Below, piece after piece: positions 1 to 64,000 of a stretch of DNA of 64,000 bases; position 1 is the stretch's first letter, and every line of letters begins with the position of its first letter. The stretch lies in assembly GCF_028369105.1 (NCBI RefSeq), contig NZ_JAQNDO010000001.1:4184501-4248500 (forward strand). Direction: 5' to 3'. The notes beneath the pieces are model-generated. The model had not been told where the DNA came from. It saw nothing but the letters and a program-made list of their open reading frames with translations, and did not search any database. The DNA comes from Polyangium mundeleinium (GTDB lineage: Bacteria > Myxococcota_A > Polyangia > Polyangiales > Polyangiaceae). A program made the translations under genes and the position numbers.

Positions 1-84
1 GGCCGGAGGCGTGCTCGTGCACCCGAGAGCTGCGGAAACCAAGAGGGTGAGGGCGATCCACTTCGAAGGGAGGGGCGGCGTCAT
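1..84 (-). CDS. Partial lipoprotein, N-terminus only
   Basis: Reading leftwards from an ATG at 84, the first 28 codons run open to the window edge. They encode a short basic start (Lys8), a hydrophobic stretch and a lipobox ending Ala-Leu-Gly-Cys, with the lipidated Cys at residue 22, followed by a Thr/Ser/Pro-rich segment. This is a typical SPII signal, so the product should be an envelope lipoprotein. The rest of the gene lies outside the window and its function cannot be judged. It is divergent from the DinB-like gene. Confidence 0.55.
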   Translation of the reverse strand, partial: MTPPLPSKWIALTLLVSAALGCTSTPPA

Positions 85-155
85 GGCAAGGCCCTACTGT
101 ACGGGCGAGTCGCGCCGAGGATCTATTTTTCCCGAGGTGTGACCCGGCAAGCGGC

Positions 156-692
156 ATGGAGTACGATGCCCCCATGCTGCTCCCGACGCTGCGCTACCAA
201 CTCGACGTGTCCTGGGCTCTCCTGTCCCTGCATCTGGACGGCCTCCGCGATGAAATGTGCCTGTGGGAGCCCGCGCCCGGCGCATGGACGGTGCGGCCCG
301 CGAACGGTCGCTGGGTCGCCGATCTCATCCTGCCCGAGCCGAACCCGCCGCCCACGACCACGATCGGCTGGGTGACCTGGCACATCGGCTGGTGGTGGAC
401 AGGCGCGCACGCCCATACCTTCGGCGCAAAGCGCGGCGAGCCCCTCGACATGATCGAGCACGCAAAGACCGTGGACTGGCCCGGCAGCGCCGCCGCCGCC
501 GCCGCATGGCTGACCCGCCTGCGAGATCAATGGGTGCAGGCGCTCGACGGTCTCACGGAGGCCGATCTCGACCAGCACATCGCATGGTTCGACAAGCCCC
601 TGGGCCACGTGATTGCCTGGGCCAACATCGAGCTCATGAAGAATGCCGCCGAGGTGGGTCAGTTGCGGCTCCTGTACCAGAGCCAAAGGTGA
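156..692 (+). CDS. DinB-family protein
   Basis: A 178-residue protein resembling the DinB/YfiT four-helix-bundle superfamily. These are mostly metal-binding proteins with thiol-transferase or unknown roles. The N-terminal helix carries Arg-Tyr-Gln-Leu followed by a helix of the type seen in DUF664/DinB_2 proteins. A His-rich motif around residues 73-85 (Trp-His-Ile-Gly-Trp-Trp-Trp then His-Ala-His) is the typical second-helix metal site. The C-terminal segment, with a conserved-looking Glu-Leu-Met-Lys-Asn-Ala-Ala-Glu, matches the last helix of the fold. No signal peptide is visible, so it is probably cytoplasmic. It stands alone between a divergent lipoprotein gene and an unrelated hypothetical, so the context does not suggest a substrate. 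Confidence 0.75.
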   Translation: MEYDAPMLLPTLRYQLDVSWALLSLHLDGLRDEMCLWEPAPGAWTVRPANGRWVADLILPEPNPPPTTTIGWVTWHIGWWWTGAHAHTFGAKRGEPLDMIEHAKTVDWPGSAAAAAAWLTRLRDQWVQALDGLTEADLDQHIAWFDKPLGHVIAWANIELMKNAAEVGQLRLLYQSQR

Positions 693-737
693 TGATCGCC
701 GAGGGCACCGCGTGGTAACCTCGACCGCGGAGCCACC

Positions 738-1517
738 ATGTATCTCGATTTGCTCAGCGCTGGGAACAACGGGTTCGAGACCGCGATCAATCGCTCCTTT
801 CCGCGATTCCGGAGCAGCCGGCTGAGCGCCGTCGTCACGGCCCTCCAGAGGGTCCAGGCGAGCCCGATTCAGCTCAACATGGCCAACCTGATGCATGCGC
901 TCCACACCTGGCGCACGCAGGATCCGAACGAATGGGCGAACCGTGGCGGGACGAACGGCGTCGCCTATCGCCTCTGGATGGAGACCAAGCAGCGGCTCCG
1001 CAACGCCACCGGGTACCTGCCTTATCCCAACGACCCGCTCCTCCCCGGCGGCTGCCCGGGGACGACGCTCCTCGGCACCTACGTACCTCCCGCACCCGAG
1101 GGCGTCGGGGAGATCTGCCACGGCTTCACCTATCGCTGGCTCGTCGCGCGGGGCAAGCTCCCGGAGACGCGCCCGGCCCAGGGCGCGGGCTGGAACGGGG
1201 TGGTCATGGCCCCCGTCCTCTTTCCGAACGGCGTCAATACGTACGCGGCCGCCAGGGCCGGCGGCGTCCTCCAGGTCCAGGCCGGGGATCTCGTCGGATT
1301 CTACGATCCCAATACGCTGCTGCTCCAGCACACGGTCATCGTGGAGGCGCAGAACCTCTGGTTTGGCGCGAACAACGCCGGCACGTTCCAGCAACCGATC
1401 GGGCGCACCCAGGTCAACCTGAACGCCGTGCCCATGGGTTACGCGTGGATCGATGGAGGCAATCAGTGGCAGACGCCACTGGGGACCTGCGACGTCGTGT
1501 ATCGCCGCTTCCCCTGA
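738..1517 (+). CDS. Hypothetical protein with a possible Cys/His hydrolase pair
   Basis: A 259-residue protein I do not recognise. There is no signal peptide or membrane segment. Two features recall papain/NlpC-type folds: a Gly-Glu-Ile-Cys-His-Gly-Phe-Thr motif at the start of a predicted helix (around residue 120), and a later Leu-Leu-Gln-His-Thr-Val-Ile-Val strand (around residue 197). That Cys-then-His order is seen in bacterial cysteine hydrolases. Asn- and Trp-rich segments follow. The start has only a weak purine-rich site. The gene is followed by a block of tandem repeats. The cysteine-hydrolase idea is a pattern resemblance only. Confidence 0.6.
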   Translation: MYLDLLSAGNNGFETAINRSFPRFRSSRLSAVVTALQRVQASPIQLNMANLMHALHTWRTQDPNEWANRGGTNGVAYRLWMETKQRLRNATGYLPYPNDPLLPGGCPGTTLLGTYVPPAPEGVGEICHGFTYRWLVARGKLPETRPAQGAGWNGVVMAPVLFPNGVNTYAAARAGGVLQVQAGDLVGFYDPNTLLLQHTVIVEAQNLWFGANNAGTFQQPIGRTQVNLNAVPMGYAWIDGGNQWQTPLGTCDVVYRRFP

Positions 1518-1540
1518 CGCGAGGCCCGGTCGGAAGAGGC

Positions 1541-1965
1541 GACGTCGAGCCTCCGGAGACACGAGGTCATGCCTTGGAGGGACGACGTCGCGTCTCGGAG
1601 ACACGAGGTCGTGCCTTGGAGGGACGACGACGTGTCTTGGGAGCGTGCGACCGAGCCTCCGGAGACACGAGGCCATGCTTTGGAGGGACGACGACGTGTC
1701 TTGGGAGCGTGCGACCGAGCCTCCGGAGACACGAGGGCGTGCCTTGGAGGGACGACGTCGAGTCTCGGAGACACGGGGTCATGCCTTGGAGGGACGACGA
1801 CGTGTCTTGGGAGCGTGCGACCGAGCCTCCGGAGACACGAGGTCATGCCTTGGAGGGACGACGTCGTGTCTCGGAGACACGAGGTCATGCCTTGGAGGGA
1901 CGACGACGTGTCTTGGGAGAGTGCGACCGAGCCTCCGGAGACACGACGTCGTGCCTTGGAGAAAC
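1541..1965. repeat. Intergenic minisatellite, about eight degenerate copies
   Basis: The 600-base gap between the hypothetical gene and the MFS gene is mostly tandem repeat. A core containing GGAGACACGAGG-TCATGCC-TTGGAGGGACGACG recurs eight times in two alternating versions. One version is followed by a GTGTCTTGGGAGCGTGCGACC extension, the other is not. Junctions between copies form the near-palindrome CGTGTCTCGGAGACACG, so the transcript could fold into stacked hairpins. All reading frames stay open because the unit lacks stops, which creates long false ORFs. Bases 1966-2123 hold no gene I can support, only the likely promoter and ribosome-binding site of the MFS gene. Confidence 0.9.
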
Positions 1966-2123
1966 GAGCGCGAAGGAAGGCGCGGCGGGCTCGCTGCGCA
2001 TCCCGCGTGCGTGCGAGCCCGTCTTGCGCGGGCGCGGAAAAAAACCGTCTTGCGATGGACGCCGGTCGGCTTTACGAGCCGCATGCGGCGCTCCGGCTCC
2101 GCACGTCGGGGGAGGGAACGGGC

Positions 2124-3812
2124 ATGACGCGCGCAGCGAGGACGCTCGACCATCGGCGAGGGGGCGCATCGAAGCGGGGGAGCAAGCTCGAGGCTCGCTC
2201 CTCTCGGTCGATGCTCGTGCCGCTCGTGCTGGCGCAGTTCCTCGCGAGTTACGACTCTTCGAGCATGAACGTCGCCATCAGCCGGATCACGGCGGACCTC
2301 GGGACGACGGTCACCGGCGTTCAGACGGCCATCACCGTCTTCACGTTGACCATGGCGGCGCTGATGATCCCGGGCAGCAAGCTCAGCGACATCTGGGGAC
2401 GCAAGCGCTGCTTCATGCTCGGGATCGCCATTTACGGGCTCGGGGCATTCGTCACGGCCCTCGCACCCGCCCTGGCCGTCATGGTGATCGGTTGGTCGTT
2501 GCTCGAAGGCATCGGCTCGGCGCTGATGATCCCTCCGATCTACATCTTGACGACGGTCTCGTTCGCCGATGCGGTCTCGCGCGCGAAGGCATTCGCGCTG
2601 GTCAGCGCCGCGGCAGGCCTCGGCTCGGCCAGCGGCCCGCTCATCGGCGGGCTCATCACGTCGACGATCTCCTGGCGCGCCTCGTTTCTCACCGAGGCCC
2701 TCATCACCCTCGGGATTCTCTATTCGAGCCGTCGAATCCTCGACAAAGGCCCCACCGGTCCGAGGCCCGCATTCGACCTCGTGGGCGCGATGCTGTCCGC
2801 GGCCGGCCTCGCCTCCATCGTCATTGGCATCCTCCAGGCCGGGACGTACGGTTGGCTGCACGCTCGCAAGGATTTCGCGCTCGGCGATTCCGTGATCCTC
2901 GCGCGAGGTGACCTCTCGCCGGTCGTCGTCTTCACGGCCATCGGCGTCGGCCTGCTCGCGCTCTTCTTCGTCCACGTACGACGCCGGGAACGGTCGGGAA
3001 AAACGCCGCTCTTGTCGACCCGGCTCTTCGCCAGCCGGACGTTGAATCTCGGGCTCGTGACACAAAACGTCCAGTGGTTCATGTTGCTCGGCACGTCCTT
3101 CGTCATCGCCGTCTTCTTGCAGGTCAGCCGGGGGTACGACGCCATTCGAACCGGCATCATCGTGACGCCCGCGACGCTCGGGATCCTGTTCGCTTCGGGG
3201 CGAATCGACAGGATGACACGGAGGTACACCCAGCGCGTGATCATCCGCGCTGGATTCGCGACGGCCCTTTCGGGCATCGCCCTCCTGATCTTGCTCGTGC
3301 GCACGACGGCCAGCGTCGCCCTCTTCGCGCCCGGGCTCTTTTTGCTGGGCTTCGGCGCGGGCATCATGCTCACGGCCTCCGTGAATACCGTGCAGTCGAG
3401 CGTGCCGGACGAGGAGCAGGGCGAGATTTCCGGCGTATCGCGCAGCGTGTCGAACCTGGGTTCGTCGCTCGGCACGGCGATCGCAGGCGCCGTCTTGATC
3501 TCGGCCCTCCAGACAGGCATCGGCGCCCGCGCGGCGGAGAGCGTGGTGCTATCGCCGGACGAGAAGCAAGAACTCACGGCGGCGCTCGAACGCAGCGTCA
3601 GCACCGTGAGCGACGCGGAGGTCCGCGAGGCCTTGCAGGGCAAACCTCAGGCCCTCGTGGACGAAGTGACGAGAATCAATGCCGAGGCGCGGGACCGAGC
3701 GATAGGCCTGGCCCTGGGAGCGGTCTTTCTGTTCGGCCTGTTCGGCCTCGTCGCGGCGATGTTCCTCCCGAAAAACGCCGGGTGTCCTCGGCCCGAGCCT
3801 GCCTCGACGTGA
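2124..3812 (+). CDS. DHA2-type MFS drug exporter
   Basis: A 562-residue major facilitator superfamily transporter of the 14-helix DHA2 (EmrB/QacA) type, a proton-driven exporter of the inner membrane. The first helix region contains Gln-Phe-Leu-Ala-Ser-Tyr-Asp-Ser-Ser, matching the DHA2 motif around the helix 1 Asp. The loop 2-3 signature Gly-Ser-Lys-Leu-Ser-Asp-Ile-Trp-Gly-Arg-Lys-Arg is clear. A long polar insert before the last helix (about residues 470-530) is also typical. The frame extends far upstream through the minisatellite. I chose ATG 2124 because GGGAGGGAA lies 6-8 bases before it and because the N-terminus then has a normal length. The substrate is unknown; the nearest downstream gene is unrelated. 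Confidence 0.88.
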   Translation: MTRAARTLDHRRGGASKRGSKLEARSSRSMLVPLVLAQFLASYDSSSMNVAISRITADLGTTVTGVQTAITVFTLTMAALMIPGSKLSDIWGRKRCFMLGIAIYGLGAFVTALAPALAVMVIGWSLLEGIGSALMIPPIYILTTVSFADAVSRAKAFALVSAAAGLGSASGPLIGGLITSTISWRASFLTEALITLGILYSSRRILDKGPTGPRPAFDLVGAMLSAAGLASIVIGILQAGTYGWLHARKDFALGDSVILARGDLSPVVVFTAIGVGLLALFFVHVRRRERSGKTPLLSTRLFASRTLNLGLVTQNVQWFMLLGTSFVIAVFLQVSRGYDAIRTGIIVTPATLGILFASGRIDRMTRRYTQRVIIRAGFATALSGIALLILLVRTTASVALFAPGLFLLGFGAGIMLTASVNTVQSSVPDEEQGEISGVSRSVSNLGSSLGTAIAGAVLISALQTGIGARAAESVVLSPDEKQELTAALERSVSTVSDAEVREALQGKPQALVDEVTRINAEARDRAIGLALGAVFLFGLFGLVAAMFLPKNAGCPRPEPAST

Positions 3813-3865
3813 AGCCCGCTTCGGCATGGCCGTTGCCTTTCACGGGGACCGAAAGGAGCACATCC

Positions 3866-4360
3866 ATGAGCGATCTCGTCGTCATTGCCTATCCCGAGGA
3901 GAACCGAGCGGCGGAGGTCATGTCGACCATCCAACGGCTGAGCAGCGAGAACCTCGTCGATCTCGAGGACGCCTGCTACGTGACCAAGAGCCCGGAAGGA
4001 AAGATACGGCTCCACCAGAGCAGGGACCTCACGGCCGCCGGCGCGCTGTCGGGTGGATTGTGGGGCATGTTGATCGGCCTCATCTTCCTCGCGCCCGTGT
4101 TTGGCGCGGCGATCGGCGCCTTGAGCGGCGCGATCACCGGCAAGGCAGCGGACTATGGGATCGACGATGCGTTCATCAAGCGGCTCGCGGAGCAGATGAA
4201 ACCAGGAAGCTCGGCGATCTTCACGCTCACACGCAAGGTCACGGCCGACAAGGTCGTCCCGGAGCTTGCCAAGTACGGCGGGACCGTGCTGCGGACCTCG
4301 CTGGCCAAGGACGCAGAGCAGAAGCTCGAGGCGGCGCTCCAGGGCCAGAAGGCCGCGTGA
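3866..4360 (+). CDS. DUF1269 membrane-associated protein
   Basis: A 164-residue protein matching the DUF1269 family. The N-terminus (Val-Val-Ile-Ala-Tyr-Pro) is followed by a conserved Ala-Glu-Glu-type helix, then a glycine-rich hydrophobic hairpin at about residues 60-95 (Gly-Gly-Leu-Trp-Gly-Met-Leu-Ile-Gly-Leu-Ile-Phe-Leu). A C-terminal alpha/beta part contains Lys-Pro-Gly-Ser-Ser-Ala-Ile-Phe. The family's function is not established; members are often stress-associated. GAAAGGAG seven bases upstream gives a strong ribosome-binding site for ATG 3866, which cuts a much longer spurious frame to family length. It lies 53 bases after the MFS gene and may be co-transcribed with it. Confidence 0.85.
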   Translation: MSDLVVIAYPEENRAAEVMSTIQRLSSENLVDLEDACYVTKSPEGKIRLHQSRDLTAAGALSGGLWGMLIGLIFLAPVFGAAIGALSGAITGKAADYGIDDAFIKRLAEQMKPGSSAIFTLTRKVTADKVVPELAKYGGTVLRTSLAKDAEQKLEAALQGQKAA

Positions 4361-4392
4361 ACGTGCGCCGCCCCGGCGCCTGAGAAACCGGC

Positions 4393-6486
4393 TCACGCAG
4401 CCTTCCGGAACCCCTCCCTCTCGGCGAGCCAATCCCGAATCACGTCGATCCGCGACCGCGCGTCCGGGCGCTCCGCGCTCACATCGGCGGGCTCCCATCG
4501 TCCCGGCACACGACGAAGCGAGAGCGACGCAATGCTGTCCGGGAGCACAGGCGCCGAGGTCAGCTCTTCGCCCTTCGGTTCGAGGCCCATGAGGGTACGG
4601 ATGGCGAGCAGGGGCGCTCCGGACGCCCAGGCCTGAGGGCTCGATGCCGTGGGGTATTCGACGGGGAAGCCGGTCGTCTTGCGCTCGTACCCGGCGAAGA
4701 CCTCCGGCAGGCGAAAGCGGAAGAACCTCGCGGCGTCGAAAAGAGCCGCGCAGATGCGGCTCGCCTCCTCGCGATATCCATACCGTGCCAGGCCCGCGGC
4801 GATGAGGGCGTTGTCGTGGGGCCAGACCGTACCGTTGTGGTACTCGATCGGATTGAACCCTGCTTCACCGTCGGCCATGGTCCGGACGCCCCAGCCGGAG
4901 AAGAGCGCCGGGCCCATGAGGTGGCGGACGATCGACTCCACCTTGTCGTCCTCGACGATCCCGCTCCACAGGAGATGCCCGATGTTCGACGTGAGGCTGT
5001 CGACCTTGCGCTTTCGACCATCGAGCGCGAGGGCGAAGAAGCCTCGCTCCGGAATCCAGAAATCTCGATTGAACCGCGCCTTGAGGTCGGCCGCCTCGCG
5101 CTCCAATCGCTCGGCGAGGGCTGTATCGCGGAAGATCGACCGTGCGAGCCTCGCACACCGGACCTTCGCATCGTATGCATAGCCCTGCAGCTCACAGGTC
5201 GCGCGCGGCGCCTCCGCGAGCGTTCCGTCCGCGAACAGGATCGAGTTCCAGGAATCCTTCCAGCATTGGTTCTCGAGGCCCGTCTCGGCCCTCCGTTCGT
5301 ATTCGATGTACCCGTCGCCGTCGCGGTCGCCGTACTGGTCGATCCACTGGAGCGCGGCGCGCGCGGCCTTCTCCAGCCGGCGCACGAGCGCCGCGTCGCC
5401 GGTCCATCGCTCGTATTCGTCGAGCAGGATCAAAAAGAGCGGGGTCGCGTCGGCGGTGCCATAATAAGGCGACTGCGGCCGCTCGCCGAAGGCGGTCAGC
5501 TCGCCGAAGCGCAGTTCGTGCAGGATCTTCCCTGGCTCCTCGTCGCGGAAATCGTCGCATTCGCGGCCCTGCCGCCCGCCGAGCACGACGAGCGAGGTCG
5601 CGGCGAGCGCGGGGATGAAGGGCAGCGCTTGATAACTTGTGATCAAGCTGTCGCGGCCGAAGAGCGCCATGAACCAGGGCAGCCCCGCGGCCGGGAGCGC
5701 GAATTGCGGGAAGATGTCGGGGTAGGGGTAGAAACGAAGCGCGGCGAGGTCGACGATGCTCCTCAGGTAGACTTCCTGGACGATGGGCGGATCGCTGCTC
5801 ACGAGCGGCGCGTGTTCTATCCATCGCGTGAAGTCTTCGCGCAGGTCCTGCTTGAGCAGGGGCAGCGCCTTCGTCGCTTCGGCCGCCGTGACGTTGCCGA
5901 CGAGCGGGCGCACGGAGAAGGTCGTCGCCCACGTGGATTTCGGCTGGATTTCGAGGTTGAACACGAAGCCTTCCTCGCTCACGTCGGCGGGTTGGCTGGA
6001 GCCGATGAGGGTTTGCCGCACGAAGCTCTCCCGCCGGTACCCGAGCAGGAGCTCGTGTCCCCGGACCTCGCGGGAGAGCTCCCCCTTCTTGGCGAGCGCG
6101 TCCTTGACCTCGAACAGGTCGGCGAAATCGGCGGCGGCCTCGATGCGAAGCTCGAGCGTGATCGGCTTCAGGGAATGGTTGATGACCTCGATCTCCTCGC
6201 GGAAGCCTTCCCCGGCATACCGGCGCCGGAGGATCGAGAGATAGGGATTCTCATAGATGCTCCCGGTGCGAGGGAACAGGAAAAACTGAGCGAAGTGGTA
6301 CTCCACGTTGTCCGCGGTGAGCAAGCCGGGGCACTCGCCATTGACGCGGAGGGTCCAGCGCGAGAGGTGACGCGTGTCCTTGTAGAAGAGCCCGTGCGGC
6401 TGATCCGGCCCCGCGTTGATGTCCCCCGTTCGATGGGACGTGACGAACGTCGACCCATCGAGGATGCTGATCATGCTCTCGGCCAT
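4393..6486 (-). CDS. Glycogen-debranching-type amylo-alpha-1,6-glucosidase
   Basis: A 697-residue cytoplasmic enzyme with the two-part layout of bacterial archaeal-type debranching enzymes. A beta-rich N-terminal domain (residues about 10-205, opening Asp-Gly-Ser-Thr-Phe-Val) is followed by an (alpha/alpha)6 glucosidase barrel. Barrel motifs include Phe-Gly-Arg-Asp-Ser-Leu-Ile-Thr (Asp279), Glu-Pro-Gly-Lys-Ile-Leu-His-Glu and Gly-Thr-Val-Trp-Pro-His-Asp-Asn, all typical of the family. The expected role is hydrolysis of alpha-1,6 branches in glycogen or related alpha-glucans. GGAGGGCG just before the ATG is a good ribosome-binding site. It converges with the DUF1269 gene. No other glycogen genes are nearby, so the physiological substrate is not fixed by context. 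Confidence 0.88.
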   Translation of the reverse strand: MAESMISILDGSTFVTSHRTGDINAGPDQPHGLFYKDTRHLSRWTLRVNGECPGLLTADNVEYHFAQFFLFPRTGSIYENPYLSILRRRYAGEGFREEIEVINHSLKPITLELRIEAAADFADLFEVKDALAKKGELSREVRGHELLLGYRRESFVRQTLIGSSQPADVSEEGFVFNLEIQPKSTWATTFSVRPLVGNVTAAEATKALPLLKQDLREDFTRWIEHAPLVSSDPPIVQEVYLRSIVDLAALRFYPYPDIFPQFALPAAGLPWFMALFGRDSLITSYQALPFIPALAATSLVVLGGRQGRECDDFRDEEPGKILHELRFGELTAFGERPQSPYYGTADATPLFLILLDEYERWTGDAALVRRLEKAARAALQWIDQYGDRDGDGYIEYERRAETGLENQCWKDSWNSILFADGTLAEAPRATCELQGYAYDAKVRCARLARSIFRDTALAERLEREAADLKARFNRDFWIPERGFFALALDGRKRKVDSLTSNIGHLLWSGIVEDDKVESIVRHLMGPALFSGWGVRTMADGEAGFNPIEYHNGTVWPHDNALIAAGLARYGYREEASRICAALFDAARFFRFRLPEVFAGYERKTTGFPVEYPTASSPQAWASGAPLLAIRTLMGLEPKGEELTSAPVLPDSIASLSLRRVPGRWEPADVSAERPDARSRIDVIRDWLAEREGFRKAA

Positions 6487-6567
6487 GACGCCCTCCTTTC
6501 GTGTTCCGGTTTTTCGCAGATGTACCTGCGGCGGGCCGGGGAGGGGCGCAAGGTGCCGGGCAGCAGC

Positions 6568-7605
6568 CTACTGGGCAAACCAATCGCTGGGCCGCTGCCG
6601 TTGGGTGACGACGATGCGTGCTTTCGTCCACGCGCCCGCGGAGGGCGCGATCACGCCCGAGCATTCGATGGGCCGGCCCGACGAACGCTCGTATTCGTCC
6701 ATCAGGTAGAACCAACCGGAAAACCCATTGCCGCCCTTCCTCTCGACGTCGTGCGCTCCGTAGCCCGTCAGGCTGACGTCAATCGACTCCGCCCGGCTCC
6801 CGCGGGAGCAGGAGACGTTGCCTTTGACCTTGAAGCTCGCGCCGCTCGTGGTCCCCTCGTCGACCACGAGCCAGACGTTGTTGAACGCGTACCCCGTGCC
6901 GTCCCATACAAACTGGATCTTGAAGGGCTTGTCCGGCTCCACGGCGACGCTCGCGACCTCGGTATCGGGGACGTGCAGCCCGCGACCCTCTTCCTGGTAC
7001 AGCAGACACCCGCCGACGCCGAGCCCGAAGAGGACCAGGGAAAAACAGCCGGCGCCGAGGAAAAGCCCGACCCGGTTGACCTTCGCGGGCGTGTTCGGCC
7101 GGACGCCTTGCCACGGGGGGGCTTGGGGACCGGGGGGCGCCGCGCTGCACGCCGCGGCGGCCGCGGCGACGAACGCCTCGGGGCTGATCGCGGGGAGATC
7201 GGCGCCACGAATGCGCATGATCCCTCCGCCCGGCGCGTGCCCCCACTCGGCCCAGTACGCCCGCTGCGCGCCGCCCTCGCCCTCGATGCCCCGCTCCGCC
7301 ACGAAATAACGGGGCGGCTGGCCGGCCACGCGCACGAGGGCGATGTAATGGCACTCCGTGGGCGCCTGCGGAGGCGGCAGGGTGATGAGGAGCGCCTCGA
7401 CGCCGGGCGCGGGGTACACCGGCGCGAGCGTGAGCGCCGAGCCGTCCGCGTGATTCTCGGGCCCGAGGCCCTCGCCCGCGGCGGCCCACGCCTGCTGCAG
7501 CATTGCGTGTCCCTGGGTCGCCGCGGCCGCCCACCACGCGGACGGGTCACGCAGCACGGCGCTCATCAAGACCTGATGCGCAAAACGGTAATGTTGTTGT
7601 CTCAC
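6568..7605 (-). CDS. Hypothetical protein with one membrane helix
   Basis: A 345-residue protein of unknown function. The N-terminal half (residues 1-175) is soluble-looking, Ala/Pro-rich, and contains a strand-rich region suggestive of a small alpha/beta domain. A single membrane helix follows around residues 183-202 (Gly-Leu-Phe-Leu-Gly-Ala-Gly-Cys then Leu-Val-Leu-Phe). The C-terminal 140 residues look beta-rich, with a Cys pair (Asn-Val-Ser-Cys and Ile-Glu-Cys-Ser) that could form a disulfide. This suggests a membrane protein with one cytoplasmic and one external domain. It stands alone between the glucosidase and SDR genes on the same strand, with 80- to 115-base gaps. Confidence 0.7.
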   Translation of the reverse strand: MRQQHYRFAHQVLMSAVLRDPSAWWAAAATQGHAMLQQAWAAAGEGLGPENHADGSALTLAPVYPAPGVEALLITLPPPQAPTECHYIALVRVAGQPPRYFVAERGIEGEGGAQRAYWAEWGHAPGGGIMRIRGADLPAISPEAFVAAAAAACSAAPPGPQAPPWQGVRPNTPAKVNRVGLFLGAGCFSLVLFGLGVGGCLLYQEEGRGLHVPDTEVASVAVEPDKPFKIQFVWDGTGYAFNNVWLVVDEGTTSGASFKVKGNVSCSRGSRAESIDVSLTGYGAHDVERKGGNGFSGWFYLMDEYERSSGRPIECSGVIAPSAGAWTKARIVVTQRQRPSDWFAQ

Positions 7606-7721
7606 CCCGGACCTCCGCCGACCCCGAGCGCCGGCGCCCCTCTGGTCTCACGGGCCGGCCGTCACGTCAATGGGTCCCGTCGATCGAACGGTCGGTCCGG
7701 GCCACACGCCAGCTCGCGTCG

Positions 7722-8507
7722 TTACACGGTGGGAATCGTCCCGCCGTCGATCACGTACTCGCTCCCGGTGATCGCGGAGGCGCGATCGGAGACGAGGAAC
7801 GCGATGAGCTCGGCGACCTCCTCGGGCCGGGCGGGCCGACCGAGGGGGATCCCGCCGAGCGAATCCATCAGCTTTTGCCGCGCGGCATCCATCCCGATGC
7901 CGGCGTGCTCGGCCAGACGCGCGATCAACGCCGTCGCCGCCGTCGTCTCCGTGAACCCCGGCGCGACCGTGTTCACGCGGATCCCGCGTGGCCCGACTTC
8001 GTTCGACACGCCTTTGCTGTACGTCGCGAGCGCGGCCTTGGCCGCGGCATACGCGAGCGTCGCGTCGTGGAGCGGCATGCGCCGCTGGATCGACGTGACG
8101 TGCACGATCGCGCCCGAGCCTTGCGCGAGCATGGCGGGGAGCAAGGCGCGGTCGAGGCGAACGGCCGAGAGCAAGTCCACGTCGAGCGTGTGTTGCCACT
8201 CGTCGTCGTCGAGCGCGAGCACACCTCCGCCCTGGGACGTCGATCCGCCGACGTTGTGCACCACGATATCGATGCCGCCGAGCTGTTCGAGGGTCGCCGC
8301 GGCCACGGCGGCGGCGCCTCGGGCCGTGCCGACGTCGGCCTGGACGAGCGTCACGCCGTCGGGCAGCCCGTCGGCGTCCGACCGCGCCGTCGTGACGACC
8401 CTCGCGCCACCGCGCACGAGCCGCTCGACCGTCGCGCGGCCGATTCCCTTCGTTCCTCCGGTCACCAGGGCGCGTTTTTCCGAAAGATCGGCGATTTCTG
8501 CAGGCAT
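7722..8507 (-). CDS. SDR-family NAD(P)-dependent oxidoreductase
   Basis: A 261-residue classical short-chain dehydrogenase/reductase. The Rossmann motif Thr-Gly-Gly-Thr-Lys-Gly-Ile-Gly lies at residues 16-23, the His-Asn-Val-Gly (NNAG-like) motif near 84-87, catalytic Ser139, and the Tyr153-x3-Lys157 pair. The C-terminus ends in the usual Ile-Asp-Gly-Gly cofactor-edge motif. Basic residues after the second strand (Thr-Ala-Arg-Ser) favour NADPH. The substrate is unknown. The gene is divergent from an HxlR regulator across 82 bases, the usual arrangement for a redox enzyme controlled by its neighbour. Confidence 0.92.
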
Positions 8508-8589
8508 GGAGCTTCCTTTCTGGAGCGCGTGGGCGCGACGGCGTCCCGTCCGCGTCGCGATGGGCGCAAGATTGGGCTAAGCTGTCCGC

Positions 8590-8985
8590 GTGACAAGAAC
8601 GGACAAAAAAGTAAGGTACTCACCCGAAAGTAAGTCCCCCGCACATCAGGCCGCGCACGACACGACCGAGGCGCTGAAGATCCTCGAAGGCCGCTGGAAA
8701 ATGGTCATCATCTTCCATCTCTTCGTGCAGCCCGTGATGCGCTTCTCCGAGCTCGAGCGAGCGATTCCGGAGGTCTCGCAGAAGATGCTCATCCAGCAGC
8801 TCCGCGACCTCGAGGCGGACGGCGTCGTCGCGCGCACCGTTTACCCCGAGGTGCCGCCCAAGGTCGAATACAGCCTCACCGTATGGGGCAAGGCGTTATG
8901 CCCTGCGCTGGATGCATTGCTGAAATGGGCCTCGTCGCCCGACGCGCCCAAGCGGAACGACGGTCCCGTGCTCCCGAGCACATGA
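8590..8985 (+). CDS. HxlR-family transcriptional regulator
   Basis: A 131-residue winged-helix regulator of the HxlR type. The characteristic block Leu-Lys-Ile-Leu-Glu-Gly-Arg-Trp-Lys lies at about residues 29-37, followed by the helix Arg-Phe-Ser-Glu-Leu-Glu-Arg and the recognition helix Ser-Gln-Lys-Met-Leu-Ile-Gln-Gln-Leu-Arg-Asp-Leu. The wing is Tyr-Pro-Glu-Val-Pro-Pro-Lys-Val-Glu-Tyr. The start is a GTG. An inverted repeat TGTCCG-N11-CGGACA (8583-8605) spans that start and could be its operator, though the arms are short. The divergent SDR gene is the likely target. Members respond to redox or aldehyde/quinone stress; nothing here shows which. Confidence 0.9.
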   Translation: MTRTDKKVRYSPESKSPAHQAAHDTTEALKILEGRWKMVIIFHLFVQPVMRFSELERAIPEVSQKMLIQQLRDLEADGVVARTVYPEVPPKVEYSLTVWGKALCPALDALLKWASSPDAPKRNDGPVLPST

Positions 8986-9024
8986 ACCTATCGAACACCG
9001 GACCCGCCGTGATAGGGGACGATC

Positions 9025-9846
9025 ATGACGATCGACGAAAAGGTGACCTTGAGCGAGGAGAAAGAGACCCTCCTCATCACGGTGTACGGCAAAGCGGAGG
9101 AGAGCCGCCTGCCCGACTCCCTCTTGCGTGATCGCTTTGCCGCCGACGCGATCCGGCGGGTCGACTACGATTTCTCGAAGCTGAAGGTCCGCCGGGACGA
9201 CATGATCTCCCTGGCGATACGCGCGCACCTTCTGGATGGCTGGACGCGCGACTTCCTCGCACGCCACCCCGACGCCACCGTGCTGCATCTCGGCTGCGGG
9301 CTCGACAGCCGCGTGTTCCGGGTCGATCCGCCCGCGAGCGTCCGCTGGTTCGACGTCGACTATCCGGAGGTCATCGCGCTGCGCCGTCGCCTCTATCCGG
9401 AGCGCGCGGGGTATACCCTCCTCGGCTCGTCGCTCACGGCCCCGCAATGGCTCGACGAAGTGCCGGCGGATCGCCCGGCGATGATCGTCGCCGAGGGGGT
9501 CCTCCCGTATCTTCGCGAGGACGAGGTGCCCCGCCTCTTTGGTCGCCTCACGGCGCATTTCCCGGCGGGCGAATGTGCGTTCGACTGTTACAGCCGCCTC
9601 GGCGTGCGGCTCCTCCGGCGCCACCATTCGATCAAGGCGACCGGCGCGTCCGTGCACTGGGGCCTCGACGATCCCCACGAGCTCGAAGTTCAGGTCCCGA
9701 AGCTCGTGTTCCTGACGGAGATGTCGAGCCACGATCCGGCGCAGCTCGCCAGGATGTCGAGGGTGGCGCGCCTCAGCTACCGGGTCTTCATGGCGATTCC
9801 GGCGCTCAAGAAGGCCGGGCGCATGGTACGTTACGGATTCGAATGA
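9025..9846 (+). CDS. LCM/O-methyltransferase-type SAM-dependent methyltransferase
   Basis: A 273-residue class I methyltransferase of the leucine-carboxyl-methyltransferase/Tcmp O-methyltransferase family. The SAM-binding strand-loop is Val-Leu-His-Leu-Gly-Cys-Gly-Leu-Asp-Ser-Arg (residues 86-96). It is followed by Trp-Phe-Asp-Val-Asp-Tyr-Pro-Glu-Val, the acidic strand that binds the SAM ribose in this family, and by Ile-Val-Ala-Glu-Gly-Val-Leu-Pro-Tyr-Leu, the family motif IV. Many bacterial members modify small natural products, but no specific substrate can be read from the sequence. The stop overlaps the next start (ATGA), so the two genes are probably translated together. Confidence 0.88.
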   Translation: MTIDEKVTLSEEKETLLITVYGKAEESRLPDSLLRDRFAADAIRRVDYDFSKLKVRRDDMISLAIRAHLLDGWTRDFLARHPDATVLHLGCGLDSRVFRVDPPASVRWFDVDYPEVIALRRRLYPERAGYTLLGSSLTAPQWLDEVPADRPAMIVAEGVLPYLREDEVPRLFGRLTAHFPAGECAFDCYSRLGVRLLRRHHSIKATGASVHWGLDDPHELEVQVPKLVFLTEMSSHDPAQLARMSRVARLSYRVFMAIPALKKAGRMVRYGFE

Positions 9847-10694
9847 ACGTGGAGGCGCTCGCGGAAGCCGTTCGAACCGGCGTATGGCCTCGCGCCGTGG
9901 CGCGCCTCGAGCTCGACACGCCCGAGCGACGGGACCTCGCGGACCGCATCGCCTCGTCGACGCGGGATCCGTTCGAGGCCTGGGATCGGCTCCGAATGCA
10001 TCGCGCCCGCGAGGGATACGAGGACGACCCGCTGCGGCTCTTTCATTTGCGCGGCGTGGGCCACGGCGGCGCGCCCGGCTCGATCCGGCGACGCATGCGC
10101 GCTTGTGCCGTCACCATCGCGCTTTGCCGCAGCCCCGGCGTTCCGCCCGCGCGCGCCGTGCACCACCCGATCACGACGCAGGACGCCGTCGCGTTCTCGC
10201 GGTTCGCCCCGCTCGTCGCGCAAGCCGAACGCCTCGCGCTCGCGGCCACGCGCGCCCTGGACGCGCTCGGTCGAAGCACGAGGGCCCTCTCCTGCGATCG
10301 CCGCGAATCGATCCGCCGCCCCGTCTGGAGGACCGGGATCCATCGGGAGCGGCCGCCGGAGCGAGCGGCCCTCCTCCTCGCGGTCGAGCTGATGCGGCAG
10401 GCCCCCGGCGGGCTCGCAGACGTCCCGATTCCACGAACCTGGTGGGGAGCGTGGACCCGCGCATGCGTCGCGGCCGTCGGCGAGCTCGCGTGGCGCAAGC
10501 TCGTCGCGCAAGGGAGTCGCGTGGAGCCGCAGCCGAGGTCCGTGGGCGCGCGTTTCTACCTGGATCCGGCCGCGGTCGGCCGTGCATTTGCCGATCTCGA
10601 ATCGCCGTTCGGCTTGCTCCTCCAGCTCGAGAGCCTCGGCGTCGAGGTCGTGGGGTTTTCCCACGAATCCGTGACGCTCGAGCTCTGGCCCTGA
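9843..10694 (+). CDS. Hypothetical protein coupled to the methyltransferase
   Basis: A 283-residue Arg/Ala-rich protein not assigned to a family. No signal peptide, membrane helix or clear catalytic motif is visible. The N-terminal part is mainly helical, with a Arg-Leu-Phe-His-Leu-Arg-Gly-Val-Gly segment. The C-terminal third contains a possible beta-alpha unit ending Leu-Glu-Leu-Trp-Pro. The ATG overlaps the methyltransferase stop in an ATGA junction, which fixes the start and suggests co-translation. The gene ends three bases before the end of the convergent MdnC-like gene. A role with the methyltransferase is inferred from position only. Confidence 0.65.
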   Translation: MNVEALAEAVRTGVWPRAVARLELDTPERRDLADRIASSTRDPFEAWDRLRMHRAREGYEDDPLRLFHLRGVGHGGAPGSIRRRMRACAVTIALCRSPGVPPARAVHHPITTQDAVAFSRFAPLVAQAERLALAATRALDALGRSTRALSCDRRESIRRPVWRTGIHRERPPERAALLLAVELMRQAPGGLADVPIPRTWWGAWTRACVAAVGELAWRKLVAQGSRVEPQPRSVGARFYLDPAAVGRAFADLESPFGLLLQLESLGVEVVGFSHESVTLELWP

Positions 10695-10697
10695 TCC

Positions 10698-11687
10698 TCA
10701 ACGAACCTCGCGGCGCGCCCCCGGCACGCCCACGAGCACGTCGACGAGGGCCGCGACCATCGGGTGATGCGGCGCGTTCGCTTCGAGCCAGAAGAACTCG
10801 CCGGCGGGGTTCACTTCGAGGAGCACGTGCTCGCCCTCCGGCGTCACGATGAAATCGGCCGCGCCGTATTGCATTCCCACGGCCTCCTGGTACCGGCCGA
10901 GCGCGTCCTCGACGTGCTTCGGCAGGTCGTGGTGGCGCCACTGATCGATCATCGCGAGCCCCTTGTTTCGCCAGTCCACGTCGGCCCCCTCGAATCGCTG
11001 CGAGTCGATGCGCGCGGCGAAGACCTTCGTGCCGAACACGGTCGCGCGCACCTCGTATGCTTTCTCGACGCGCTCCTGAAAATACATCGGGCAAAGGCGG
11101 AGCTGTTCGAGGCGGTCGGTCGTCTCGGGGCGCACCTCGCTCGTCATCACCACCTGGAGCTTGCCGTCGTCCTTCACGAATGGCTCCGCGCTCAGCATCT
11201 TCACGATGGCGCCCTTCGGGCAACTCGAAAGGAACGCGCGCGCCTTGGCCGGATCGTTCGTGCCGAGCGTGCGGGGCGTTCGAATGCCGGCCTCCCGAAA
11301 GATACGCTGGTGCAGCGGCTTGTGGTCGCTCCCCCGGACCCGCGCGTAGACGTCCATCTTGAATGCGGGGCAGGCGGCGAGCACGCCCTGGAGGAACCGC
11401 TCCGACTCCGCGAGCGCCATCCGCTGGTGGCCCGGGTGCATCTTCTCCGGAAAACCGACGGCCTTGTGATAACGGCGCCCCCAGATCGCGTCGCCTTCGC
11501 CGATCGCGTGACCGTTAAACAGGAACGACTCGCCGTCCGGCTCCTGGCGGAACGTGATCGTCGCCCTCACCGGGAAATCGTTCATGTGGAAGACGACGGG
11601 CTCGGCGCCGCGGCCGCGAATTTCTTCGGCCACGCGCTCGATGAAGGGAGGGGCGTCGTTCTGGTGCGTGAGAATGAGGACGTTCAT
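10698..11687 (-). CDS. mdnC: MdnC/MvdD-like ATP-grasp graspetide ligase (ester-forming type)
   Basis: A 329-residue ATP-grasp enzyme matching MdnC/MvdD, the microviridin macrocyclase that activates Asp/Glu side chains with ATP and joins them to Thr/Ser as omega-esters. It begins like the family (Val-Leu-Ile-Leu-Thr-His). It carries the central Cys-Pro-Met-Tyr-Phe-Gln-Glu segment, Phe-Ala-Ala-Arg-Ile-Asp-Ser-Gln, Asp-Trp-Arg, and the C-terminal Glu-Val-Asn-Pro-Ala-Gly-Glu-Phe-Phe-Trp-Leu-Glu, which provides metal-binding Glu and Asn. Glu-Phe-Phe-Trp, rather than Glu-Trp-Gly-Met, separates MdnC from MdnB types as I know the family. The start at 11687 overlaps the upstream ligase stop (ATGA); the frame upstream of it is spurious. 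Third gene of the precursor operon. Confidence 0.92.
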   Translation of the reverse strand: MNVLILTHQNDAPPFIERVAEEIRGRGAEPVVFHMNDFPVRATITFRQEPDGESFLFNGHAIGEGDAIWGRRYHKAVGFPEKMHPGHQRMALAESERFLQGVLAACPAFKMDVYARVRGSDHKPLHQRIFREAGIRTPRTLGTNDPAKARAFLSSCPKGAIVKMLSAEPFVKDDGKLQVVMTSEVRPETTDRLEQLRLCPMYFQERVEKAYEVRATVFGTKVFAARIDSQRFEGADVDWRNKGLAMIDQWRHHDLPKHVEDALGRYQEAVGMQYGAADFIVTPEGEHVLLEVNPAGEFFWLEANAPHHPMVAALVDVLVGVPGARREVR

Positions 11688-12646
11688 GGTTCGTCGCCTT
11701 CCCGGAGGAGGGTTTCTGCGATCGACGCGGCGATCGGGAGCCCAAGCTCGGCTTCGAGCATTCCCCACTCGCCGGTGGGGTTCACTTCGAGGAACACCGT
11801 CTCGCCGCCCGGCGTCACGATCAAATCGAGGCAGCCCTGCCGGAGCCCGAGGCGCCTCATGAGGTTTTTCAGGTTTGCTTTCGTCGCTGCGTCGAGCACG
11901 TGCGGCTTCCAGGATCCTGCCTGGGAAAAGCGCCAATCAGCGCCGGCGTCTTTTCCGTCGAGGGCGCCGGTCCAGGCCGCGCCGCCCGCCCAGGCGACGC
12001 GCAGCTCCAGGGCCTTCGGGATCTCCTCCTGGAAGATCATCGGCCCGCGTCGTACGGAGTCGAGCTGCGCGAGGTCCTTGGTGCGCAAACGACGGGTCGG
12101 GAACGCGCGTCCCCCTTGCATTCCGTAGTCGAGCGGCGCGTGCAATTTGCACACGACACGCCCCTCGTGCGCCTCGAAGAGCGCGCGCACCGCGTCCGGA
12201 TCCGAGGTGAACCGCGTGTCGGGGATGCGGAGCCCGCATTCCCGCGCGAGCCGGAGCTGGAGCAGCTTGTTCTCCGCGGCGTGGACGCGCTCGGGCCCGT
12301 CGACCCAAAGGCCTTCGAGGAGCGCGAGCGCCCCGAAAAAGAGGGCGTGCGCCTCCCGGTTCACGGTTTCCTTCTCCGCCGCCGCCATTCCTTTCGCCTC
12401 GATGCGCGGCCACGCGCGCCAGAGCCAGATGGCCTCCGGCCGCACGCGCTCGCCCCGGACCCATACCGTGCCGGGGTCCTCCGCGGCGAGCGAGGCGCCG
12501 AACGTATCGTCCTCGAAGAGGCGATCGGTATCGAGGCGATAGGGGCGCGCGCCGCGGAGGCGGAGTTCCTCCGCGACGCGCTCGGTGACGAAGGGCTCTC
12601 TCGCGTGGGAGAGCAGGAGGACGATCCGCGAGGCCATGCGGGTCAC
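11684..12646 (-). CDS. mdnB: MdnB/MvdC-like ATP-grasp graspetide ligase (amide-forming type)
   Basis: A 320-residue ATP-grasp ligase of the MdnB/MvdC type. In microviridin biosynthesis that enzyme closes the omega-amide between the core Lys and a Glu/Asp after the esters are formed. Family marks include Val-Leu-Leu-Leu-Ser-His near the start, Asn-Lys-Leu-Leu-Gln-Leu-Arg, Pro-Met-Ile-Phe-Gln-Glu, and the C-terminal Glu-Val-Asn-Pro-Thr-Gly-Glu-Trp-Gly-Met-Leu-Glu, diagnostic for the MdnB side. The GTG at 12646 overlaps the stop of a 17-codon mini-ORF (GTGA), which supports this start; an ATG three codons later is the alternative. It is coupled to the MdnC-like gene by ATGA and lies 73 bases after the precursor gene. 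Confidence 0.92.
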   Translation of the reverse strand: MTRMASRIVLLLSHAREPFVTERVAEELRLRGARPYRLDTDRLFEDDTFGASLAAEDPGTVWVRGERVRPEAIWLWRAWPRIEAKGMAAAEKETVNREAHALFFGALALLEGLWVDGPERVHAAENKLLQLRLARECGLRIPDTRFTSDPDAVRALFEAHEGRVVCKLHAPLDYGMQGGRAFPTRRLRTKDLAQLDSVRRGPMIFQEEIPKALELRVAWAGGAAWTGALDGKDAGADWRFSQAGSWKPHVLDAATKANLKNLMRRLGLRQGCLDLIVTPGGETVFLEVNPTGEWGMLEAELGLPIAASIAETLLREGDEP

Positions 12647-12696
12647 CCGATCCGTACGCGCGAGGTCGTCGCGCTGCGATGCTCGTGACGGTTCAT
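12643..12696 (-). CDS. 17-residue mini-ORF between precursor and ligases
   Basis: A short ORF lies in the 73-base gap between the graspetide precursor and the MdnB-like gene. It starts with ATG, has GAGGAA six bases upstream, encodes 17 mostly basic residues (Met-Asn-Arg-His-Glu-His-Arg start) and stops inside a GTGA overlap with the ligase start. The MdnB-like gene has no clear ribosome-binding site of its own, so this ORF may deliver ribosomes to it by coupling. Whether the peptide has its own function is unknown. It is too short to prove from sequence alone. Confidence 0.5.
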   Translation of the reverse strand: MNRHEHRSATTSRVRIG

Positions 12697-12719
12697 GGTT
12701 CCTCGGGATCGACCGGCGG

Positions 12720-12929
12720 TCAGATGTAATCGCAGTACGGCTTGTACGTGTAGCAATCGTCCGCGTCGGACGGGTACTTCTTGGTGCACTCGCTGTCGAG
12801 GCAATGGTACGTCGGGGCAGGATTGGTCCCGCCGCTCGTGTTCATCTCGGTCGACTGCGTCTGCTCGTCGTCGACGAGCAGGTAGGCAAAGAGCGGGGTC
12901 ATGTTTTCTTCGTCGTTCGGCAGGGACAT
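12720..12929 (-). CDS. mdnA: Microviridin-type graspetide precursor peptide with four cysteines
   Basis: A 69-residue RiPP precursor. The leader contains Pro-Leu-Phe-Ala-Tyr-Leu-Leu at residues 12-18, a variant of the PFFARFL helix bound by microviridin ligases. The core has Thr49-Lys-Lys51-Tyr-Pro-Ser54-Asp55-Ala-Asp57-Asp58, matching the microviridin TxKYPSDx(E/D)(E/D) pattern. By homology the links would be Thr49-Asp55 and Ser54-Asp57 esters and a Lys51-Asp58 amide. Unusually, Cys43, Cys48, Cys59 and Cys66 flank the core and an 11-residue tail follows it, ending Thr-Tyr-Lys-Pro-Tyr-Cys-Asp. AAGGAG lies 7 bases before the ATG. First gene of the ligase operon, with its own promoter element at 12978-13006. 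Confidence 0.93.
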   Translation of the reverse strand: MSLPNDEENMTPLFAYLLVDDEQTQSTEMNTSGGTNPAPTYHCLDSECTKKYPSDADDCYTYKPYCDYI

Positions 12930-12977
12930 GGGGGTTCTCCTTGGTTCCGGTTACCGTCGAATCTCTCGACACTGAGC

Positions 12978-13006
12978 CTTACGCGCCTGCCTGTTCGGAT
13001 TGGACA
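12978..13006 (-). promoter_or_regulatory. Bipartite promoter of the graspetide operon (TGTCCAATC-N13-GCGTAAG)
   Basis: Read on the minus strand: TGTCCAATC, exactly 13 bases, then GCGTAAG, ending 48 bases before the precursor ATG. The same two boxes with the same spacing occur before three other genes here. An A-rich stretch (GACGAAAAAAGAAACG) lies just upstream of the first box and could act as an UP element. The box sizes and spacing fit an ECF sigma promoter. It lies in the short gap after the exporter gene, so the precursor operon can be transcribed independently of it. Confidence 0.75.
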
Positions 13007-13026
13007 GGTCTACGTTTCTTTTTTCG

Positions 13027-14814
13027 TCAACGATAACCAGCCGCCTGGAGACGGAAGAGGGCCGCATAACGCCCCTCCGCGCCGAGGAGCGCGTCGTGGT
13101 CGCCACGCTCGGCGACGCGCCCGCCCTCCATCACGAGGATCTCGTCGGCGAGCCGCACCGTGGAGAATCGATGGGACACGAGGATCGCCATACGCCCCTC
13201 CGTCTCGGACCGGACCCGCGCGAAGAGCGCCGCCTCCGCCGCGGGATCGATGGCCGCGGTCGGCTCGTCGAAGAGGAGCAGGTCGGCTTGTTCGCGGAGG
13301 AAGGCCCGCGCGAGGGCGAGCTTTTGCCATTCGCCGCCGGAGAGCTCGACGCCGCCGGGGAACCATTTGCCGAGCCGCTGATCGAGGCCCTGCGCGAGCT
13401 TTCGGACGATCGGGCCTGCCTCGCTGCGCGCGAGCGCGCGCGTGATCAGCTCGTCCGGCACCGCATCCTCGGCGGCGCGCGGGGCCACGTTGTCTCGGAC
13501 CGGGAGCTGGTACCGGACGAAGTCCTGGAACACCACGGCGAGCCGCGCGCGGAGGGCCTCGGGATCCCAGGCGGAGAGATCCCGCCCATCGAGGAAAATA
13601 CGCCCCTCGGTGGGCTCGTAAAGGCCGGCGACGAGCTTCAAGATCGTCGACTTGCCGGAGCCATTCTCGCCGACGAGCGCGAGCTTTTTTCCCGGGGCGA
13701 GGAAAAAGTCGACGCCGAGGAGCGCAGGGCGCTTCGCGCCCGGGTACGTGAAGCCGACGTTCTCGAAGCGGAGCCCTTGTTCTTTTTCTTCCCGCACGCG
13801 GGAAGCGGGAAGGAGCGGCCTCTTCGCGGGGACCGGCCGATCGAGAAACCCATACAGGTTTCCGAGGTACTGCTGGTCCATGTAGAGCCCTCGCAAGCCC
13901 CCGAGCGCCTGCTTCAGCGCGCCGTCCCCCTGCTTGAACGTGACGAGCGCGAGGCCGAGATCCCCGACGGTGAGCGCGCCCGCGAGGGCTCGAAACGCCA
14001 CGGAGACGTAGACCGCATAAAAGAGAGCCAGCGCGACAAGGTCCGCGCCGAGACCCACGAGGAGCCGCCTTCGCGCGAGCGCCTGGTCCTCCTCGAATAC
14101 GAGCGAAAAGACCCGCCGCGCGCGTTCGAGGAACGTCGGTCCCGTGCCGAAGAGGCGCACCTCCTTTGCATGATCGTCGCGGGTGAGGACCTGCTCCAGA
14201 TAGGCTTGCTCCCGCGCCTCGGTGGCCCGTCGATTCTGGAGGCGGAAGATCGCGGTCGCGAAGCGGGTCTCCGTGAAAAAGCTCGGCAGCGCGGCGAGGA
14301 GGATCGCGAGCGTGCAGAGCGGCGAGAATCGAAAGAGGAGCGCCGCGGAGCCAGCGAGGACCGCGAAGGCTTGGACCATCGCGAAAAAACCGGCGAGCAG
14401 CGCCACCGGACGACCGACGGCCTCGCGCCGCGCCCGCGTGAGCGCGTCGTAAAAGCCGGCGTCCTCGAAGCAGGCATAAGGAACGGCGATCGCCTTTTCG
14501 AGGATCGCCCGCTGAAGAAGGAAGCCGAGCGTGAGGCGCAGGCGCGCGGTCGCGAACTGGTTCAGGCCCCCGGCGACGTACGTGAGGAAGAGGAGCACGG
14601 CCTCCGCGACGATACCGACGAGCACGACCTGCCTTTCGCCGCGGGCGACGCCGTCGAGGACACGCCGGGCGTACCAGGCCATGCCGGTTGGCGCGGCGCC
14701 GGCGAGGAGGGCGGCGAGCACCATGGCCACGAGGGCGAAGGGGCTCGCGCGCCACGCGAGCGTGACCGTGCGCAAAAGCCGGGATCGAAGGGAGGACGCG
14801 GGGGACTCGTGCAC
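13027..14814 (-). CDS. mdnE: ABC exporter, fused permease and ATPase (graspetide export)
   Basis: A 595-residue half-size exporter: six membrane helices in residues about 15-310, then an ATPase domain with Walker A Gly-Glu-Asn-Gly-Ser-Gly-Lys-Ser-Thr, signature Leu-Ser-Gly-Gly-Glu, Walker B Leu-Leu-Leu-Phe-Asp-Glu-Pro and the H-loop His in Val-Ser-His-Arg. There is no N-terminal C39 peptidase domain, so leader removal must come from elsewhere. Microviridin clusters carry a comparable transporter (MdnE). The frame runs 440 bases further upstream across the divergent lipoprotein gene. I chose GTG 14814, which leaves a short cytoplasmic N-terminus and sits 34 bases after the promoter element at 14849-14877. 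The symbol reflects role and context, not proven orthology. Confidence 0.88.
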   Translation of the reverse strand: MHESPASSLRSRLLRTVTLAWRASPFALVAMVLAALLAGAAPTGMAWYARRVLDGVARGERQVVLVGIVAEAVLLFLTYVAGGLNQFATARLRLTLGFLLQRAILEKAIAVPYACFEDAGFYDALTRARREAVGRPVALLAGFFAMVQAFAVLAGSAALLFRFSPLCTLAILLAALPSFFTETRFATAIFRLQNRRATEAREQAYLEQVLTRDDHAKEVRLFGTGPTFLERARRVFSLVFEEDQALARRRLLVGLGADLVALALFYAVYVSVAFRALAGALTVGDLGLALVTFKQGDGALKQALGGLRGLYMDQQYLGNLYGFLDRPVPAKRPLLPASRVREEKEQGLRFENVGFTYPGAKRPALLGVDFFLAPGKKLALVGENGSGKSTILKLVAGLYEPTEGRIFLDGRDLSAWDPEALRARLAVVFQDFVRYQLPVRDNVAPRAAEDAVPDELITRALARSEAGPIVRKLAQGLDQRLGKWFPGGVELSGGEWQKLALARAFLREQADLLLFDEPTAAIDPAAEAALFARVRSETEGRMAILVSHRFSTVRLADEILVMEGGRVAERGDHDALLGAEGRYAALFRLQAAGYR

Positions 14815-14848
14815 AGGGGCGAGGACCTCGAAATCGAGAACACGACCC

Positions 14849-14877
14849 CTTACGCCGCAAGCCGCGTGGATTGGACA
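14849..14877 (-). promoter_or_regulatory. Bipartite promoter of the ABC exporter gene
   Basis: On the minus strand: TGTCCAATC, 13 bases, GCGTAAG, ending 34 bases before the GTG start of the exporter. It is identical in both boxes and in spacing to the element before the graspetide precursor. The position supports the short form of the exporter and marks exporter and precursor as co-regulated although separately transcribed. It lies 47 bases from the divergent lipoprotein start at 14924. Confidence 0.75.
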
Positions 14878-14923
14878 CGGGACCTCGACAGGAGGACGGG
14901 GCGATCGTGATAATGTCGGCGAC

Positions 14924-16261
14924 ATGCGTATGCGAACTTGTGTTGTTTCGTGGATGGGGGGCGTCACGCTTGCCGCAGCGATGGGCTGCGGCGGGACGGT
15001 CAAGGATGTGGATGCCGGGGCCGGCGGGGCCGGCGGAGGCGGGAGTGGCGGAGGCGGGGCAGGGGGGAGCGGGGGAGGGGACGGACCGGTATGTGATTTC
15101 TTCATCCCCGTGGGAGAGCCGGTGGTCCTCGAGACGCCGCCGGACGTGTCTGCGCTTTCCCCGAAGTTCGTGCGATCGGGCCTCGACCCGAAGACCGCGG
15201 TGCTCGCCTTCAGGGGCGCGCCGGTGAACGGACCTGCGGGCGCTTTGAACGACATTCACCTCCGTTTTCTTCTGGACCCGTGGAGCACGTGGCCGCCGGT
15301 CGAGGGGTCGAATCACGTGCTGGCCGACGTGCAAGGGCCCTTCGTGGTATCGGAGGGCGTGGCCATGGAGGTCGCGGTGCTCCGCGGCACGAGCGCCGGT
15401 CCGATGCCGTATACGGTCCTGCCCACCCTGGGCATGATTCCCAAATCCGCAAACCTTCCGCCGGATGCGATCCACGCGGCGCTCCTGCGAATGCACCCCG
15501 GGGGGCACGTCCTCGGATACGGGCGCCCTCACGCCGGGAACACGATCGAGCTCCTCGTCGGATTCGGTCGCTACAGTGGCAAGCTACCCAGCGTGGATGG
15601 ATTCACGCCCGTCGGTTGCACGAAAGACGAGGTGCTGATGGACGCCGTCCCCACGGAGAAAGGGACGCTCGTCGGCTTCGCGAGCAATGACGATCCGGCG
15701 AGCGCTTCCGGTTGCACGGGCTCGCAGTCGAACGCAAAGCAAGTCGTTATCGCCCGCGTCACCGATGGCAGCGCGGTCGTCACCGAGCTCGCCGCGTCGA
15801 CCCCCGACGGTCCGTCGGAGATCCAGGGGCTCGGCATGGCAGGCCGCAGCGACGGCGCGTGGGTGGCCTGGGGGCGCGCGGGATGGATCGAAACGACGGC
15901 CACGCTTCAGGCGCAGCGGCTCGACGCGGCAGGGACCTTCGTGGGAGAGCCGTTCTTCTTGGCGGGGTCGAGTGATCTCAATCCGGCGACGCTCGGCGTC
16001 GGCCGCCTGAACAACGATCTCGTCGTCGCGTGGTCGACCGGCGCGCAGACCTTCACGCGTATCGAGGTGCGGCGCCTCTCCACGTGGAGCACGGGCAACC
16101 CCAAGGCGACGATCGAAGAAAAGCAGAGCGTGTCCCAGCCGATCGCCGTCCTCGGCTCCCCCACGGCGGACGCCGTGCTCATCGCGTATTCGGTCGTCTC
16201 GGAGGTGGAGCCGACCTCGCGCATCCACCTCCAGCGCTTCGATTGTGGGGTCGACCTCTGA
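14924..16261 (+). CDS. Glycine-rich lipoprotein, probable beta-propeller
   Basis: A 445-residue probable lipoprotein. The signal ends Ala-Ala-Ala-Met-Gly-Cys (Cys at residue 18) and is followed by a Gly/Ala-rich linker up to about residue 50. This layout is common in myxobacterial surface lipoproteins. The rest is beta-rich, with repeated strands such as Gly-Ala-Trp-Val-Ala-Trp and Ala-Val-Leu-Ile-Ala-Tyr, resembling the propeller repeats of the large protein at 30853-34365. Paired cysteines (Gly-Cys-Thr and Gly-Cys-Thr-Gly, and a C-terminal Asp-Cys) may form disulfides outside the cell. No function can be assigned. It is divergent from the exporter gene and shares its intergenic region. Confidence 0.75.
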   Translation: MRMRTCVVSWMGGVTLAAAMGCGGTVKDVDAGAGGAGGGGSGGGGAGGSGGGDGPVCDFFIPVGEPVVLETPPDVSALSPKFVRSGLDPKTAVLAFRGAPVNGPAGALNDIHLRFLLDPWSTWPPVEGSNHVLADVQGPFVVSEGVAMEVAVLRGTSAGPMPYTVLPTLGMIPKSANLPPDAIHAALLRMHPGGHVLGYGRPHAGNTIELLVGFGRYSGKLPSVDGFTPVGCTKDEVLMDAVPTEKGTLVGFASNDDPASASGCTGSQSNAKQVVIARVTDGSAVVTELAASTPDGPSEIQGLGMAGRSDGAWVAWGRAGWIETTATLQAQRLDAAGTFVGEPFFLAGSSDLNPATLGVGRLNNDLVVAWSTGAQTFTRIEVRRLSTWSTGNPKATIEEKQSVSQPIAVLGSPTADAVLIAYSVVSEVEPTSRIHLQRFDCGVDL

Positions 16262-16369
16262 GCTTGCTCCCGGCCCGAGAGCATTTTTTCGTATCCCCCT
16301 CCTCGGCGGTCGTTGTATGAGTCCCAATGGGCGTGGTGCTCCCTGCCGCGCCTTCGAGGGACAGCCGCC

Positions 16370-17806
16370 ATGAATTCGTTCAATTTCACGCAAGCCGACG
16401 GCTCGTCACGGGCCGTCGTCGGATATCGGTATGCGCCGCCCAAGGCCGCTGCGAAGCGTTACGTCGCCGGCCGTGGCAATGTCTCGCGGCTCCCCCCCAA
16501 GGTCGACCTGCGGCCTTTCATGTCACCGATCGAGGACCAGAGTGACACGAATAGCTGCGCCGCCAACGCGACGGCGGGCGCCTACGAGTACCTCGTCAAG
16601 CGCCACCTCGGCGAAGACGCCTACGACGTCAGCCGCCTCTTCATCTATTACAATGGCCGTTACGTCGACGAGCCGGAGAACATCGAGGACGAGGGCAGCT
16701 ACCTGCAATCCGTCATCGCGGGCCTCAAGGAGTACGGCGCGTGCTCGGAGGAGACCTGGGCCTTCGACCCCGAGGTCGTGAACGATGAGCCCTCGGAGGA
16801 AGCGTACGAGGAGGCCAAGCAGTTCCTCATCGAGGACACCGAGCTCGTCCCGACGGACCTCGAGGCCTGGAAAACGGCGCTCGCGGAGGGCCACCCGATC
16901 ATCTTCGGGGTCAAGCTCTTCTCCTCGTTCGACAAGCACAAGAAGGCGGGCCTCGTGCCGGTCCCGACCCCGCGCGAGACCGGGCGCGAGAGCCATGGCG
17001 GCCACGCGATGCTTTGCGTCGGTTACTCGGATCCGGACCAGGTCTTCATCGTCCGCAACTCCTGGGGGCCGGAGTGGGGCGACAAGGGGTATTGTTACAT
17101 CCCTTATCGGTACCTCATGAACGAGGACTACAACTTCGGCGATTCGTGGATCATCAAGCGCATCGACGTGCTCCCGCCCGACGAGGAGACCTGGTCCGAC
17201 GATGACGAGTCCGTGCTGGAGGACGTGGCCGGCGTCCTTGCCCAGCTCGACGAGGAAGAATACACGAGCCTCCTCGATCGAATGGGCGACGTCCCGCTCG
17301 ACGTGCGGCTCTCGCTCCTGTTCTTGCGCGCGGCGGGCGCGGACGGGGACCTCGCGGATAGCGAGATCGAGGCCACGGCCGAGCACATCCTGCCCGTGCT
17401 GGAGCAGCTCGGCTCGCGGCAAAGCGCGGAGAAAGTGCTCCGCAATGCGCTGCGCCGCCTCGACGACGAGCGGCTCGTCGAGGAGACCGTCGAGATCCTC
17501 GGCGAGGTGTTCTCGCAGGAAGTGCTCGCCTCGATTGCGTCCGAGCTCCAGGAAATCGTCGGCTCGGACGACGACGTCTCCGAGGAGGAGCAGGCCTTCG
17601 TCGATTCCGTCGTCGAGCACTGGCAGATCGAGCCCGCGGAGGACGAGGGCGACGAGGACGAAGAAGAGGAAGAAGAGGACGAGGACGAGGACGAGGAAGG
17701 CGACGAGGACGAAGAGGAAGAAGAGGACGAGGGCGACGAGGACGAAGAAGAGGAAGACGACGAAGAGGAAGAGGAAGACGACGAAGAGGAAGAGGAAGAC
17801 GAGTAG
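16370..17806 (+). CDS. C1A (papain-like) peptidase with TerB-like domain and polyacidic tail
   Basis: A 478-residue cysteine peptidase without a signal peptide. The papain-type site is complete: Gln57 of the oxyanion hole, nucleophile Cys63 (Asn-Ser-Cys-Ala-Ala-Asn), His212 in Gly-His-Ala-Met-Leu-Cys-Val-Gly-Tyr, and Asn230 in Arg-Asn-Ser-Trp-Gly. The mature domain begins near Pro-Pro-Lys-Val-Asp-Leu-Arg (residues 42-48) after a short N-terminal segment, much shorter than a normal propeptide. Residues about 275-425 are helical and resemble TerB/DjlA-like modules (an acidic Ala-Asp-Gly-Asp-Leu-Ala-Asp-Ser-Glu loop). The last 50 residues are almost all Glu and Asp, encoded by GAN repeats. The substrate is unknown. 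The acidic tail could work as an inhibitor, or as a metal or substrate tether. Confidence 0.85.
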   Translation: MNSFNFTQADGSSRAVVGYRYAPPKAAAKRYVAGRGNVSRLPPKVDLRPFMSPIEDQSDTNSCAANATAGAYEYLVKRHLGEDAYDVSRLFIYYNGRYVDEPENIEDEGSYLQSVIAGLKEYGACSEETWAFDPEVVNDEPSEEAYEEAKQFLIEDTELVPTDLEAWKTALAEGHPIIFGVKLFSSFDKHKKAGLVPVPTPRETGRESHGGHAMLCVGYSDPDQVFIVRNSWGPEWGDKGYCYIPYRYLMNEDYNFGDSWIIKRIDVLPPDEETWSDDDESVLEDVAGVLAQLDEEEYTSLLDRMGDVPLDVRLSLLFLRAAGADGDLADSEIEATAEHILPVLEQLGSRQSAEKVLRNALRRLDDERLVEETVEILGEVFSQEVLASIASELQEIVGSDDDVSEEEQAFVDSVVEHWQIEPAEDEGDEDEEEEEEDEDEDEEGDEDEEEEEDEGDEDEEEEDDEEEEEDDEEEEEDE

Positions 17807-17828
17807 TCACTTCCGAACCGTGCTCCGC

Positions 17829-17853
17829 AAAAGTGAACGCCTCGTTCACTTTT
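17829..17853. promoter_or_regulatory. Palindromic operator 1 of the TetR gene
   Basis: A perfect inverted repeat with 11-base arms, AAAAGTGAACG-CCT-CGTTCACTTTT, lies 61 bases before the TetR gene start. It shares the AAGTGAAC/GTTCACTT core with a second palindrome 19 bases further on. This is the usual form of a TetR-family operator. Because it lies only 23 bases after the peptidase stop codon, it may also overlap that gene's terminator region. Confidence 0.75.
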
Positions 17854-17871
17854 CGCCTGCCCATCCTTGAC

Positions 17872-17910
17872 GTCTCTCTAAAGTGAACGTACGGTTCACT
17901 TTAGAGAGAC
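17872..17910. promoter_or_regulatory. Palindromic operator 2 overlapping the TetR ribosome-binding region
   Basis: A perfect 39-base inverted repeat with 17-base arms (TCTCTAAAGTGAAC and its complement, around a GTACG centre) ends three bases before the TetR GTG start. The core matches operator 1. The outer parts of the arms extend the symmetry and cover the only purine-rich ribosome-binding stretch (GAGAGAC), so the region could control both transcription and, through a hairpin in the mRNA, translation. Confidence 0.75.
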
Positions 17911-17913
17911 GAC

Positions 17914-18534
17914 GTGGCAAGACAGCTCAACGAACAGGTGCGCGAGCGGGTGTTTCGCGCGGCCGAGGAGGTGTTTGCTCAGGCCGGGTACCAGGGCGCG
18001 ACGATGGCGGCCATCGCCACACGCGCCGGGGTCTCGACGGGCAACATCTATCGGTATTTCGAGCACAAGGACGCGCTGTTCTACGCGGTGCTCCCGGACG
18101 AATTCGTGGCGCAATTCCTCCGGCTCACGCGCAGGCGCGTGCAAGCGCTCGTGCGCGCGCCCGCGCCCACGGAGCTCGACGCGGGCGCGGAGGAGCGCGG
18201 CGAGGAGCTGCTCCGTTTCTGGATCGAGCATCGCTTCAAGGTCATCACGCTCCTCGATCGGGCCCAGGGATCACGGCACGAGGGGTTCGCCGAGGCGTTC
18301 GTGCGGGAGCTCATGCGCCCCTCGCTCGCCAAGCTCCGCAAAGACGCGCCGCAGAGGCGCGTGAGCCCCATCGCGCGTTTCGTGCTCCAGAGCATCTTCC
18401 GCAACACGGTCCGCACGATCGTGTCGATCCTCGAATCCCACGACGACGAGGCGCAGATCCGCAGGGCCTTTCAAGGGTTCTGGAGTTATCAGCTTGCCGG
18501 CCTGTCCGGCTTTGCCAAATGGGTGCAATCATGA
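17914..18534 (+). CDS. TetR-family transcriptional regulator
   Basis: A 206-residue repressor. The N-terminal helix-turn-helix (residues about 10-56) is canonical: Val-Phe-Arg-Ala-Ala-Glu-Glu-Val-Phe, then Ala-Thr-Met-Ala-Ala-Ile-Ala, then Ser-Thr-Gly-Asn-Ile-Tyr-Arg-Tyr-Phe. The C-terminal ligand domain is helical and resembles the TetR_C group with a His-Arg-Phe-Lys-Val-Ile-Thr-Leu segment. The start is GTG, directly after a 39-base palindrome, so autorepression is very likely. The stop overlaps the amidase start (ATGA), placing amidase and probably the dioxygenase under the same control. The inducer is unknown. Confidence 0.92.
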   Translation: MARQLNEQVRERVFRAAEEVFAQAGYQGATMAAIATRAGVSTGNIYRYFEHKDALFYAVLPDEFVAQFLRLTRRRVQALVRAPAPTELDAGAEERGEELLRFWIEHRFKVITLLDRAQGSRHEGFAEAFVRELMRPSLAKLRKDAPQRRVSPIARFVLQSIFRNTVRTIVSILESHDDEAQIRRAFQGFWSYQLAGLSGFAKWVQS

Positions 18535-19955
18535 GCCAAGATCTATGGGAGCTCGACGCGGTCGGGCAGGCGGCCCTCGTGCAATCCGGCGAGGTGAGCG
18601 CGCTCGATCTCGTGGACGCGGCCATCGCGCGTATCGAAAAGCTCGAACCCGTGGTCCATGCGATTGCGAGCGTGGACTTCGACGCGGCCCGGCAGAAGGC
18701 CCGATCGCGGCCGACCGGGCCGCTCGGCGGCGTGCCGTTCCTCGTCAAGGACCTGCTCGCGTATCCCGGGCACAAGCTCACGATGGGCTCGCGGCTCTTC
18801 CGCGAGCACGTCGCGCCGGCCGGATCACCTTATACCGAGCGGTTCGACGCCGCGGGGCTCGTCACGCTCGGAAAAACCACGACGAGCGAGTTTGGTCTTC
18901 TCGGCAGCACAGAGACGCTTCTCGCCGGGATCACCCGCAATCCGTGGGATCTCGCGAAATCGGCGACGGGCTCGTCCGGCGGCGCCGCGGCCGCAGTCGC
19001 GAGCGGGATGGTTCCGATGGCGCACGCGAGCGACGGCGGAGGATCGATCCGCATCCCCGCGTCCGCGTGTGGCCTCTTCGGCTTCAAGCCGGGGCGCCGG
19101 CGGTGTGTGTCGACGGGATACGTCGATGCCTTCGAGCTCCTCATCGAGCATTGCGTGAGCCGGAGCGTGCGCGACAGCGCGCTCTTGTTGTCGCTGACGG
19201 AGGATTCGAGCGCAAAACCCGCGGTTGGATACGTGGATCGCCCGCTCGATCGAAGCTTGCGTATCGGCGTGTACACGACGACGCTCCTCGGCCGGGCGCC
19301 CGATCCCGACGTGATGCGTTCGCTTTCGCAGACGATGCGGCTCTGCGCCGACCTCGGGCACGAGGTGGTGGAAGCGCCGCCGCCGCCCGTCGAGGGCGCG
19401 CCGCTCTCCGACGCGTTTTTCACGCTGGCCGGCAGCGGAATCCACGACCTCGCCCGCACCATGGAGGGCATGCTCGGTCGACCCCTCGGCGAGGACGATC
19501 TCGAGCCCTTCACCCTCGCGCTGATCCACCATGTTCGTAGTTTGCCCGAGGGCGCCCGGGCGCGCGCGGAGGCCGCGTTTGCCCACGCGTCCGCGCGAAT
19601 GCTCGCCTACATGGCGAGCTACGACGTCCTCTTGTGCCCGACCCTCCCCGTGGCGCCGTACGACCTCGGCACGCTCGCGCCGGGGCTCGATCGCGAGCTC
19701 CTCCTGCGCCGCACGGAGGTGCTCGCGGGGTACACGCCCATCTACAGCATCGCGGGTGTGCCGGCCATGTCCGTGCCGCTCGGCTCCTCGGAATCGGGTT
19801 TGCCGCTCGGCAGCCATTTCGCAGCGAAGCTCGGCCAGGAGGCGACCCTGCTCGGCCTCGCCTATCAGCTCGAAGAGGCCGCCCCGTGGCGGCATCGCTG
19901 GCCTGCCGTGACGCGCGCTGCGCGGGAGGGGAGCGCGTCACCCGGGCCGTGCTAG
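18531..19955 (+). CDS. Amidase-signature family hydrolase
   Basis: A 474-residue amidase-signature enzyme that hydrolyses a carboxylic amide with a Ser-cisSer-Lys triad: Lys73 in Leu-Val-Lys-Asp, cis-Ser149 in Thr-Gly-Ser-Ser-Gly-Gly, and nucleophile Ser172 in Asp-Gly-Gly-Gly-Ser-Ile-Arg-Ile-Pro-Ala. Length and motif spacing match full-length members. No signal peptide is seen. The substrate is unknown; members include 6-aminohexanoate-cyclic-dimer hydrolases and other xenobiotic amidases, and the sequence alone does not choose between them. The ATG overlaps the TetR stop, so the enzyme is translationally coupled to its probable repressor. A dioxygenase gene follows after 10 bases. Confidence 0.92.
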   Translation: MSQDLWELDAVGQAALVQSGEVSALDLVDAAIARIEKLEPVVHAIASVDFDAARQKARSRPTGPLGGVPFLVKDLLAYPGHKLTMGSRLFREHVAPAGSPYTERFDAAGLVTLGKTTTSEFGLLGSTETLLAGITRNPWDLAKSATGSSGGAAAAVASGMVPMAHASDGGGSIRIPASACGLFGFKPGRRRCVSTGYVDAFELLIEHCVSRSVRDSALLLSLTEDSSAKPAVGYVDRPLDRSLRIGVYTTTLLGRAPDPDVMRSLSQTMRLCADLGHEVVEAPPPPVEGAPLSDAFFTLAGSGIHDLARTMEGMLGRPLGEDDLEPFTLALIHHVRSLPEGARARAEAAFAHASARMLAYMASYDVLLCPTLPVAPYDLGTLAPGLDRELLLRRTEVLAGYTPIYSIAGVPAMSVPLGSSESGLPLGSHFAAKLGQEATLLGLAYQLEEAAPWRHRWPAVTRAAREGSASPGPC

Positions 19956-19965
19956 GGTTGCGCCC

Positions 19966-20724
19966 ATGCCGCCTGCCGAGTTCGAACCGCCGATCACCGC
20001 GCCTTCCGACATCGTGGAAGTGGTGCGCCGGCAGGGGTTCGCCGTCGCGAGCTCGTCCTTTCTTCACGGCCTCGCCGGCGCGTCGCGCGTTGACTTCCCC
20101 GCGCTCGCCGCGGAATGGGACGACATGCCGCTCGACCCGTACCTCAAGGACGGCGGGCGCTACCGGCGGCGCCGGCATGCCTCGTTTCTCGTCGACGAAA
20201 CCTCCTGCCAGATCGTCCCGCACCGCGCGCACTTTCAGCCCCTGCAATACAATGCGCTCCACGGCGGCATGGAGCGCTGGTTCGAGCCGATGCGGCGACC
20301 CTTGATCGAGCAGCCGTTCTGGTCGACCTTGCTCACGGGGCTCGGGCGGGTCTGCTCCGACATCGCTCGCCCGGCGCCCTGGTACGTCGAGGCACACCAG
20401 TTTCGCATCGACACGAGCGAGGGAATCGGGCGGCCCACGCCGGAGGGGGCGCATCGCGACGGCGTCGACTTCGTCGTGTTGTTCCTGATCGCGCGCCAGG
20501 GGATTCGCGGCGGCGAGACCCGCGTCTTCGACGCGCGTGGCCCGCAGGGGATCCGCTTCACGCTCACCGAGCCCTGGTCGTTCCTCTTGCTCGACGACGA
20601 ACGCGTGATCCACGAGTCCACGCCGATCCAGCCGCTCCTCGGCGGAGAATCGGGGGCGCTGCCGTACGGACATCGTGATACGTTGGTCCTCACGTACCGC
20701 AGAAATGGGTTTCAGGACCGGTGA
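19966..20724 (+). CDS. 2OG-Fe(II) dioxygenase, BsmA/IDO-like
   Basis: A 252-residue protein matching the 2OG-Fe dioxygenase family that includes BsmA and the L-isoleucine 4-hydroxylase IDO, which hydroxylate free amino acids using 2-oxoglutarate and O2. Iron ligands are His163 and Asp165 (Gly-Ala-His-Arg-Asp-Gly) and His216 (Arg-Val-Ile-His-Glu-Ser-Thr). Arg237-Asp-Thr near the C-terminus fits the 2-oxoglutarate-binding position. The Val-Asp-Phe-Val-Val-Leu-Phe-Leu-Ile strand and Gly-Gly-Glu-Thr motif are also family-like. It follows the amidase by 10 bases and likely belongs to the TetR-controlled operon. An amidase releasing an amino acid that is then hydroxylated is a plausible but unproven link. 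Confidence 0.85.
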   Translation: MPPAEFEPPITAPSDIVEVVRRQGFAVASSSFLHGLAGASRVDFPALAAEWDDMPLDPYLKDGGRYRRRRHASFLVDETSCQIVPHRAHFQPLQYNALHGGMERWFEPMRRPLIEQPFWSTLLTGLGRVCSDIARPAPWYVEAHQFRIDTSEGIGRPTPEGAHRDGVDFVVLFLIARQGIRGGETRVFDARGPQGIRFTLTEPWSFLLLDDERVIHESTPIQPLLGGESGALPYGHRDTLVLTYRRNGFQDR

Positions 20725-20772
20725 ACCCGCGCGCCTCTTGACAGCGCCGCCGTATTCGATTCTCTTGGGTTC

Positions 20773-21777
20773 ATGGGCGCGGGACACGCAACGGGAGATC
20801 TACCGGCGGCTTATGCGCTGCACCTGGTCGATCTCGCGGCGCGGTGGGGCGTCGCGCCCGACGCGCTGCTCTCCGGGCTCGGGCTCACGCGTGAATCCCT
20901 GACGAACCCGGCGGCTCGGATTTCCCTGGAGACCACGGGCACGCTCGTCAAGCGGGCGATGAAGCTCACCGGGGAGCCGGGGCTCGCGTTTTTCATGGGC
21001 CTCCAGATGCGCCTCTCGTCACACGGGTATCTCGGCTTCGCCGCCATGACGGCCGGGACGATCCGCCAGGCGATCGAGCTTGCCATTCGTTTCGTGCCGA
21101 CGCGGACGACGGCGCTCGCGTTTCACCTGCACGTCGAGGGGGAGACGGCGTCCCTCGTCTTCGAGGAGCGCGCCCCCCTCGGCGAGGCGCGGGAGTTCAT
21201 CCTCGGCGCGCTCATGATGGGCATTGCCCGGATCGCCCGGGACATCACGAAAAAGGAGCTCGTGGGGGACGCGGATCTCGCGTTCGAGGCGCCGCCCCAT
21301 TTCGAGCGGTTCGCGCACCTCGCGCCGGGCAAGGTTCGTTTTGGGCAGCCCTCGAACCGCATCATCTTCGCCTCCTCGGTCCTCGATTTGCCCCTCGACA
21401 TGGCCGATCCCGTGGCGATGCAGCTCGCGCGCGAGCAATGCGAGCGGGAAATGCAGGCCCTCGGCCAGGACGATCGGACGGCGGCCAAGGTCCGCGAGCT
21501 CTTGCCGCTGCCGGAAGGTTATCGCTCGCTCGAAGAGATCGCGCAGCACCTCGGCGTCTCGCCGCGCACGCTGAAGCGGCGCCTCGCGGATGCGGACACC
21601 TCCTATTCCGACATCCTCGACGAGCTCCGGCAGGAGCGCGCCATGCTCCTCCTCCGGGACGAGAGCCTCTCGCGCGAGCAAATCGCCGAGCGGCTCGGCT
21701 ACTCCGACGCCGCGAACTTCGCGCGCGCCTTTCGGCGCTGGACCGGCCGAACCCCCGGCATGCTCCGCAAACCCTGA
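20773..21777 (+). CDS. AraC-family regulator with OruR/ArgR-type N-terminal domain
   Basis: A 334-residue regulator. Residues about 15-220 form the ligand domain of the arabinose-binding-like type found in OruR/PchR-like AraC proteins (Phe-Phe-Met-Gly-Leu-Gln-Met-Arg-Leu-Ser-Ser-His-Gly-Tyr-Leu-Gly). The C-terminus has two helix-turn-helix units: Ser-Leu-Glu-Glu-Ile-Ala-Gln-His-Leu-Gly-Val-Ser, and Ile-Ala-Glu-Arg-Leu-Gly-Tyr-Ser-Asp-Ala-Ala-Asn-Phe-Ala-Arg-Ala-Phe-Arg-Arg. The last is a textbook AraC signature. It lies 48 bases after the dioxygenase and ends four bases before the convergent metal-dependent hydrolase gene. The target is unknown. Confidence 0.9.
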   Translation: MGAGHATGDLPAAYALHLVDLAARWGVAPDALLSGLGLTRESLTNPAARISLETTGTLVKRAMKLTGEPGLAFFMGLQMRLSSHGYLGFAAMTAGTIRQAIELAIRFVPTRTTALAFHLHVEGETASLVFEERAPLGEAREFILGALMMGIARIARDITKKELVGDADLAFEAPPHFERFAHLAPGKVRFGQPSNRIIFASSVLDLPLDMADPVAMQLAREQCEREMQALGQDDRTAAKVRELLPLPEGYRSLEEIAQHLGVSPRTLKRRLADADTSYSDILDELRQERAMLLLRDESLSREQIAERLGYSDAANFARAFRRWTGRTPGMLRKP

Positions 21778-21781
21778 CCTT

Positions 21782-22600
21782 TTACGGCGACGCCGCGGCT
21801 CGATACGAGGCCTTCCACTGTTCGAGCTCGTCCCTGTTGTCCATGTCCCAGGGATGGAAGCCGGGCCGGTAATAATCGAGGTAGTGCAGGAAGAGCTTGA
21901 ACATGCCACCCGGGCGGAAGAAGAGGAAGTCGACGAGCGAGATCCATTCCCGCGCCGAGAAGAGAATCCCGTTTTCGTGCATGAGCCGCGCCTGGTGCTC
22001 GAGCACCTTCCCCCAGAAGATCAGGGTCGTCGGGAGCATCAGCGCGCATCGCTCGAAGGCATGACCGCCTGACGCGAGGTAGACGTCGAACGCGACGGCC
22101 TTGTGCTCGTTCTCCTCGGCGGCGTGCCAGCGCCAGAGCGCGGCCATCTCCGGGTGCGCTCCTTCGAGCAGCCGCGGATCCCCCAGGATGAAATGCCCCA
22201 TCAGCGCGGTGAAATGCTCCAGGTTGCACGTCACGGCGAGGCGCCAGCGCGGGGGCAAAAACTTCGTCGCGCGGCGGAGGATACGCTCGACCCGCTTCTC
22301 CATCGCGTCGATCGGATACCCCTCCTTGCGCAGCATCTCGTTGTACCGGTCGTGCTCGCGGCCGTGAATGCCCTCCTGCGTGACGAAGGCTCTCACCTCC
22401 GCGAGCAGCTTCGGGTCTTGCACCCTGTCCCGATGGGCCTTCACGGCCGCGATGAAGAATCGCTCGCCCGCCGGGAAGAAGATGGAGAGGTTGTCGAAGA
22501 AGAGGGTGACGGCCCGCCGCCCTCCGTGCCAATAACGCGGGATCCGCTCGTCGGTCTCGAACCGGAGGTTTCGAACCTCGATCGTCGGGGAAACGGACAT
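21782..22600 (-). CDS. Metal-dependent hydrolase (PF10118/COG3687 type)
   Basis: A 272-residue protein matching the predicted metal-dependent hydrolases of COG3687. The opening Val-Arg-Asn-Leu-Arg-Phe and Phe-Phe-Pro-Ala-Gly-Glu-Arg-Phe-Phe segments are family marks. A ferritin-like helical core carries metal-ligand-type residues: Glu and His in Gln-Glu-Gly-Ile-His-Gly-Arg-Glu-His, Glu-His-Phe-Thr-Ala, and Trp-His-Ala-Ala-Glu-Glu-Asn-Glu-His-Lys. These fit a di-iron or similar two-metal site. Its substrate is not established. Start at 22600, with a gap to the divergent MYXO-CTERM gene in which I see nothing beyond a promoter-sized region. Confidence 0.82.
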   Translation of the reverse strand: MSVSPTIEVRNLRFETDERIPRYWHGGRRAVTLFFDNLSIFFPAGERFFIAAVKAHRDRVQDPKLLAEVRAFVTQEGIHGREHDRYNEMLRKEGYPIDAMEKRVERILRRATKFLPPRWRLAVTCNLEHFTALMGHFILGDPRLLEGAHPEMAALWRWHAAEENEHKAVAFDVYLASGGHAFERCALMLPTTLIFWGKVLEHQARLMHENGILFSAREWISLVDFLFFRPGGMFKLFLHYLDYYRPGFHPWDMDNRDELEQWKASYRAAASP

Positions 22601-22793
22601 CGCTCACCTCGTGCGGGGACATGCGGATCGTGACACGACGCGCCAAGCCTCGGCAGGTTCGCTCGTGCCAGATCCGTGTCATCTGGGGCCAGGGCGCCCC
22701 GGCCCGCGATGACCGGCCTCCTGCGATGCGGATCACGAGGGTGAGGCGCGGCGCGGGTGTTCCGTGCTACGGTCGCCCGCACGGAGGTCTTCC

Positions 22794-23300
22794 ATGAAAT
22801 TGCTTGCTTTTGCCATTCCCTTCGCCGTTGCCCTCGCCCTCGCCCCGCGCGCCGCGCATGCCGGATGCCCGCAGGCGGCAGAAGACGGGTGCAACGCCGT
22901 CATCAAGATCGAGGCCGTCCTCGAGGGCGCGCCCGCCTGCGCGCGTGTCGACCGGGTCGAGCCCGAGAACGGCTGCGTTTGTCACGGCACGGTCACCGTC
23001 GTGAACGATTGCACCTACGACATCGTGACCACGGATTTTGCGTTCGGCAGCGACGATGCCCTGCTCCTCCCCGGCGAGACGGGTTTCCTCGACGTCGAGG
23101 GCAAGGAGCCCGGCGTCCACCACGAGGAGCTCAACCTCCAGGGCCAAGGGCAGCTCTTCAAGCTCATGCTCGATTACACCGTCGAGCGCCGCGTGCTCGA
23201 GACCGGTTGCAGCGTGTCCGGCGCCGATCGGCCGGGCCTCGGGGCCGTGGGCCTGGGCCTCGCCGCGCTTCTCTTTGCCCGCCGCCGCCGGGGTCGTTGA
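22794..23300 (+). CDS. Small secreted MYXO-CTERM protein
   Basis: A 168-residue exported protein. A signal peptide ends Ala-Ala-His-Ala (cleavage near residue 23). The mature part has six or more cysteines in pairs (Gly-Cys-Pro, Asp-Gly-Cys, Pro-Ala-Cys, Gly-Cys-Val-Cys, Asp-Cys-Thr), consistent with disulfides. The C-terminus is a MYXO-CTERM-type sorting tail: Thr-Gly-Cys, short linker, Gly/Leu-rich helix and Arg-Arg-Arg-Arg-Gly-Arg. Such tails are thought to be processed and attached at the myxobacterial surface. GGAGG lies about 7 bases before the ATG. It is followed after 12 bases by a lipoprotein gene and may be co-transcribed with it. Confidence 0.82.
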   Translation: MKLLAFAIPFAVALALAPRAAHAGCPQAAEDGCNAVIKIEAVLEGAPACARVDRVEPENGCVCHGTVTVVNDCTYDIVTTDFAFGSDDALLLPGETGFLDVEGKEPGVHHEELNLQGQGQLFKLMLDYTVERRVLETGCSVSGADRPGLGAVGLGLAALLFARRRRGR

Positions 23301-23312
23301 GAGGATCGAACC

Positions 23313-24365
23313 ATGCGAATCGAAGCGCGTGTGTTCACGAGCACGTGGTTGCTCGTCGCCGCGGTCGCCGTCGCCGGGTGCTCCGGCGGCGGCGGCGGCG
23401 GAGCGGGAGCGGGCGGCGCCGGTGGAATGGGCGGCGCCGGTGGAATGGGCGGCGCCGGTGGAATGGGCGGCGCCGGTGGAATGGGCGGCGCGGGCGGCGG
23501 GGATCCCGGGCCTGACGTCGATACGACGGACCCGCAGCTCTACCAGGTCTCCTTCAAGGCCGACCAGGCGGATCCGGCGGCGACGCAGGCCCTCGGCACG
23601 CAGGTCGCGTTCCTCGACACGCGGGTCGCGCCGCGCGGAGAGCTCGTCGTGTATCTGCACGGCGCGGGCGCGCCTTCCACGTGTGGATCGAATGCCCATG
23701 GCGAGGTGCTCGCCGGCCTCGGCTTCCACGTGCTCGGCCCCTGCTACCTCAGCGATTACGGCGTGGGCAACTGCGGCGACGACATCGAGGGATGCCGCCT
23801 CGAAGCCTTCGACGGCACCGATCACCACGCGTTCGTCGACATCCCCCCGCCGAACAGCCTGGAGACGCGCATCGTCAAGGGGCTCGCCCATCTCGCCGCG
23901 CAAAACCCGGCGGGCGACTGGACCTACTTCGTCGACGGCGACAAGCCCCGCTGGGACAAGATCGTCATCTCGGGCATCTCGCACGGCGCGAGCACGTCGG
24001 CGGTCATCGGAAAACACCGGCTCGTCCGCCGCGTGGTCAGCCTCTCCGGGCCCCTCGACAGCAATCAGGCCTGGCTGAAGGCGCCTTCGCTCACGCCCCT
24101 CGATCGGTTCTACGCCCTCACCCACACGGCCGATTCGCAGCACGCGGGGCACCTGAAATCGTTCGAGGATCTCGGCCTGCCCGGCATGCCGACGTCCGTC
24201 GACGGCGCCATGCCGCCTTATGGAGACAGCCATCGCCTCCTCTCGTCCGCGGACACGAGCGACGGCCACGTCTCCACGCAGGCCGGGGGCCCGTCGCCGA
24301 AGGACGCGAACGGGGGCTACGTGTTCCTGCCCGTCTGGACCTATCTCTATACCGGAACTCCCTGA
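23313..24365 (+). CDS. BPSS1187-like alpha/beta-hydrolase lipoprotein
   Basis: A 350-residue lipoprotein with lipobox Val-Ala-Gly-Cys (Cys23), followed by a Gly/Met repeat linker to about residue 62. The rest resembles BPSS1187-family alpha/beta hydrolases: Val-Val-Tyr-Leu-His-Gly-Ala-Gly (oxyanion region) and Ile-Val-Ile-Ser-Gly-Ile-Ser-His-Gly-Ala (nucleophile elbow Gly-x-Ser-x-Gly, Ser as nucleophile). A late Asp/His pair is plausible in the C-terminal region (Ser-Asp-Gly-His-Val). Cysteine pairs suggest an extracytoplasmic location, anchored in the outer membrane. Substrate unknown. It follows the MYXO-CTERM gene closely. Confidence 0.8.
   Translation: MRIEARVFTSTWLLVAAVAVAGCSGGGGGGAGAGGAGGMGGAGGMGGAGGMGGAGGMGGAGGGDPGPDVDTTDPQLYQVSFKADQADPAATQALGTQVAFLDTRVAPRGELVVYLHGAGAPSTCGSNAHGEVLAGLGFHVLGPCYLSDYGVGNCGDDIEGCRLEAFDGTDHHAFVDIPPPNSLETRIVKGLAHLAAQNPAGDWTYFVDGDKPRWDKIVISGISHGASTSAVIGKHRLVRRVVSLSGPLDSNQAWLKAPSLTPLDRFYALTHTADSQHAGHLKSFEDLGLPGMPTSVDGAMPPYGDSHRLLSSADTSDGHVSTQAGGPSPKDANGGYVFLPVWTYLYTGTP
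23412..23483 (+). repeat. Four perfect 18-bp repeats in the lipoprotein linker
   Basis: Four exact tandem copies of an 18-base unit (GGCGGCGCCGGTGGAATG) encode Gly-Gly-Ala-Gly-Gly-Met four times in the linker after the lipid anchor. Exact identity, including third positions, indicates recent slippage or unequal exchange. Copy number probably varies between strains and would change the distance of the hydrolase from the membrane. Confidence 0.9.
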
Positions 24366-24435
24366 GCGGGAGCCCTCGCCCGCGGAGCGATCCCCCCTCG
24401 CGGCGCCCGGGAGCGGGCTTTATACGCTCCTCATC

Positions 24436-25938
24436 ATGAGAGAACGTGCGACGATCGCGATGGCGGCGGCTCTCGTCACCTCCCTCGCGTCGAGCGCGCC
24501 GAGGGCCGCCACCTACCACGTCGCGCCCGAGGGGGATGATGCGGCTCCTGGGTCGGAAATGCGGCCATGGCGCACGCTCCAGCACGCCGCCGACATGGCG
24601 CAGCCGGGTGACACGGTGCTCGTCGGTCCGGGGGAGTACGACGGGTTCGATCTGGAAAACAAGGCCGGGACGCCCGAACGTCCCCTCGTTTTCCACGCCG
24701 CTCCCGGGGCGCGCGTGGTCCGGCCCGGCCCGCGGCCCGCGCGCGCCCCGCTCAACACCGCCCTCGGGCGTTTTGCCTGGCCGAAATGGCCGCACGGAAT
24801 CTATGTCGGGGGCTCGTCCCACGTGGTCATCGAGGGATTCGAGATCGTCGGAATGCCCGCCGCCGAGCACGACACGGAGGGCGCCCTCCTCCACCGCGGC
24901 GGCGCCGGCATCCATGTGCAGGTCTCGGATCACATCACGCTCCGGCAGAACCGCGCCGACGACAATGGCCGCTGGGGCATTTTCGCGTCGTTCACCGACG
25001 ACCTCGTCGTCGAGGACAACGAGTGCTCCCGCTCCCGCGCCGAGCACGGCATCTATGCGTCGAACAGCGCCGATCGGCCGATCGTGCGGCGCAACCTGGT
25101 CTGGGGCAACCGGCGCGCCGGCATCCAGCTCAACGGCGACAACAACTTCGACAGCGCGGACTACCGCGCGCGCGCCGGCGTGGTCGACGGGATCATCTCG
25201 GGGGCCGTCCTCGAAGACAACCTGATCGTCGACAATGGCGCGGGCGGGGCCGCCGCGATCAACCTGGACGGGGTGCAGGACGCGCGGATCCAGCGCAACG
25301 TCCTCCTCGGCAACCATGGCGCGGGCGTGGCGCTCTTCCAGGTCGACGGGGCGGAGGGCTCACGCCGCAACCGTGTCCTCGACAATCTCATTCTCATGGC
25401 GCACGACGCGCGGTACGCCCTCCAGATCACGAGCTGCGCTGTGCCCGGCTCCTCGACCTGCCCCAGCGCGAACCGTCCCGCGCTCGCGGAATGGTCTCGG
25501 CCGCCGAGCCGCGCGACCGGCAGCACGGGCAACGTGATCCTGCACAACACGCTGCTCCATCCGAACCCCGAAAAAGGCAGCCTCCGCATCGATCCACGGA
25601 GCCTCGACACGAGCGCGGGCTTCCGGAGCGACTTCAACCTGGTGAGCGGCCGCTTCGCGATCGGCGCGAGCGACGACATGGAGAACGATCGGGTCCTGTC
25701 GTTCGCCGAATGGCGCGCGCTCACGGGCCAGGATCGCCGGTCTTGCCGCATCGACGCGCCTCGCCCGCCCGTGTCTCCAGCGCAAGGCAGCGGCGCAGCG
25801 CCTGGAGGAAGTAGAGATCCCCAAAGGAGAGCGATTGCTGGGGCAATCCGTAGGACGTGGATCCACGCGCCAGAATGCCTCGGTGCGGAGACTCCACCGC
25901 CAGATACGCGAGCTTCCCGTCGGGATCGCGGAAGGTGA
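24436..25938 (+). CDS. Secreted right-handed beta-helix protein
   Basis: A 500-residue exported protein with a signal peptide (cleavage near Pro-Arg-Ala-Ala, residue 25) and a parallel beta-helix domain. The N-terminal cap (Thr-Tyr-His-Val-Ala-Pro-Glu-Gly then Arg-Pro-Trp-Arg-Thr-Leu-Gln-His-Ala) and Gly-Asp-Thr-Val-Leu-Val-Gly-Pro-Gly-Glu-Tyr are typical of DUF1565/NosD-like and some polysaccharide-lyase helices. Coils such as Ile-Val-Arg-Arg-Asn-Leu-Val-Trp-Gly-Asn follow to about residue 420. After that the sequence becomes low-complexity Arg/Pro-rich, and the last 218 bases overlap the convergent GH88 gene, so the natural C-terminus may have been lost. A lyase partner for the GH88 enzyme is possible but not shown. 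Confidence 0.8.
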   Translation: MRERATIAMAAALVTSLASSAPRAATYHVAPEGDDAAPGSEMRPWRTLQHAADMAQPGDTVLVGPGEYDGFDLENKAGTPERPLVFHAAPGARVVRPGPRPARAPLNTALGRFAWPKWPHGIYVGGSSHVVIEGFEIVGMPAAEHDTEGALLHRGGAGIHVQVSDHITLRQNRADDNGRWGIFASFTDDLVVEDNECSRSRAEHGIYASNSADRPIVRRNLVWGNRRAGIQLNGDNNFDSADYRARAGVVDGIISGAVLEDNLIVDNGAGGAAAINLDGVQDARIQRNVLLGNHGAGVALFQVDGAEGSRRNRVLDNLILMAHDARYALQITSCAVPGSSTCPSANRPALAEWSRPPSRATGSTGNVILHNTLLHPNPEKGSLRIDPRSLDTSAGFRSDFNLVSGRFAIGASDDMENDRVLSFAEWRALTGQDRRSCRIDAPRPPVSPAQGSGAAPGGSRDPQRRAIAGAIRRTWIHAPECLGAETPPPDTRASRRDRGR

Positions 25939-27223
25939 GCAGGGAAAACAGGATGTCCTCGGCGGCGCCGAGATACCGTGCCCGCAGCGCGGGCTCGTCG
26001 ACGAGCGCGCCGAGCTCGAGCAGGCCCGCGGCTGCGACCGCGGCGGCGGACGAGTCCCGCGCCGTGAACGTGTGCGTGCCCGGCCGCCTGTCGCCGAGGA
26101 CGCCGTCGCCGTTCGCGTCGTTCCAGGGGCCCACGGGCTCGCCGAGGGCCGCGTCGAAATCGCTGGGCGGCACGAAGTCGCCGGGGACGTGATTGTAGGG
26201 GTCCAGCGTGTCGTTCGGCAGATGCGCGATGAAATAATCGGCGGCGCGTTTCGCCGTTTCGAGGAACCGGCCTGGGTCGACGGCGGGATCGTCCTTGGTG
26301 GCGCGATAGGCCGTGGTGAATCCATGAATGGCCCACGCCTGCCCGCGTGACCACGTGGATTCCGCGGCGAACCCTTGATCGCTGATCTTCTTGTAGATCC
26401 GGCCCGCCCCGGGCCCCGGGCCGTCTTCGTGCTGGACGATGTGGTAGGTGCTGCCGTTGGGGCGCACGTTCTCCGCCATCACCGTCTTTGCGTGGGTCAC
26501 GGCGTGCTCGTAGAGATCGCGCACCGGCCCGGACGCGGGGCGCCCTGCGAGGTCCCAGGCGAGCAAGGGCAACGCGACGTTCATCATGCTGTCGATGTAC
26601 ACGGGATAAGGCGCGACGTAATCGTTCGAGAGCGGAAATGCGCGGTAGGCGCCGACCGGCGCCGCGCCCGCATCAAAGAGCTGATCCAGCGCGAACGCGC
26701 TCCGCTGGATCGCGGCCCGCGCGCGGCTCCGCCAGATGCCGCCTGGATCGTCGCTCTCGCCCAGCACGGAGAGCGCCTCGCCGAACGTCGGGAGGAAACG
26801 AAACCCGAGATCATGGTCGATCGGGGTATTTTCGAGCGTCGCCAGGGTCGACGTCCATGCGAGCGCGGCTTTTCGCATCTGCGGGGCACGCCCGTGACGA
26901 TAAAGCTCCCACACCACGCCCGGGAAAAAGCCGCTGCGCCAGTCCTCGACTGGCTTTTGCTCCCAGCGCCCGAGGTCGGGCGGCGCAGGTTTCGTCACGA
27001 CCGGGAAACGGGAGGCGAAATGGTCGGGATCTGCGGCCATGAGCTCGTCGATCGTGGTGCGCGTCCGGGCTCCGGCGAAGAGGAAGACCTCGTCGATCTG
27101 CGTGCGCAGCGGAGACGCGGCGGATTCGCTTGGCGGCGCCTGGGACGTGCACGCCGGGAGCGGGAGGCTCAGCGCGGCGATGACGGGGACATTCCGACGG
27201 AGCCGGTACAAGGGCGCGTGCAT
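25721..27223 (-). CDS. GH88 unsaturated glucuronyl hydrolase, lipoprotein
   Basis: A 500-residue glycoside hydrolase family 88 protein. These enzymes remove the 4,5-unsaturated uronic acid left by polysaccharide lyases. Family blocks are clear: Asp-His-Asp-Leu-Gly-Phe, Val-Tyr-Ile-Asp-Ser-Met-Met-Asn (its Asp is the family catalytic position), Trp-Ser-Arg-Gly-Gln-Ala-Trp-Ala-Ile-His-Gly-Phe, and Ala-Arg-Asp-Ser-Ser-Ala-Ala-Ala. The N-terminus carries a signal ending Leu-Pro-Ala-Cys (Cys25), so it is probably a lipoprotein, unlike the mostly cytoplasmic members. It is downstream of an AraC regulator on the same strand and convergent with the beta-helix gene. Confidence 0.88.
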   Translation of the reverse strand: MHAPLYRLRRNVPVIAALSLPLPACTSQAPPSESAASPLRTQIDEVFLFAGARTRTTIDELMAADPDHFASRFPVVTKPAPPDLGRWEQKPVEDWRSGFFPGVVWELYRHGRAPQMRKAALAWTSTLATLENTPIDHDLGFRFLPTFGEALSVLGESDDPGGIWRSRARAAIQRSAFALDQLFDAGAAPVGAYRAFPLSNDYVAPYPVYIDSMMNVALPLLAWDLAGRPASGPVRDLYEHAVTHAKTVMAENVRPNGSTYHIVQHEDGPGPGAGRIYKKISDQGFAAESTWSRGQAWAIHGFTTAYRATKDDPAVDPGRFLETAKRAADYFIAHLPNDTLDPYNHVPGDFVPPSDFDAALGEPVGPWNDANGDGVLGDRRPGTHTFTARDSSAAAVAAAGLLELGALVDEPALRARYLGAAEDILFSLLTFRDPDGKLAYLAVESPHRGILARGSTSYGLPQQSLSFGDLYFLQALRRCLALETRAGEARRCGKTGDPGP

Positions 27224-27272
27224 GCCCCAGGTCTCGTGCCCCCGAGGGGCGACGTAAAGCCGCGGAAGGGCC

Positions 27273-28241
27273 CTACGGCTCGGCGAACGAAGGCGCGGCG
27301 CTCTGCCCCGGGCCGAACGAATCCGCCCCTGCGCGCGGTGACGCGTGCGCGCGCCGATGATCCCGCGGCCCTTTGCCGTGGGCGCGCGTAAATGCCCGCG
27401 TGAAGGCCGCCTCGCTGTCGTAACCGACGCGCGCCGCGATCACCTTGATGGGCAGCGCCGTCCCGGAGAGCAGCGCGGCCGCGCGGTCGAGGCGCAGGCG
27501 GCGCACGTAGCTGCCGAGCGGCTCGCCGAGCAGGGCCGTGGCGCGCGCCGCGAACGCCGAACGCGAGAGCCCGACCCGCCGCGCGAGCTCCCCGAGCTCC
27601 CAGCTTTGCTCAGGCGCGGCCCGCACCTCGGCGAGCGCGGCCGCGATGGGCTCGTCCTGCAGCGCCTCGCGGCCCGGCAGCGGCGAGGCCAGCGTGCGGA
27701 GCGCACAAGCAAACAGCGTGTGCCCAAACGCCTCCACGATTCCATCCCGCAAGGAAGGCGAGAGATCGGGCGCCTCGGCGAGCAGATGCAAAGTCTCGCC
27801 GAGCCACCGGGAGAGCCCCGGATGCGAGCCTTGCAGGTGCACGAGCGAGGGCAGGAGCGAGAGCCACGGCGCGCCCGCGGCGTCGAAGCGCAAATCGACG
27901 ATGACGAGGCGGGTCTCGGGGGGCGCCTCGGTGCGTATCGTATTCGGTCCCGAGGGCCGGAGGGCCTTGCAATAAGCGTCGGCAAAGCCGAGGAGCGGGG
28001 TCGTGGGCTTGTCGCGGACCGAATGCGCGTCGCCGCGGGGCAAGAAGACGATCTCGCCTTGCTGGAGCGCGATCCGCTGGTCCTTTTGCCCGACCCAGCC
28101 GCCCCCGCGCAGGGCCGCGTAGACGCGCGCCTTGCCTTGCGAGGGGAGCTGTTTTCCCCATCGCGCGCCGAGATCGGCCTGCTGCACCTCGGTGCCTTGC
28201 AGGCGGAGCGTGCGTGCCAGCTCGTCGAATGCCGGGGGCAT
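27273..28241 (-). CDS. AraC-family regulator with cupin sensor
   Basis: A 322-residue AraC regulator. The N-terminal half is a cupin-like sensor domain (Ile-Val-Phe-Leu-Pro-Arg-Gly-Asp-Ala-His-Ser-Val). The C-terminal two-helix-turn-helix domain is clear: Glu-Leu-Ala-Arg-Arg-Val-Gly-Leu-Ser-Arg-Ser-Ala-Phe, and Ile-Ala-Ala-Arg-Val-Gly-Tyr-Asp-Ser-Glu-Ala-Ala-Phe-Thr-Arg-Ala-Phe. The cupin-AraC type often controls neighbouring oxidoreductases. The divergent SnoaL/NmrA pair across 123 bases is the best candidate target; the GH88 gene 49 bases downstream on the same strand is the other. Confidence 0.9.
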   Translation of the reverse strand: MPPAFDELARTLRLQGTEVQQADLGARWGKQLPSQGKARVYAALRGGGWVGQKDQRIALQQGEIVFLPRGDAHSVRDKPTTPLLGFADAYCKALRPSGPNTIRTEAPPETRLVIVDLRFDAAGAPWLSLLPSLVHLQGSHPGLSRWLGETLHLLAEAPDLSPSLRDGIVEAFGHTLFACALRTLASPLPGREALQDEPIAAALAEVRAAPEQSWELGELARRVGLSRSAFAARATALLGEPLGSYVRRLRLDRAAALLSGTALPIKVIAARVGYDSEAAFTRAFTRAHGKGPRDHRRAHASPRAGADSFGPGQSAAPSFAEP

Positions 28242-28364
28242 GCCGCGAGTCTAGCGTGGAGGGCCGGAGACGTCACGCGTGGACGCGCGGGCGTGTGATC
28301 CGGACGCGCGGCAAAGCCCCTCGCCCTTACCTTCCGGGCATCCCTCGAACGAAGGAGGACTCCC

Positions 28365-28808
28365 ATGACGAGCACCGGACATCGCAACGCCGCGCAGGCC
28401 CTCGACGAGCACCTCGCGCTCATCTCCAAGGACATCCAGCGCTGGATCGAGCTCTTCGCGGACGACGCCGTGGTCGAGTTCCCCTATGCCCCGCCGGGGC
28501 TCCCGGCGCGGCTCGAAGGCAAGGCGGCGATCGACGCTTATTTCCGCCCCACGCCGCAGACCTTCGCCGGCCTCACGTTCAGCGACGTGCGCCGGTATGT
28601 CACGACGGATCCCGACGTCGCGCTGGCCGAGGTGCACGGTACGGCGCAGATCCCGGCCACCGGCAAGCGGTACGAGCAGGACTACATCATGGTGCTGCGG
28701 ACGAGGGCGGGGAAGATCGTCCATTACCGTGAATACTGGAACGTCGGGCGCGCGCTCGAAGCGTTTGGCGATACGGACGCCGTGCGCAATGCCGTGGGGG
28801 CGTCATGA
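28365..28808 (+). CDS. SnoaL/NTF2-like protein
   Basis: A 147-residue NTF2-like fold protein of the SnoaL/ketosteroid-isomerase type. Typical parts are the N-terminal helix Ile-Gln-Arg-Trp-Ile-Glu-Leu-Phe-Ala-Asp-Asp-Ala-Val-Val-Glu-Phe-Pro, the Gly-Lys-Ala-Ala-Ile-Asp-Ala-Tyr-Phe segment and the final strand Gly-Lys-Ile-Val-His-Tyr-Arg-Glu-Tyr-Trp-Asn. Such proteins act as small isomerases, hydratases or binding partners. AAGGAGG is well placed before ATG 28365. The stop overlaps the NmrA-like gene (ATGA), so the two form a transcription unit divergent from the cupin-AraC regulator. Confidence 0.88.
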   Translation: MTSTGHRNAAQALDEHLALISKDIQRWIELFADDAVVEFPYAPPGLPARLEGKAAIDAYFRPTPQTFAGLTFSDVRRYVTTDPDVALAEVHGTAQIPATGKRYEQDYIMVLRTRAGKIVHYREYWNVGRALEAFGDTDAVRNAVGAS

Positions 28809-29668
28809 GCGGCCGTATCTTGATCACGGGCGGGACCGGCAACACCGGTCGTCGGATTGCCACGCGCCTCGGCGAGCTTGGTGTTTCCGCGCGCGTGGCG
28901 AGCCGCGGGGCGCCTGGGGCCGGCGGCGATCACGTGGGGTTCGACTGGGCCGACCCCGCGACGCACGGGCCCGCGCTCTCGGGCGTGGATCGCGTGTATC
29001 TGGTCGCGCCGGGGAACGTCGAGGACCCGTCGCCGCTCATGGTGCCCTTTCTCGAACGCGCGCTCGTGAGCGGCGTTAGGCGGTTCGTGCTCCTGAGCTC
29101 GTCGGCGATTCCCGAGGGCGCCCCGGGGCTCGGCACGGTGGATCGATTTCTGCGGGAGCGGGCGCCGGGCTTTGCGATCTTGAAGCCCTCGTGGTTCATG
29201 CAGAACTTCGTGGATCCAAAACACCCGCACGCGGCGAGCCTGATCGGCGAGGGAAAGGTGGTGACCTCGACGGGCGCGGGGCGCGTGGGGTTCGTGGACG
29301 CGGACGATATCGCGGAGGTCGCGGTGCGCGCGCTCGTGGACGAGACGCCGCACAATACGGCCCACGTGATCACGGGGCCCGAGGCGCTCGATTATGCGGC
29401 GGTGGCGGCGATCCTCGGGCGCGTGTCCGGCAGGCCGATGCAGCACGTGCACGTGGATGACGACGAGGCCCGGCGCCGGCTCATGGCCGCGGGCATCCCG
29501 GAGCCGTATGCCGCGCTGCTCGTCGGGCTCGACGCTGCGATCCGGGCAGGCGCGGAGGAGCGCGTGACGGAGACGGTCCTCCGCGTCACGGGGCGCGCGC
29601 CGCGCTCGTTCGAGGCGTTCGCGCAGGCGCATGCGCGGGTGTTTCGGGGCGGCGCCCGGGCCGTGTAG
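28805..29668 (+). CDS. NmrA-like NAD(P)-binding protein
   Basis: A 287-residue atypical SDR of the NmrA/ergot-type group. The Rossmann motif is Ile-Leu-Ile-Thr-Gly-Gly-Thr-Gly-Asn-Thr-Gly (residues 5-15), followed by Arg-Phe-Val-Leu-Leu-Ser-Ser-Ser-Ala and Leu-Lys-Pro-Ser-Trp-Phe-Met-Gln-Asn-Phe, the pattern of this group, which lacks the classical Tyr-x3-Lys dyad. Members act as NADPH-dependent reductases or redox sensors. The ATG overlaps the upstream NTF2-like gene (ATGA). The pair is probably controlled by the divergent AraC protein; the substrate is unknown. Confidence 0.88.
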   Translation: MSGRILITGGTGNTGRRIATRLGELGVSARVASRGAPGAGGDHVGFDWADPATHGPALSGVDRVYLVAPGNVEDPSPLMVPFLERALVSGVRRFVLLSSSAIPEGAPGLGTVDRFLRERAPGFAILKPSWFMQNFVDPKHPHAASLIGEGKVVTSTGAGRVGFVDADDIAEVAVRALVDETPHNTAHVITGPEALDYAAVAAILGRVSGRPMQHVHVDDDEARRRLMAAGIPEPYAALLVGLDAAIRAGAEERVTETVLRVTGRAPRSFEAFAQAHARVFRGGARAV

Positions 29669-29747
29669 GATCCGCGGCGGAAGGCCACGAGGGGTCCCCA
29701 AATCTCGCCTTCCCGACCGCCGCGCCTCCGCCCCGTCGTTCCCGGAT

Positions 29748-29900
29748 CCCCGAAGCGAGCGCCGCGAAGGCGTCCTTGGGTCGACGGAACCCCGAAGCGA
29801 GCGCCGCGAAGGCGTCCTTGGGTCGACGGAACCCCGAAGCGAGCGCCGCGAAGGCGTCCTTGGGTCGACGGAACCCCGGAGCGACCGCCGCGAAGGCTCG
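29748..29900. repeat. 42-bp intergenic tandem repeat
   Basis: Three identical 42-base units (starting CCCCGAAGCGAGCGCC, ending GGGTCGACGGAA) run from 29748 to 29873, followed by a diverged partial fourth to about 29900. They lie in the 357-base gap between the NmrA-like gene and the hypothetical gene at 30026; no gene was found in that gap. The unit length is a multiple of three and free of stops on the plus strand, but there is no initiation site or codon pattern to suggest translation. Spacers are absent, so this is not a CRISPR array. Confidence 0.92.
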
Positions 29901-30025
29901 GCGTAACTTACGGAATGCATTCGCGACCGTCGGGATCGTGCCGATTCTCCAACGCCACGCCTCCGCGCTCGTCTCTCGCTTTTGCGCCGGGCCGAGATTG
30001 CCCGGTTGTCATGAGGGAGGTGTTT

Positions 30026-30808
30026 GTGGCGAAGAAGTCCAGGCAGATCGACAATCGCATGCAATCGAGCGGGCACGTCGTCAGCGCGGCGAAGGCGCAC
30101 GCGGAGCAGGTGGCCGCGAAGCTCGCCGCGCGCGCGGTCTTCGTGCAAGGAGCGGATACGAAAGCGACGAAGGACGTTTTCCTGGTCCTGCTCCGGTTTC
30201 TCTCGGATACCCTGGGCGCCTCGGCCCAATCGCTCGACGCGGCCGAGCTGCGCGTCGTCGCGGAGCGCGCCGACGACGTGGGCCTGCGCGAGGAGCGCGA
30301 TACGGCCACCGAGGACCTCGTCCGGATCGCTGTTCGGGTCCGATCGATGGTCGTGGACGCGCTCGGCGCGAACGCGCTCCGCGCGTACGGGCTGGAAGGC
30401 GAGACGCCGCGTGTTCCTCGGGATCTCGTGAGCCACGCGCGGAGCGTGGCGGGCCTGATGGCGCAAAAGCCGTTCGTGGTGACCGTCGACGGCGTCACGT
30501 TCGACAGCGCCGCGATGGCCGAGACGCTCGGGAAGAAGGCCGATGTGCTGGACAAGGCGCTCGAAAATATGCGGCGCGAGGAGCAGGAACTGGCGGATCA
30601 GCTCGGGCGACGGGATCAGCAGGTGCTCGCGTGGGTGGAGGAGCATCAAGGCATCGCGGATACGCTGGTCGGGTTGTTCCGGCTGGCGGGCCGAAAAGAC
30701 CTTGCCGAGCGCGTGCGGCCGACGAGCCGGGCGCTCGCCGGGGAGGAAGTTACGCCGGCGGAGACGACGACGAGCGAGGCGCCGGCAGGCGGGCCTGTTT
30801 TGGGGTGA
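30026..30808 (+). CDS. Hypothetical helical protein
   Basis: A 260-residue, mostly helical, charged protein I do not recognise. No signal peptide or membrane segment. Residues about 15-160 look like a helical bundle rich in Ala, Arg and Glu (Val-Val-Ala-Glu-Arg-Ala-Asp-Asp). A coiled-coil-like stretch follows around 170-200 (Lys-Ala-Asp-Val-Leu-Asp-Lys-Ala-Leu-Glu-Asn-Met-Arg-Arg-Glu-Glu), and the C-terminus is low-complexity Thr/Ala. I chose GTG 30026 because GGGAGG lies five bases upstream. An in-frame ATG at 30011 overlaps that ribosome-binding site and is the alternative. The gene stands alone behind the 42-bp repeats. Confidence 0.65.
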   Translation: MAKKSRQIDNRMQSSGHVVSAAKAHAEQVAAKLAARAVFVQGADTKATKDVFLVLLRFLSDTLGASAQSLDAAELRVVAERADDVGLREERDTATEDLVRIAVRVRSMVVDALGANALRAYGLEGETPRVPRDLVSHARSVAGLMAQKPFVVTVDGVTFDSAAMAETLGKKADVLDKALENMRREEQELADQLGRRDQQVLAWVEEHQGIADTLVGLFRLAGRKDLAERVRPTSRALAGEEVTPAETTTSEAPAGGPVLG

Positions 30809-30852
30809 ACGGGAGGCTCGGGGCCCGGAGCGATCGTTGACCGGTCCCCGCG

Positions 30853-33800
30853 TCAATTCATGGTTCGTCGCCGCCGCGCCCCGGCCTGCCGCCCCGCCGC
30901 GCCGAGGAGCACGACGAGCACGCAGGCCAGCGGCGCGAGCGGCGTCGCGCCCTGGCCTGCGGCCTGGCAGGTACAACCGCCGCCCACGGCCACGACACGG
31001 GGCTCGTCGTCCCCGCCGGCGCCCGTCGTAGCAGTCATCCCACCTGAGCCAGCCATTCCACCGCTGCCGGTCGCGCCGCCCGAGCCGCCCATTCCGCCTG
31101 CTCCGCCCATTCCCCCGCTGCCGCCCGCGCCGCCGCTGCCGCCTGCGCCGCCGCTGCCGCCTACGCCGCCGCTGCCGCCTGCGCCGCCGCTGCCGCCTAC
31201 GCCGCCGCTGCCGCCTACGCCGCCGCTGCCGCCTACGCCGCCGCTGCCGCCTACGCCGCCGCTGCCGCCTACGCCGCCGCTGCCGCCCGCGCCGCCGCCT
31301 ACGCCGCCGCTGCCGCCCCCGCCGCCGCCTGCGCCGCCCATTCCCCCGGCCCCACCCGCGCCGCCGCTGCCCGTGTTCTCCGTGAAATCGATCACCCGCG
31401 CCTGGACCCGCGCCGTACCGAGCGGCGCCTCCACGTAAAACGTCGAATACGTGACCAGCACCTTGCCGTCGTTCGTCGACGCGAGCGACGGCGGGCCCTT
31501 CGGCTTGTCGTCCGTCGTGATCGGCAAGCTCGTGACGACCGCGAGATTGCCGTCCAGCACGAGGGCCGCCTCGTCCGTCATCGTGGGGCCACAAGCCCGG
31601 TACGCGACGACGAGCCGGCCCCCATCCATCACCGCGCCCCGCTCCTCCAGCGCGAGGTAGGCGCAGCCGGGGTGGCTCGCGAGTTCGATCGGCGCCGCGT
31701 CCACGAGCGCCCCGGCCGGGCTCACCCGCGCCCCGACGAGCTTCTGCGCGGCCTTGTCGATCCAGACCACGACATGATTCGTCCCGTCAAACACCGTCGA
31801 GACGCCGCCGAAGCTGCCCGGACCCGCGAGCGTGAGCGGTGACGGGTCCAAAAGCGCGCCCATCGCATCGACCCGCGCCACGCGCACCGCCGACCCGTTC
31901 GACGGCTCCCACGCGACGAGGTGGTTCGTGCCATCGAACGACGCGCTCAGGGCGAGCGACGTCGCCTCCAGCGAGAGGACACTCCCGGAGGAGACCTGTC
32001 CCCCCGCATCCATCGTCAACGAGGCGAGCACATAGTCCCCGAGGTCCGTGTCGTACGCGGCGCCCACGGCGAGCGTCCGGCCCGCGCCGACGGAGAGCGC
32101 CACGCGCGCGCTCAGGTCGGAGAAATTCGTCAGCTCGATCGAGGGGGAGGAAGGATCGAGCACGACGCCCTGCGTATCCATCCGCTTCGCGAAGCTCGAA
32201 CAGGTGGAAGAGTCATACCCGTTGTCGCAATTCGAAAACCCGAGGATCGTGCTCGTCCCGTCGAACGCGACGCTCGTGTGCGTCACGTCGCCCACCCCGT
32301 CCTCCACGAAAATGCCGTTGGGATCGAGGGAGAGGCCCGCCGGGGTGACACGCGCGGCAGAAAGGTTCGTGCCCCGCTGCAGCAGGAAATCACGCGCGTC
32401 GGACCACGCGACGACGAAGTTTTGCCCGTCGAAGGCCGCCGACGGCGACCGCTGGTCGTTCGCGCCCCCCGAGACCAGGATCGGCTCCGCGTCGAGCGCC
32501 GCGCCGGTCGGGTCGAAGCGCCGCGCCTGGATCGAATACCCGCCGGGGAAGAAGCCGTCGAAATACGCGTTCTGCCACACGACGAGCGCCTGCGACCCGT
32601 TCGAGGCGCCTTGCCCCTTCGCGCCCAGGTCCGTGTACGTCACGCCGCCCGGATCGAGCACCACGCCCTGCGGGGACACGCGCGCGCGGCGCAGCGGGTA
32701 CGCGACGAAATCAGTCCAGTAATTGCACCATGTCACGACGGCGTTCGTGCCGTCCGTCGTCACGTCGATCTCCGTCAAGTCGTAGACCGGATCGCCGATG
32801 GCAATGCCGTCGGGATCCAGCACCTCGCCCTGCTGCGCGTCGAAGCGCGTCCCCTTGATTGTCGTCTCGTACGTGTCGTCGTCGTATTGGCCGTACGCGA
32901 TGAAGTAATTTTGCCCGGTCCACACGGGCACCGGATCCCACGTGTCGAGAATCGGCGAAGGCGTCATGATCTCGATGCCCGCCGCATCCACGAGCGCGCC
33001 CTGGGCGTCGACGCGGTGTGCATACCCGGCCCCGCCCGTCTCGCGCAGGAGGAGCGCCCCTGCGCCGTTCGACGCGACGTCGAGCCGGTAGCCCGGACCC
33101 ACCACGATCCCGCCCGGATCGAGGGCCTGCCCGGCCGGCGAGACGCGCCCGTACCGGCCCGTGTGATCGTCGATCCACGCCACGATGTAATTCGCGCCGT
33201 CATAAGCGACCCGCGTCTTTTGCTCGATCTTCGTCGATGTCGCGAGCGTGACCGGCGCGCCCACGGGCTTGCCGTTCGCGTCGAGGCGCTGGCCATAGAC
33301 GCCCGCGCTGTAGATCATGAACGGGCTGCCCGTCTGGTACGTCAGGAGAAAGCCGTTCCCGTCGCTCGCGAGCGCGGGCTTGATCGGGTTCGAGCCTTCC
33401 ACGACGGGAAACCCCGTCGCGTCGAGCACGGTGCCATCGGCGGCGATACGCGCCGCATAGATGCGCTTGTCCTGGATCGGATCGAGGTAACGATCCTCCT
33501 CCCAGGCGACGAGGTAATGGCTGCCGTTCGACGCGACCGCCGGCCGGAACCGCCGCCGCCCCGCCGGCAGGCCCGCGATGGGCGTATCGATCCCGAACTC
33601 CGGCGTGAGGAGCGGATCGAGCACCGCGGGATACGCCGACGACAGGAGCACGCGCTCCGGCACGCGCATCACGATGCGCCCCTCCTCGACGTGCACCGGG
33701 GCGCGCGTCTTTTTCCCCGTCGCGTCGATCCACGTCGCCCGGCCGAATCGCACGCCGATCCCCGTGGCCGCGTCGATGAAATGGTGGCCGTCGTGGGTCT

Positions 33801-34365
33801 CGCCGACGAACGCCTCGCCCGCGATATCGAGCGCGACCACGAGATCCCCTGATCCTTCGGGCGCGCGCGCAAACGAATACGAGAGCTCGACGCCGCCGTC
33901 CCGATTTTCGAGGTGCTCGTCGACCTCCCCGCGCGAAACGACGAGGTGCCCATCCGCCTCGACGCGCCCCGCGCCCGCCCCGCGCACGAGCTCGGCCCCG
34001 CCCCGCGTGACCCGCGCCGTCTTCACGTGCAGCGGCGCGCCGGCCCGCGGCGACGTGTGTGGCGACGCGGCCGGCGCGATCGGCACGATCGCGAAGCCGT
34101 CCGCCGTCGCCGCAATCTGGTGGGCGGACCCCGCGCCGACGAACCGGCCGTCCTCCGCCCGGAACCTCGCGCGCGACGCGCGGAGGCTCGCGTCGAGATC
34201 CAACGCGGGCGATAGCTTTGCCCCGGACGCCCGGCCCCCGCGCGCGCCGCCCTCGACCGGCGCGGGGCTCTCGCCGCGCGCGCACGCGGCGAGCAGGGCC
34301 GCCGCGAGGAGCAGGCTCACGCGATCGGCGAGAAAACGGAGGCGTGGGAAATCCTTGGGCATCAT
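30853..34365 (-). CDS. Large MYXO-CTERM lipoprotein with propeller repeats
   Basis: An 1170-residue exported protein. The signal ends Leu-Leu-Ala-Ala-Cys (Cys28), so it is probably a lipoprotein. Residues about 240-1000 consist of repeated beta-propeller-like blades with the motif Asp-Gly-x-Asn-[Tyr/His/Phe]-[Leu/Val/Ile]-[Val/Ile]-x-Trp, for example Phe-Asp-Gly-Thr-Asn-His-Leu-Val-Ala-Trp. A Gly/Ser/Val-rich linker of about 100 residues follows, then a Cys-Thr-Cys pair and a MYXO-CTERM tail (hydrophobic helix and Arg-Arg-Arg-Arg). An N-terminal lipobox together with a C-terminal sorting tail is unusual. Likely a cell-surface adhesin or scaffold; no enzyme motif seen. It is divergent from the sigma gene. 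Confidence 0.85.
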   Translation of the reverse strand: MMPKDFPRLRFLADRVSLLLAAALLAACARGESPAPVEGGARGGRASGAKLSPALDLDASLRASRARFRAEDGRFVGAGSAHQIAATADGFAIVPIAPAASPHTSPRAGAPLHVKTARVTRGGAELVRGAGAGRVEADGHLVVSRGEVDEHLENRDGGVELSYSFARAPEGSGDLVVALDIAGEAFVGETHDGHHFIDAATGIGVRFGRATWIDATGKKTRAPVHVEEGRIVMRVPERVLLSSAYPAVLDPLLTPEFGIDTPIAGLPAGRRRFRPAVASNGSHYLVAWEEDRYLDPIQDKRIYAARIAADGTVLDATGFPVVEGSNPIKPALASDGNGFLLTYQTGSPFMIYSAGVYGQRLDANGKPVGAPVTLATSTKIEQKTRVAYDGANYIVAWIDDHTGRYGRVSPAGQALDPGGIVVGPGYRLDVASNGAGALLLRETGGAGYAHRVDAQGALVDAAGIEIMTPSPILDTWDPVPVWTGQNYFIAYGQYDDDTYETTIKGTRFDAQQGEVLDPDGIAIGDPVYDLTEIDVTTDGTNAVVTWCNYWTDFVAYPLRRARVSPQGVVLDPGGVTYTDLGAKGQGASNGSQALVVWQNAYFDGFFPGGYSIQARRFDPTGAALDAEPILVSGGANDQRSPSAAFDGQNFVVAWSDARDFLLQRGTNLSAARVTPAGLSLDPNGIFVEDGVGDVTHTSVAFDGTSTILGFSNCDNGYDSSTCSSFAKRMDTQGVVLDPSSPSIELTNFSDLSARVALSVGAGRTLAVGAAYDTDLGDYVLASLTMDAGGQVSSGSVLSLEATSLALSASFDGTNHLVAWEPSNGSAVRVARVDAMGALLDPSPLTLAGPGSFGGVSTVFDGTNHVVVWIDKAAQKLVGARVSPAGALVDAAPIELASHPGCAYLALEERGAVMDGGRLVVAYRACGPTMTDEAALVLDGNLAVVTSLPITTDDKPKGPPSLASTNDGKVLVTYSTFYVEAPLGTARVQARVIDFTENTGSGGAGGAGGMGGAGGGGGGSGGVGGGAGGSGGVGGSGGVGGSGGVGGSGGVGGSGGVGGSGGAGGSGGVGGSGGAGGSGGAGGSGGMGGAGGMGGSGGATGSGGMAGSGGMTATTGAGGDDEPRVVAVGGGCTCQAAGQGATPLAPLACVLVVLLGAAGRQAGARRRRTMN
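31110..31330. repeat. Gly/Ser/Val-encoding 18-bp minisatellite in the surface protein gene
   Basis: Tandem 18-base units (CCGCCGCTGCCGCCTACG and close variants) encode the linker of the MYXO-CTERM protein as Gly-Gly-Val-Gly-Gly-Ser and Gly-Gly-Ala-Gly-Gly-Ser repeats. Several neighbouring units are identical. Like the shorter array at 23412-23483, it is probably length-variable and sets the reach of the surface domain from the anchor. Confidence 0.88.
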
Positions 34366-34478
34366 CCCACATCGATTACACGAAGCAGGCGGGCGCGGGA
34401 AGTGGCTCCACGCCCGCGCTTGCTCCCTGGGCGGAGCGGGTGGTATGAGCGGCAGAACGGGAAACCCCAGGAAGTTTC

Positions 34479-35141
34479 GTGTCGGAGAGCAGCGGCGCGC
34501 ACGGTTCGTCGGAGATCGAGGCGCTCGTACGGGGCGCGCTCGGCGGGAGCCGTGCGTCCCAGCGCGTGCTCATCGAGGACGTGCTCGCGCCGGTCGTCCA
34601 GGCCCGCGTCGCCCGTGTCCTCGTCCGGCGCCTGAGCTCGAAGGGGGATCTGCGCACCGAGATGATGGATCTCTGCCAGCAGGTCTTCGTGCACGTCTTC
34701 GGCAATGACCTCCTCGCGCGCTGGGATCCGGCCGTGGGCCCGCTCGGCGCGTTCGTCGGGACCATCGCGGAGAACCACGTCCGCTCGATCCTGCGCAGCC
34801 GCGTCCGTAGCCCCTTCACCGAAATCGCGACCGAGCAGGAGGCCCTGGAGCTCGCGCTGCCCCGCGGCGAGCAGAGCCACGAGACCACGCTCGTCTCGCG
34901 CGAGGCGCTGCGGAGGCTCGAAGCCGAGCTCGACGACGAGGAGCGGGAGGGGTTTTTCGCGTTCTTCGTGGACGAGCGATCCATCGAGGAGATGTGCGTG
35001 GTCACAGGCAAGAGCCGGGAGGCGGTCTACAAGCAACGCCAGCGGCTCCGGGAGCGCGTGCGGCGGATCCTCGACGACGAGGCCGCGAGCTCGCGCCCCC
35101 CCGCGCGCGGGGCGCCGAGGACCCGGGAGGAGGGGCTGTGA
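34479..35141 (+). CDS. Sigma-70/ECF-like sigma factor paired with a CHAT protease
   Basis: A 220-residue sigma factor. Region 2 is recognisable at about residues 60-110 (Asp-Leu-Cys-Gln-Gln-Val-Phe-Val-His-Val-Phe, then Trp-Asp-Pro-Ala-Val-Gly-Pro-Leu-Gly-Ala-Phe-Val), matching ECF-type DNA melting and -10 binding. Region 4 follows at about 145-200 with a helix-turn-helix (Ser-Ile-Glu-Glu-Met-Cys-Val-Val-Thr-Gly-Lys-Ser-Arg-Glu-Ala-Val-Tyr-Lys-Gln-Arg). The start is GTG with AGGAAG upstream. Its stop overlaps the CHAT gene start (GTGA), the arrangement expected for a sigma/anti-sigma pair. No TGTCCAATC element precedes it, so it does not obviously activate itself by that motif. Candidate reader of the four promoter elements reported here. 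Confidence 0.88.
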   Translation: MSESSGAHGSSEIEALVRGALGGSRASQRVLIEDVLAPVVQARVARVLVRRLSSKGDLRTEMMDLCQQVFVHVFGNDLLARWDPAVGPLGAFVGTIAENHVRSILRSRVRSPFTEIATEQEALELALPRGEQSHETTLVSREALRRLEAELDDEEREGFFAFFVDERSIEEMCVVTGKSREAVYKQRQRLRERVRRILDDEAASSRPPARGAPRTREEGL

Positions 35142-38100
35142 GCAAAGAGCAGGATCCGCGGATCGAGGACCTCGCCCGGCGCGCGCGCGAGCGCGAAGAG
35201 AACGAGCTCGCCGAGCTTTTGCGCCCGCTCGACAAGGCCGAACGAAGCGCGCTCGCCGACGCCGTGTTCGCCACGATCGACGCGAAGCGCGCGCCGGAAG
35301 AAGCCCGGCCGGCGCCGGTCGTCCCGATCGAGAGGCCCACAAAGGCCGGCGTGCGGCGGAGGTTCGGGTTCGTCGGGGCGCTCATCGCCGCGGCGCTCGG
35401 GGCGCTCGCGCTTTTCGTCCTCTTGCGCCGGGACGCGCCGGCCCCGATCGCGGCGTACACGCTCTCCGTCGAGGGAGGCAACCAGGCCGAGCGGGGGGAC
35501 AGGCCGCCGGAAGACGTGGTGATCCGGCTGGATCCAGCCTCGCGGCTCTCGCTCGCGTTGCGGCCTGAATCGCCCGTGGCGGGGGCGATCGCGGTGCGTG
35601 GTTTTCTCGTGCGGGAGGGCGCCGCGAGGGCGTGGGAGCCGCCCATGGTCGTCGGGGCGGGCGGCGTCGTGCGGATCGAGGGGACCGCGGCGGCGCTCTT
35701 CGGGGACGTGCCCGAGGGCGCGTGGGACGTCGTTTTGCTCGTGGGCCGCCCCGAGGCGCTCCCGGACGAAGCGACGCTCGCCAAGGCGGCGGCGTCCGGA
35801 GAAAACCTCGCCGGGCTGTCGACCCATCGGCTGCGGATCACGCTCTCGCGGCCACGCGGGGCGCTCGGCGGGGGCGGGGAGAACGAGGGCGCGCCGAAGC
35901 ATCGAGCTTCCCCGTGCGCCGCGGTCCCGGCGGAGGTTCTCCCGGACGCCCTGGTGCAGGCGGAGGCGGCGCGGAAGCGCGGTGAGCTCGATCGGGCTTC
36001 GTCGCTCGTGGAGGGCGTGCTCGTGCAGGGGGCGCCGGACGCGAGGCGGGCCGCGATCCGGCAAAAGGCACGGATCCTCATGGCCACGCGCGGGCGGTTC
36101 GACGAAGCGGCCACGCTTTTTCGGGAGGCCATCACGCAGGATCACGCGGCGGGGCGGCTCGCGGACGCGCTCGACGATACGTTCGCGCTTTCGTACGGGC
36201 TCCTGCTGGACAAACGCGCGTTCGGCGAGGCGCGGGCCTTGCTCGACGGGCTCGGGCCGCTTCTTTCGGCTTGCCCCGAGGGAGCGCCCAAGGCGGCTTA
36301 TTACAAGGGCCTCCTCGGGATCGAGACGGGGGATCTGCGCGCGGCGCTGGCCTCGTTTTCGGCCGCGGCGGCGGGCGCGGAGCGGCTCGGGCTCGACGCG
36401 TATCGGAGCGCGGTGCTGGAGCAGGAGGCCGAGGTGCTCGCGGTGCTCGGGCGGCACGAGGAGGCGGCGGCGCGGCTCGGGCAGGCGCGGGCGCTCGCGG
36501 GGCCCTCGGCGGACGCGTGCCGGCGCGCGCAGCTCGCGAGCAATGCCGGGTGGATCGCGCTCCGGGCCTCCGCGCGATCGGGGCGCGGGCTCGACGAAGC
36601 AAAACGGGGGCTGGAAGAGGCGCTCGTGATCACGCGCGAGGGCTGCCCGGCGGGGCTCGGGAACGTGCTCGTGAATCTGGCGCTCGTCGAGCATGAGAGG
36701 GGGCGCGGCGAGGAAGCGCGGGCGCGTTTGGAGGAAGCGAAGCGCGCGGGCGGCTGGGCCGAGCTCGGCGGGTGGCAACGGATGATCGAGGCGCGGCTGC
36801 TCCTGTCCGAGGGAAAAGCCAAGGACGCGCTCGCGGTACACGAGGCGCTGCGGGCCGAGGGGGAGCGGCTGCTCTTGCCCGAGCTCGTCTTCGAGGGGGC
36901 GCTCGGCCGGGCGGAGGCGCTCGCGGCGCTCGGACAACGCGGGGAAGCGCGCGCGGCGTTCGTGGAGGCCGAGACGGCGCTCGCGGCGTGGGGGCGGGGC
37001 GTGCCGCTCGGCGAGGGGCGGGGGTCGTTCCTCTCGGCGCGGCAGCGCGGCGCGCGGCTCTGGGTGGAGTTCTTGCTCCGCGAGGCGGAGCGGGGCGACG
37101 CGCGGGCCGCGCGGGAAGCGATGGAGGCGGCGCGGCGGTCGCTCGCGGGGTTCGTTCAGGCCTTTCATTGGGTGAACCGCGTGGGCGTGCTCCCCGCGGA
37201 GGCGCGAAGGCGCTGGGACGAGGCGGTGGCGGCGTATCGGCACGAGCGCGCGGTGCTGGAGGAGAAGGCCGCGGCGCGCGGGCCGGGGGCGGGGGGGCTC
37301 GAACCGGAGCGGGCGGCGCTGCGGGGCGCGCTCGATCGGGCGCTCGCGGCGCTCGGCGCGGGCGAGGCGCAAGATGCGGCGCCGCCCTTGTCCGTTCCGG
37401 CCGCGGAGGAGGCGCTTTTCGTGGTGCATCCGGCGCACGAGGGCCTCGCGGGGTTCGTGCTGACGGAGGGCGGGCGGAAGGTGGAGGCCCGGCGGCTCGG
37501 ATCGCCGGAGCCTTCGAGCGCGCCGGCCGCGCGCGCCGAGGCGTGGCTTTCGCCTTTTCGAGGCGCCCTCGTCAACGTGCGTCGTGTGCGTCTGGTGTTG
37601 CCGGGGGAGCTTTTGTCCACGGATTGGCACGCGCTCCCGCTGGATGGAGCGCCGCTGATCGAGCGCGCGGAGGTCGTGTATTCGATGGATCTCGCGCCGC
37701 GGCCCGTGACGCCCGAAGGCGCGACGGCCGTGGTGATCGCCGATCCGACCGAGGATCTGCCCGGCGCGCGCGGGAGCGCGGGGGCGGTCGTCGCCGCGCT
37801 GGAGGCCCGGGGCTTGCGTGTCGTCTCGCTCCTCGGCGAGGCCGCGACCCACGAGGCCGTGCGGGACGCGCTGGAGCTGCCCTCCGTGCGGCTCTTGCAT
37901 TACGCGGGGCATGCCACGTTCGAGGGGCCGGACGGGCTCGAAGCCTCGCTCCGCCTCGCCCGTCGGGGTCGTTTTTCGGTGGCCGACGTGATGGCGCTGG
38001 CCCGTGTCCCCGCGGTCGTGGTGCTCGCGGGCTGTGACACCGCGCGCGCCTCCGAGGTCGACGCGGCCGGCGGGGGGCTCGGCCTCGCGCAGGCGTTCCT

Positions 38101-38293
38101 CTTGAAGGGGGCGCGTGCCGCCGTCGCGACGCCCCGCCCGATGGGTGACGCGCTCGCCGAGCAGGCGACGCGCCTCCTCTACGCAGAACCCATCGAGCGC
38201 GACCCGGCCCACGCCCTGCGCGCCGTGACCCTCGCCCTGAAAAAGGCGTCGCCCGAGGCCGACTGGACCGCCTTGCGTCTGCTCGGGGAGTGA
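35138..38293 (+). CDS. Membrane-anchored TPR-CHAT caspase-like protease, probable anti-sigma
   Basis: A 1051-residue protein in four parts: a cytoplasmic N-terminus (residues 1-76) of the size of an anti-sigma domain; one membrane helix (77-96); a beta-rich region and a long helical TPR-like array (about 270-750); and a C-terminal CHAT domain. The CHAT catalytic pair is intact: His925 in His-Tyr-Ala-Gly-His-Ala-Thr and Cys966 in Leu-Ala-Gly-Cys-Asp-Thr-Ala. The protease would be outside the inner membrane while the N-terminus faces the sigma factor. GTG 35138 overlaps the sigma gene stop. I infer that it holds or releases the sigma factor in response to envelope proteolysis. Two genes with matching promoters follow. 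Confidence 0.9.
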   Translation: MSKEQDPRIEDLARRAREREENELAELLRPLDKAERSALADAVFATIDAKRAPEEARPAPVVPIERPTKAGVRRRFGFVGALIAAALGALALFVLLRRDAPAPIAAYTLSVEGGNQAERGDRPPEDVVIRLDPASRLSLALRPESPVAGAIAVRGFLVREGAARAWEPPMVVGAGGVVRIEGTAAALFGDVPEGAWDVVLLVGRPEALPDEATLAKAAASGENLAGLSTHRLRITLSRPRGALGGGGENEGAPKHRASPCAAVPAEVLPDALVQAEAARKRGELDRASSLVEGVLVQGAPDARRAAIRQKARILMATRGRFDEAATLFREAITQDHAAGRLADALDDTFALSYGLLLDKRAFGEARALLDGLGPLLSACPEGAPKAAYYKGLLGIETGDLRAALASFSAAAAGAERLGLDAYRSAVLEQEAEVLAVLGRHEEAAARLGQARALAGPSADACRRAQLASNAGWIALRASARSGRGLDEAKRGLEEALVITREGCPAGLGNVLVNLALVEHERGRGEEARARLEEAKRAGGWAELGGWQRMIEARLLLSEGKAKDALAVHEALRAEGERLLLPELVFEGALGRAEALAALGQRGEARAAFVEAETALAAWGRGVPLGEGRGSFLSARQRGARLWVEFLLREAERGDARAAREAMEAARRSLAGFVQAFHWVNRVGVLPAEARRRWDEAVAAYRHERAVLEEKAAARGPGAGGLEPERAALRGALDRALAALGAGEAQDAAPPLSVPAAEEALFVVHPAHEGLAGFVLTEGGRKVEARRLGSPEPSSAPAARAEAWLSPFRGALVNVRRVRLVLPGELLSTDWHALPLDGAPLIERAEVVYSMDLAPRPVTPEGATAVVIADPTEDLPGARGSAGAVVAALEARGLRVVSLLGEAATHEAVRDALELPSVRLLHYAGHATFEGPDGLEASLRLARRGRFSVADVMALARVPAVVVLAGCDTARASEVDAAGGGLGLAQAFLLKGARAAVATPRPMGDALAEQATRLLYAEPIERDPAHALRAVTLALKKASPEADWTALRLLGE

Positions 38294-38327
38294 GCCAAGG
38301 CGCCCGCGAGATTTTTTTCGTCATCTC

Positions 38328-38356
38328 TGTCCAATCTCCGGACGGGGCGGCGTAAG
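38328..38356 (+). promoter_or_regulatory. Bipartite promoter of the secreted MYXO-CTERM gene
   Basis: TGTCCAATC, 13 bases, GCGTAAG on the plus strand, 96 bases before the ATG at 38453. A T-rich stretch (ATTTTTTTCG) precedes it, like the A-rich tract before the graspetide promoter. It lies in the gap directly after the CHAT gene, so the downstream gene can be expressed separately from the sigma/CHAT operon. Confidence 0.75.
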
Positions 38357-38408
38357 GCTCGCCGAACACGCCGCGAGGTAGGCCCCGCGTGCGCGCCGCA
38401 TGGCCGTG

Positions 38409-38439
38409 GCGCGCCCTCGGGGCGCGCTCGGGCTTTTTT
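38409..38439 (+). promoter_or_regulatory. Terminator-like hairpin in a 5' leader
   Basis: GCGCGCCC-TCG-GGGCGCGC forms a perfect 8-base-pair hairpin (38409-38427). It is followed six bases later by TTTTTT, then by the ribosome-binding site GAGGTGAG and the ATG at 38453. It lies downstream of the promoter element at 38328-38356, so a transcript from that promoter must pass it. It may be an attenuator, or simply the terminator of the CHAT operon placed late. The gap between stem and T-run is longer than in a standard terminator. Confidence 0.4.
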
Positions 38440-38452
38440 CAAGAGGTGAGAC

Positions 38453-41380
38453 ATGGCTCGCATGTCGAAGAGGACGGTTCTGTCCACGCTCATCGGTGTA
38501 TCCATTGTCGTGCCCTGCGCGACGGCCTTCGCGGACGTCGTGCTCGAGCCCAACGTCATCAAGGGACAGGCGCGTTTCTCCAACACGAACCCCAGCGTCG
38601 TCGCGCTCCTCCAGCAGCTCGGGATGAGCTCGGCCCAGGTGAGCGCCGGGAACTCGTCGCCCTCCGGGTATACCAGCAACACGAACGCGCTCGTCGGAAC
38701 GCCGCTCTCGCGCAGCTTCGAGCTCTCCGCCGAATCGGGCGCCGGAGGGCCCGGCGGCGTCACGTACACCATGGGCGCGACGGGTTTTCTTTATGCCGCC
38801 GCGTGGTACCCCGCGTCCGGCCAGTACTGGTTCCAGCCTGTCCCCGGCGTCGTCCTCCAGCCGCTCGCGCAGCAGCCCGCCGGGACCACCGCGGACATCG
38901 TGGACTGCATCGGCCTCGTGCACGTCCGCTGGGGGCTCGACCCGCAGTGCAATACGCCGTTCACCATCGGCTCGGGCTCGATCCTGACGAGCTTCAGCGC
39001 GAGCAACTTCATGAACACCTCCGAGCATTACATCCTGCAGCGCGGAGACGCGAGCGAGAGCAAGCCGCTCTCCATCACCACGGGCAACGATCCGACGCAG
39101 AACACCATCACGTTCTCGGTGCAGCTCGACCTGCATCCGAAGTGCGACGACATCCAGGAGATCTGCATCGACATGTCGGCGTACCTCGACGGCGGCGGCG
39201 CGCTCGGCTCGCTCAAGGGCCCGTTCGACGTGCTCGGCGAGGTCGAGGAGGACAAGACGTTCATCAACGCCTTTAATGGCCCCTCCGGCAACCAGCGTTA
39301 CGGGTATTTCTCGCCGCCCGAGATGCCCGTCGCCGCCCCGGCGACGTGGTGGACCCTGCCCAACATGGTCCCCGGCGATTACGAGGGATACGCGCAGGGC
39401 CTCGTCCGCACGGGACGCCTTGCGACGCACCTCACCACGCCGCGCATGGGACCGAGCAGGCCCGCAGGTCCGATGACGGTCCAGAGCGGGGTGATCTCCG
39501 ATCTCCAGCAGAACATCGGCGGGCAGCTCCGGTATCCCTTCGTCATGGAGCCCGCCCGATTCGTGGGGAAGATCTACCTCGCCGATCCCTTCGTGGTGGC
39601 GAACGTCGGCGCTTACAGCTCGCTCTCGGCCCTGCGGTTCTCCGCCGATCCTCCCTATTCGAGCCAGTATCCCTGGGGGACCACCCTGCGGGCGCTGGAT
39701 ATCGATACCTACACGGGCCAGAGCACCACGTCGTTCGAAGGCTCGTTCGACCCGGCGAGCGGCGCGCTCGCGTCCGTGTACGATCAGCTCGTAGTCAATA
39801 CGTACGACATCCCCACGCGGTGGATCCAGTCGGGCCTGATGCTCGATTTCGACGATCTGGCCGCCGAGCGCCAGGGCTTCATCACGATGCAGCGTGACAG
39901 CACGGACCACCTCCTCGGTCCGGGCGACGTCGCGCCCATCGACCACATGTATTGCTTCAACGAGGTCGAGCTCCCCTACTCGATCGCGAGCGGGCTCCTG
40001 TTCGATCCGTACGCCAAGGTGATGGGTGGGTTCAATGGCACGGACTGGATCGGAAGTTCCACGTCGTACTCGGTGCAGGGCACGTTCTACGGGTGGCCGA
40101 AGACCGAACCGAACGCCGCCACGAACGGCATGGTGCGCCTCGCGCTCCCCCAGGGAACGTATACGATCCAGCCTGGATCGAGCGTGAAGTCGGCCTCGGG
40201 CGCGATCAGCACCGCGACGTTCGCCGCGACCAAGCTCGATCTCGGCTGCGGGCAACGCGTCACGGTGTCGCCGGGCCTCAGCGTCTCGGCAGAGCTCCCG
40301 CTCTGCGCGGCCTCGGCCACGCCCGATGTCGTGGGCGCCGTAGCGAGCAGCGGCGTCCCTGTCGATCGCATCTGGTATACGGTCAACGGCGGTCCCGAGA
40401 TCGACATCTGCGCCTCGAACTGCGGTGCCGATCCGCAATTCAGCGCGGCCCTGAGCCTCGCCGCCTGCGGCAACACGATCCAGGTCTTCGCGAGCGCGGG
40501 CGGACAAACCGCCTCGGTCACGACGCAGACGACGTGGGAGGATCCGAACGACGGCGTCGATTGCGAGGGCTCCTGCGAGCCGCCGCCGCCCTCCGGCGAG
40601 GCGTGCGCCTCCGTGGACGTGAAGCCGCTCGCCTGCGAGGGCGGCGGGGGTGGATATTCGCTGACGCTCGAGATCAAGAACGAGCTCGACGAGCCGATGA
40701 CCTACGTGCTCCTGCCCGATCCGCACGTGTCCCCGAACGTCGTGACGTTGCCCGTGCCGCTCCAGCCCGGGGCGTCGACGAAGGTCACGGTGACGGTCTC
40801 CGGCGTCAATCCCGGCGCCGGGGTTTGCCTCAACCTGGGGATGTCGAATCCCTCGCAAAACGAATGCTGCTCGAAGGAGATCTGCTTCGACGTGCCGGCC
40901 TGCTGCTTCGCCGTCGCGGGGCAGAAGATCTCGTGTATCCCGGGCGCGCCGGGCGGGACGTTCGAGGGCTCGTTCAACTTCGAGAACCGCACGCTCGACA
41001 CGATCGAGCACGTCTTCCTGTTCCCGCCGAGCGGCGTGACCGTTTCGCCGCAATACGTCGACGTCCCGTCCACGCCCCCGGGGGGCCTCGCGCACGTGGG
41101 TGGGCTCTCGTTCTCGGGCGCGACGCCCGGCGAGGAGCTTTGCCTCACCGTGGGGATTCACGATGAAGAGATGAACGAGTGCTGCACGGACGAGGTTTGT
41201 TTCCAGGTGCCGGAGCCTTGTGACAAGAAGGTCCCCGGCGATCCCCTGTCGCCGACGAAAAACCTCACCGCCGCCGAGAGCTGCTCCGTCGGCGCGGCGG
41301 GTGGTGAGCGAGGCTCCGTCGTTGGCCTCCTTCTCGGCCTCGTGGCCCTCGGCGGGCTCGCGCGACGCCGCCGCGCGTGA
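38453..41380 (+). CDS. Secreted MYXO-CTERM protein, sigma/CHAT neighbour
   Basis: A 975-residue exported protein. The signal peptide ends Ala-Thr-Ala-Phe-Ala-Asp (cleavage near residue 27). About 540 residues of beta-rich sequence without a recognised family follow, then two related Cys-rich modules at about 710-930 (Ser-Leu-Thr-Leu-Glu-Ile-Lys-Asn... and Gly-Ser-Phe-Asn-Phe-Glu-Asn-Arg..., each ending Asn-Glu-Cys-Cys). They resemble Ig-like domains found in myxobacterial surface proteins. The C-terminus is a MYXO-CTERM tail: Ser-Cys-Ser-Val-Gly, Gly/Leu helix, Arg-Arg-Arg-Arg-Ala. GAGGTGAG precedes the ATG. A bipartite promoter lies 96 bases upstream. It sits between the CHAT gene and an S8 protease gene with the same promoter, so a shared envelope role is likely. 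Confidence 0.85.
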   Translation: MARMSKRTVLSTLIGVSIVVPCATAFADVVLEPNVIKGQARFSNTNPSVVALLQQLGMSSAQVSAGNSSPSGYTSNTNALVGTPLSRSFELSAESGAGGPGGVTYTMGATGFLYAAAWYPASGQYWFQPVPGVVLQPLAQQPAGTTADIVDCIGLVHVRWGLDPQCNTPFTIGSGSILTSFSASNFMNTSEHYILQRGDASESKPLSITTGNDPTQNTITFSVQLDLHPKCDDIQEICIDMSAYLDGGGALGSLKGPFDVLGEVEEDKTFINAFNGPSGNQRYGYFSPPEMPVAAPATWWTLPNMVPGDYEGYAQGLVRTGRLATHLTTPRMGPSRPAGPMTVQSGVISDLQQNIGGQLRYPFVMEPARFVGKIYLADPFVVANVGAYSSLSALRFSADPPYSSQYPWGTTLRALDIDTYTGQSTTSFEGSFDPASGALASVYDQLVVNTYDIPTRWIQSGLMLDFDDLAAERQGFITMQRDSTDHLLGPGDVAPIDHMYCFNEVELPYSIASGLLFDPYAKVMGGFNGTDWIGSSTSYSVQGTFYGWPKTEPNAATNGMVRLALPQGTYTIQPGSSVKSASGAISTATFAATKLDLGCGQRVTVSPGLSVSAELPLCAASATPDVVGAVASSGVPVDRIWYTVNGGPEIDICASNCGADPQFSAALSLAACGNTIQVFASAGGQTASVTTQTTWEDPNDGVDCEGSCEPPPPSGEACASVDVKPLACEGGGGGYSLTLEIKNELDEPMTYVLLPDPHVSPNVVTLPVPLQPGASTKVTVTVSGVNPGAGVCLNLGMSNPSQNECCSKEICFDVPACCFAVAGQKISCIPGAPGGTFEGSFNFENRTLDTIEHVFLFPPSGVTVSPQYVDVPSTPPGGLAHVGGLSFSGATPGEELCLTVGIHDEEMNECCTDEVCFQVPEPCDKKVPGDPLSPTKNLTAAESCSVGAAGGERGSVVGLLLGLVALGGLARRRRA

Positions 41381-41396
41381 GGTCACGCGGATTCTG

Positions 41397-41425
41397 TGTC
41401 CAATCTCCACGGGGAGCGGCGTAGA
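41397..41425 (+). promoter_or_regulatory. Bipartite promoter of the S8 protease gene
   Basis: TGTCCAATC, 13 bases, GCGTAGA on the plus strand, 29 bases before the GTG start at 41455. The first box is identical to the other three copies; the second differs only in its last two bases. The spacer TCCACGGGGAGCG resembles the spacer of the previous copy (TCCGGACGGGGCG), suggesting that the two elements beside the sigma/CHAT operon share a recent origin. Confidence 0.75.
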
Positions 41426-41454
41426 GTCTTACGATCGCTCACCGTGGAGGTCTC

Positions 41455-43533
41455 GTGTCCCGCTTCCTGTCGTCCCGCCTCGGGCTTTCCTTGGTCGTCC
41501 TCGGCGCCGTGCTCGCCCCCGGATTCGCCTGCGTCCCCACGCCTGCGCCGTGTCCTCCCGCGGAGGACGACGCCGGCTGCACCGGCCAGCGCTGGATCTC
41601 CATCGGGAATCCCAGCGCCCCTTGTCCCGCCGATTCCCTCGGCATATGGGCGGAGGAAAAGCTCTTCAAGGGGCCGGTGGGCGGCCCTCCGCCCGCGCTC
41701 GCGCGGTATTGCGTCTACGAGTGGACCGGCGCGCGCGTGAACGGCCCGGGCGCGACGCAATGCTTGCCGTACGGCCCGAATGGACCGGGGGATGACGAGA
41801 TCAATCACCTCCAGACGGTCGTCGCGGCGGGCGCGGAGCTCGGCGAGGACTGCATCGACACGGCGCCGCTCGGCTTCGAGGAGGACGCCGCGGGCTGGGC
41901 GCGCAAATCGCTCAATCGACGGGCTGGCGGCGTCGATTCGCTGGCGCCGTCCGCCATGGATCCCACGCTCCCGCGCCCGGTACGGGTCGTTGTCGCCGAC
42001 ACGTCGCCCGACGCGCTCTCCGGAGGCATTGCCGTCGGCCAGAGCCGGCACGGCGATACCGTGGCGCACGTCGCCCGTGATCTCGCGTGTCCAAACAGCG
42101 AGGCGGCCCCTTGCGCGGCCCACGTCACGACGGCGCTCGGTTTGCCCCGCGAAGACCTCGCGAATCCCCTGGTCACCTCGCCGGCGCAGGGCGGGTTTTT
42201 CGGCACGGAGGGGGATCTCGCGCAGGCCATCGAGCGGAGCGTGCTCTCCTGGCGTACCGAGGTCGCCGCGGGGCAGGGTGATCCGCGGCTCGTCATCAAT
42301 CTGAGCGTCGGCTGGGAGGACGATCCGGAGCGGAGCAATTGCGCGCCCGAAAAGCTCGCGCAGAATCCCGATTTGCTCGCGCCGCCCGCGCGCGCCGTGC
42401 TCGATGCGATGCGGTATGCCGCGTGCCACGGCGCGCTCCTCCTCGCGGCCGCGGGCAACGATACCGGCGGCCCCACGCCGCCGAGCGGCCTCGTGTGTCC
42501 TGCGCGCTGGGAGGTGATCTCGACGCCCGACGCGGCGACGTGCGACGCGCTCGTCGGCGCCAAGTTCATCGCGGCGTGGGCCGAGCGATGGCCGAACTTC
42601 CCGCGCAGGCCCGCGTCCGCGCAGGCCTACGATCGCGTCGTGTATGCCGTCGGCGGCGTCGATTACAACGACGCCCCCCTCGTCCCGCCGCGCCCGCTCG
42701 CGCGCCCGCGCATCGCGGCCCTCGGCCTGCTCGCGGCCGGCTGGGATATGTCGTCGAATGCCGCGGTCACGCCCAATACGAACGGGCAACCCCCCACGGC
42801 GCCGCCGCTCTTGACGGGCACGTCCGTCGCGACGGCGGTCGCCAGCGCGATCGCCGCGGGCAGGTGGGCGTACAACCCCGCGGCCACAGCGCCCGAGATC
42901 CTCGACGCGATCTATCAATCGGGCGTCGTGCTCCAGCAAAACGGCTCGAACATCCGCGCGGATCCGGATACGTGCGTCGGGACGAACGACTGCGCCGTGC
43001 GCCGCCTCTCCTTGTGCCGTGCCCTCGGCGTGCCTTGCGACGACGCCGCGCCCGTGGGGGCACAGAATGATCCGTTGCCCAATCCGGCCCTGGCGTCCAC
43101 GCTCTTGACCACGCTCGCGGGGGAGTTCAATGCGGCGCTCGTCGCGCAGGCGTCGTTCCCGGACACGTTGTCCATTCCGAGCACACGCCACCCGACGGTC
43201 GCCGCCTCGCCGTGGACGTTCCCGCAGCCGAACTGGCCTGCGTGCCCGGCTTGCGTGCTGGCCGTGAATGGCCCGAACGACGTGGTCCTTTATGCGAGGC
43301 CTGGCGTCACGATGACCGACCTCACGCTCGTGCTCGTCGATCGCCAGGGCAGCCTTCGCTCGGCGCGCGTGGCGGCCACGGCGCAGCGGAATGATGCCCT
43401 GCGGATCGCGATCACGCAGCAGACCGGGTTTTCCGTGGCCGGCACGCGCAGCGTGTGGCTGTCGGGGACGGCGAGGACGCAGAGCGGGACCCCGGTCTCC
43501 GTCGTCCAGCAAATCGCGGTGACCGGGCTCTGA
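41455..43533 (+). CDS. S8 (subtilisin-like) serine protease, lipoprotein
   Basis: A 692-residue exported subtilase. The N-terminal signal ends Ala-Pro-Gly-Phe-Ala-Cys, so it is probably lipidated. The triad is complete: Asp182 in Val-Val-Ala-Asp-Thr-Ser, His199 in Ser-Arg-His-Gly-Asp-Thr-Val-Ala-His-Val, and Ser457 in Thr-Gly-Thr-Ser-Val-Ala-Thr-Ala. The oxyanion Asn335 lies in Ala-Ala-Gly-Asn-Asp. The catalytic domain has extra Cys-containing insertions, and a beta-rich C-terminal domain follows from about residue 560. GTG start with GGAGG upstream. The promoter element 29 bases upstream ties it to the sigma/CHAT regulon. It might process surface proteins, or the exported graspetide leader; the second idea is speculative. 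Confidence 0.9.
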   Translation: MSRFLSSRLGLSLVVLGAVLAPGFACVPTPAPCPPAEDDAGCTGQRWISIGNPSAPCPADSLGIWAEEKLFKGPVGGPPPALARYCVYEWTGARVNGPGATQCLPYGPNGPGDDEINHLQTVVAAGAELGEDCIDTAPLGFEEDAAGWARKSLNRRAGGVDSLAPSAMDPTLPRPVRVVVADTSPDALSGGIAVGQSRHGDTVAHVARDLACPNSEAAPCAAHVTTALGLPREDLANPLVTSPAQGGFFGTEGDLAQAIERSVLSWRTEVAAGQGDPRLVINLSVGWEDDPERSNCAPEKLAQNPDLLAPPARAVLDAMRYAACHGALLLAAAGNDTGGPTPPSGLVCPARWEVISTPDAATCDALVGAKFIAAWAERWPNFPRRPASAQAYDRVVYAVGGVDYNDAPLVPPRPLARPRIAALGLLAAGWDMSSNAAVTPNTNGQPPTAPPLLTGTSVATAVASAIAAGRWAYNPAATAPEILDAIYQSGVVLQQNGSNIRADPDTCVGTNDCAVRRLSLCRALGVPCDDAAPVGAQNDPLPNPALASTLLTTLAGEFNAALVAQASFPDTLSIPSTRHPTVAASPWTFPQPNWPACPACVLAVNGPNDVVLYARPGVTMTDLTLVLVDRQGSLRSARVAATAQRNDALRIAITQQTGFSVAGTRSVWLSGTARTQSGTPVSVVQQIAVTGL

Positions 43534-43539
43534 GCGGGA

Positions 43540-44856
43540 TCAAGGGCGGAATCGGACGGCCTCGCCCCGCCGGGTGGGGCCGTAGCTCGCCGCGGAGACG
43601 AGCGTGTTCCGGTCATAAAGGAGGATGGTCCCGCCGCGATTGCCGAGCGCCATGCCCCCTTCGACGTCGCGGCGCACCTCGATCTCGATGTCCTCGCCCG
43701 CACCGATCGTCCCTCCGAGCGGCGCGGGGCGCGCCATGCGATCCCGCAAGGTCCAGCCCGAAAGATCAATGGCCTCCGCGGACACGTTGCGGAGGCGAAT
43801 CCATTCCTTCCCGCTGTCAGGGTTCGGCATCGCCTCCTCGATGACGACCGGCCCCTCGTTGCGTAGAGCCGCTCGTACGGGCCGGATCACGGCAGGCCCT
43901 TCCTCCAGCGCATCGGCCCTGCCGTCCCCGACGAAGACCGGATAAAGGGATCGAATGTGGTCGCCGAGGGAGCCGTCTTCACGGACGTCGCGGTAAAGGA
44001 CGAGATCGTAGGTCTCGTCGTGGATCCGGATGCGCCGCCGGTTGTCCTCGAAGAGGCCTGCCACGCTCTCGTGGAAAGCGACGGCGCCGATGGCGATGTC
44101 GAACGCGGGGCTCGTGCCGATGAAGAATCCGCCGATCCTCTTGAACAGCTCGGCTCGCACCGTCCCCGATAGGTCGGTGTAGTACAAGAGCATCTGGAGC
44201 GTCACCGAGCTCGGCGCCGAGTGATGGTCGAGGTGGCGCACGCCGCACTGGTATCCCAGATAGTTTACGCGCCGGTGGGACTCGTCCAGGTAAAACTTGA
44301 CCCACGAATGGTACCCGGAGAGCTCGCCCAGCGCCTCGATGCCGCGACGTGGATCGTACCGGCCTTCCCCCACGAAGACGTGCTCGAACGCCGAGGCGTC
44401 CTCCAGAATACGGCGGTTATAATGGTTCGTGTAGGTCTGAAACCAGAGGTCCCGCAGGTGTTCCTGGAGATTCGCCTCGGAGAGCGCGTGCCCGAGCTCC
44501 TCGCGAATGTACACGAGCGCTCGTTGCATCACGGGCGTCCGGGCGACGATTCGAAGGAAATCGTGGATCTCCCGCTCTTCTTCCGGCGACTCGCTCTCCG
44601 GGGCGTACGGGTCGAGGATGTAATTGTCGAGGAGAGCGAGGAGCGCCGCATACGTCGGCCTGCGCAGGACGGCCGGATCGACGTAGGCGAAGAGCGGGCG
44701 CGTCGCGAGGTCCACGTGGCGCTTGCCGGAAGCGCAGCCCTGGAGATCGAGCTTGATGTCGGCGTCCTCCGGAATCCACGTGCTCTCGGCCGTTCGGGCC
44801 GCGACGTGGCATCCCTCGTGCGCCTGATCGAGGTCCCACAGCTCCTCGTAGATCAT
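43540..44856 (-). CDS. XendoU-type endoribonuclease with C-terminal lamin-tail domain
   Basis: A 438-residue protein whose first 300 residues match eukaryotic-type EndoU (XendoU/placental protein 11), a metal-dependent uridylate-preferring endoribonuclease. Matches include Phe-Glu-His159-Val-Phe-Val-Gly-Glu, Gly-Tyr-His183-Ser-Trp-Val-Lys-Phe-Tyr and Lys239 before Ile-Gly-Gly-Phe-Phe-Ile-Gly-Thr-Ser-Pro, the two His and the Lys of the active site. Residues about 335-438 look like a lamin-tail domain (Trp-Ile-Arg-Leu-Arg-Asn-Val-Ser, then Leu-Ser-Gly-Trp-Thr-Leu-Arg-Asp). There is no signal peptide. GGGGGGAC precedes ATG 44856; the frame further upstream is not needed by the fold. It converges with the S8 gene. 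Could be an RNA-processing enzyme or a toxin; no immunity gene is evident. Confidence 0.85.
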   Translation of the reverse strand: MIYEELWDLDQAHEGCHVAARTAESTWIPEDADIKLDLQGCASGKRHVDLATRPLFAYVDPAVLRRPTYAALLALLDNYILDPYAPESESPEEEREIHDFLRIVARTPVMQRALVYIREELGHALSEANLQEHLRDLWFQTYTNHYNRRILEDASAFEHVFVGEGRYDPRRGIEALGELSGYHSWVKFYLDESHRRVNYLGYQCGVRHLDHHSAPSSVTLQMLLYYTDLSGTVRAELFKRIGGFFIGTSPAFDIAIGAVAFHESVAGLFEDNRRRIRIHDETYDLVLYRDVREDGSLGDHIRSLYPVFVGDGRADALEEGPAVIRPVRAALRNEGPVVIEEAMPNPDSGKEWIRLRNVSAEAIDLSGWTLRDRMARPAPLGGTIGAGEDIEIEVRRDVEGGMALGNRGGTILLYDRNTLVSAASYGPTRRGEAVRFRP

Positions 44857-44962
44857 AGGTCCCCCCCAGAGATATCTATGGTCGAGGAGGCCCGGCTGCC
44901 ATCCCTTCCGAGCGCCCGTCCCGCCCTGAAATCCCGAGAGATCCTGGCAGGAGGCCGTACGT

Positions 44963-46159
44963 TCAGGCGGAATGCAGCACGATGGGCAACGAGCCGGGGC
45001 CACGCACCAAAAGCGTGCGGTGCCAGGCCATCGGCTCGGGGCCGGGGGAGATGCGGCGCGCGCGATCGAAGAGCGCCTCCAGCGCGAGGCGCCCCTCCAT
45101 GCGCGCGAGCTGCGCGCCGAGGCAAAAATGCACGCCGTGGCCGAAGGGCAGGTTCTTCGCGCCGGGCCGCTCCAGGTTGAAGTGGCCCGCGTCCGGGAAC
45201 TGGGATTCGTCGCGGTTGGCCGAGCCGACCATCACGAGCAGCGGCGCGCCTTTGGGCAATGTCACGCCGCCGAGCTCGACCTCCGCGGTCGTCGTGCGGG
45301 GCACCGCGTGGAGCGGCGGCTCGTACCGCAGCACCTCGTCGATGAAGGCAGGGAGGAGCGACCGATCCGCGCGTAGCTTCTCCCAAAGCTCCGGCCGTTC
45401 GAGGAGGATCACGAGCGAGGTGCCGAGCATGTTCACCGCGGTCTCGATGCCGCCCACGAGGAGCAAGGTCATGAAGGCAATCAGCTCGTCCTCGGTCAGG
45501 GCCTCGCCGTCGACCTTGGCCGCGAGCAGGTCACTCACGAGATCCTCGGCGGGCGCGGCCCGGCGTTCTTCCAAGAGCTCGCCGAAATAACGCCGCAGGT
45601 CCGCCACGGCGTCGCGGGCGAGCTGCATGCGATCGTGTTCGTCCGGACGCACCGTGGTGACGCCGCCGGTGATGAGGTCCGCCCATCGCTTGAGGCGCGC
45701 GTGAAGCGAGGGGGAGAGCCCCATCAGGTCGCCGATGACGAAGGCCGGAATTCGCAGGGCATAAGGCGGCATGATATCGACGGGCTCTCCGAGCGGCAGC
45801 TCGGCGACGGCTTGCTCGGCAAATGCCCGCACGCGTGGCTCCACCCGCGCCATGGCGAAGGTGCCAAAGGCCTTCGAGACGAGCGCGCGGAGCCGCCCGT
45901 GCTGGGGCGGATCCATGGTGATCATCGAATCGGCGAACGGATTGCCGCCGAGCCACGGCGGGTTCACCGCCAGGCCAAAGCCGCGCGAGGAAAAGAGCTC
46001 GGGATGCTTGAGCACGAAGAGGACGTCGTCGTGCCGCGTGACGGCCCACATGCCACCCGGGTCCACCTGACATACGGGCGCGTCGCGGCGCATCTCCGCA
46101 TAAACCGGGTAGGGATGGGTCCGGAACTCCGGCGAGAGCACGTTGTAACGGAACGTCAT
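44963..46159 (-). CDS. Cytochrome P450
   Basis: A 398-residue bacterial class P450, a haem monooxygenase dependent on a ferredoxin and reductase encoded elsewhere. Visible landmarks are the I-helix Leu-Val-Gly-Gly-Ile-Glu-Thr, the K-helix Glu-x-x-Arg (Asp-Glu-Val-Leu-Arg-Tyr-Glu-Pro-Pro), and the haem loop Phe-Gly-His-Gly-Val-His-Phe-Cys346-Leu-Gly. The C-helix region Asp-Pro-Pro-Gln-His-Gly-Arg-Leu-Arg is also standard. The acid of the usual acid-alcohol pair is a Glu, followed by Thr. The start follows GGAG at a good distance and removes a long spurious upstream frame. The substrate is unknown; no redox partner or biosynthetic genes are adjacent. Confidence 0.93.
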   Translation of the reverse strand: MTFRYNVLSPEFRTHPYPVYAEMRRDAPVCQVDPGGMWAVTRHDDVLFVLKHPELFSSRGFGLAVNPPWLGGNPFADSMITMDPPQHGRLRALVSKAFGTFAMARVEPRVRAFAEQAVAELPLGEPVDIMPPYALRIPAFVIGDLMGLSPSLHARLKRWADLITGGVTTVRPDEHDRMQLARDAVADLRRYFGELLEERRAAPAEDLVSDLLAAKVDGEALTEDELIAFMTLLLVGGIETAVNMLGTSLVILLERPELWEKLRADRSLLPAFIDEVLRYEPPLHAVPRTTTAEVELGGVTLPKGAPLLVMVGSANRDESQFPDAGHFNLERPGAKNLPFGHGVHFCLGAQLARMEGRLALEALFDRARRISPGPEPMAWHRTLLVRGPGSLPIVLHSA

Positions 46160-46210
46160 GAAGGAACTCCAAGGTGGAAGGTCGACGCGCTCCGGCGCGT
46201 TGGCGCCGCC

Positions 46211-47068
46211 ATGCCCGTGCTCCCTACCGCGACCCGGCAGAAAGGCAAACCCCAGGCCGCGCTCATGATAGCCGCAGCCCTGGTCGCGTCCGGCTGTTCG
46301 CGTCGGGAGAGCAGGGATCCCGCGCCTTCCGCCGGGCCGGAGGCGCCCGTGGCTGCGTCCGCGCCGCCCCCCGAAGTTTCGGCCGAGGCCGCGCCGAGCG
46401 CTTCCGTCGCCGCCGCCGCGCCGCCGTGCGCGGGGGCCGAGGCGCGCCCCGGCGTGGAGGCCCACGAGGGCCATATCTATTATTGCGCGCAGGATGGATC
46501 CGCGCGCAAGTTGACCGATTCGGGGAAAGACAACTCGCCCGCGCTCTCTCCGGATGGGAAGCGGGTCGTCTTCGTGCGAGCCGAGGGGATTTCGCCCGCC
46601 GATGAGGACGGCATTCGGGTCACCGACAACCGCATTCTGCTCCACGACCTCGCATCCGGACAGACCCGTGAGATCGCGAAAAACGGCATGTGCCTGAGCT
46701 TGTGGTCCCCGGTCTTCGCGTTCGACGATCTGGTCTTGATCGACGCGCGGGGCTACGAGATTCCCCGGTATACCCACACGAGCGTCTGCGGCGTCGACCT
46801 CCGGGAAAAAACGCCCGTGGTGAAGGCCGTCGCGGGAGGGACCGATTGCGTCGTCGCCATTCGCACCGGGCCCTATCGAGGTCATCTCTACGCCGAGGGC
46901 TGGCGTAGTCCCGGCCCCACGGAATCTCACGAGATCGTCGATCGCGCGGGGCGCTCTGTGCGTCAGCTCGAAGCTTCGGCCTTCACCGACGATCCCCCCG
47001 AGGGACCGGGGGCCCAGACCGGGGCCTTCTGTCGTCCCCCACGGCGGCTCGATTTTCACAAGAAGTGA
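46211..47068 (+). CDS. TolB-like propeller lipoprotein
   Basis: A 285-residue probable lipoprotein: signal ending Val-Ala-Ser-Gly-Cys (Cys29), a Pro/Ala/Ser-rich linker to about residue 75, then a beta-rich domain with TolB/WD40-like blades (Asp-Asn-Ser-Pro-Ala-Leu-Ser-Pro-Asp-Gly-Lys-Arg-Val-Val-Phe-Val). Several cysteines suggest disulfides outside the cytoplasm. Function unknown. ATG 46211 gives a rather long n-region; the ATG at 46265 would shorten it and still keep the lipobox. It is divergent from the P450 gene across 51 bases and 24 bases upstream of another small lipoprotein gene. Confidence 0.75.
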   Translation: MPVLPTATRQKGKPQAALMIAAALVASGCSRRESRDPAPSAGPEAPVAASAPPPEVSAEAAPSASVAAAAPPCAGAEARPGVEAHEGHIYYCAQDGSARKLTDSGKDNSPALSPDGKRVVFVRAEGISPADEDGIRVTDNRILLHDLASGQTREIAKNGMCLSLWSPVFAFDDLVLIDARGYEIPRYTHTSVCGVDLREKTPVVKAVAGGTDCVVAIRTGPYRGHLYAEGWRSPGPTESHEIVDRAGRSVRQLEASAFTDDPPEGPGAQTGAFCRPPRRLDFHKK

Positions 47069-47092
47069 GCCCGCCATGATAGAGTGCGGACG

Positions 47093-47896
47093 ATGCTCCG
47101 CAACCAACGCCTCGTTCTCGGCGCCGCGCTCTCCGCATTCAGTTTGAGCTGCAACGTCATCTCGCCACCACCCTTGCTGCCGAACCTCGCGAGGATCGCG
47201 CCGAACGAGCCGGGCGACATGCGGGTCATGCTCGTCGTGGGGCTCGGCGCGGGGATCTGGGTCGACGGCGGGGTCGGGGCCGAGCTGCGGGTCGAATCCC
47301 AGGTCAACGAATGGGCGACCGTGGGCGGTGGGCTCTCGGGCGCGCTCAATCTGGACTACGACGACGCCGATCCCGCGTCGGCCTTCATCCCCCGGCACAA
47401 TCATCCACGCTTTCTTTATGCGGCGCGGACGTGGGGGCGGTTCAATCCGGGGGAGCTCGATTGGTTCGCGCTGAAGGCAGGCGTGGGGATCACGGGCACG
47501 AACAAGGGGACGGTCGCGCTGACGCTCGACGGCGCACCGCTGTTCGGCCATTCATTCGAGGTCGGCGGGGAAGCGGGGAGCGCGCCCTGGCTCGTGAGCC
47601 CGTACGGCGGGCCCGTCGTGGCTCTGTCGGTCCCCCTGCGGCAGGGGGAAAACATCATGGACCAAAAAGTCTCGCTGGGGCTCGGGCCCGATATGCATTC
47701 GACGAGCCACAGGGAGCCGGTGCCGTTCACCACGACGTTTTTCGTGGGCGCGCAAGGAGGGCTCGCTGTGGACGCGCCCGGCGCCCCTGCCTGGACCGGG
47801 GCGCTGGAGATTCTCTCGTTGCTCGGGATCTCGGACACGCATGCCGCGGTGCTCATGGGCATTGCGACGGGGCAAGGCGTGCGCGTGCGTCCGTGA
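47093..47896 (+). CDS. Lipoprotein, possible outer-membrane-associated protein
   Basis: A 267-residue protein with a signal ending Ser-Leu-Ser-Cys (Cys20). The remainder is rich in Gly and alternating hydrophobic residues (Leu-Gly-Ala-Gly-Ile-Trp-Val-Asp-Gly-Gly-Val-Gly-Ala-Glu-Leu, then Trp-Phe-Ala-Leu-Lys-Ala-Gly-Val-Gly), as in outer-membrane barrel or surface beta proteins. No family assigned. ATG 47093 is preferred; a GTG three codons earlier is the alternative. It follows the TolB-like gene closely and converges with the DUF2169 gene after 12 bases. Confidence 0.7.
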   Translation: MLRNQRLVLGAALSAFSLSCNVISPPPLLPNLARIAPNEPGDMRVMLVVGLGAGIWVDGGVGAELRVESQVNEWATVGGGLSGALNLDYDDADPASAFIPRHNHPRFLYAARTWGRFNPGELDWFALKAGVGITGTNKGTVALTLDGAPLFGHSFEVGGEAGSAPWLVSPYGGPVVALSVPLRQGENIMDQKVSLGLGPDMHSTSHREPVPFTTTFFVGAQGGLAVDAPGAPAWTGALEILSLLGISDTHAAVLMGIATGQGVRVRP

Positions 47897-47908
47897 GCGG
47901 ACGATCCT

Positions 47909-50556
47909 TCATCGTTTCGGGCGGCCCGCCACGGTGCGCGTGAGCGCGAGCACGCGGAGCGCGACGATCTGCGACTCACTCTGATCTTGCTGCGGCAAGG
48001 CTAAGGCGATGAGGCGGGCCGAGAACCTCGAAAAGAGCGGCAGCTTCTTCGCGAGGTCGATCGGCAGGTAGGTCGGGATGCCTTTGTCCGCCATCGGTCC
48101 GTGGAGCAACGCCCGGATCCATTCGGCGCCGGAGAGCTCGCGTTCTGGTACTTGCGTCGCTCGAGCAGCACCCGCCGCGAATGCACGTCGAGGTAATCGG
48201 GCGGGAGCATGCGGTTTGCCTTCGCCCACGCCTCGCGCACGCGGAGCGAGAAGCTCGCTGCGACCTCGGCGGAGCTGCCGAGTGGTGTGCCGCGCGCCTC
48301 GTTCGCGAGATCGAGCGTCTCCTTGAGTTTCTTGTCGCCCACCGCGAGCGGCGCGGCCGCGCTCGACAAGACTTCGAGGAGCTCGATTTCGTCGAAGGGG
48401 AATTCGAGATCCCCCGCGACGACGAGGAGCGGTGGTTCGAGCACGCCGTCGTCGTTGACCGCCGAGAAGAGCGCATTCTCCACGTCGAGCGTGGGCGTGG
48501 CCCGCGTGAGGACCTTGGAGACGCGGGATTTGTCGTCCTTCGCTTTTTCCTCCGGGGTCTTTTCTTTCTTGCGCTCGGGCTTCTTGCGAGGCTTGGGCGG
48601 CGGAGCCTCCGGATCCTCGTCGTTCCACGGGTCCTCGGAGGCCTCGTTGGCGGGCTCTTCGGGAGCAGGCGCCGCTGGTTCGATAAGGGGCTTCCAGGTT
48701 TCCTGTTCGGAGAGCCGCGGGGGAAGCTCGGGCGCGAACCACAGGAGATCAACGAGAAAACCCGCGGTCGTCGGCGCCGCGGCAGCGGGTTTGTCGCGCC
48801 GCTCCTTTTCGCGTTCGTCCTCCGCGGGCGCTGTTGCGGCGGCGGCATGGGAGGCCTCGGCCGCGCCGAGGAATGCCGCTGTGGCGAGGACACGCGGATC
48901 GGTCTTGGCGGGGCGCGAACGGTCCTTTTCGATCGGGGCCGGCGGCGCGGCGGGCGGCGGGGCCTCGGGCGCGGGGCGCGCCTTTTGCGCGGCGAGCACC
49001 GCCGCTTGCCCCACCGTGGTGCCGGCAGGGCGCGCGACGGGCGGCGGCTGCATCGGGAGGGCGGGCGCGGGCGGCGCCGAATGCGGGACGACGACGCCCG
49101 GGAGTGACGGGGCCTGCGGGCGCAAAGGCGCGGGCGCGAGGTGCGTCTGCGGCGGCGTCGTCAGGGGAGGAGGCGGCGGCGCTGCCATGGGCGGCGGTGG
49201 GGCCACGACCGGCGGCGGCGTGGTCCTGGGCGGCGCGGGCGCAGGCGCAGGCGCGGGCGTCTTCGTCCCGGCGAGCCACGTCGGTATTGCATGACGAGGA
49301 ATGGTCTCGACGAACACCGCGGTGTCCTGCTGATCTTCGGGCGGCACTTGGGGAGGCGGCACTTGGGGAGGCGGCGCTTTGGGGGGCGGCGCTTTGGGGG
49401 GCGGCGGCGGAGCGGCCAGGCCCGGGGCAGCGAAGGGCAAGGCCGGCGAGGCCTTGAAGGGCAGGGGATTCATGCCGAGGCCCTGGAGGCTGTCGGCCGT
49501 CGTCTGCGTGAGATCGAGATCGTCATCGTCTTCTATCGAAGGCGCCGGTTCGGGCGTGGCGCGGGGCGGTTCGGGGAAACGCGCGGGTTCGCCCGGGTAC
49601 TCGACCCCGATGAAGATGCGGCCCGGCTGATCACGGCCGTCGAGGGGGATTTGCGCGCGGAACGTGAGGCTCGCGATGGCGCGGTTCGTGTCTATCCACA
49701 AGGTGTCGGGGACGAGATCGGGCTCCCAGGGCGGCAGGCCTTCGATCTCCACGCGCATGCGCGGCTTGATCCCCGGCAGGCGCGTGGAGAATCGCTCGAT
49801 CTCCGGGTGCATGTTTTCGAGCAAAAGGGGCTCGTCCGGCCGCAGCTCGGAGACGAGCTGATCCGGCGGCGCGCTCTGGAAATACGAGCCGTCGAAGTCC
49901 ATCCCGAGCGGCGTCTCGGTCCAGGTGTTGTTCGCGAACGCCCCCACGAGCGCGCCGAGCTTGGCGCTGCGGACGAGCCACCGCGAAGCAATGGGGCCGA
50001 ACCCGACCGGGGGGATCGGGCGGGAGACGTCCGCATCCATGAGCCCGGGGGGCTTCAGGTTTGGCAAGGTACGCCGCCCGTACGCGTCGACGACGGACGG
50101 GTCGATCCCGACGGGATTCCACGAATCCTCGCCGCCGGCGGCGCGCTCGTAGCGGAGGGGCATCTGCGTCCATTTGGGCCCCTCCGAGACGGCGCCGTCC
50201 CTCGTGACCGTGCGCGCGCCGAGGACCTCGATCGATTTGTCGACGTCCGCGACGACGAGCCTCGCGAAGAGCGAACGCACGGGCTCCCGCCGCGGCGCGA
50301 ACGCGCTGCCGACGAGCACGACCTCCGGCCGGGGCTTGGTGGGCGCGAGGTCGCTCGGGGCATAAACGCATTTGCCCGGGTCGTCGTCCCAGTGGTTGTC
50401 GCGCTCGTTGATGCCCTCGGGCTCGGTCGCCACGATCGACGTGCCGGGCTTGAGCGCGTACGTCAGCTTGCAGACGACCGTGAGCGACCATTGCCCCGGC
50501 TGCTCCTGCCACGTGACAGAGCCCGTGAGAACGGGCGGGAGGGTGATGATCTCCAT
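47909..50556 (-). CDS. DUF2169 type VI secretion accessory protein, frameshifted near the C-terminus
   Basis: The N-terminal 340 residues match DUF2169, a family encoded beside VgrG/PAAR genes and thought to help load spike effectors. A long Pro/Ala/Lys-rich linker follows, then a C-terminal module. From the start codon the frame stays open to a stop at 48001, but after about 48143 it reads unnatural Ser/Arg-rich sequence. The expected ending (Glu-Leu-Ser-Gly-Ala-Glu-Trp-Ile-Arg, then Pro-Thr-Tyr-Leu-Pro-Ile-Asp-Leu-Ala-Lys-Lys-Leu-Pro-Leu-Phe, as in DUF2169 homologues) continues in the neighbouring frame to a stop at 47909. One missing base near 48140-48144 explains this. Real mutation and sequencing error cannot be told apart here. 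First gene after the PAAR and VgrG genes on the same strand. Confidence 0.8.
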
Positions 50557-50578
50557 GAATACGATTCCTGCCCGCGGC

Positions 50579-51466
50579 TCAGTCCCACTTGAGGCGCTTG
50601 GAAAAATACCGCGCCCGCGCCCATACGTCGCGCGAGTAATCGTCCCCTGCCGAGCCGTCGTCGAGCTTGGCCCAGCTCGTCGTGTCTCTCGGCTGGGTCC
50701 GGACGTTGCCCGACCCGAAGTTGTAGCCGGCGATGGAGCCCGCGAGGAGCTGCTCCCGGGTCCAGCTCGGGTGCGCGGCTTTCACGGATTTGTACGTGTC
50801 GCTCCAGATTCGCATGGCCTGCTCGGCGTGATCCATGCTGAAAGGCCCGCCCTTTGGCTTGTGAAACTCCTTGTCGACCTGGAACATGCCATACCCGTCG
50901 GGATCGTACTTGCCGTACCCGTCCGCGCGGAGGTGCCTGCCGAAGCCGGATTCGCGGCTCGCCAGACCGAGCAGGAGCGCCGGAGGAATGCCGTATTTCG
51001 CGCCGAGCTTCTTCGCGAGCGGAACGAGCTTCTGCGCCCGCGCCCGGTCCATCGGCGCCTCGACGCTCGCTCGGGGCATCTTGCCCGGCTTCATCTTGAG
51101 CAAGATCTTGTTTTGTCGCTCGGCGCGGTTCGGTCGATCTTCGGCCTCCCCCGGCGTCTTCTTCGGGATCTTTTTCCCGCCGGCAAACAGGGCCATGCTG
51201 CCGGTCTTCACGACGCTGCCGCAATCGAGGCAATCCCCGACGCGGACGACGGCCTTGCCGTTGACGTAAATCTCGTCGGATCCCTCTTCGGCCACGCTGT
51301 CGTGGTGCGGGTGGTCGGGGCCGTCGTGGGGCTCCCAGAGGTCGCCGACCCGCACGATGGCGTGTCCGTCGAGGAAGACGTCCGGGCTGCCCTCGATGGC
51401 TTTGCGCGGCGGACACCCGTCGTGGCCGCTGCATTCGTCGATGCCCTTGCGAGCTACCTGTGCCAT
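50579..51466 (-). CDS. PAAR spike protein fused to a goose-type lysozyme-like domain
   Basis: A 295-residue T6SS tip protein. The N-terminal ~100 residues are PAAR-like (repeated Gly-x-Ala-Ile-Val-Arg-Val-Gly-Asp and Ala-Val-Val-Arg-Val-Gly-Asp strands with Cys/His residues for the tip metal). Residues about 145-295 form a lysozyme/transglycosylase domain: Glu in Ala-Ser-Arg-Glu-Ser-Gly-Phe-Gly as catalytic acid, Gly-Met-Phe-Gln-Val-Asp, and Gly-Ser-Ile-Ala-Gly-Tyr-Asn. It should cleave peptidoglycan of a target cell. The domain is clearly paralogous to the C-terminus of the adjacent VgrG. It ends 22 bases before the DUF2169 gene start and begins 13 bases after VgrG. No immunity gene recognised nearby. 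Confidence 0.88.
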   Translation of the reverse strand: MAQVARKGIDECSGHDGCPPRKAIEGSPDVFLDGHAIVRVGDLWEPHDGPDHPHHDSVAEEGSDEIYVNGKAVVRVGDCLDCGSVVKTGSMALFAGGKKIPKKTPGEAEDRPNRAERQNKILLKMKPGKMPRASVEAPMDRARAQKLVPLAKKLGAKYGIPPALLLGLASRESGFGRHLRADGYGKYDPDGYGMFQVDKEFHKPKGGPFSMDHAEQAMRIWSDTYKSVKAAHPSWTREQLLAGSIAGYNFGSGNVRTQPRDTTSWAKLDDGSAGDDYSRDVWARARYFSKRLKWD

Positions 51467-51479
51467 CGACCCCTCCCCA

Positions 51480-53945
51480 TCACCATTTCAGGTTCTTCGA
51501 ATACCACTGCGCTTCAGCCCATACGTCGCGCGAGTAATCGTCGTGCGCGGTGCCGTTGTCGAGCTGCGCCCATGCCGCTGTGGACGAGGGCCGCGTCTGC
51601 GCGTTGCTCGGGCCCGCGTTGTAGGCGACGAGGCCCGCGGCGAGGTACTCCTCCTCGCTCCAGCCGGGGTGCTTGTCCTTGACCTGGCGAATGTATCCCT
51701 TGTAGATGTCCATCGCCTGATCGATGTGGTGCCAGTCCGAGGGGCCGCCCTTCGGCGTGTGGTACCGTTTGTCGACCTGGAACAACCCGAAGCCCATCCC
51801 GTCGAATTTGCTGTAGCCGTTCGCGTCGAGGAACTCGCCAAACGCCGACTCGCGGTTCATCCAGGCGAGCGCGAGGGCGGGCGGGATGTCGTACCGCTCG
51901 CCGATCTTTTTCGCGAGCTCCTTGTAGTGTTCTGCCTTCGCCTTGCGGGCCGCGGCGATCTGGTGGTATTTGCCCGCGGGGCCGGGGTTCATCTTGCCGA
52001 GCAGCTCGTTCTGCTTCGCGGCCTTCGATTTGCCGTGAGGCTCCTTGTCGTGGTCGTGCTTGGGCGGCGCTTTCTCTTTCTCGTGCTTGGGGGGCTCATG
52101 CTTCGCGGGCTCGTGTTTCGCCTCGTTCTGCTCGTGCTTCGCGTGTTTCTTGGGGCCGTGTCCGCCGAGCCTTTTCGGTTTGCGCGCCGCGGGCACTTCC
52201 ACGGGCGGGTTGAGCTGGATCTTCGGGCCGCCCTTGACGACGAGCTCTTTGCCGGCCTGGATGATGACGTTCCCTTTCGCCGAGAGGATGAGATCCCCCT
52301 CGACCGTGACGTGCCGGTTGCCCTTCGTCTCTTCGAGCTCGTCCTCCTGGACGACCTTGTGCAGGTCCTTCGTGGCTTCGAGGTAAAAGAGCTCGCCGTC
52401 CGCCTTGTCGTCGAACGTGATCTCGTTGCCGCCGTTCTTGGAGCTCGATTTGAGCGTCGTGCGGGTCTTGTTCTCCGGGATCGAATAAGGCACCGGCGAG
52501 ATCGTGCCGAACAGGCGGCCCACGACGACCGGGAGGTCCGGATCGCCTTCGAGGAACGCGACGAGCACCTCCTGCCCGACGCGCGGCAGCGTGACCATGC
52601 CAAACCCGGGCCCCGCCCAGGCCTGGGAGACGCGCACCCAGCATGAGCCCTTCTCGTCGCCTTTCGCCTCGCGATCCCAAGGGAATTGCACGCGCACGCG
52701 GCCATGTTCGTCGCAATGGATGTCCTCGCCGGGCGGCCCGACGACGACCGCGCTCTGGACGCCGTGGATGCGCGGCTTGCTCGTCTTCGAGAGCGGTTTG
52801 AACGCGCCGTCTTCGCCGCTCCGATGCGCGTCGCCATGGCTGATCGAGGTGAGCAGGGGCCGGAAAGGCTTGTCCGCCGAGACGGCTTCGCCGCCCGCAT
52901 GCCAATCGTCGTCGACCTCGCCCGAGACGAAGGACGAGAGGACGAGGAGCTTTTTCCCATTGTCGAGATCCCGGTGCGGATGTCCCTTCATCGAAAAGAC
53001 GGTGCCGGGTGCGACGTCGGTCGCCGATGTATTGAAGCTGATGCGCGAGGCCGCGCCGCGCATGGCCTCGACGTGCCGCTGCGCCTTGCGCTTGGCCTCC
53101 TTCTCGTTGTGCCGGTAATTCCCCTCCGCGTCGCCGACGGGCGTGCTGCCGTCGCCGTCGCCGGCGGCGTGGCTCGATCCGGGGAGGAAAAAATACTCCT
53201 CGAGCATGCTGTCGGGCCCGTCGTCGTCAGCGCTGTGCACGCCGGCGAGCGGGAATGTCGGGCGGCGGAAATCGAAATCACGCACGACGGCGCGCCCCGG
53301 GCGCACGTCGTGGGCGATGTTGACGTCCGTGATGTGCTCCGCCTTCTCCGCCAGGCTCGCCGAACGCACGAACGGCAGCGCCTTCTCGCGTGGCTCCGAG
53401 GTGGTCGGCGTATCGGTGAGGATCATCTTCGTCTCCTTCTCGCCCTCGGGGGTGGTGAAGAAAAACGAGATGCCCGCGTCGACGAGGAGGCGCCGCACGA
53501 AATCGTGGTCGGTCTCGCCGTATTGCACCTTGAACTCGCGCTTCGTGTAGTCGTCCTCGTCGAGCCGGAGCTCGAAGGGCAAACGCCACTCGTCGAGGAC
53601 CTTCTTCACGATCTGCGGCACGGACGCGTGCTTGTAGACGCGGTGGTTGCGGCGATGGCTCAAGAGCCAGAACACGGGGACGATCCGGAGCGCGTACGTC
53701 GAGAGCCCGTCGGACTCGACCTCCGTCTGCGCGATCCTCGCACACACGCCCGTCCAGATACGCGGGCCGCCGTGGCCCACGAGGCCAAACGACGCGGGGC
53801 GACCGCTGATCTTTTTCAGATCGACGTCGTCGTCGCCGACCGCGATGACGTCGATCTGGAACGACGCGCTCAGCGCCTCGTGCACCGCAAAGCTGCGGAC
53901 GTCGAGCTGTTCCCCGGACTCCAGTGAGATTTTTACGTTGCTCAT
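51480..53945 (-). CDS. vgrG: Evolved VgrG spike protein with C-terminal lysozyme-like domain
   Basis: An 821-residue T6SS spike. Residues 1-510 are the gp27/gp5-like VgrG core, with Phe-Val-Arg-Arg-Leu-Leu in the gp27 part and the OB-fold Ala-Phe-Leu-Glu-Gly-Asp-Pro-Asp-Leu-Pro-Val-Val-Val-Gly-Arg. The beta-helix needle follows to about 600. Next is a striking Lys/His/Glu-rich linker, then a lysozyme-like effector domain at about 670-821: Met-Asn-Arg-Glu-Ser-Ala-Phe-Gly, Gly-Leu-Phe-Gln-Val-Asp, Gly-Leu-Val-Ala-Tyr-Asn-Ala-Gly. It shares long stretches with the PAAR protein's lysozyme. The likely role is to puncture target cells and degrade their peptidoglycan. The T6SS sheath and baseplate genes are not in the window. 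Confidence 0.92.
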   Translation of the reverse strand: MSNVKISLESGEQLDVRSFAVHEALSASFQIDVIAVGDDDVDLKKISGRPASFGLVGHGGPRIWTGVCARIAQTEVESDGLSTYALRIVPVFWLLSHRRNHRVYKHASVPQIVKKVLDEWRLPFELRLDEDDYTKREFKVQYGETDHDFVRRLLVDAGISFFFTTPEGEKETKMILTDTPTTSEPREKALPFVRSASLAEKAEHITDVNIAHDVRPGRAVVRDFDFRRPTFPLAGVHSADDDGPDSMLEEYFFLPGSSHAAGDGDGSTPVGDAEGNYRHNEKEAKRKAQRHVEAMRGAASRISFNTSATDVAPGTVFSMKGHPHRDLDNGKKLLVLSSFVSGEVDDDWHAGGEAVSADKPFRPLLTSISHGDAHRSGEDGAFKPLSKTSKPRIHGVQSAVVVGPPGEDIHCDEHGRVRVQFPWDREAKGDEKGSCWVRVSQAWAGPGFGMVTLPRVGQEVLVAFLEGDPDLPVVVGRLFGTISPVPYSIPENKTRTTLKSSSKNGGNEITFDDKADGELFYLEATKDLHKVVQEDELEETKGNRHVTVEGDLILSAKGNVIIQAGKELVVKGGPKIQLNPPVEVPAARKPKRLGGHGPKKHAKHEQNEAKHEPAKHEPPKHEKEKAPPKHDHDKEPHGKSKAAKQNELLGKMNPGPAGKYHQIAAARKAKAEHYKELAKKIGERYDIPPALALAWMNRESAFGEFLDANGYSKFDGMGFGLFQVDKRYHTPKGGPSDWHHIDQAMDIYKGYIRQVKDKHPGWSEEEYLAAGLVAYNAGPSNAQTRPSSTAAWAQLDNGTAHDDYSRDVWAEAQWYSKNLKW

Positions 53946-53984
53946 GGCTTCATCGTTCTCTGCAAGGGTCTTCCCGAGGAGCGC

Positions 53985-54926
53985 TCACTTGAACGTCAAT
54001 CGATGGAGTTTGTCGATGAGCTGCGTGGGATTCTTCAGCGCGGGGTGCCTTCGATAGGGGCCGCTCATCTGCGTCAGCGCCTGTCCGCGCGCCCGCTCGC
54101 CGAAGAGCTCGAAATGGATCATCGACATGCCGAGCGAGTCGAGCAGGCCGACGTACGCGATGTGCTCGCCGCATTTGACCTTTTGCCCAGCCCGAACGTT
54201 GACGCGTTTGCTGCTCGAAATCTCGCCATACCGGACGACGCCGACGCCCGGGTGGAAGACCTCGAGCGCGTTCGTCCCGTCATAGAAGAAATAGGGCGCG
54301 CGGATGATGACGCCATCGGCGATCGCGCGGATCTTCGAGCCAAACGGCGCATACAGATCCACGCCACCGTGCTTGCGTCCCCCCGAGCGTGGGCAGCCGA
54401 AGTACCGGGGACCGTCTTTCCAGCTCGCCGTGGCTTTTTTCCAGAGGGGGAAGATGAGCTTGCGGCCGGCCTTCGAATCCTTGTCGTCGTCCTTGTCTTT
54501 GGCGGGCGCCGGCTTCTTCGGCGGAGGCTTCTTCGGCGGTGGTTTGGGCTGGCTCGGCTGCGACGAGGCGCCGCCGGTGCCGCTCGACGCGCCGGGGAGC
54601 TTGATCTGCTGCCCGACGGAGATCTGATTCGGGTTCGAGATCTGCGGGTTCGCCTCGAGGATTGCGCTGACCGTGGTGTCGTATTTCCCCGCGATCGCGC
54701 CGAGTGTATCGCCCGACTTCACGGTGTACGAGCCCGGCGCTTTCGCCGACATCGCCATGATCCTTTGCGGCAGCGCAGGCGCCGCGGGCAGCGGAGCCTC
54801 CGGCACAATCGCCCGCGCGGCGAACGCCACGGGCGCGGGCGGCGGCGCGCCGGCGACAGGCCCGGGCGGCGGGATGAAGATGGGAGGCGGCGGCCCGAGG
54901 TCGAAAGGCGTGTCGTCGTTCGACAT
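53985..54926 (-). CDS. LysM-M23 protein with altered HxH motif
   Basis: A 313-residue protein: Pro-rich N-terminus, one LysM domain at about 63-107 ([13 protein letters not shown]), a Lys/Pro/Asp linker, then an M23 (LytM/lysostaphin-like) domain. The first metal motif is present (Lys-His-Gly-Gly-Val-Asp), but the HxH motif reads Met-Ile-His-Phe-Glu, so the first His, normally catalytic, is missing. It may bind peptidoglycan without cutting it, or use another residue. No signal peptide is seen; position next to VgrG suggests a T6SS cargo or accessory. ATG 54926 is chosen; the upstream frame extension is Arg-rich and unlike the family. Confidence 0.8.
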
Positions 54927-55107
54927 GAGTGCTCCGGCGCAAGCAAGGTCGTTGCCAACGGCGCGCCCTCGACAACTACGCGAAAGGACATCGATTGCAA
55001 ATGGGGATCCCGGGGCGACGGTGGATCCGTCATGATCCATCCCTGGGGCTCATGTCCCCCAGGAGGGCTCGGCGCGCGCATGGAAGCCCGGTGGTCCCAC
55101 GAACTTT

Positions 55108-55660
55108 TTGGGTCGGGAACACATCCTCGCGGGCGACATCGACGTGAGGGAGCGCGGCTTTCGTGGCGGGGATCGTTCGATCAACGCCTGGGGGACGCCG
55201 ATAGCCGATTACGTCGTTGCCTTCCCGTCGTCGCTCGTGGGCGCGAAAGGAGAAGGCATCGCGAGCATCGACGCGTCAAAAGGGGCAGGGCGCGGGGCGC
55301 CCGCGAATGCGGGCGGCGGCGGGCACTCGCACAATGCGGGCGGCGCGGGCGGCGCGGGCGGCGGGCTCGTGATCATTCATGCGCACAGGATCGAGGGCTC
55401 CCTGCTCGCGGGCGGCGCCAAGCCTGCGATTCGTGCGAATGGCGCGGCGGGCGGCGGCGCGGCGAATGACGGCGGTGGCGGCGGCGGCGGCGGGACGATT
55501 CTGCTCGACGTCGAGGAGCTGGGAGGCGTGCTCCGCCTCGAAGCGCGGGGCGCGCGACGCCCGCCGGAGCCAAACGTTGATTCTCCTTGCGCCGGTCGGC
55601 CCGATCGGCGGCGGCGGCGGCGAGATTCCCGGTCCCACCGATCCGATGCCCGTCAACTGA
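55108..55660 (+). pseudogene. Remnant of a glycine-rich surface protein
   Basis: A plus-strand segment encodes pieces typical of large glycine-rich myxobacterial surface proteins: Ile-Asp-Val-Arg-Glu-Arg-Gly-Phe-Arg-Gly-Gly, Gly-Ala-Lys-Gly-Glu-Gly-Ile, a Gly/His/Asn-rich run and Gly-Thr-Ile-Leu-Leu-Asp. The start lacks a signal peptide and the usual N-terminal domain. Near 55560-55580 the natural sequence moves to another frame, where Leu-Leu-Ala-Pro-Val-Gly-Pro-Ile-Gly-Gly-Gly-Gly continues to a stop at 55660. Missing N-terminus plus frameshift indicate a decayed fragment. It abuts the MocR gene end. Confidence 0.55.
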
Positions 55661-55673
55661 ATCGCGGGCGCCT

Positions 55674-57128
55674 CTACCCCGCGCACTCCGCGCAAAGCTT
55701 CCCGAGCGTACGGATCGCGTGATCGAACAGCTCCGACCACGGGTGCCCGCACGACAAGCGGATGTACCCCGTGAAGCGCTGCTTCGCCGAGAAAAGCGGC
55801 CCCGGCGCGATGGCGATGCCACGCGCGAGCGCGCGCTCGAAGAGCAGGAGCGCGCTCGTGCCTGGCGGCAGCTCCACCCACAACAGAAATCCCCCCGCGG
55901 GCCGTGAAATGCGCGTTCCGGCCGGGAAATGCTCGGCCACGGCCTCGCTCACCCGCTCGACCTGCGCCGCGAGCTTGCGCCGCAACGCGCGCAGGTGATG
56001 GTCGTAGCCGCCATTGTCGAGGAAATCCGCGACGGCCATTTGGGGCAAGGTCGCGGTGGCCACGCTCTGCGCGAACTTGAGGTGCTCGACCTCCTCGCGG
56101 AAGATGCCGGGCGCGGCCCAGCCGACGCGATACCCCGGCGCGACCGTCTTCGAGAACGAGGAGCAGAGCATCACGAGGCCGCGCTTGTCGAAGGCCTTGG
56201 CCGGCCGCGGGCGCTCGTCGCCGAAATGGAGGTCGCCGTAGATGTCGTCCTCGATGAGCGGGATTTCCCGGCGTCCGAGCATCTCCACGAGCTCCTCCTT
56301 CGCCTCGTCCGGCATCAAGGAGCCGAGCGGGTTGTTGAAGTTCGGGATCGCCATCACGGCGCGAATGCGGTGGCGCCCCATCGCCTCCGCGAGCGCGGAA
56401 AGGTCCATGCCCGTGCGCGGGTGCGCAGGGATCTCGATGACCCGCATGTGGAGGCTGGCGAGGAGCCGCAAGAGGCCGTAATACGCGGGCGATTCGACGG
56501 CCACGGTATCGCCCGGCCGCGTGGCGGCGCGCAGGCAGAGGTGGAGCGCTTCGGCCGCGCCCACGGTGGTGACGATGTCGTCCGTCGAGAGCGCGCAGCC
56601 CCAATCGATGGATCGGCGTGCGATCTGCCGGCGCAGCGCGACGAGGCCGGGCGGCAGGTCGTAGGCCACGCCCGCGCCGCCCGCGCTCCGGGCGATGAGG
56701 CTCAAGGAGCGGTTCAGCCGCTCGGTCGGCAGGAGCTCGGGATCGAGGAACCCCGCGCCGAGCGGCACGATGCTCGGATCGCGCCCGGCGCCGTAGAGCC
56801 TCGCGACGAGGGTTCCGATGCTCGGGCGGCTCGTGGTCGTGCATGCGCGCGCCGCGCGGGGCTCGGGCGGGAGCGGCGCGCGGCGGGCCCGCACGTAATG
56901 TCCCGACTGCGGACGCGCCTCGATGACCCCACGATTCTCGAGCTCGAGGTAGGCCTGCAGCACCGTCGCGATGCTGACGCTCTGCTGGCGCGCGAGCCGC
57001 CGCACCGAGGGGATCCGATCGCCGGGGCGGAGCGTGCCCCGCTCGATCAGCTCCTCGATGTGCGCGGCGACGCGCTCGTAAAGAAGGCCCTGCCCGGCGG
57101 CGACGGTTTCTTGCTGCACGAAGGCCAA
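55674..57128 (-). CDS. MocR-family (GntR/aminotransferase) regulator
   Basis: A 484-residue MocR regulator: GntR winged helix at residues 15-85 (Arg-Pro-Gly-Asp-Arg-Ile-Pro-Ser-Val-Arg-Arg-Leu-Ala) fused to a fold-type I aminotransferase domain. PLP-site features include Ser-Pro-Ala-Tyr-Tyr-Gly, Asn-Asn-Pro-Leu-Gly, Asp-Asp-Ile-Tyr-Gly-Asp and the Schiff-base Lys in Ser-Ser-Phe-Ser-Lys-Thr-Val-Ala-Pro-Gly-Tyr-Arg-Val-Gly. Such proteins sense PLP or an amino compound and control a divergent gene. Here the divergent gene is a DUF2917-EamA transporter, and three boxes matching the MocR operator layout lie between them. It therefore probably controls export of an amino compound. Confidence 0.93.
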   Translation of the reverse strand: MAFVQQETVAAGQGLLYERVAAHIEELIERGTLRPGDRIPSVRRLARQQSVSIATVLQAYLELENRGVIEARPQSGHYVRARRAPLPPEPRAARACTTTSRPSIGTLVARLYGAGRDPSIVPLGAGFLDPELLPTERLNRSLSLIARSAGGAGVAYDLPPGLVALRRQIARRSIDWGCALSTDDIVTTVGAAEALHLCLRAATRPGDTVAVESPAYYGLLRLLASLHMRVIEIPAHPRTGMDLSALAEAMGRHRIRAVMAIPNFNNPLGSLMPDEAKEELVEMLGRREIPLIEDDIYGDLHFGDERPRPAKAFDKRGLVMLCSSFSKTVAPGYRVGWAAPGIFREEVEHLKFAQSVATATLPQMAVADFLDNGGYDHHLRALRRKLAAQVERVSEAVAEHFPAGTRISRPAGGFLLWVELPPGTSALLLFERALARGIAIAPGPLFSAKQRFTGYIRLSCGHPWSELFDHAIRTLGKLCAECAG

Positions 57129-57154
57129 GGATACCCCGCGAGGGCCTCCCCCGC

Positions 57155-57215
57155 ACCGGTACAGTTGCCGCGGGCGTCGACCGGTACAGCACCAGTTTCG
57201 CTCGACTGTACCGGT
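57155..57215. promoter_or_regulatory. Three-box MocR operator
   Basis: ACCGGTACAG occurs as a direct repeat at 57155-57164 and 57180-57189, and in inverted form (CTGTACCGGT) at 57206-57215. Direct repeats plus one inverted copy are the established layout of MocR/GabR-type operators. The spacing centre to centre is 25 and 26 bases. The boxes sit between the MocR gene and the divergent transporter and should mediate autoregulation and control of the transporter. Confidence 0.8.
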
Positions 57216-57273
57216 CGCACATGCCGAGCAACTGCATCTGTGCCGGCTGCCGGTCCGGGGTCAAGCTTCAGGC

Positions 57274-58488
57274 ATGATGACCGCGCCAAGGTTCCGCGCG
57301 GGCGTGGCGCCTCTCGCGCCGCGCCCTGTCGAGCTCGATCTTGCCAAGGGTGCGTTGTGGGCGCAGAAGCTCCGGGGGCCGTTCGCCCTCGCGTGTACGA
57401 GCGGGTCGGTCTGGCTCACCCGCGAGGGTGATCCGGACGACGTGGTGCTCTCGGCGGGCGGCTGCTACCGTGGCGCCGATCAAGGGCTCGTGGTGGTCGA
57501 GGCCCTTTCGCGGGCGCACATCACGGTGTCGAGAGAAGGGTTTTCCGGGAAGCTTCGGCGGGTCCTCGCGGCCTTGCGGCAGCAATGGCTCGTGCTCGTC
57601 TCGTTGTTCTCCCTCTACGTCATCTGGGGCTCGACGTACCTCGGGATGCACATCGCGCTGGAGACGCTGCCGCCGTTTTTCATGGGCGGCACGCGGTTCG
57701 TGCTGGCGGGCGGCATTCTGTACGGGGCGCTGCGGCTGCGCGGGGAGGCCGCGCCGACGCGGAGGCAATGGGCCGGGGCCGCGCTCGTGGGCGCGCTCTT
57801 GCTCGCGTGTGGCAATGGGTTTCTCGCGATCGGCCAGCAGCGGGGGTGGGTGAGCTCGGGCGTGGCCGCGGTCGTGGTGACGACGATGCCGCTCTGGGTC
57901 GCCGTGCTCGGCAGCGCCGCGGCGTTCGTGCAGCGCCGCAGAGGCCGCGAAGGCTCGTCCGCCGCGCCTTCGGCCGGGGAATGGGCGGGCCTTCTGGTCG
58001 GCTTCACGGGCGCCGCGCTCTTGCACCTCGGCGGCGTGATGGGCGGCTCGACGGGCGGGCTCTTGCTGATGATGCTCTCGCCGTTCGCCTGGGCGCTCGG
58101 CTCGCTCTTCAGCCGGTCTTTGGACCTGCCGAAGGGCCTCATGGCCTCGGCCGCGCAGATGATCGCGGGCGGCGTGATCATGCTCTCCCTCGCGCCGGTC
58201 CTCGGTGAGTCGCTGCCGCTCGCGCCCTCGGCCCGCTCGCTCGCGGCGCTCGCGTATCTGACGGTGTTCGGCTCGATCGTGGGGTTCTCCGCGTACGGCT
58301 ACCTCATCCGGAACACGCGGCCGGCCATTGCGACGAGTTATGCGTACGTGAATCCGCTCGTCGCCATCGCGCTCGGGATCTGGCTCGGCGGCGAGGCGGC
58401 CTCGGCGATGACGTGGCTTGCGGCGATCATCGTGATCGCGGGCGTCGTGATCGTCTCGGTCGCGCGGGCGCGGCCTTCGCGCGCGTGA
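57274..58488 (+). CDS. DUF2917-EamA fusion transporter
   Basis: A 404-residue protein. The first ~95 residues match DUF2917: an N-terminal strand then Ala-Cys-Thr-Ser-Gly-Ser-Val-Trp-Leu-Thr-Arg-Glu-Gly-Asp-Pro-Asp-Asp, a small beta domain usually encoded as a separate protein. The rest is a ten-helix EamA/DMT exporter, two EamA repeats, beginning Tyr-Val-Ile-Trp-Gly-Ser-Thr-Tyr-Leu as in YedA. The likely role is export of amino acids or small drugs from the cytoplasm, with DUF2917 as a cytoplasmic sensor or lid. Controlled by the divergent MocR protein through the three-box operator. The start (ATG ATG) is preceded by a weak purine-rich site. Confidence 0.88.
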   Translation: MMTAPRFRAGVAPLAPRPVELDLAKGALWAQKLRGPFALACTSGSVWLTREGDPDDVVLSAGGCYRGADQGLVVVEALSRAHITVSREGFSGKLRRVLAALRQQWLVLVSLFSLYVIWGSTYLGMHIALETLPPFFMGGTRFVLAGGILYGALRLRGEAAPTRRQWAGAALVGALLLACGNGFLAIGQQRGWVSSGVAAVVVTTMPLWVAVLGSAAAFVQRRRGREGSSAAPSAGEWAGLLVGFTGAALLHLGGVMGGSTGGLLLMMLSPFAWALGSLFSRSLDLPKGLMASAAQMIAGGVIMLSLAPVLGESLPLAPSARSLAALAYLTVFGSIVGFSAYGYLIRNTRPAIATSYAYVNPLVAIALGIWLGGEAASAMTWLAAIIVIAGVVIVSVARARPSRA

Positions 58489-58499
58489 TCAGGAAAGCC

Positions 58500-59171
58500 T
58501 CACGCCTTCGGGGCGCAGCCGCCGTGCGCGTGCGCCTCGGGGTCGCACGTGCAATCGACGCAGCCGTGCTCGGCGCAGGTCCCGCACGAGATGGCGACCT
58601 GCTTCCGTAGCGCCTCGCGCGCGCGGAAGACGCGCACGGCCGCGTTCGACGGCGTGATTCCCTGCTCGTCGGCGAAGTCCTTCACCGCCACGCCCTCCAC
58701 CTCGATGCGCTCGAGCGCGGCGCGGTATTCGGGCTTGAGCGTCTTCGCGAGGCGCGTGACGCATTGGCAGATCGCGCCGCGGACCTCCTGGTTCGGCTCG
58801 GCGTGATCCTCGACCTCGGAGGCGAAGGCGTCGAGCGCGCGGCGCGCGGAGCCCTGGCGGCGGCGGTGATCGACGACGGCGTTGCGCAGGAGGCGGTAGA
58901 ACCAGGCGATCGCGGATTCGTCCTTCTGGAGCGTGTCGAGGCGCTGGAGCCCACGCGTGAACGCCTCTTGCAGGATGTCCTCGGCGAGGGCGCGGTCCCC
59001 GAGGCGGCGCTCGAGGAACGCCAGAAACTCGCGGTGGTTGTCGACGAGGACACGCGCGACGTCGCCCTCCATGGGCAAGGCGGCGGTCGTCTCGGCGGTC
59101 GGGCGAGGATCGGCCATGGGCTCGTTTGTCCCCTCGGGGAGCGCTTCTGTCAACACGGAGCGCATGCTCAT
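58500..59171 (-). CDS. CorE-like ECF sigma factor with C-terminal Cys-rich domain
   Basis: A 223-residue ECF sigma factor. Region 2 spans about residues 45-110 ([12 protein letters not shown], then Ala-Trp-Phe-Tyr-Arg-Leu-Leu-Arg-Asn) and region 4 about 140-190 ([17 protein letters not shown]). The last 28 residues contain six Cys and several His, including Cys-Gly-Thr-Cys and Cys-Thr-Cys. This matches CorE of Myxococcus xanthus, whose Cys-rich tail switches the sigma factor on or off with copper oxidation state, without an anti-sigma. The ATG overlaps the CopA stop (ATGA), so it is coupled to the copper ATPase. It likely controls this locus. Confidence 0.9.
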
Positions 59172-61483
59172 TTGCTCGTTCGGTACGCGCGCAGCCGCAA
59201 GGAGCTGAGGAGCACGGACACGCTCGACAGGCTCATGGCCGCGCTCGCCAGCACCGGCGAGAGGAGCCAGCCGGTCAGCGGAAAGAGCGCGCCCGCGGCG
59301 ATGGGAATGCCGATCACGTTGTAGATGAAGGCCCAGAAGAGGTTTTGGCGGATGGTGCGCAGCGTGGCGCGCGCGAGGCCGAGCGCGGTGGGGAGAGAGG
59401 CGATTCCGCCGCGGAGCAGGGCGATGTCGGCCGCGGCGACCGCGATGTCGGTGCCGCTCGCGACCGCGATGCCGACGTGGGCGCCGGCGAGCGCCGGAGC
59501 GTCGTTGATGCCGTCGCCGACCATCGCGACGACGCGCCCGCTTTCGCGCGCCTCGGAGACGATTCGTGCTTTGTCCTCGGGCCGCACGTCCGCGTGCACC
59601 TCGTCGATCCCGAGCGATCGCGCCACGGCGCGCGCGGTGGCCTCGCGGTCGCCCGTCGCCATGGCGACACGCACGCCGAGCGCGTGCAGGGTGGCGACGG
59701 CTTCTTTCGCCTCCGCCGTCGGCAGATCCGCGACCGCGACGAGGCCGGCGAGTTCTCCTTCGACGGCCACGAACGAAGGCGTGTTCCCGCCCTGCGCGAG
59801 CGCGTCCGCAGCCTCTTCGAGCGGCAATGCATCGATGCCGTGCGCGGCGAGGTAACGCGTGGTGCCGATACGAACCTCGCGCCCCGCGACCCGCGCGATC
59901 ACGCCGTGCCCTGCGTCCGCGCGGAACTCCTCGGGGGCCACGAGGGCCAGGCCACGCGCGCGCGCCCCGTCGACGAGGGCCTTTGCGACCGGATGCTCGC
60001 TCCCGAGCTCCGCGGATCCCACGAGGTGGAGGAGCTCGATGTCGCTGAAGCTCGGCAGCGTGTGCACCGCCGAGAGCGTGGGCCTTCCGGCCGTGACCGT
60101 GCCCGTTTTGTCGAGGATCACCATGTCCACGCGGCTCGCCGCTTCGAGCGCGGTGCCGCCCTTCACGAGCACGCCGAGCTCGGCGCCGCGGCCCGTGCCC
60201 ACGGCGACGGCCGCTGGCGTGGCGAGGCCGAGCGCGCAGGGGCAAGCAATGACCAGGACCGCGACGAACCGCTCGACGGCGGCGGCGAGGCCCGTCGCGG
60301 AAGGGTCGGCGAAAAGCCACGCGGCAAACGCGACGGTCGCGATGCCGAGCACCACCGGGACGAAGACCCCGCTCACCGTGTCCGCGAGGCGCGCAATGGG
60401 CGCTTTCGAGCCTTGGGCTTCCTCGACGGCCACGGCGATCTGCGCGAGCGTGGTCTCCGCGCCGGTCTTCGTGATGCGCACCGTGAGCTGTCCGCTCTGG
60501 TTCAGCGTGCCGCCGAACACGGCGGATCCTGCGGCTTTGTCGACGGGCAGGCTCTCGCCCGTGAGCATTGATTCGTCGACCGCCGACGCGCCGGAGACCA
60601 CCTCGCCGTCGCTCGGCAGGCGCTCGCCGGGACGAACCCGCACGAGGTCGCCCGGCGCGAGCTGGGAAAGCGGGATCTCCTCCTCGACGTCGCCGCGCAG
60701 GCGCCACGCGGTTTTCGGCTGGAGCGCGACGAGCCCGCGCACGGCGTCGGTGAGGCGCTTTCGCGCGCGGGTTTCGAGGAGCTTGCCGAGCAACACGAAG
60801 CTCACGATGGCGCCGACGGCCTCGAAATAGACGTGCGGCCGCTGGCCGTGCGCGGCGTGCGGGAAGAGGCCGGGCGCGACGACGGCGATCGCGGAGTAGA
60901 CCCACGCGGCGCCGGTTCCGAGGCCCACGAGCGTGTTCATGTCGGCGGCGTGGTGCCGGAGCGCGGCCCAGGCGAGGCGGAAGAAGCGGCGGCCGGGGCC
61001 GAGGATCACGGCTGTCGCGAGGGCGAGCTGCACGAAGCGTCCGAGGGGCCCGTCCGCGCCGGGGATACGGCCGTGCGACATGCCGAGGACGAGCAGCGGG
61101 ACGGAGAGCCCGAGCGCAAGGGCGAAGTCGCGCCGGAGCACGCGGCGCTCGTGGTCGAGGCTCGCGTCGGCGGCGTGGGTTCGTTCGATCGGCGCTGCGG
61201 CGGCGGTGTCCGGCGCTGCGGCGGCCTGGGGGACGGTGTAGCCCGCGCGCTCGATGGCGGCGACGAGCGCGTCGGTGCCGGAGGCCGCGGGGTCGTACGT
61301 GACCGTGGCTGCGCGCGTGACGAGGTTGACCTTGGCCTCGCGGACGCCTTCGGTCGCGAGCAAGGCGCGCTCGATGCGCCGCACGCAGGCGGCGCAGGTC
61401 ATGCCTTCGATGGGCAGGTCGATACGGCGTGCCGCGGCGGCGGCGTTTTCAGGGAGCAGGGCGGGGGCGGATGCGGTCGACAT
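59168..61483 (-). CDS. copA: Copper-exporting P1B-type ATPase (CopA)
   Basis: A 771-residue copper(I) ATPase of the inner membrane. One N-terminal HMA domain (residues 20-85) with Cys30-Ala-Ala-Cys33 binds copper. Eight membrane helices carry the Cys414-Pro-Cys416 transport site and the later Asn/Tyr and Met-Ser-x-x-Ser motifs of CopA. Cytoplasmic features include phosphorylated Asp458 in Asp-Lys-Thr-Gly-Thr, the Ser-Glu-His-Pro motif, Gly-Asp-Gly-Ile-Asn-Asp and the Thr-Gly-Glu-Ser actuator loop. It exports Cu(I) to the periplasm. The gene is coupled to the CorE-like sigma gene and divergent from a small HMA chaperone, forming a copper-resistance locus. Confidence 0.95.
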
Positions 61484-61622
61484 GAAACCTCGCTGTCGAC
61501 CGGCGCAGACGCGCCCCGGCCCGGCGCATTACACCGGCGGACGGGGTGAAATGAAAGGTGGGCGGCTGCGTCTTCGGGGCGTGGGCGGCGAACGGGCCGC
61601 TCCCGGAACAAGGAAAGACGCC

Positions 61623-61841
61623 ATGAACGAAACTTTGCTCCACGTCGACGGGATGAGCTGCCCCTCCTGCATTCGCCACATCGACAGCGCGCTCCGCGGG
61701 ATCCAGGGCGTCGAGAAGGTGGACGTGAAGCTCCGCGAGGGCACTGTCCTCGTGAAGCACGATCCGTCGAGCGCGCCGACGGACGCGCTCATCGAGGCGC
61801 TGCGGGACGCCGGGTATACGTCGCGCCCCCGCGCCGCTTGA
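61623..61841 (+). CDS. HMA-domain copper chaperone (CopZ-like)
   Basis: A 72-residue single HMA domain with Gly-Met-Ser-Cys13-Pro-Ser-Cys16 near the start and the beta-alpha-beta-beta-alpha-beta pattern of copper chaperones. It should carry Cu(I) to the N-terminal domain of CopA. Small cytoplasmic protein, no signal. It is divergent from copA across 139 bases, which probably hold a shared metal-controlled promoter region, and ends before a strong bidirectional hairpin. Confidence 0.92.
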   Translation: MNETLLHVDGMSCPSCIRHIDSALRGIQGVEKVDVKLREGTVLVKHDPSSAPTDALIEALRDAGYTSRPRAA

Positions 61842-61854
61842 TTCGCGGGCGAGC

Positions 61855-61892
61855 GCGCCGGAGCTCTCGGCCCTCCCCGTGAGCTCCGGCGC
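61855..61892. terminator. Bidirectional hairpin between convergent copper genes
   Basis: A perfect 12-base-pair inverted repeat, GCGCCGGAGCTC and its complement GAGCTCCGGCGC, with a 14-base loop, lies in the 59-base gap between the convergent HMA chaperone and lipoprotein genes. Its stability and position suggest a terminator for both. There is no T-run on either side, so termination may be Rho-assisted. Confidence 0.65.
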
Positions 61893-61900
61893 TTCGTGGT

Positions 61901-62338
61901 TCACCCGCAGGAACCTTCCCCGCAGCTCATCTGCGCGCCATGCTTTTGCGCGGCCGTCGGGGTCGTCGCGGGGGCCGGCGTAGGCTTTTCGGCAGGCTCG
62001 ACCGGGGTCGCGGTCACGGGCGACGGGGCGGGAGGCGTGGCGGCCTGTGTTTCGGCGTGAGGCGCCGTCGTCCCGCGCGGCGCTGTGACGGGGGTTGCCG
62101 CGGCCTTCGCGGGCGCCGCGGCGGGCGGGGGCGTTGCGCTCGGGGGCGCGGGGGGGGTGGATGCAGGTGTCGCGGCCGCCGTGGGCATGTCGTGGGCCGG
62201 CGGAGGCATTGCGGCGGGGGCCTCGGCGATGGGTTTCACGTCCGGGCCGTCCGTCGGCGCCGGGGACGTGGTGCAACCGGCGAGCAGGGCGCCCGCCCCG
62301 AGGGCGGCCAGCGCCTCGTAGATACGCTTTGCATGCAT
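61901..62338 (-). CDS. Copper-locus lipoprotein ending in CGEGSCG
   Basis: A 145-residue lipoprotein: lipobox Leu-Leu-Ala-Gly-Cys22, then over 100 residues of Pro/Ala/Thr-rich disordered sequence. It ends with Met-Ser-Cys139-Gly-Glu-Gly-Ser-Cys144-Gly at the very C-terminus. The ending resembles the EGKCG-type motif of HvfA/bufferin-like proteins, where MNIO (DUF692) enzymes convert Cys to copper-binding oxazolone/thioamide groups. No MNIO gene is in the window, so it may be unmodified or modified by an enzyme elsewhere. Position beside copA, the CorE-like sigma gene and the chaperone gene supports a role in surface or periplasmic copper binding. Start at ATG 62338. Confidence 0.82.
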   Translation of the reverse strand: MHAKRIYEALAALGAGALLAGCTTSPAPTDGPDVKPIAEAPAAMPPPAHDMPTAAATPASTPPAPPSATPPPAAAPAKAAATPVTAPRGTTAPHAETQAATPPAPSPVTATPVEPAEKPTPAPATTPTAAQKHGAQMSCGEGSCG

Positions 62339-62476
62339 GACCAAGCTCCTTCGTGGTGCAGGGGTACGACCCTGCCGACGCAGGGGGGCGCCGCCCATTA
62401 CAGTCGTGGACCGATGGTTCCCCCGCGGCCCGGCGGGGCCTCTTGAAACCAAACACGAAGGGTGTAGACATGGATC

Positions 62477-63931
62477 ATGGCGCGAGGGGAAGGGTTCGTC
62501 CGGCGGCCGGTTTGTCTAGGCTTGCTCCTCCTCGGCGGGTGCGGGGGCGCGCCCACGACGCCGGCGAGCGCCGTGACGGGGGATACCCCGGCGGTGCATT
62601 ACTCCTTTGGGGTCGATCCCGAGCTACGCACGCTTTCGGCCACGGTGTGTCCCCGGGATCTGCGGTTCACCCACCTGCGCATGACGACGCCCGAGCTCCT
62701 CGAGCGTGTGCGCCGGCCGCGCCTCGTGCAGGCCACGGGCGACGTGCCGCTCGAATTCGAGGAGGACGCCGTGCCCATTGCATCGATGCCGGACGGCGCT
62801 TGCATCGGGTATGACGTGGATCTGGGGCCGCCGGGGGAGGGGTTCTGGATCTCGCACGGGGATGCCCACGTGCTCGCGGCGCCCGACGTCTGGTTGCTCT
62901 CGCCCGAGCCCAGGCCCCCCGGGACGCTCTTGACGGCGAGCTTCACGCTCCCGCCGGGCGTTCACGTCGCCGTTCCCTGGCCCGGCGGCCCACGAGGGTA
63001 TCGTGTGCCGGAGACCGCATTCACGATGCGCGGCGCGGGTGCCTTTGGAAAACTCGAACGGGAGACAGCGCGCGTGGGCGGCGCCGAGCTCAATCTCGTC
63101 TCGCTTGGCGACGGGTTCGGCGAACGGGCGCCGCTCGTCACGCAATGGATGCAGAGGAGCGCGTCCGCGCTGACCCAGCTCCACGACGGGTTTCCCGTTC
63201 CGCGCGTGATGGCGCTGCTCCTCCCGCAGCCGGGATCGGACGTCGGATTCGGCATGGCGCTGCGCGGCGGCGGACCGACGGTGATGATCCTGGTGGGATC
63301 GTCCATCACGCCCGAGGCGCTCGACGCGGATTGGACGGCCGTGCACGAGCTTTTCCATCTGTCGGCGCCGCGGTTCCATTCGAGGGACGTCTGGCTGTCG
63401 GAAGGGCTCGCGACGTATTACACGTACATCCTGATGGCGCGGGCGGGGATGACGAAGGAACAGGGCGCCTGGGACGATTTACAGGACGGTTTTCGGCGGG
63501 GGAGCCGCCGCGGGACGGGGCGTACGCTGCGGCAGGAGAGCATCGACATGCACGAGACGCACGCCTACCAGCGCGTGTACTGGGCAGGCGCGGCCCTTTC
63601 GTTGCTCGCGGACGTCGAGCTGCGGAAGCGGGGCGTCGAAGGCGGCCTCGACGGGCCGCTGCGCGAGCTCGCGCGTTGCTGCGCCCGATCCGCGGAGGCG
63701 TGGTCCGCCGAGCAGTTCGCGGCGTTCGTCGATCAAAAGACGGGGGCGTCCGTCATGGGGCCGCTCTTCGAGCGGTACATCGATCGAGCGGATTTCCCCG
63801 AGACGGCGGAGATCCTCGCGGCGCTCGGCGTGAAGGGGGCTGGCCGGGAGATGACGCTCGCCGCGGACGCCCCCCGCGCCGCCGTGCGGAGCGCGATGAC
63901 GGCGCCGCGCGCCGGGGGCACGAGGCCCTGA
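62477..63931 (+). CDS. Zincin-like metalloprotease lipoprotein
   Basis: A 484-residue lipoprotein. Signal with lipobox Leu-Leu-Gly-Gly-Cys (Cys23). A beta-rich N-terminal half precedes a zinc-protease motif His290-Glu291-Leu-Phe-His294, followed by Leu-Ser-Glu309-Gly-Leu-Ala-Thr-Tyr-Tyr. The order HExxH then Glu, with the Ser-Glu-Gly-x-Ala motif, is that of gluzincins such as M1 and M61. The HExxH-to-Glu spacing is shorter than the 18 residues usual for M1. The N-terminal part resembles the M61-like beta domain. It probably acts outside the inner membrane; substrate unknown. It is divergent from the CGEGSCG lipoprotein across 138 bases. Confidence 0.82.
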   Translation: MARGEGFVRRPVCLGLLLLGGCGGAPTTPASAVTGDTPAVHYSFGVDPELRTLSATVCPRDLRFTHLRMTTPELLERVRRPRLVQATGDVPLEFEEDAVPIASMPDGACIGYDVDLGPPGEGFWISHGDAHVLAAPDVWLLSPEPRPPGTLLTASFTLPPGVHVAVPWPGGPRGYRVPETAFTMRGAGAFGKLERETARVGGAELNLVSLGDGFGERAPLVTQWMQRSASALTQLHDGFPVPRVMALLLPQPGSDVGFGMALRGGGPTVMILVGSSITPEALDADWTAVHELFHLSAPRFHSRDVWLSEGLATYYTYILMARAGMTKEQGAWDDLQDGFRRGSRRGTGRTLRQESIDMHETHAYQRVYWAGAALSLLADVELRKRGVEGGLDGPLRELARCCARSAEAWSAEQFAAFVDQKTGASVMGPLFERYIDRADFPETAEILAALGVKGAGREMTLAADAPRAAVRSAMTAPRAGGTRP

Positions 63932-63943
63932 GCGCGTCGGGGT

Positions 63944-64000
63944 TCAGGCGGCAGCTTCGGGCTTCGGTCCGGCCTCCGCGGGCGCGCGGCGCTCGATGTT
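63944..64000 (-). CDS. Partial gene, C-terminal end only
   Basis: On the minus strand the last 18 codons of an open frame end in TGA at 63946-63944. The peptide is Arg/Ala/Pro-rich (Ile-Glu-Arg-Arg-Ala-Pro, then Lys-Pro-Glu-Ala-Ala-Ala), compatible with a charged tail. It would be convergent with the zincin gene, 12 bases apart. Only this fragment is visible, so nothing can be said about function and the call rests on frame and spacing. Confidence 0.35.
   Translation of the reverse strand, partial: NIERRAPAEAGPKPEAAA

Follow-up and report, generated by a model that had tools for sequence, protein, structure and literature searches.

Cyanobacterial microviridins (MdnA/MvdE; NF033738, PF12559) combine a leader helix motif with a T-x-K-Y-P-S-D core, and their precursors are served by ligases of the MdnB and MdnC types and an ABC exporter. 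Lactones are formed first, by the MvdD/MdnC type, and the lactam after (PMC7823629, PMC13039773; like all papers cited here, used as extracts). Either Glu or Asp can supply the lactam acid, microviridin E having Asp there, and in the microviridin J–trypsin complex the S1 site is filled by the residue between Thr and Lys (PMC7823629). Among myxobacteria, microviridin clusters are conserved in Archangium, Cystobacter and Sorangium; the table in the extract of PMC12766979 lists none for Polyangium or Nannocystis.

Cysteines are conserved in other clusters of graspetide precursors, some beside SPASM enzymes, for which thioethers made by radical SAM enzymes have been suggested (PMC8939145). The family described below resembles these in its conserved cysteines but falls outside those precursor clusters, and no radical SAM gene was noticed in its loci on inspection by eye. 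Another graspetide precursor with cysteine is ThfA, whose compound we take to be fuscimiditide. The native cysteine of ThfA forms disulfides and was removed by the authors as C76A; it lies in the leader, ThfA is not a microviridin, and the disulfide-bonded graspetide/lasso products of that work are engineered chimeras (PMC13003496). Stryphnines, knottins from a sponge, contain disulfides as well as a side-chain Ser–Glu ester, so an ester and a disulfide in one peptide are not new as such; they differ in their sponge origin, the failure of their authors to find an ATP-grasp enzyme and the lack of a microviridin core (PMC13418204). The strings CTKKYPSD, TKKYPSD, HCLDSE and YHCLDS do not occur in the literature searched, and no cysteine-bearing microviridin appears in the extracts of PMC8939145, PMC7823629, PMC13003496, PMC13418204, PMC4558948, PMC4979651, PMC13097080, PMC9576775, PMC12766979 and PMC10435759, a coverage that leaves the main precursor surveys outside.

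The window (the whole 64,000-nucleotide stretch of Polyangium mundeleinium DNA analysed here) holds a four-gene cassette ordered ABC transporter, precursor, MdnB-like ligase, MdnC-like ligase on the minus strand (Table 1). An earlier note had described a 69-codon precursor gene with a leader motif, a microviridin core and four cysteines. Its coordinates are right, the strand that it left unstated is minus, and every one of these motifs is found in the translation. The gene begins with ATG, closely preceded by AAGGAG.

Table 1. Features of the cassette in the window, in order of transcription.
Feature	Coordinates	Strand	Basis or remark
ABC transporter (permease-ATPase)	13027..14814	-	probable GTG start at 14814
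Precursor peptide gene, 69 aa	12720..12929	-	ORF and microviridin model match
Leader motif PLFAYLL, aa 12-18	12876..12896	-	sequence; counterpart of PFFARFL
Cys43	12801..12803	-	kept in 11/11 precursors
Cys48, immediately N-terminal of core Thr	12786..12788	-	kept in 11/11 precursors
Core T49-K-K-Y-P-S-D-A-D-D58 (aa 49-58), microviridin-type	12756..12785	-	motif and ligases
Cys59, immediately C-terminal of core	12753..12755	-	5/5 Polyangium, 0/6 others
Cys66, in tail	12732..12734	-	5/5 Polyangium, 0/6 others
MdnB/MvdC-like ATP-grasp ligase (317 aa from ATG), predicted to form the lactam	11684..12637	-	best PDB match 5ig8
MdnC/MvdD-like ATP-grasp ligase, predicted lactone former	10698..11687	-	best PDB match 5ig9

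Assignment of the precursor to the microviridins, as the earlier note had it, holds: NF033738 matches at E 2.9e-5 (24.8 bits, curated cut-off 26) and ligases of both types adjoin the gene. The Pfam model PF12559 gives 18.5 bits against a curated cut-off of 21. With E values of 0.01 or lower (best 7.5e-10), all 11 precursors that we aligned match the NCBIfam model; one of them, from genome G376, lies above the cut-off with 35 bits. The core TKKYPSDADD fits T-x-K-x-P-S-D followed by two acids, and the three nucleophile and three acid positions of a microviridin core are all there. In the leader the motif reads PLFAYLL, PLFAHLL or PFFAHLL, with P12, F14, A15, L17 and L18 unchanged in all 11; the Arg of PFFARFL is thus His or Tyr, which sets the family apart from cyanobacterial microviridins, as do the conserved flanking cysteines, a core extended at both its N and C termini and a cassette in which no acetyltransferase was seen.

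The neighbouring genes likewise proved to be what had been claimed for them. The MdnB-like ligase is closest to 5ig8, which we take to be MdnB (206 bits), and to AMdnB 7m4s (201 bits). Its partner matches 5ig9 (205 bits), which is MdnC (PMC7823629), and CdnC 7mgv (159 bits), and ABC transporter domains identify the exporter. Both ligases keep the LEVNP motif and score under the NCBIfam equivalog cut-offs (270 of 425 bits for the MdnB-like and 279 of 475 for the MdnC-like); the ATG of the MdnC-like gene overlaps the stop of the MdnB-like gene. Class II/III microviridins are marked by Gly-Gly together with a C39-peptidase transporter; Gly33-Gly34 occurs in the window precursor, though Pfam gives no C39 peptidase match in the ABC transporter. 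The exporter accompanies the cassette outside Polyangium, at 41–46% identity in the four loci whose contigs reach it. No close homologue of it was found at eight cysteine-free microviridin loci, where the best pieces share 27–35% identity.

Relatives of the precursor were sought in sampled Myxococcota genomes and, by one pattern scan, in a wider set of contigs. Five of six Polyangium genomes encode it, with all four cysteines in each. A scan of genome contigs with the stretches T[YT]HCLDSE and CTKKYPSD, which divergent relatives may escape and from which the window's own genome and its nearest records may be missing, gave 23 matching stretches; nine loci encode relatives (three from Polyangium, four from Nannocystis, of which one is a metagenome bin, and one each from a Myxococcales and a Polyangiaceae bin). 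A profile search placed the cysteine-bearing family in 4 of 377 genomes of the phylum sample, adding only G376 beyond the genus. The pattern Cys-Thr-x-Lys-Tyr-Pro-Ser-Asp matched once in each of 11 among 317 class genomes, always in the cysteine-bearing family, and its reversed control nowhere in the same set. Plasmids searched with the precursor yielded nothing at E values up to 5. Weak matches of the precursor search (E 0.02–0.9) were set aside after a motif scan of their loci gave no precursor of the cysteine-bearing type; one of these loci, L019 of genome G023, has cysteine-free precursors instead.

Across the family, a variable linker is followed by the nearly invariant block PTYHCLDS[E/P]CTKKYPSD (one member has T for Y41), in which Thr40, Asp45 and Ser46 never change. 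The six relatives outside Polyangium read PTYHCLDS[E/P]CTKKYPSDxDE and have Cys43 and Cys48 only. The expectation that relatives would keep the four-cysteine spacing is therefore borne out by the five Polyangium precursors and fails for the rest of the family. Homologues without conserved cysteines, named in the earlier note as evidence against its proposal, exist for one half of the pattern: Cys43 and Cys48 occur in 11 of 11 precursors, while five have Cys59 together with Cys66 and six have neither.

Among the five Polyangium precursors, a small sample, pN/pS is 0.056 for aa 42–59, compared with 0.276 for aa 1–34, 0.589 for aa 35–41 and 0.585 for aa 60–69. Judged by these ratios, aa 42–59 are under purifying selection. 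Within the loose tail, Tyr62, Lys63, Pro64, Cys66, Asp67 and Tyr68 are nevertheless fixed, positions 65 and 69 varying around them; P. fumosum DSM 14668, for one, departs from the window precursor with the tail KPSCDYF.

The microviridin model matches 11 of the 377 phylum-sample genomes (E up to 0.01), four through the cysteine-bearing family. Thirteen further precursors come from the seven remaining genomes and two from genome G023, and none of these 15 (eight genomes) has a cysteine after its presumed start Met. They share the core motif, homologous ligases and, in some, the Asp-Asp pair, and differ in their leader (PFF-x-R-F/Y) as well as in lacking cysteine. We listed 18 of their cores by hand, counting once a core common to three precursors: 10 have the acid pair DE, 4 have ED and 4 have DD, the last from three genomes of two genera. 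Asp at both of the last acid positions had been presented as unusual; we drop it as a novel feature, given these four cores and the Asp of microviridin E (PMC7823629). The two cysteine-free precursors of G023 (locus L019) lie ~0.6 kb apart and carry two KYPSD cores each. Loci L036 and L037 hold arrays of three and four precursors, several with long post-core tails such as FKGGTEYDEKW.

In a midpoint-rooted tree of 37 ligases, built without aligned pieces under 280 aa and without locus L027 (its contig stops short of the ligase genes), the ligases that accompany cysteine-bearing precursors fall into a single clade for each paralogue (MdnB-like 99/98, MdnC-like 96/91). Each clade divides into five Polyangium rows (100/100) and a sister group of five others, supported at 91/85 for the MdnB-like ligase (not starred) and 99/99 for the MdnC-like ligase. 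The two cysteine patterns being those of sister clades, gain of Cys59 and Cys66 in Polyangium and their loss elsewhere each take two steps. The Polyangiaceae bin clusters with Nannocystis in the tree, suggesting that the cassette has passed between families.

In genome G005 the flanking genes are kept and ~177 bases replace positions 9835–14903 of the window, so that the cassette is missing from the syntenic site. Genome G001 has the same gene order within the cassette, but its locus gives no alignment to that of G005; the cassette sits elsewhere. Three Nannocystis loci, and likewise the Myxococcales bin, have the order precursor, MdnB, MdnC, ABC. We take the four genes to behave as one unit that is present, absent or relocated together. 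A methyltransferase gene (9025–9846) and a papain-like protease gene (16313–17806) were considered for the pathway and left out because both persist in G005 without the cassette. The protease (plus strand) belongs to the C1 peptidases and combines a TerB domain with an extended acidic tail; one of this kind lies near the cassette in P. fumosum, strains 6x1 and y55x31. Between methyltransferase and ligase is an open frame of ~284 aa (9840–10694, plus strand) with no Pfam match; in P. fumosum (L022) the two genes are adjacent without it. In G001 a subtilase-family protein (PF00082; L056, 11514–13604, minus strand) is encoded directly upstream of the exporter and may be a target or a leader peptidase.

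From the observed genes, motifs and conservation we infer, at a probability of about 0.6, that the locus makes a disulfide-braced microviridin; its bonds, export, cleavage site and target are all predicted. The ester/amide cage is expected from the ligases and the core motif. The leader helix (PLFAYLL) would recruit the two ATP-grasp ligases, the MdnC-like enzyme forming the Thr49–Asp55 and Ser54–Asp57 lactones before the MdnB-like enzyme adds the Lys51–Asp58 lactam, links predicted by analogy with microviridin. Once modified, the peptide would leave the cytoplasm through the ABC transporter; there the oxidising machinery of the host may close the cysteines, and the leader would be cut near the Gly/Pro-rich linker (aa 33–39) by a protease encoded outside the cassette. 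General host enzymes are invoked for both tasks because the loci showed no shared gene for an oxidoreductase or a peptidase among open frames viewed by eye and some neighbours compared with Pfam. Two matches to the VKOR family, and none to DsbB, occur in the host genome. The product would be secreted and would inhibit serine proteases, with Lys50 at P1 and hence trypsin-like targets, since Lys50 is the counterpart of the residue that fills S1 in the microviridin J complex (PMC7823629). By the same analogy Cys48 would stand at P3.

That disulfides form is predicted from the conserved cysteines and the probable export of the peptide. Across the wider family, a Cys43–Cys48 loop may brace the cage on its N-terminal side, and Polyangium would add a second bridge, most likely Cys59–Cys66, to brace the tail. 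This pairing is weakly favoured over Cys48–Cys59 with Cys43–Cys66 because Cys43 and Cys48 occur without the other two, which is a single evolutionary contrast. Co-occurrence of Cys59 and Cys66 is likewise one contrast between two clades and so says little on pairing. On this assignment the Polyangium peptide would be pentacyclic (three ATP-grasp rings and two disulfides) with a Bowman-Birk-like loop, and the Nannocystis peptide would have four rings and one disulfide, a tentative picture that we hold at somewhat less than even odds.

Bowman-Birk and sunflower trypsin inhibitors carry C-T-K at P3-P2-P1 in a disulfide-braced loop, clamped by the P3 cysteine. They have no ester/amide cage and unrelated genes, so the likeness is one of analogy. 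It does lend something to a nested arrangement of the same cage, in which Cys48–Cys59, directly flanking the core, would clamp its ends and Cys43–Cys66 close outside: C-T-K falls at P3-P2-P1 here too, with P1 taken from the microviridin J–trypsin complex (PMC7823629). The six of 11 members that keep Cys43 and Cys48 without Cys59 and Cys66, in which Cys48 needs no Cys59, make nesting unlikely in our judgement. The cysteines might instead bind metal, serve ligase recognition or form intermolecular links, leaving an ordinary tricyclic microviridin. His42 adjoins Cys43 in all 11 precursors and the cassette shows no oxidoreductase, as such a role would allow; conserved cysteines that come in even numbers (two or four) in a peptide for which the cassette supplies an exporter, and homologous ligases that work without cysteine in the cysteine-free myxobacterial microviridins, render it a decidedly poor bet. 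An additional ATP-grasp link, for instance Thr40–Asp45 or a thioester to cysteine, giving four or more condensations, would account for the invariance of Thr40, Asp45 and Ser46. With only two ligases, both nearest to standard types, and three nucleophiles and three acids in the core that already explain the usual product, we regard it as very improbable.

The cysteine-bearing microviridins are thus well supported as a gene family, one for which we predict disulfide chemistry. Microviridins are potent serine-protease inhibitors and engineering scaffolds. If the proposed structure is true, the pentacyclic Polyangium product would be the first microviridin of such build known to us. A natural family whose conserved cysteines number two or four would illustrate the combination of an ester/amide cage with disulfides and would supply ligases that take long, cysteine-bearing cores, and its two forms would make the contribution of each cysteine pair directly comparable.
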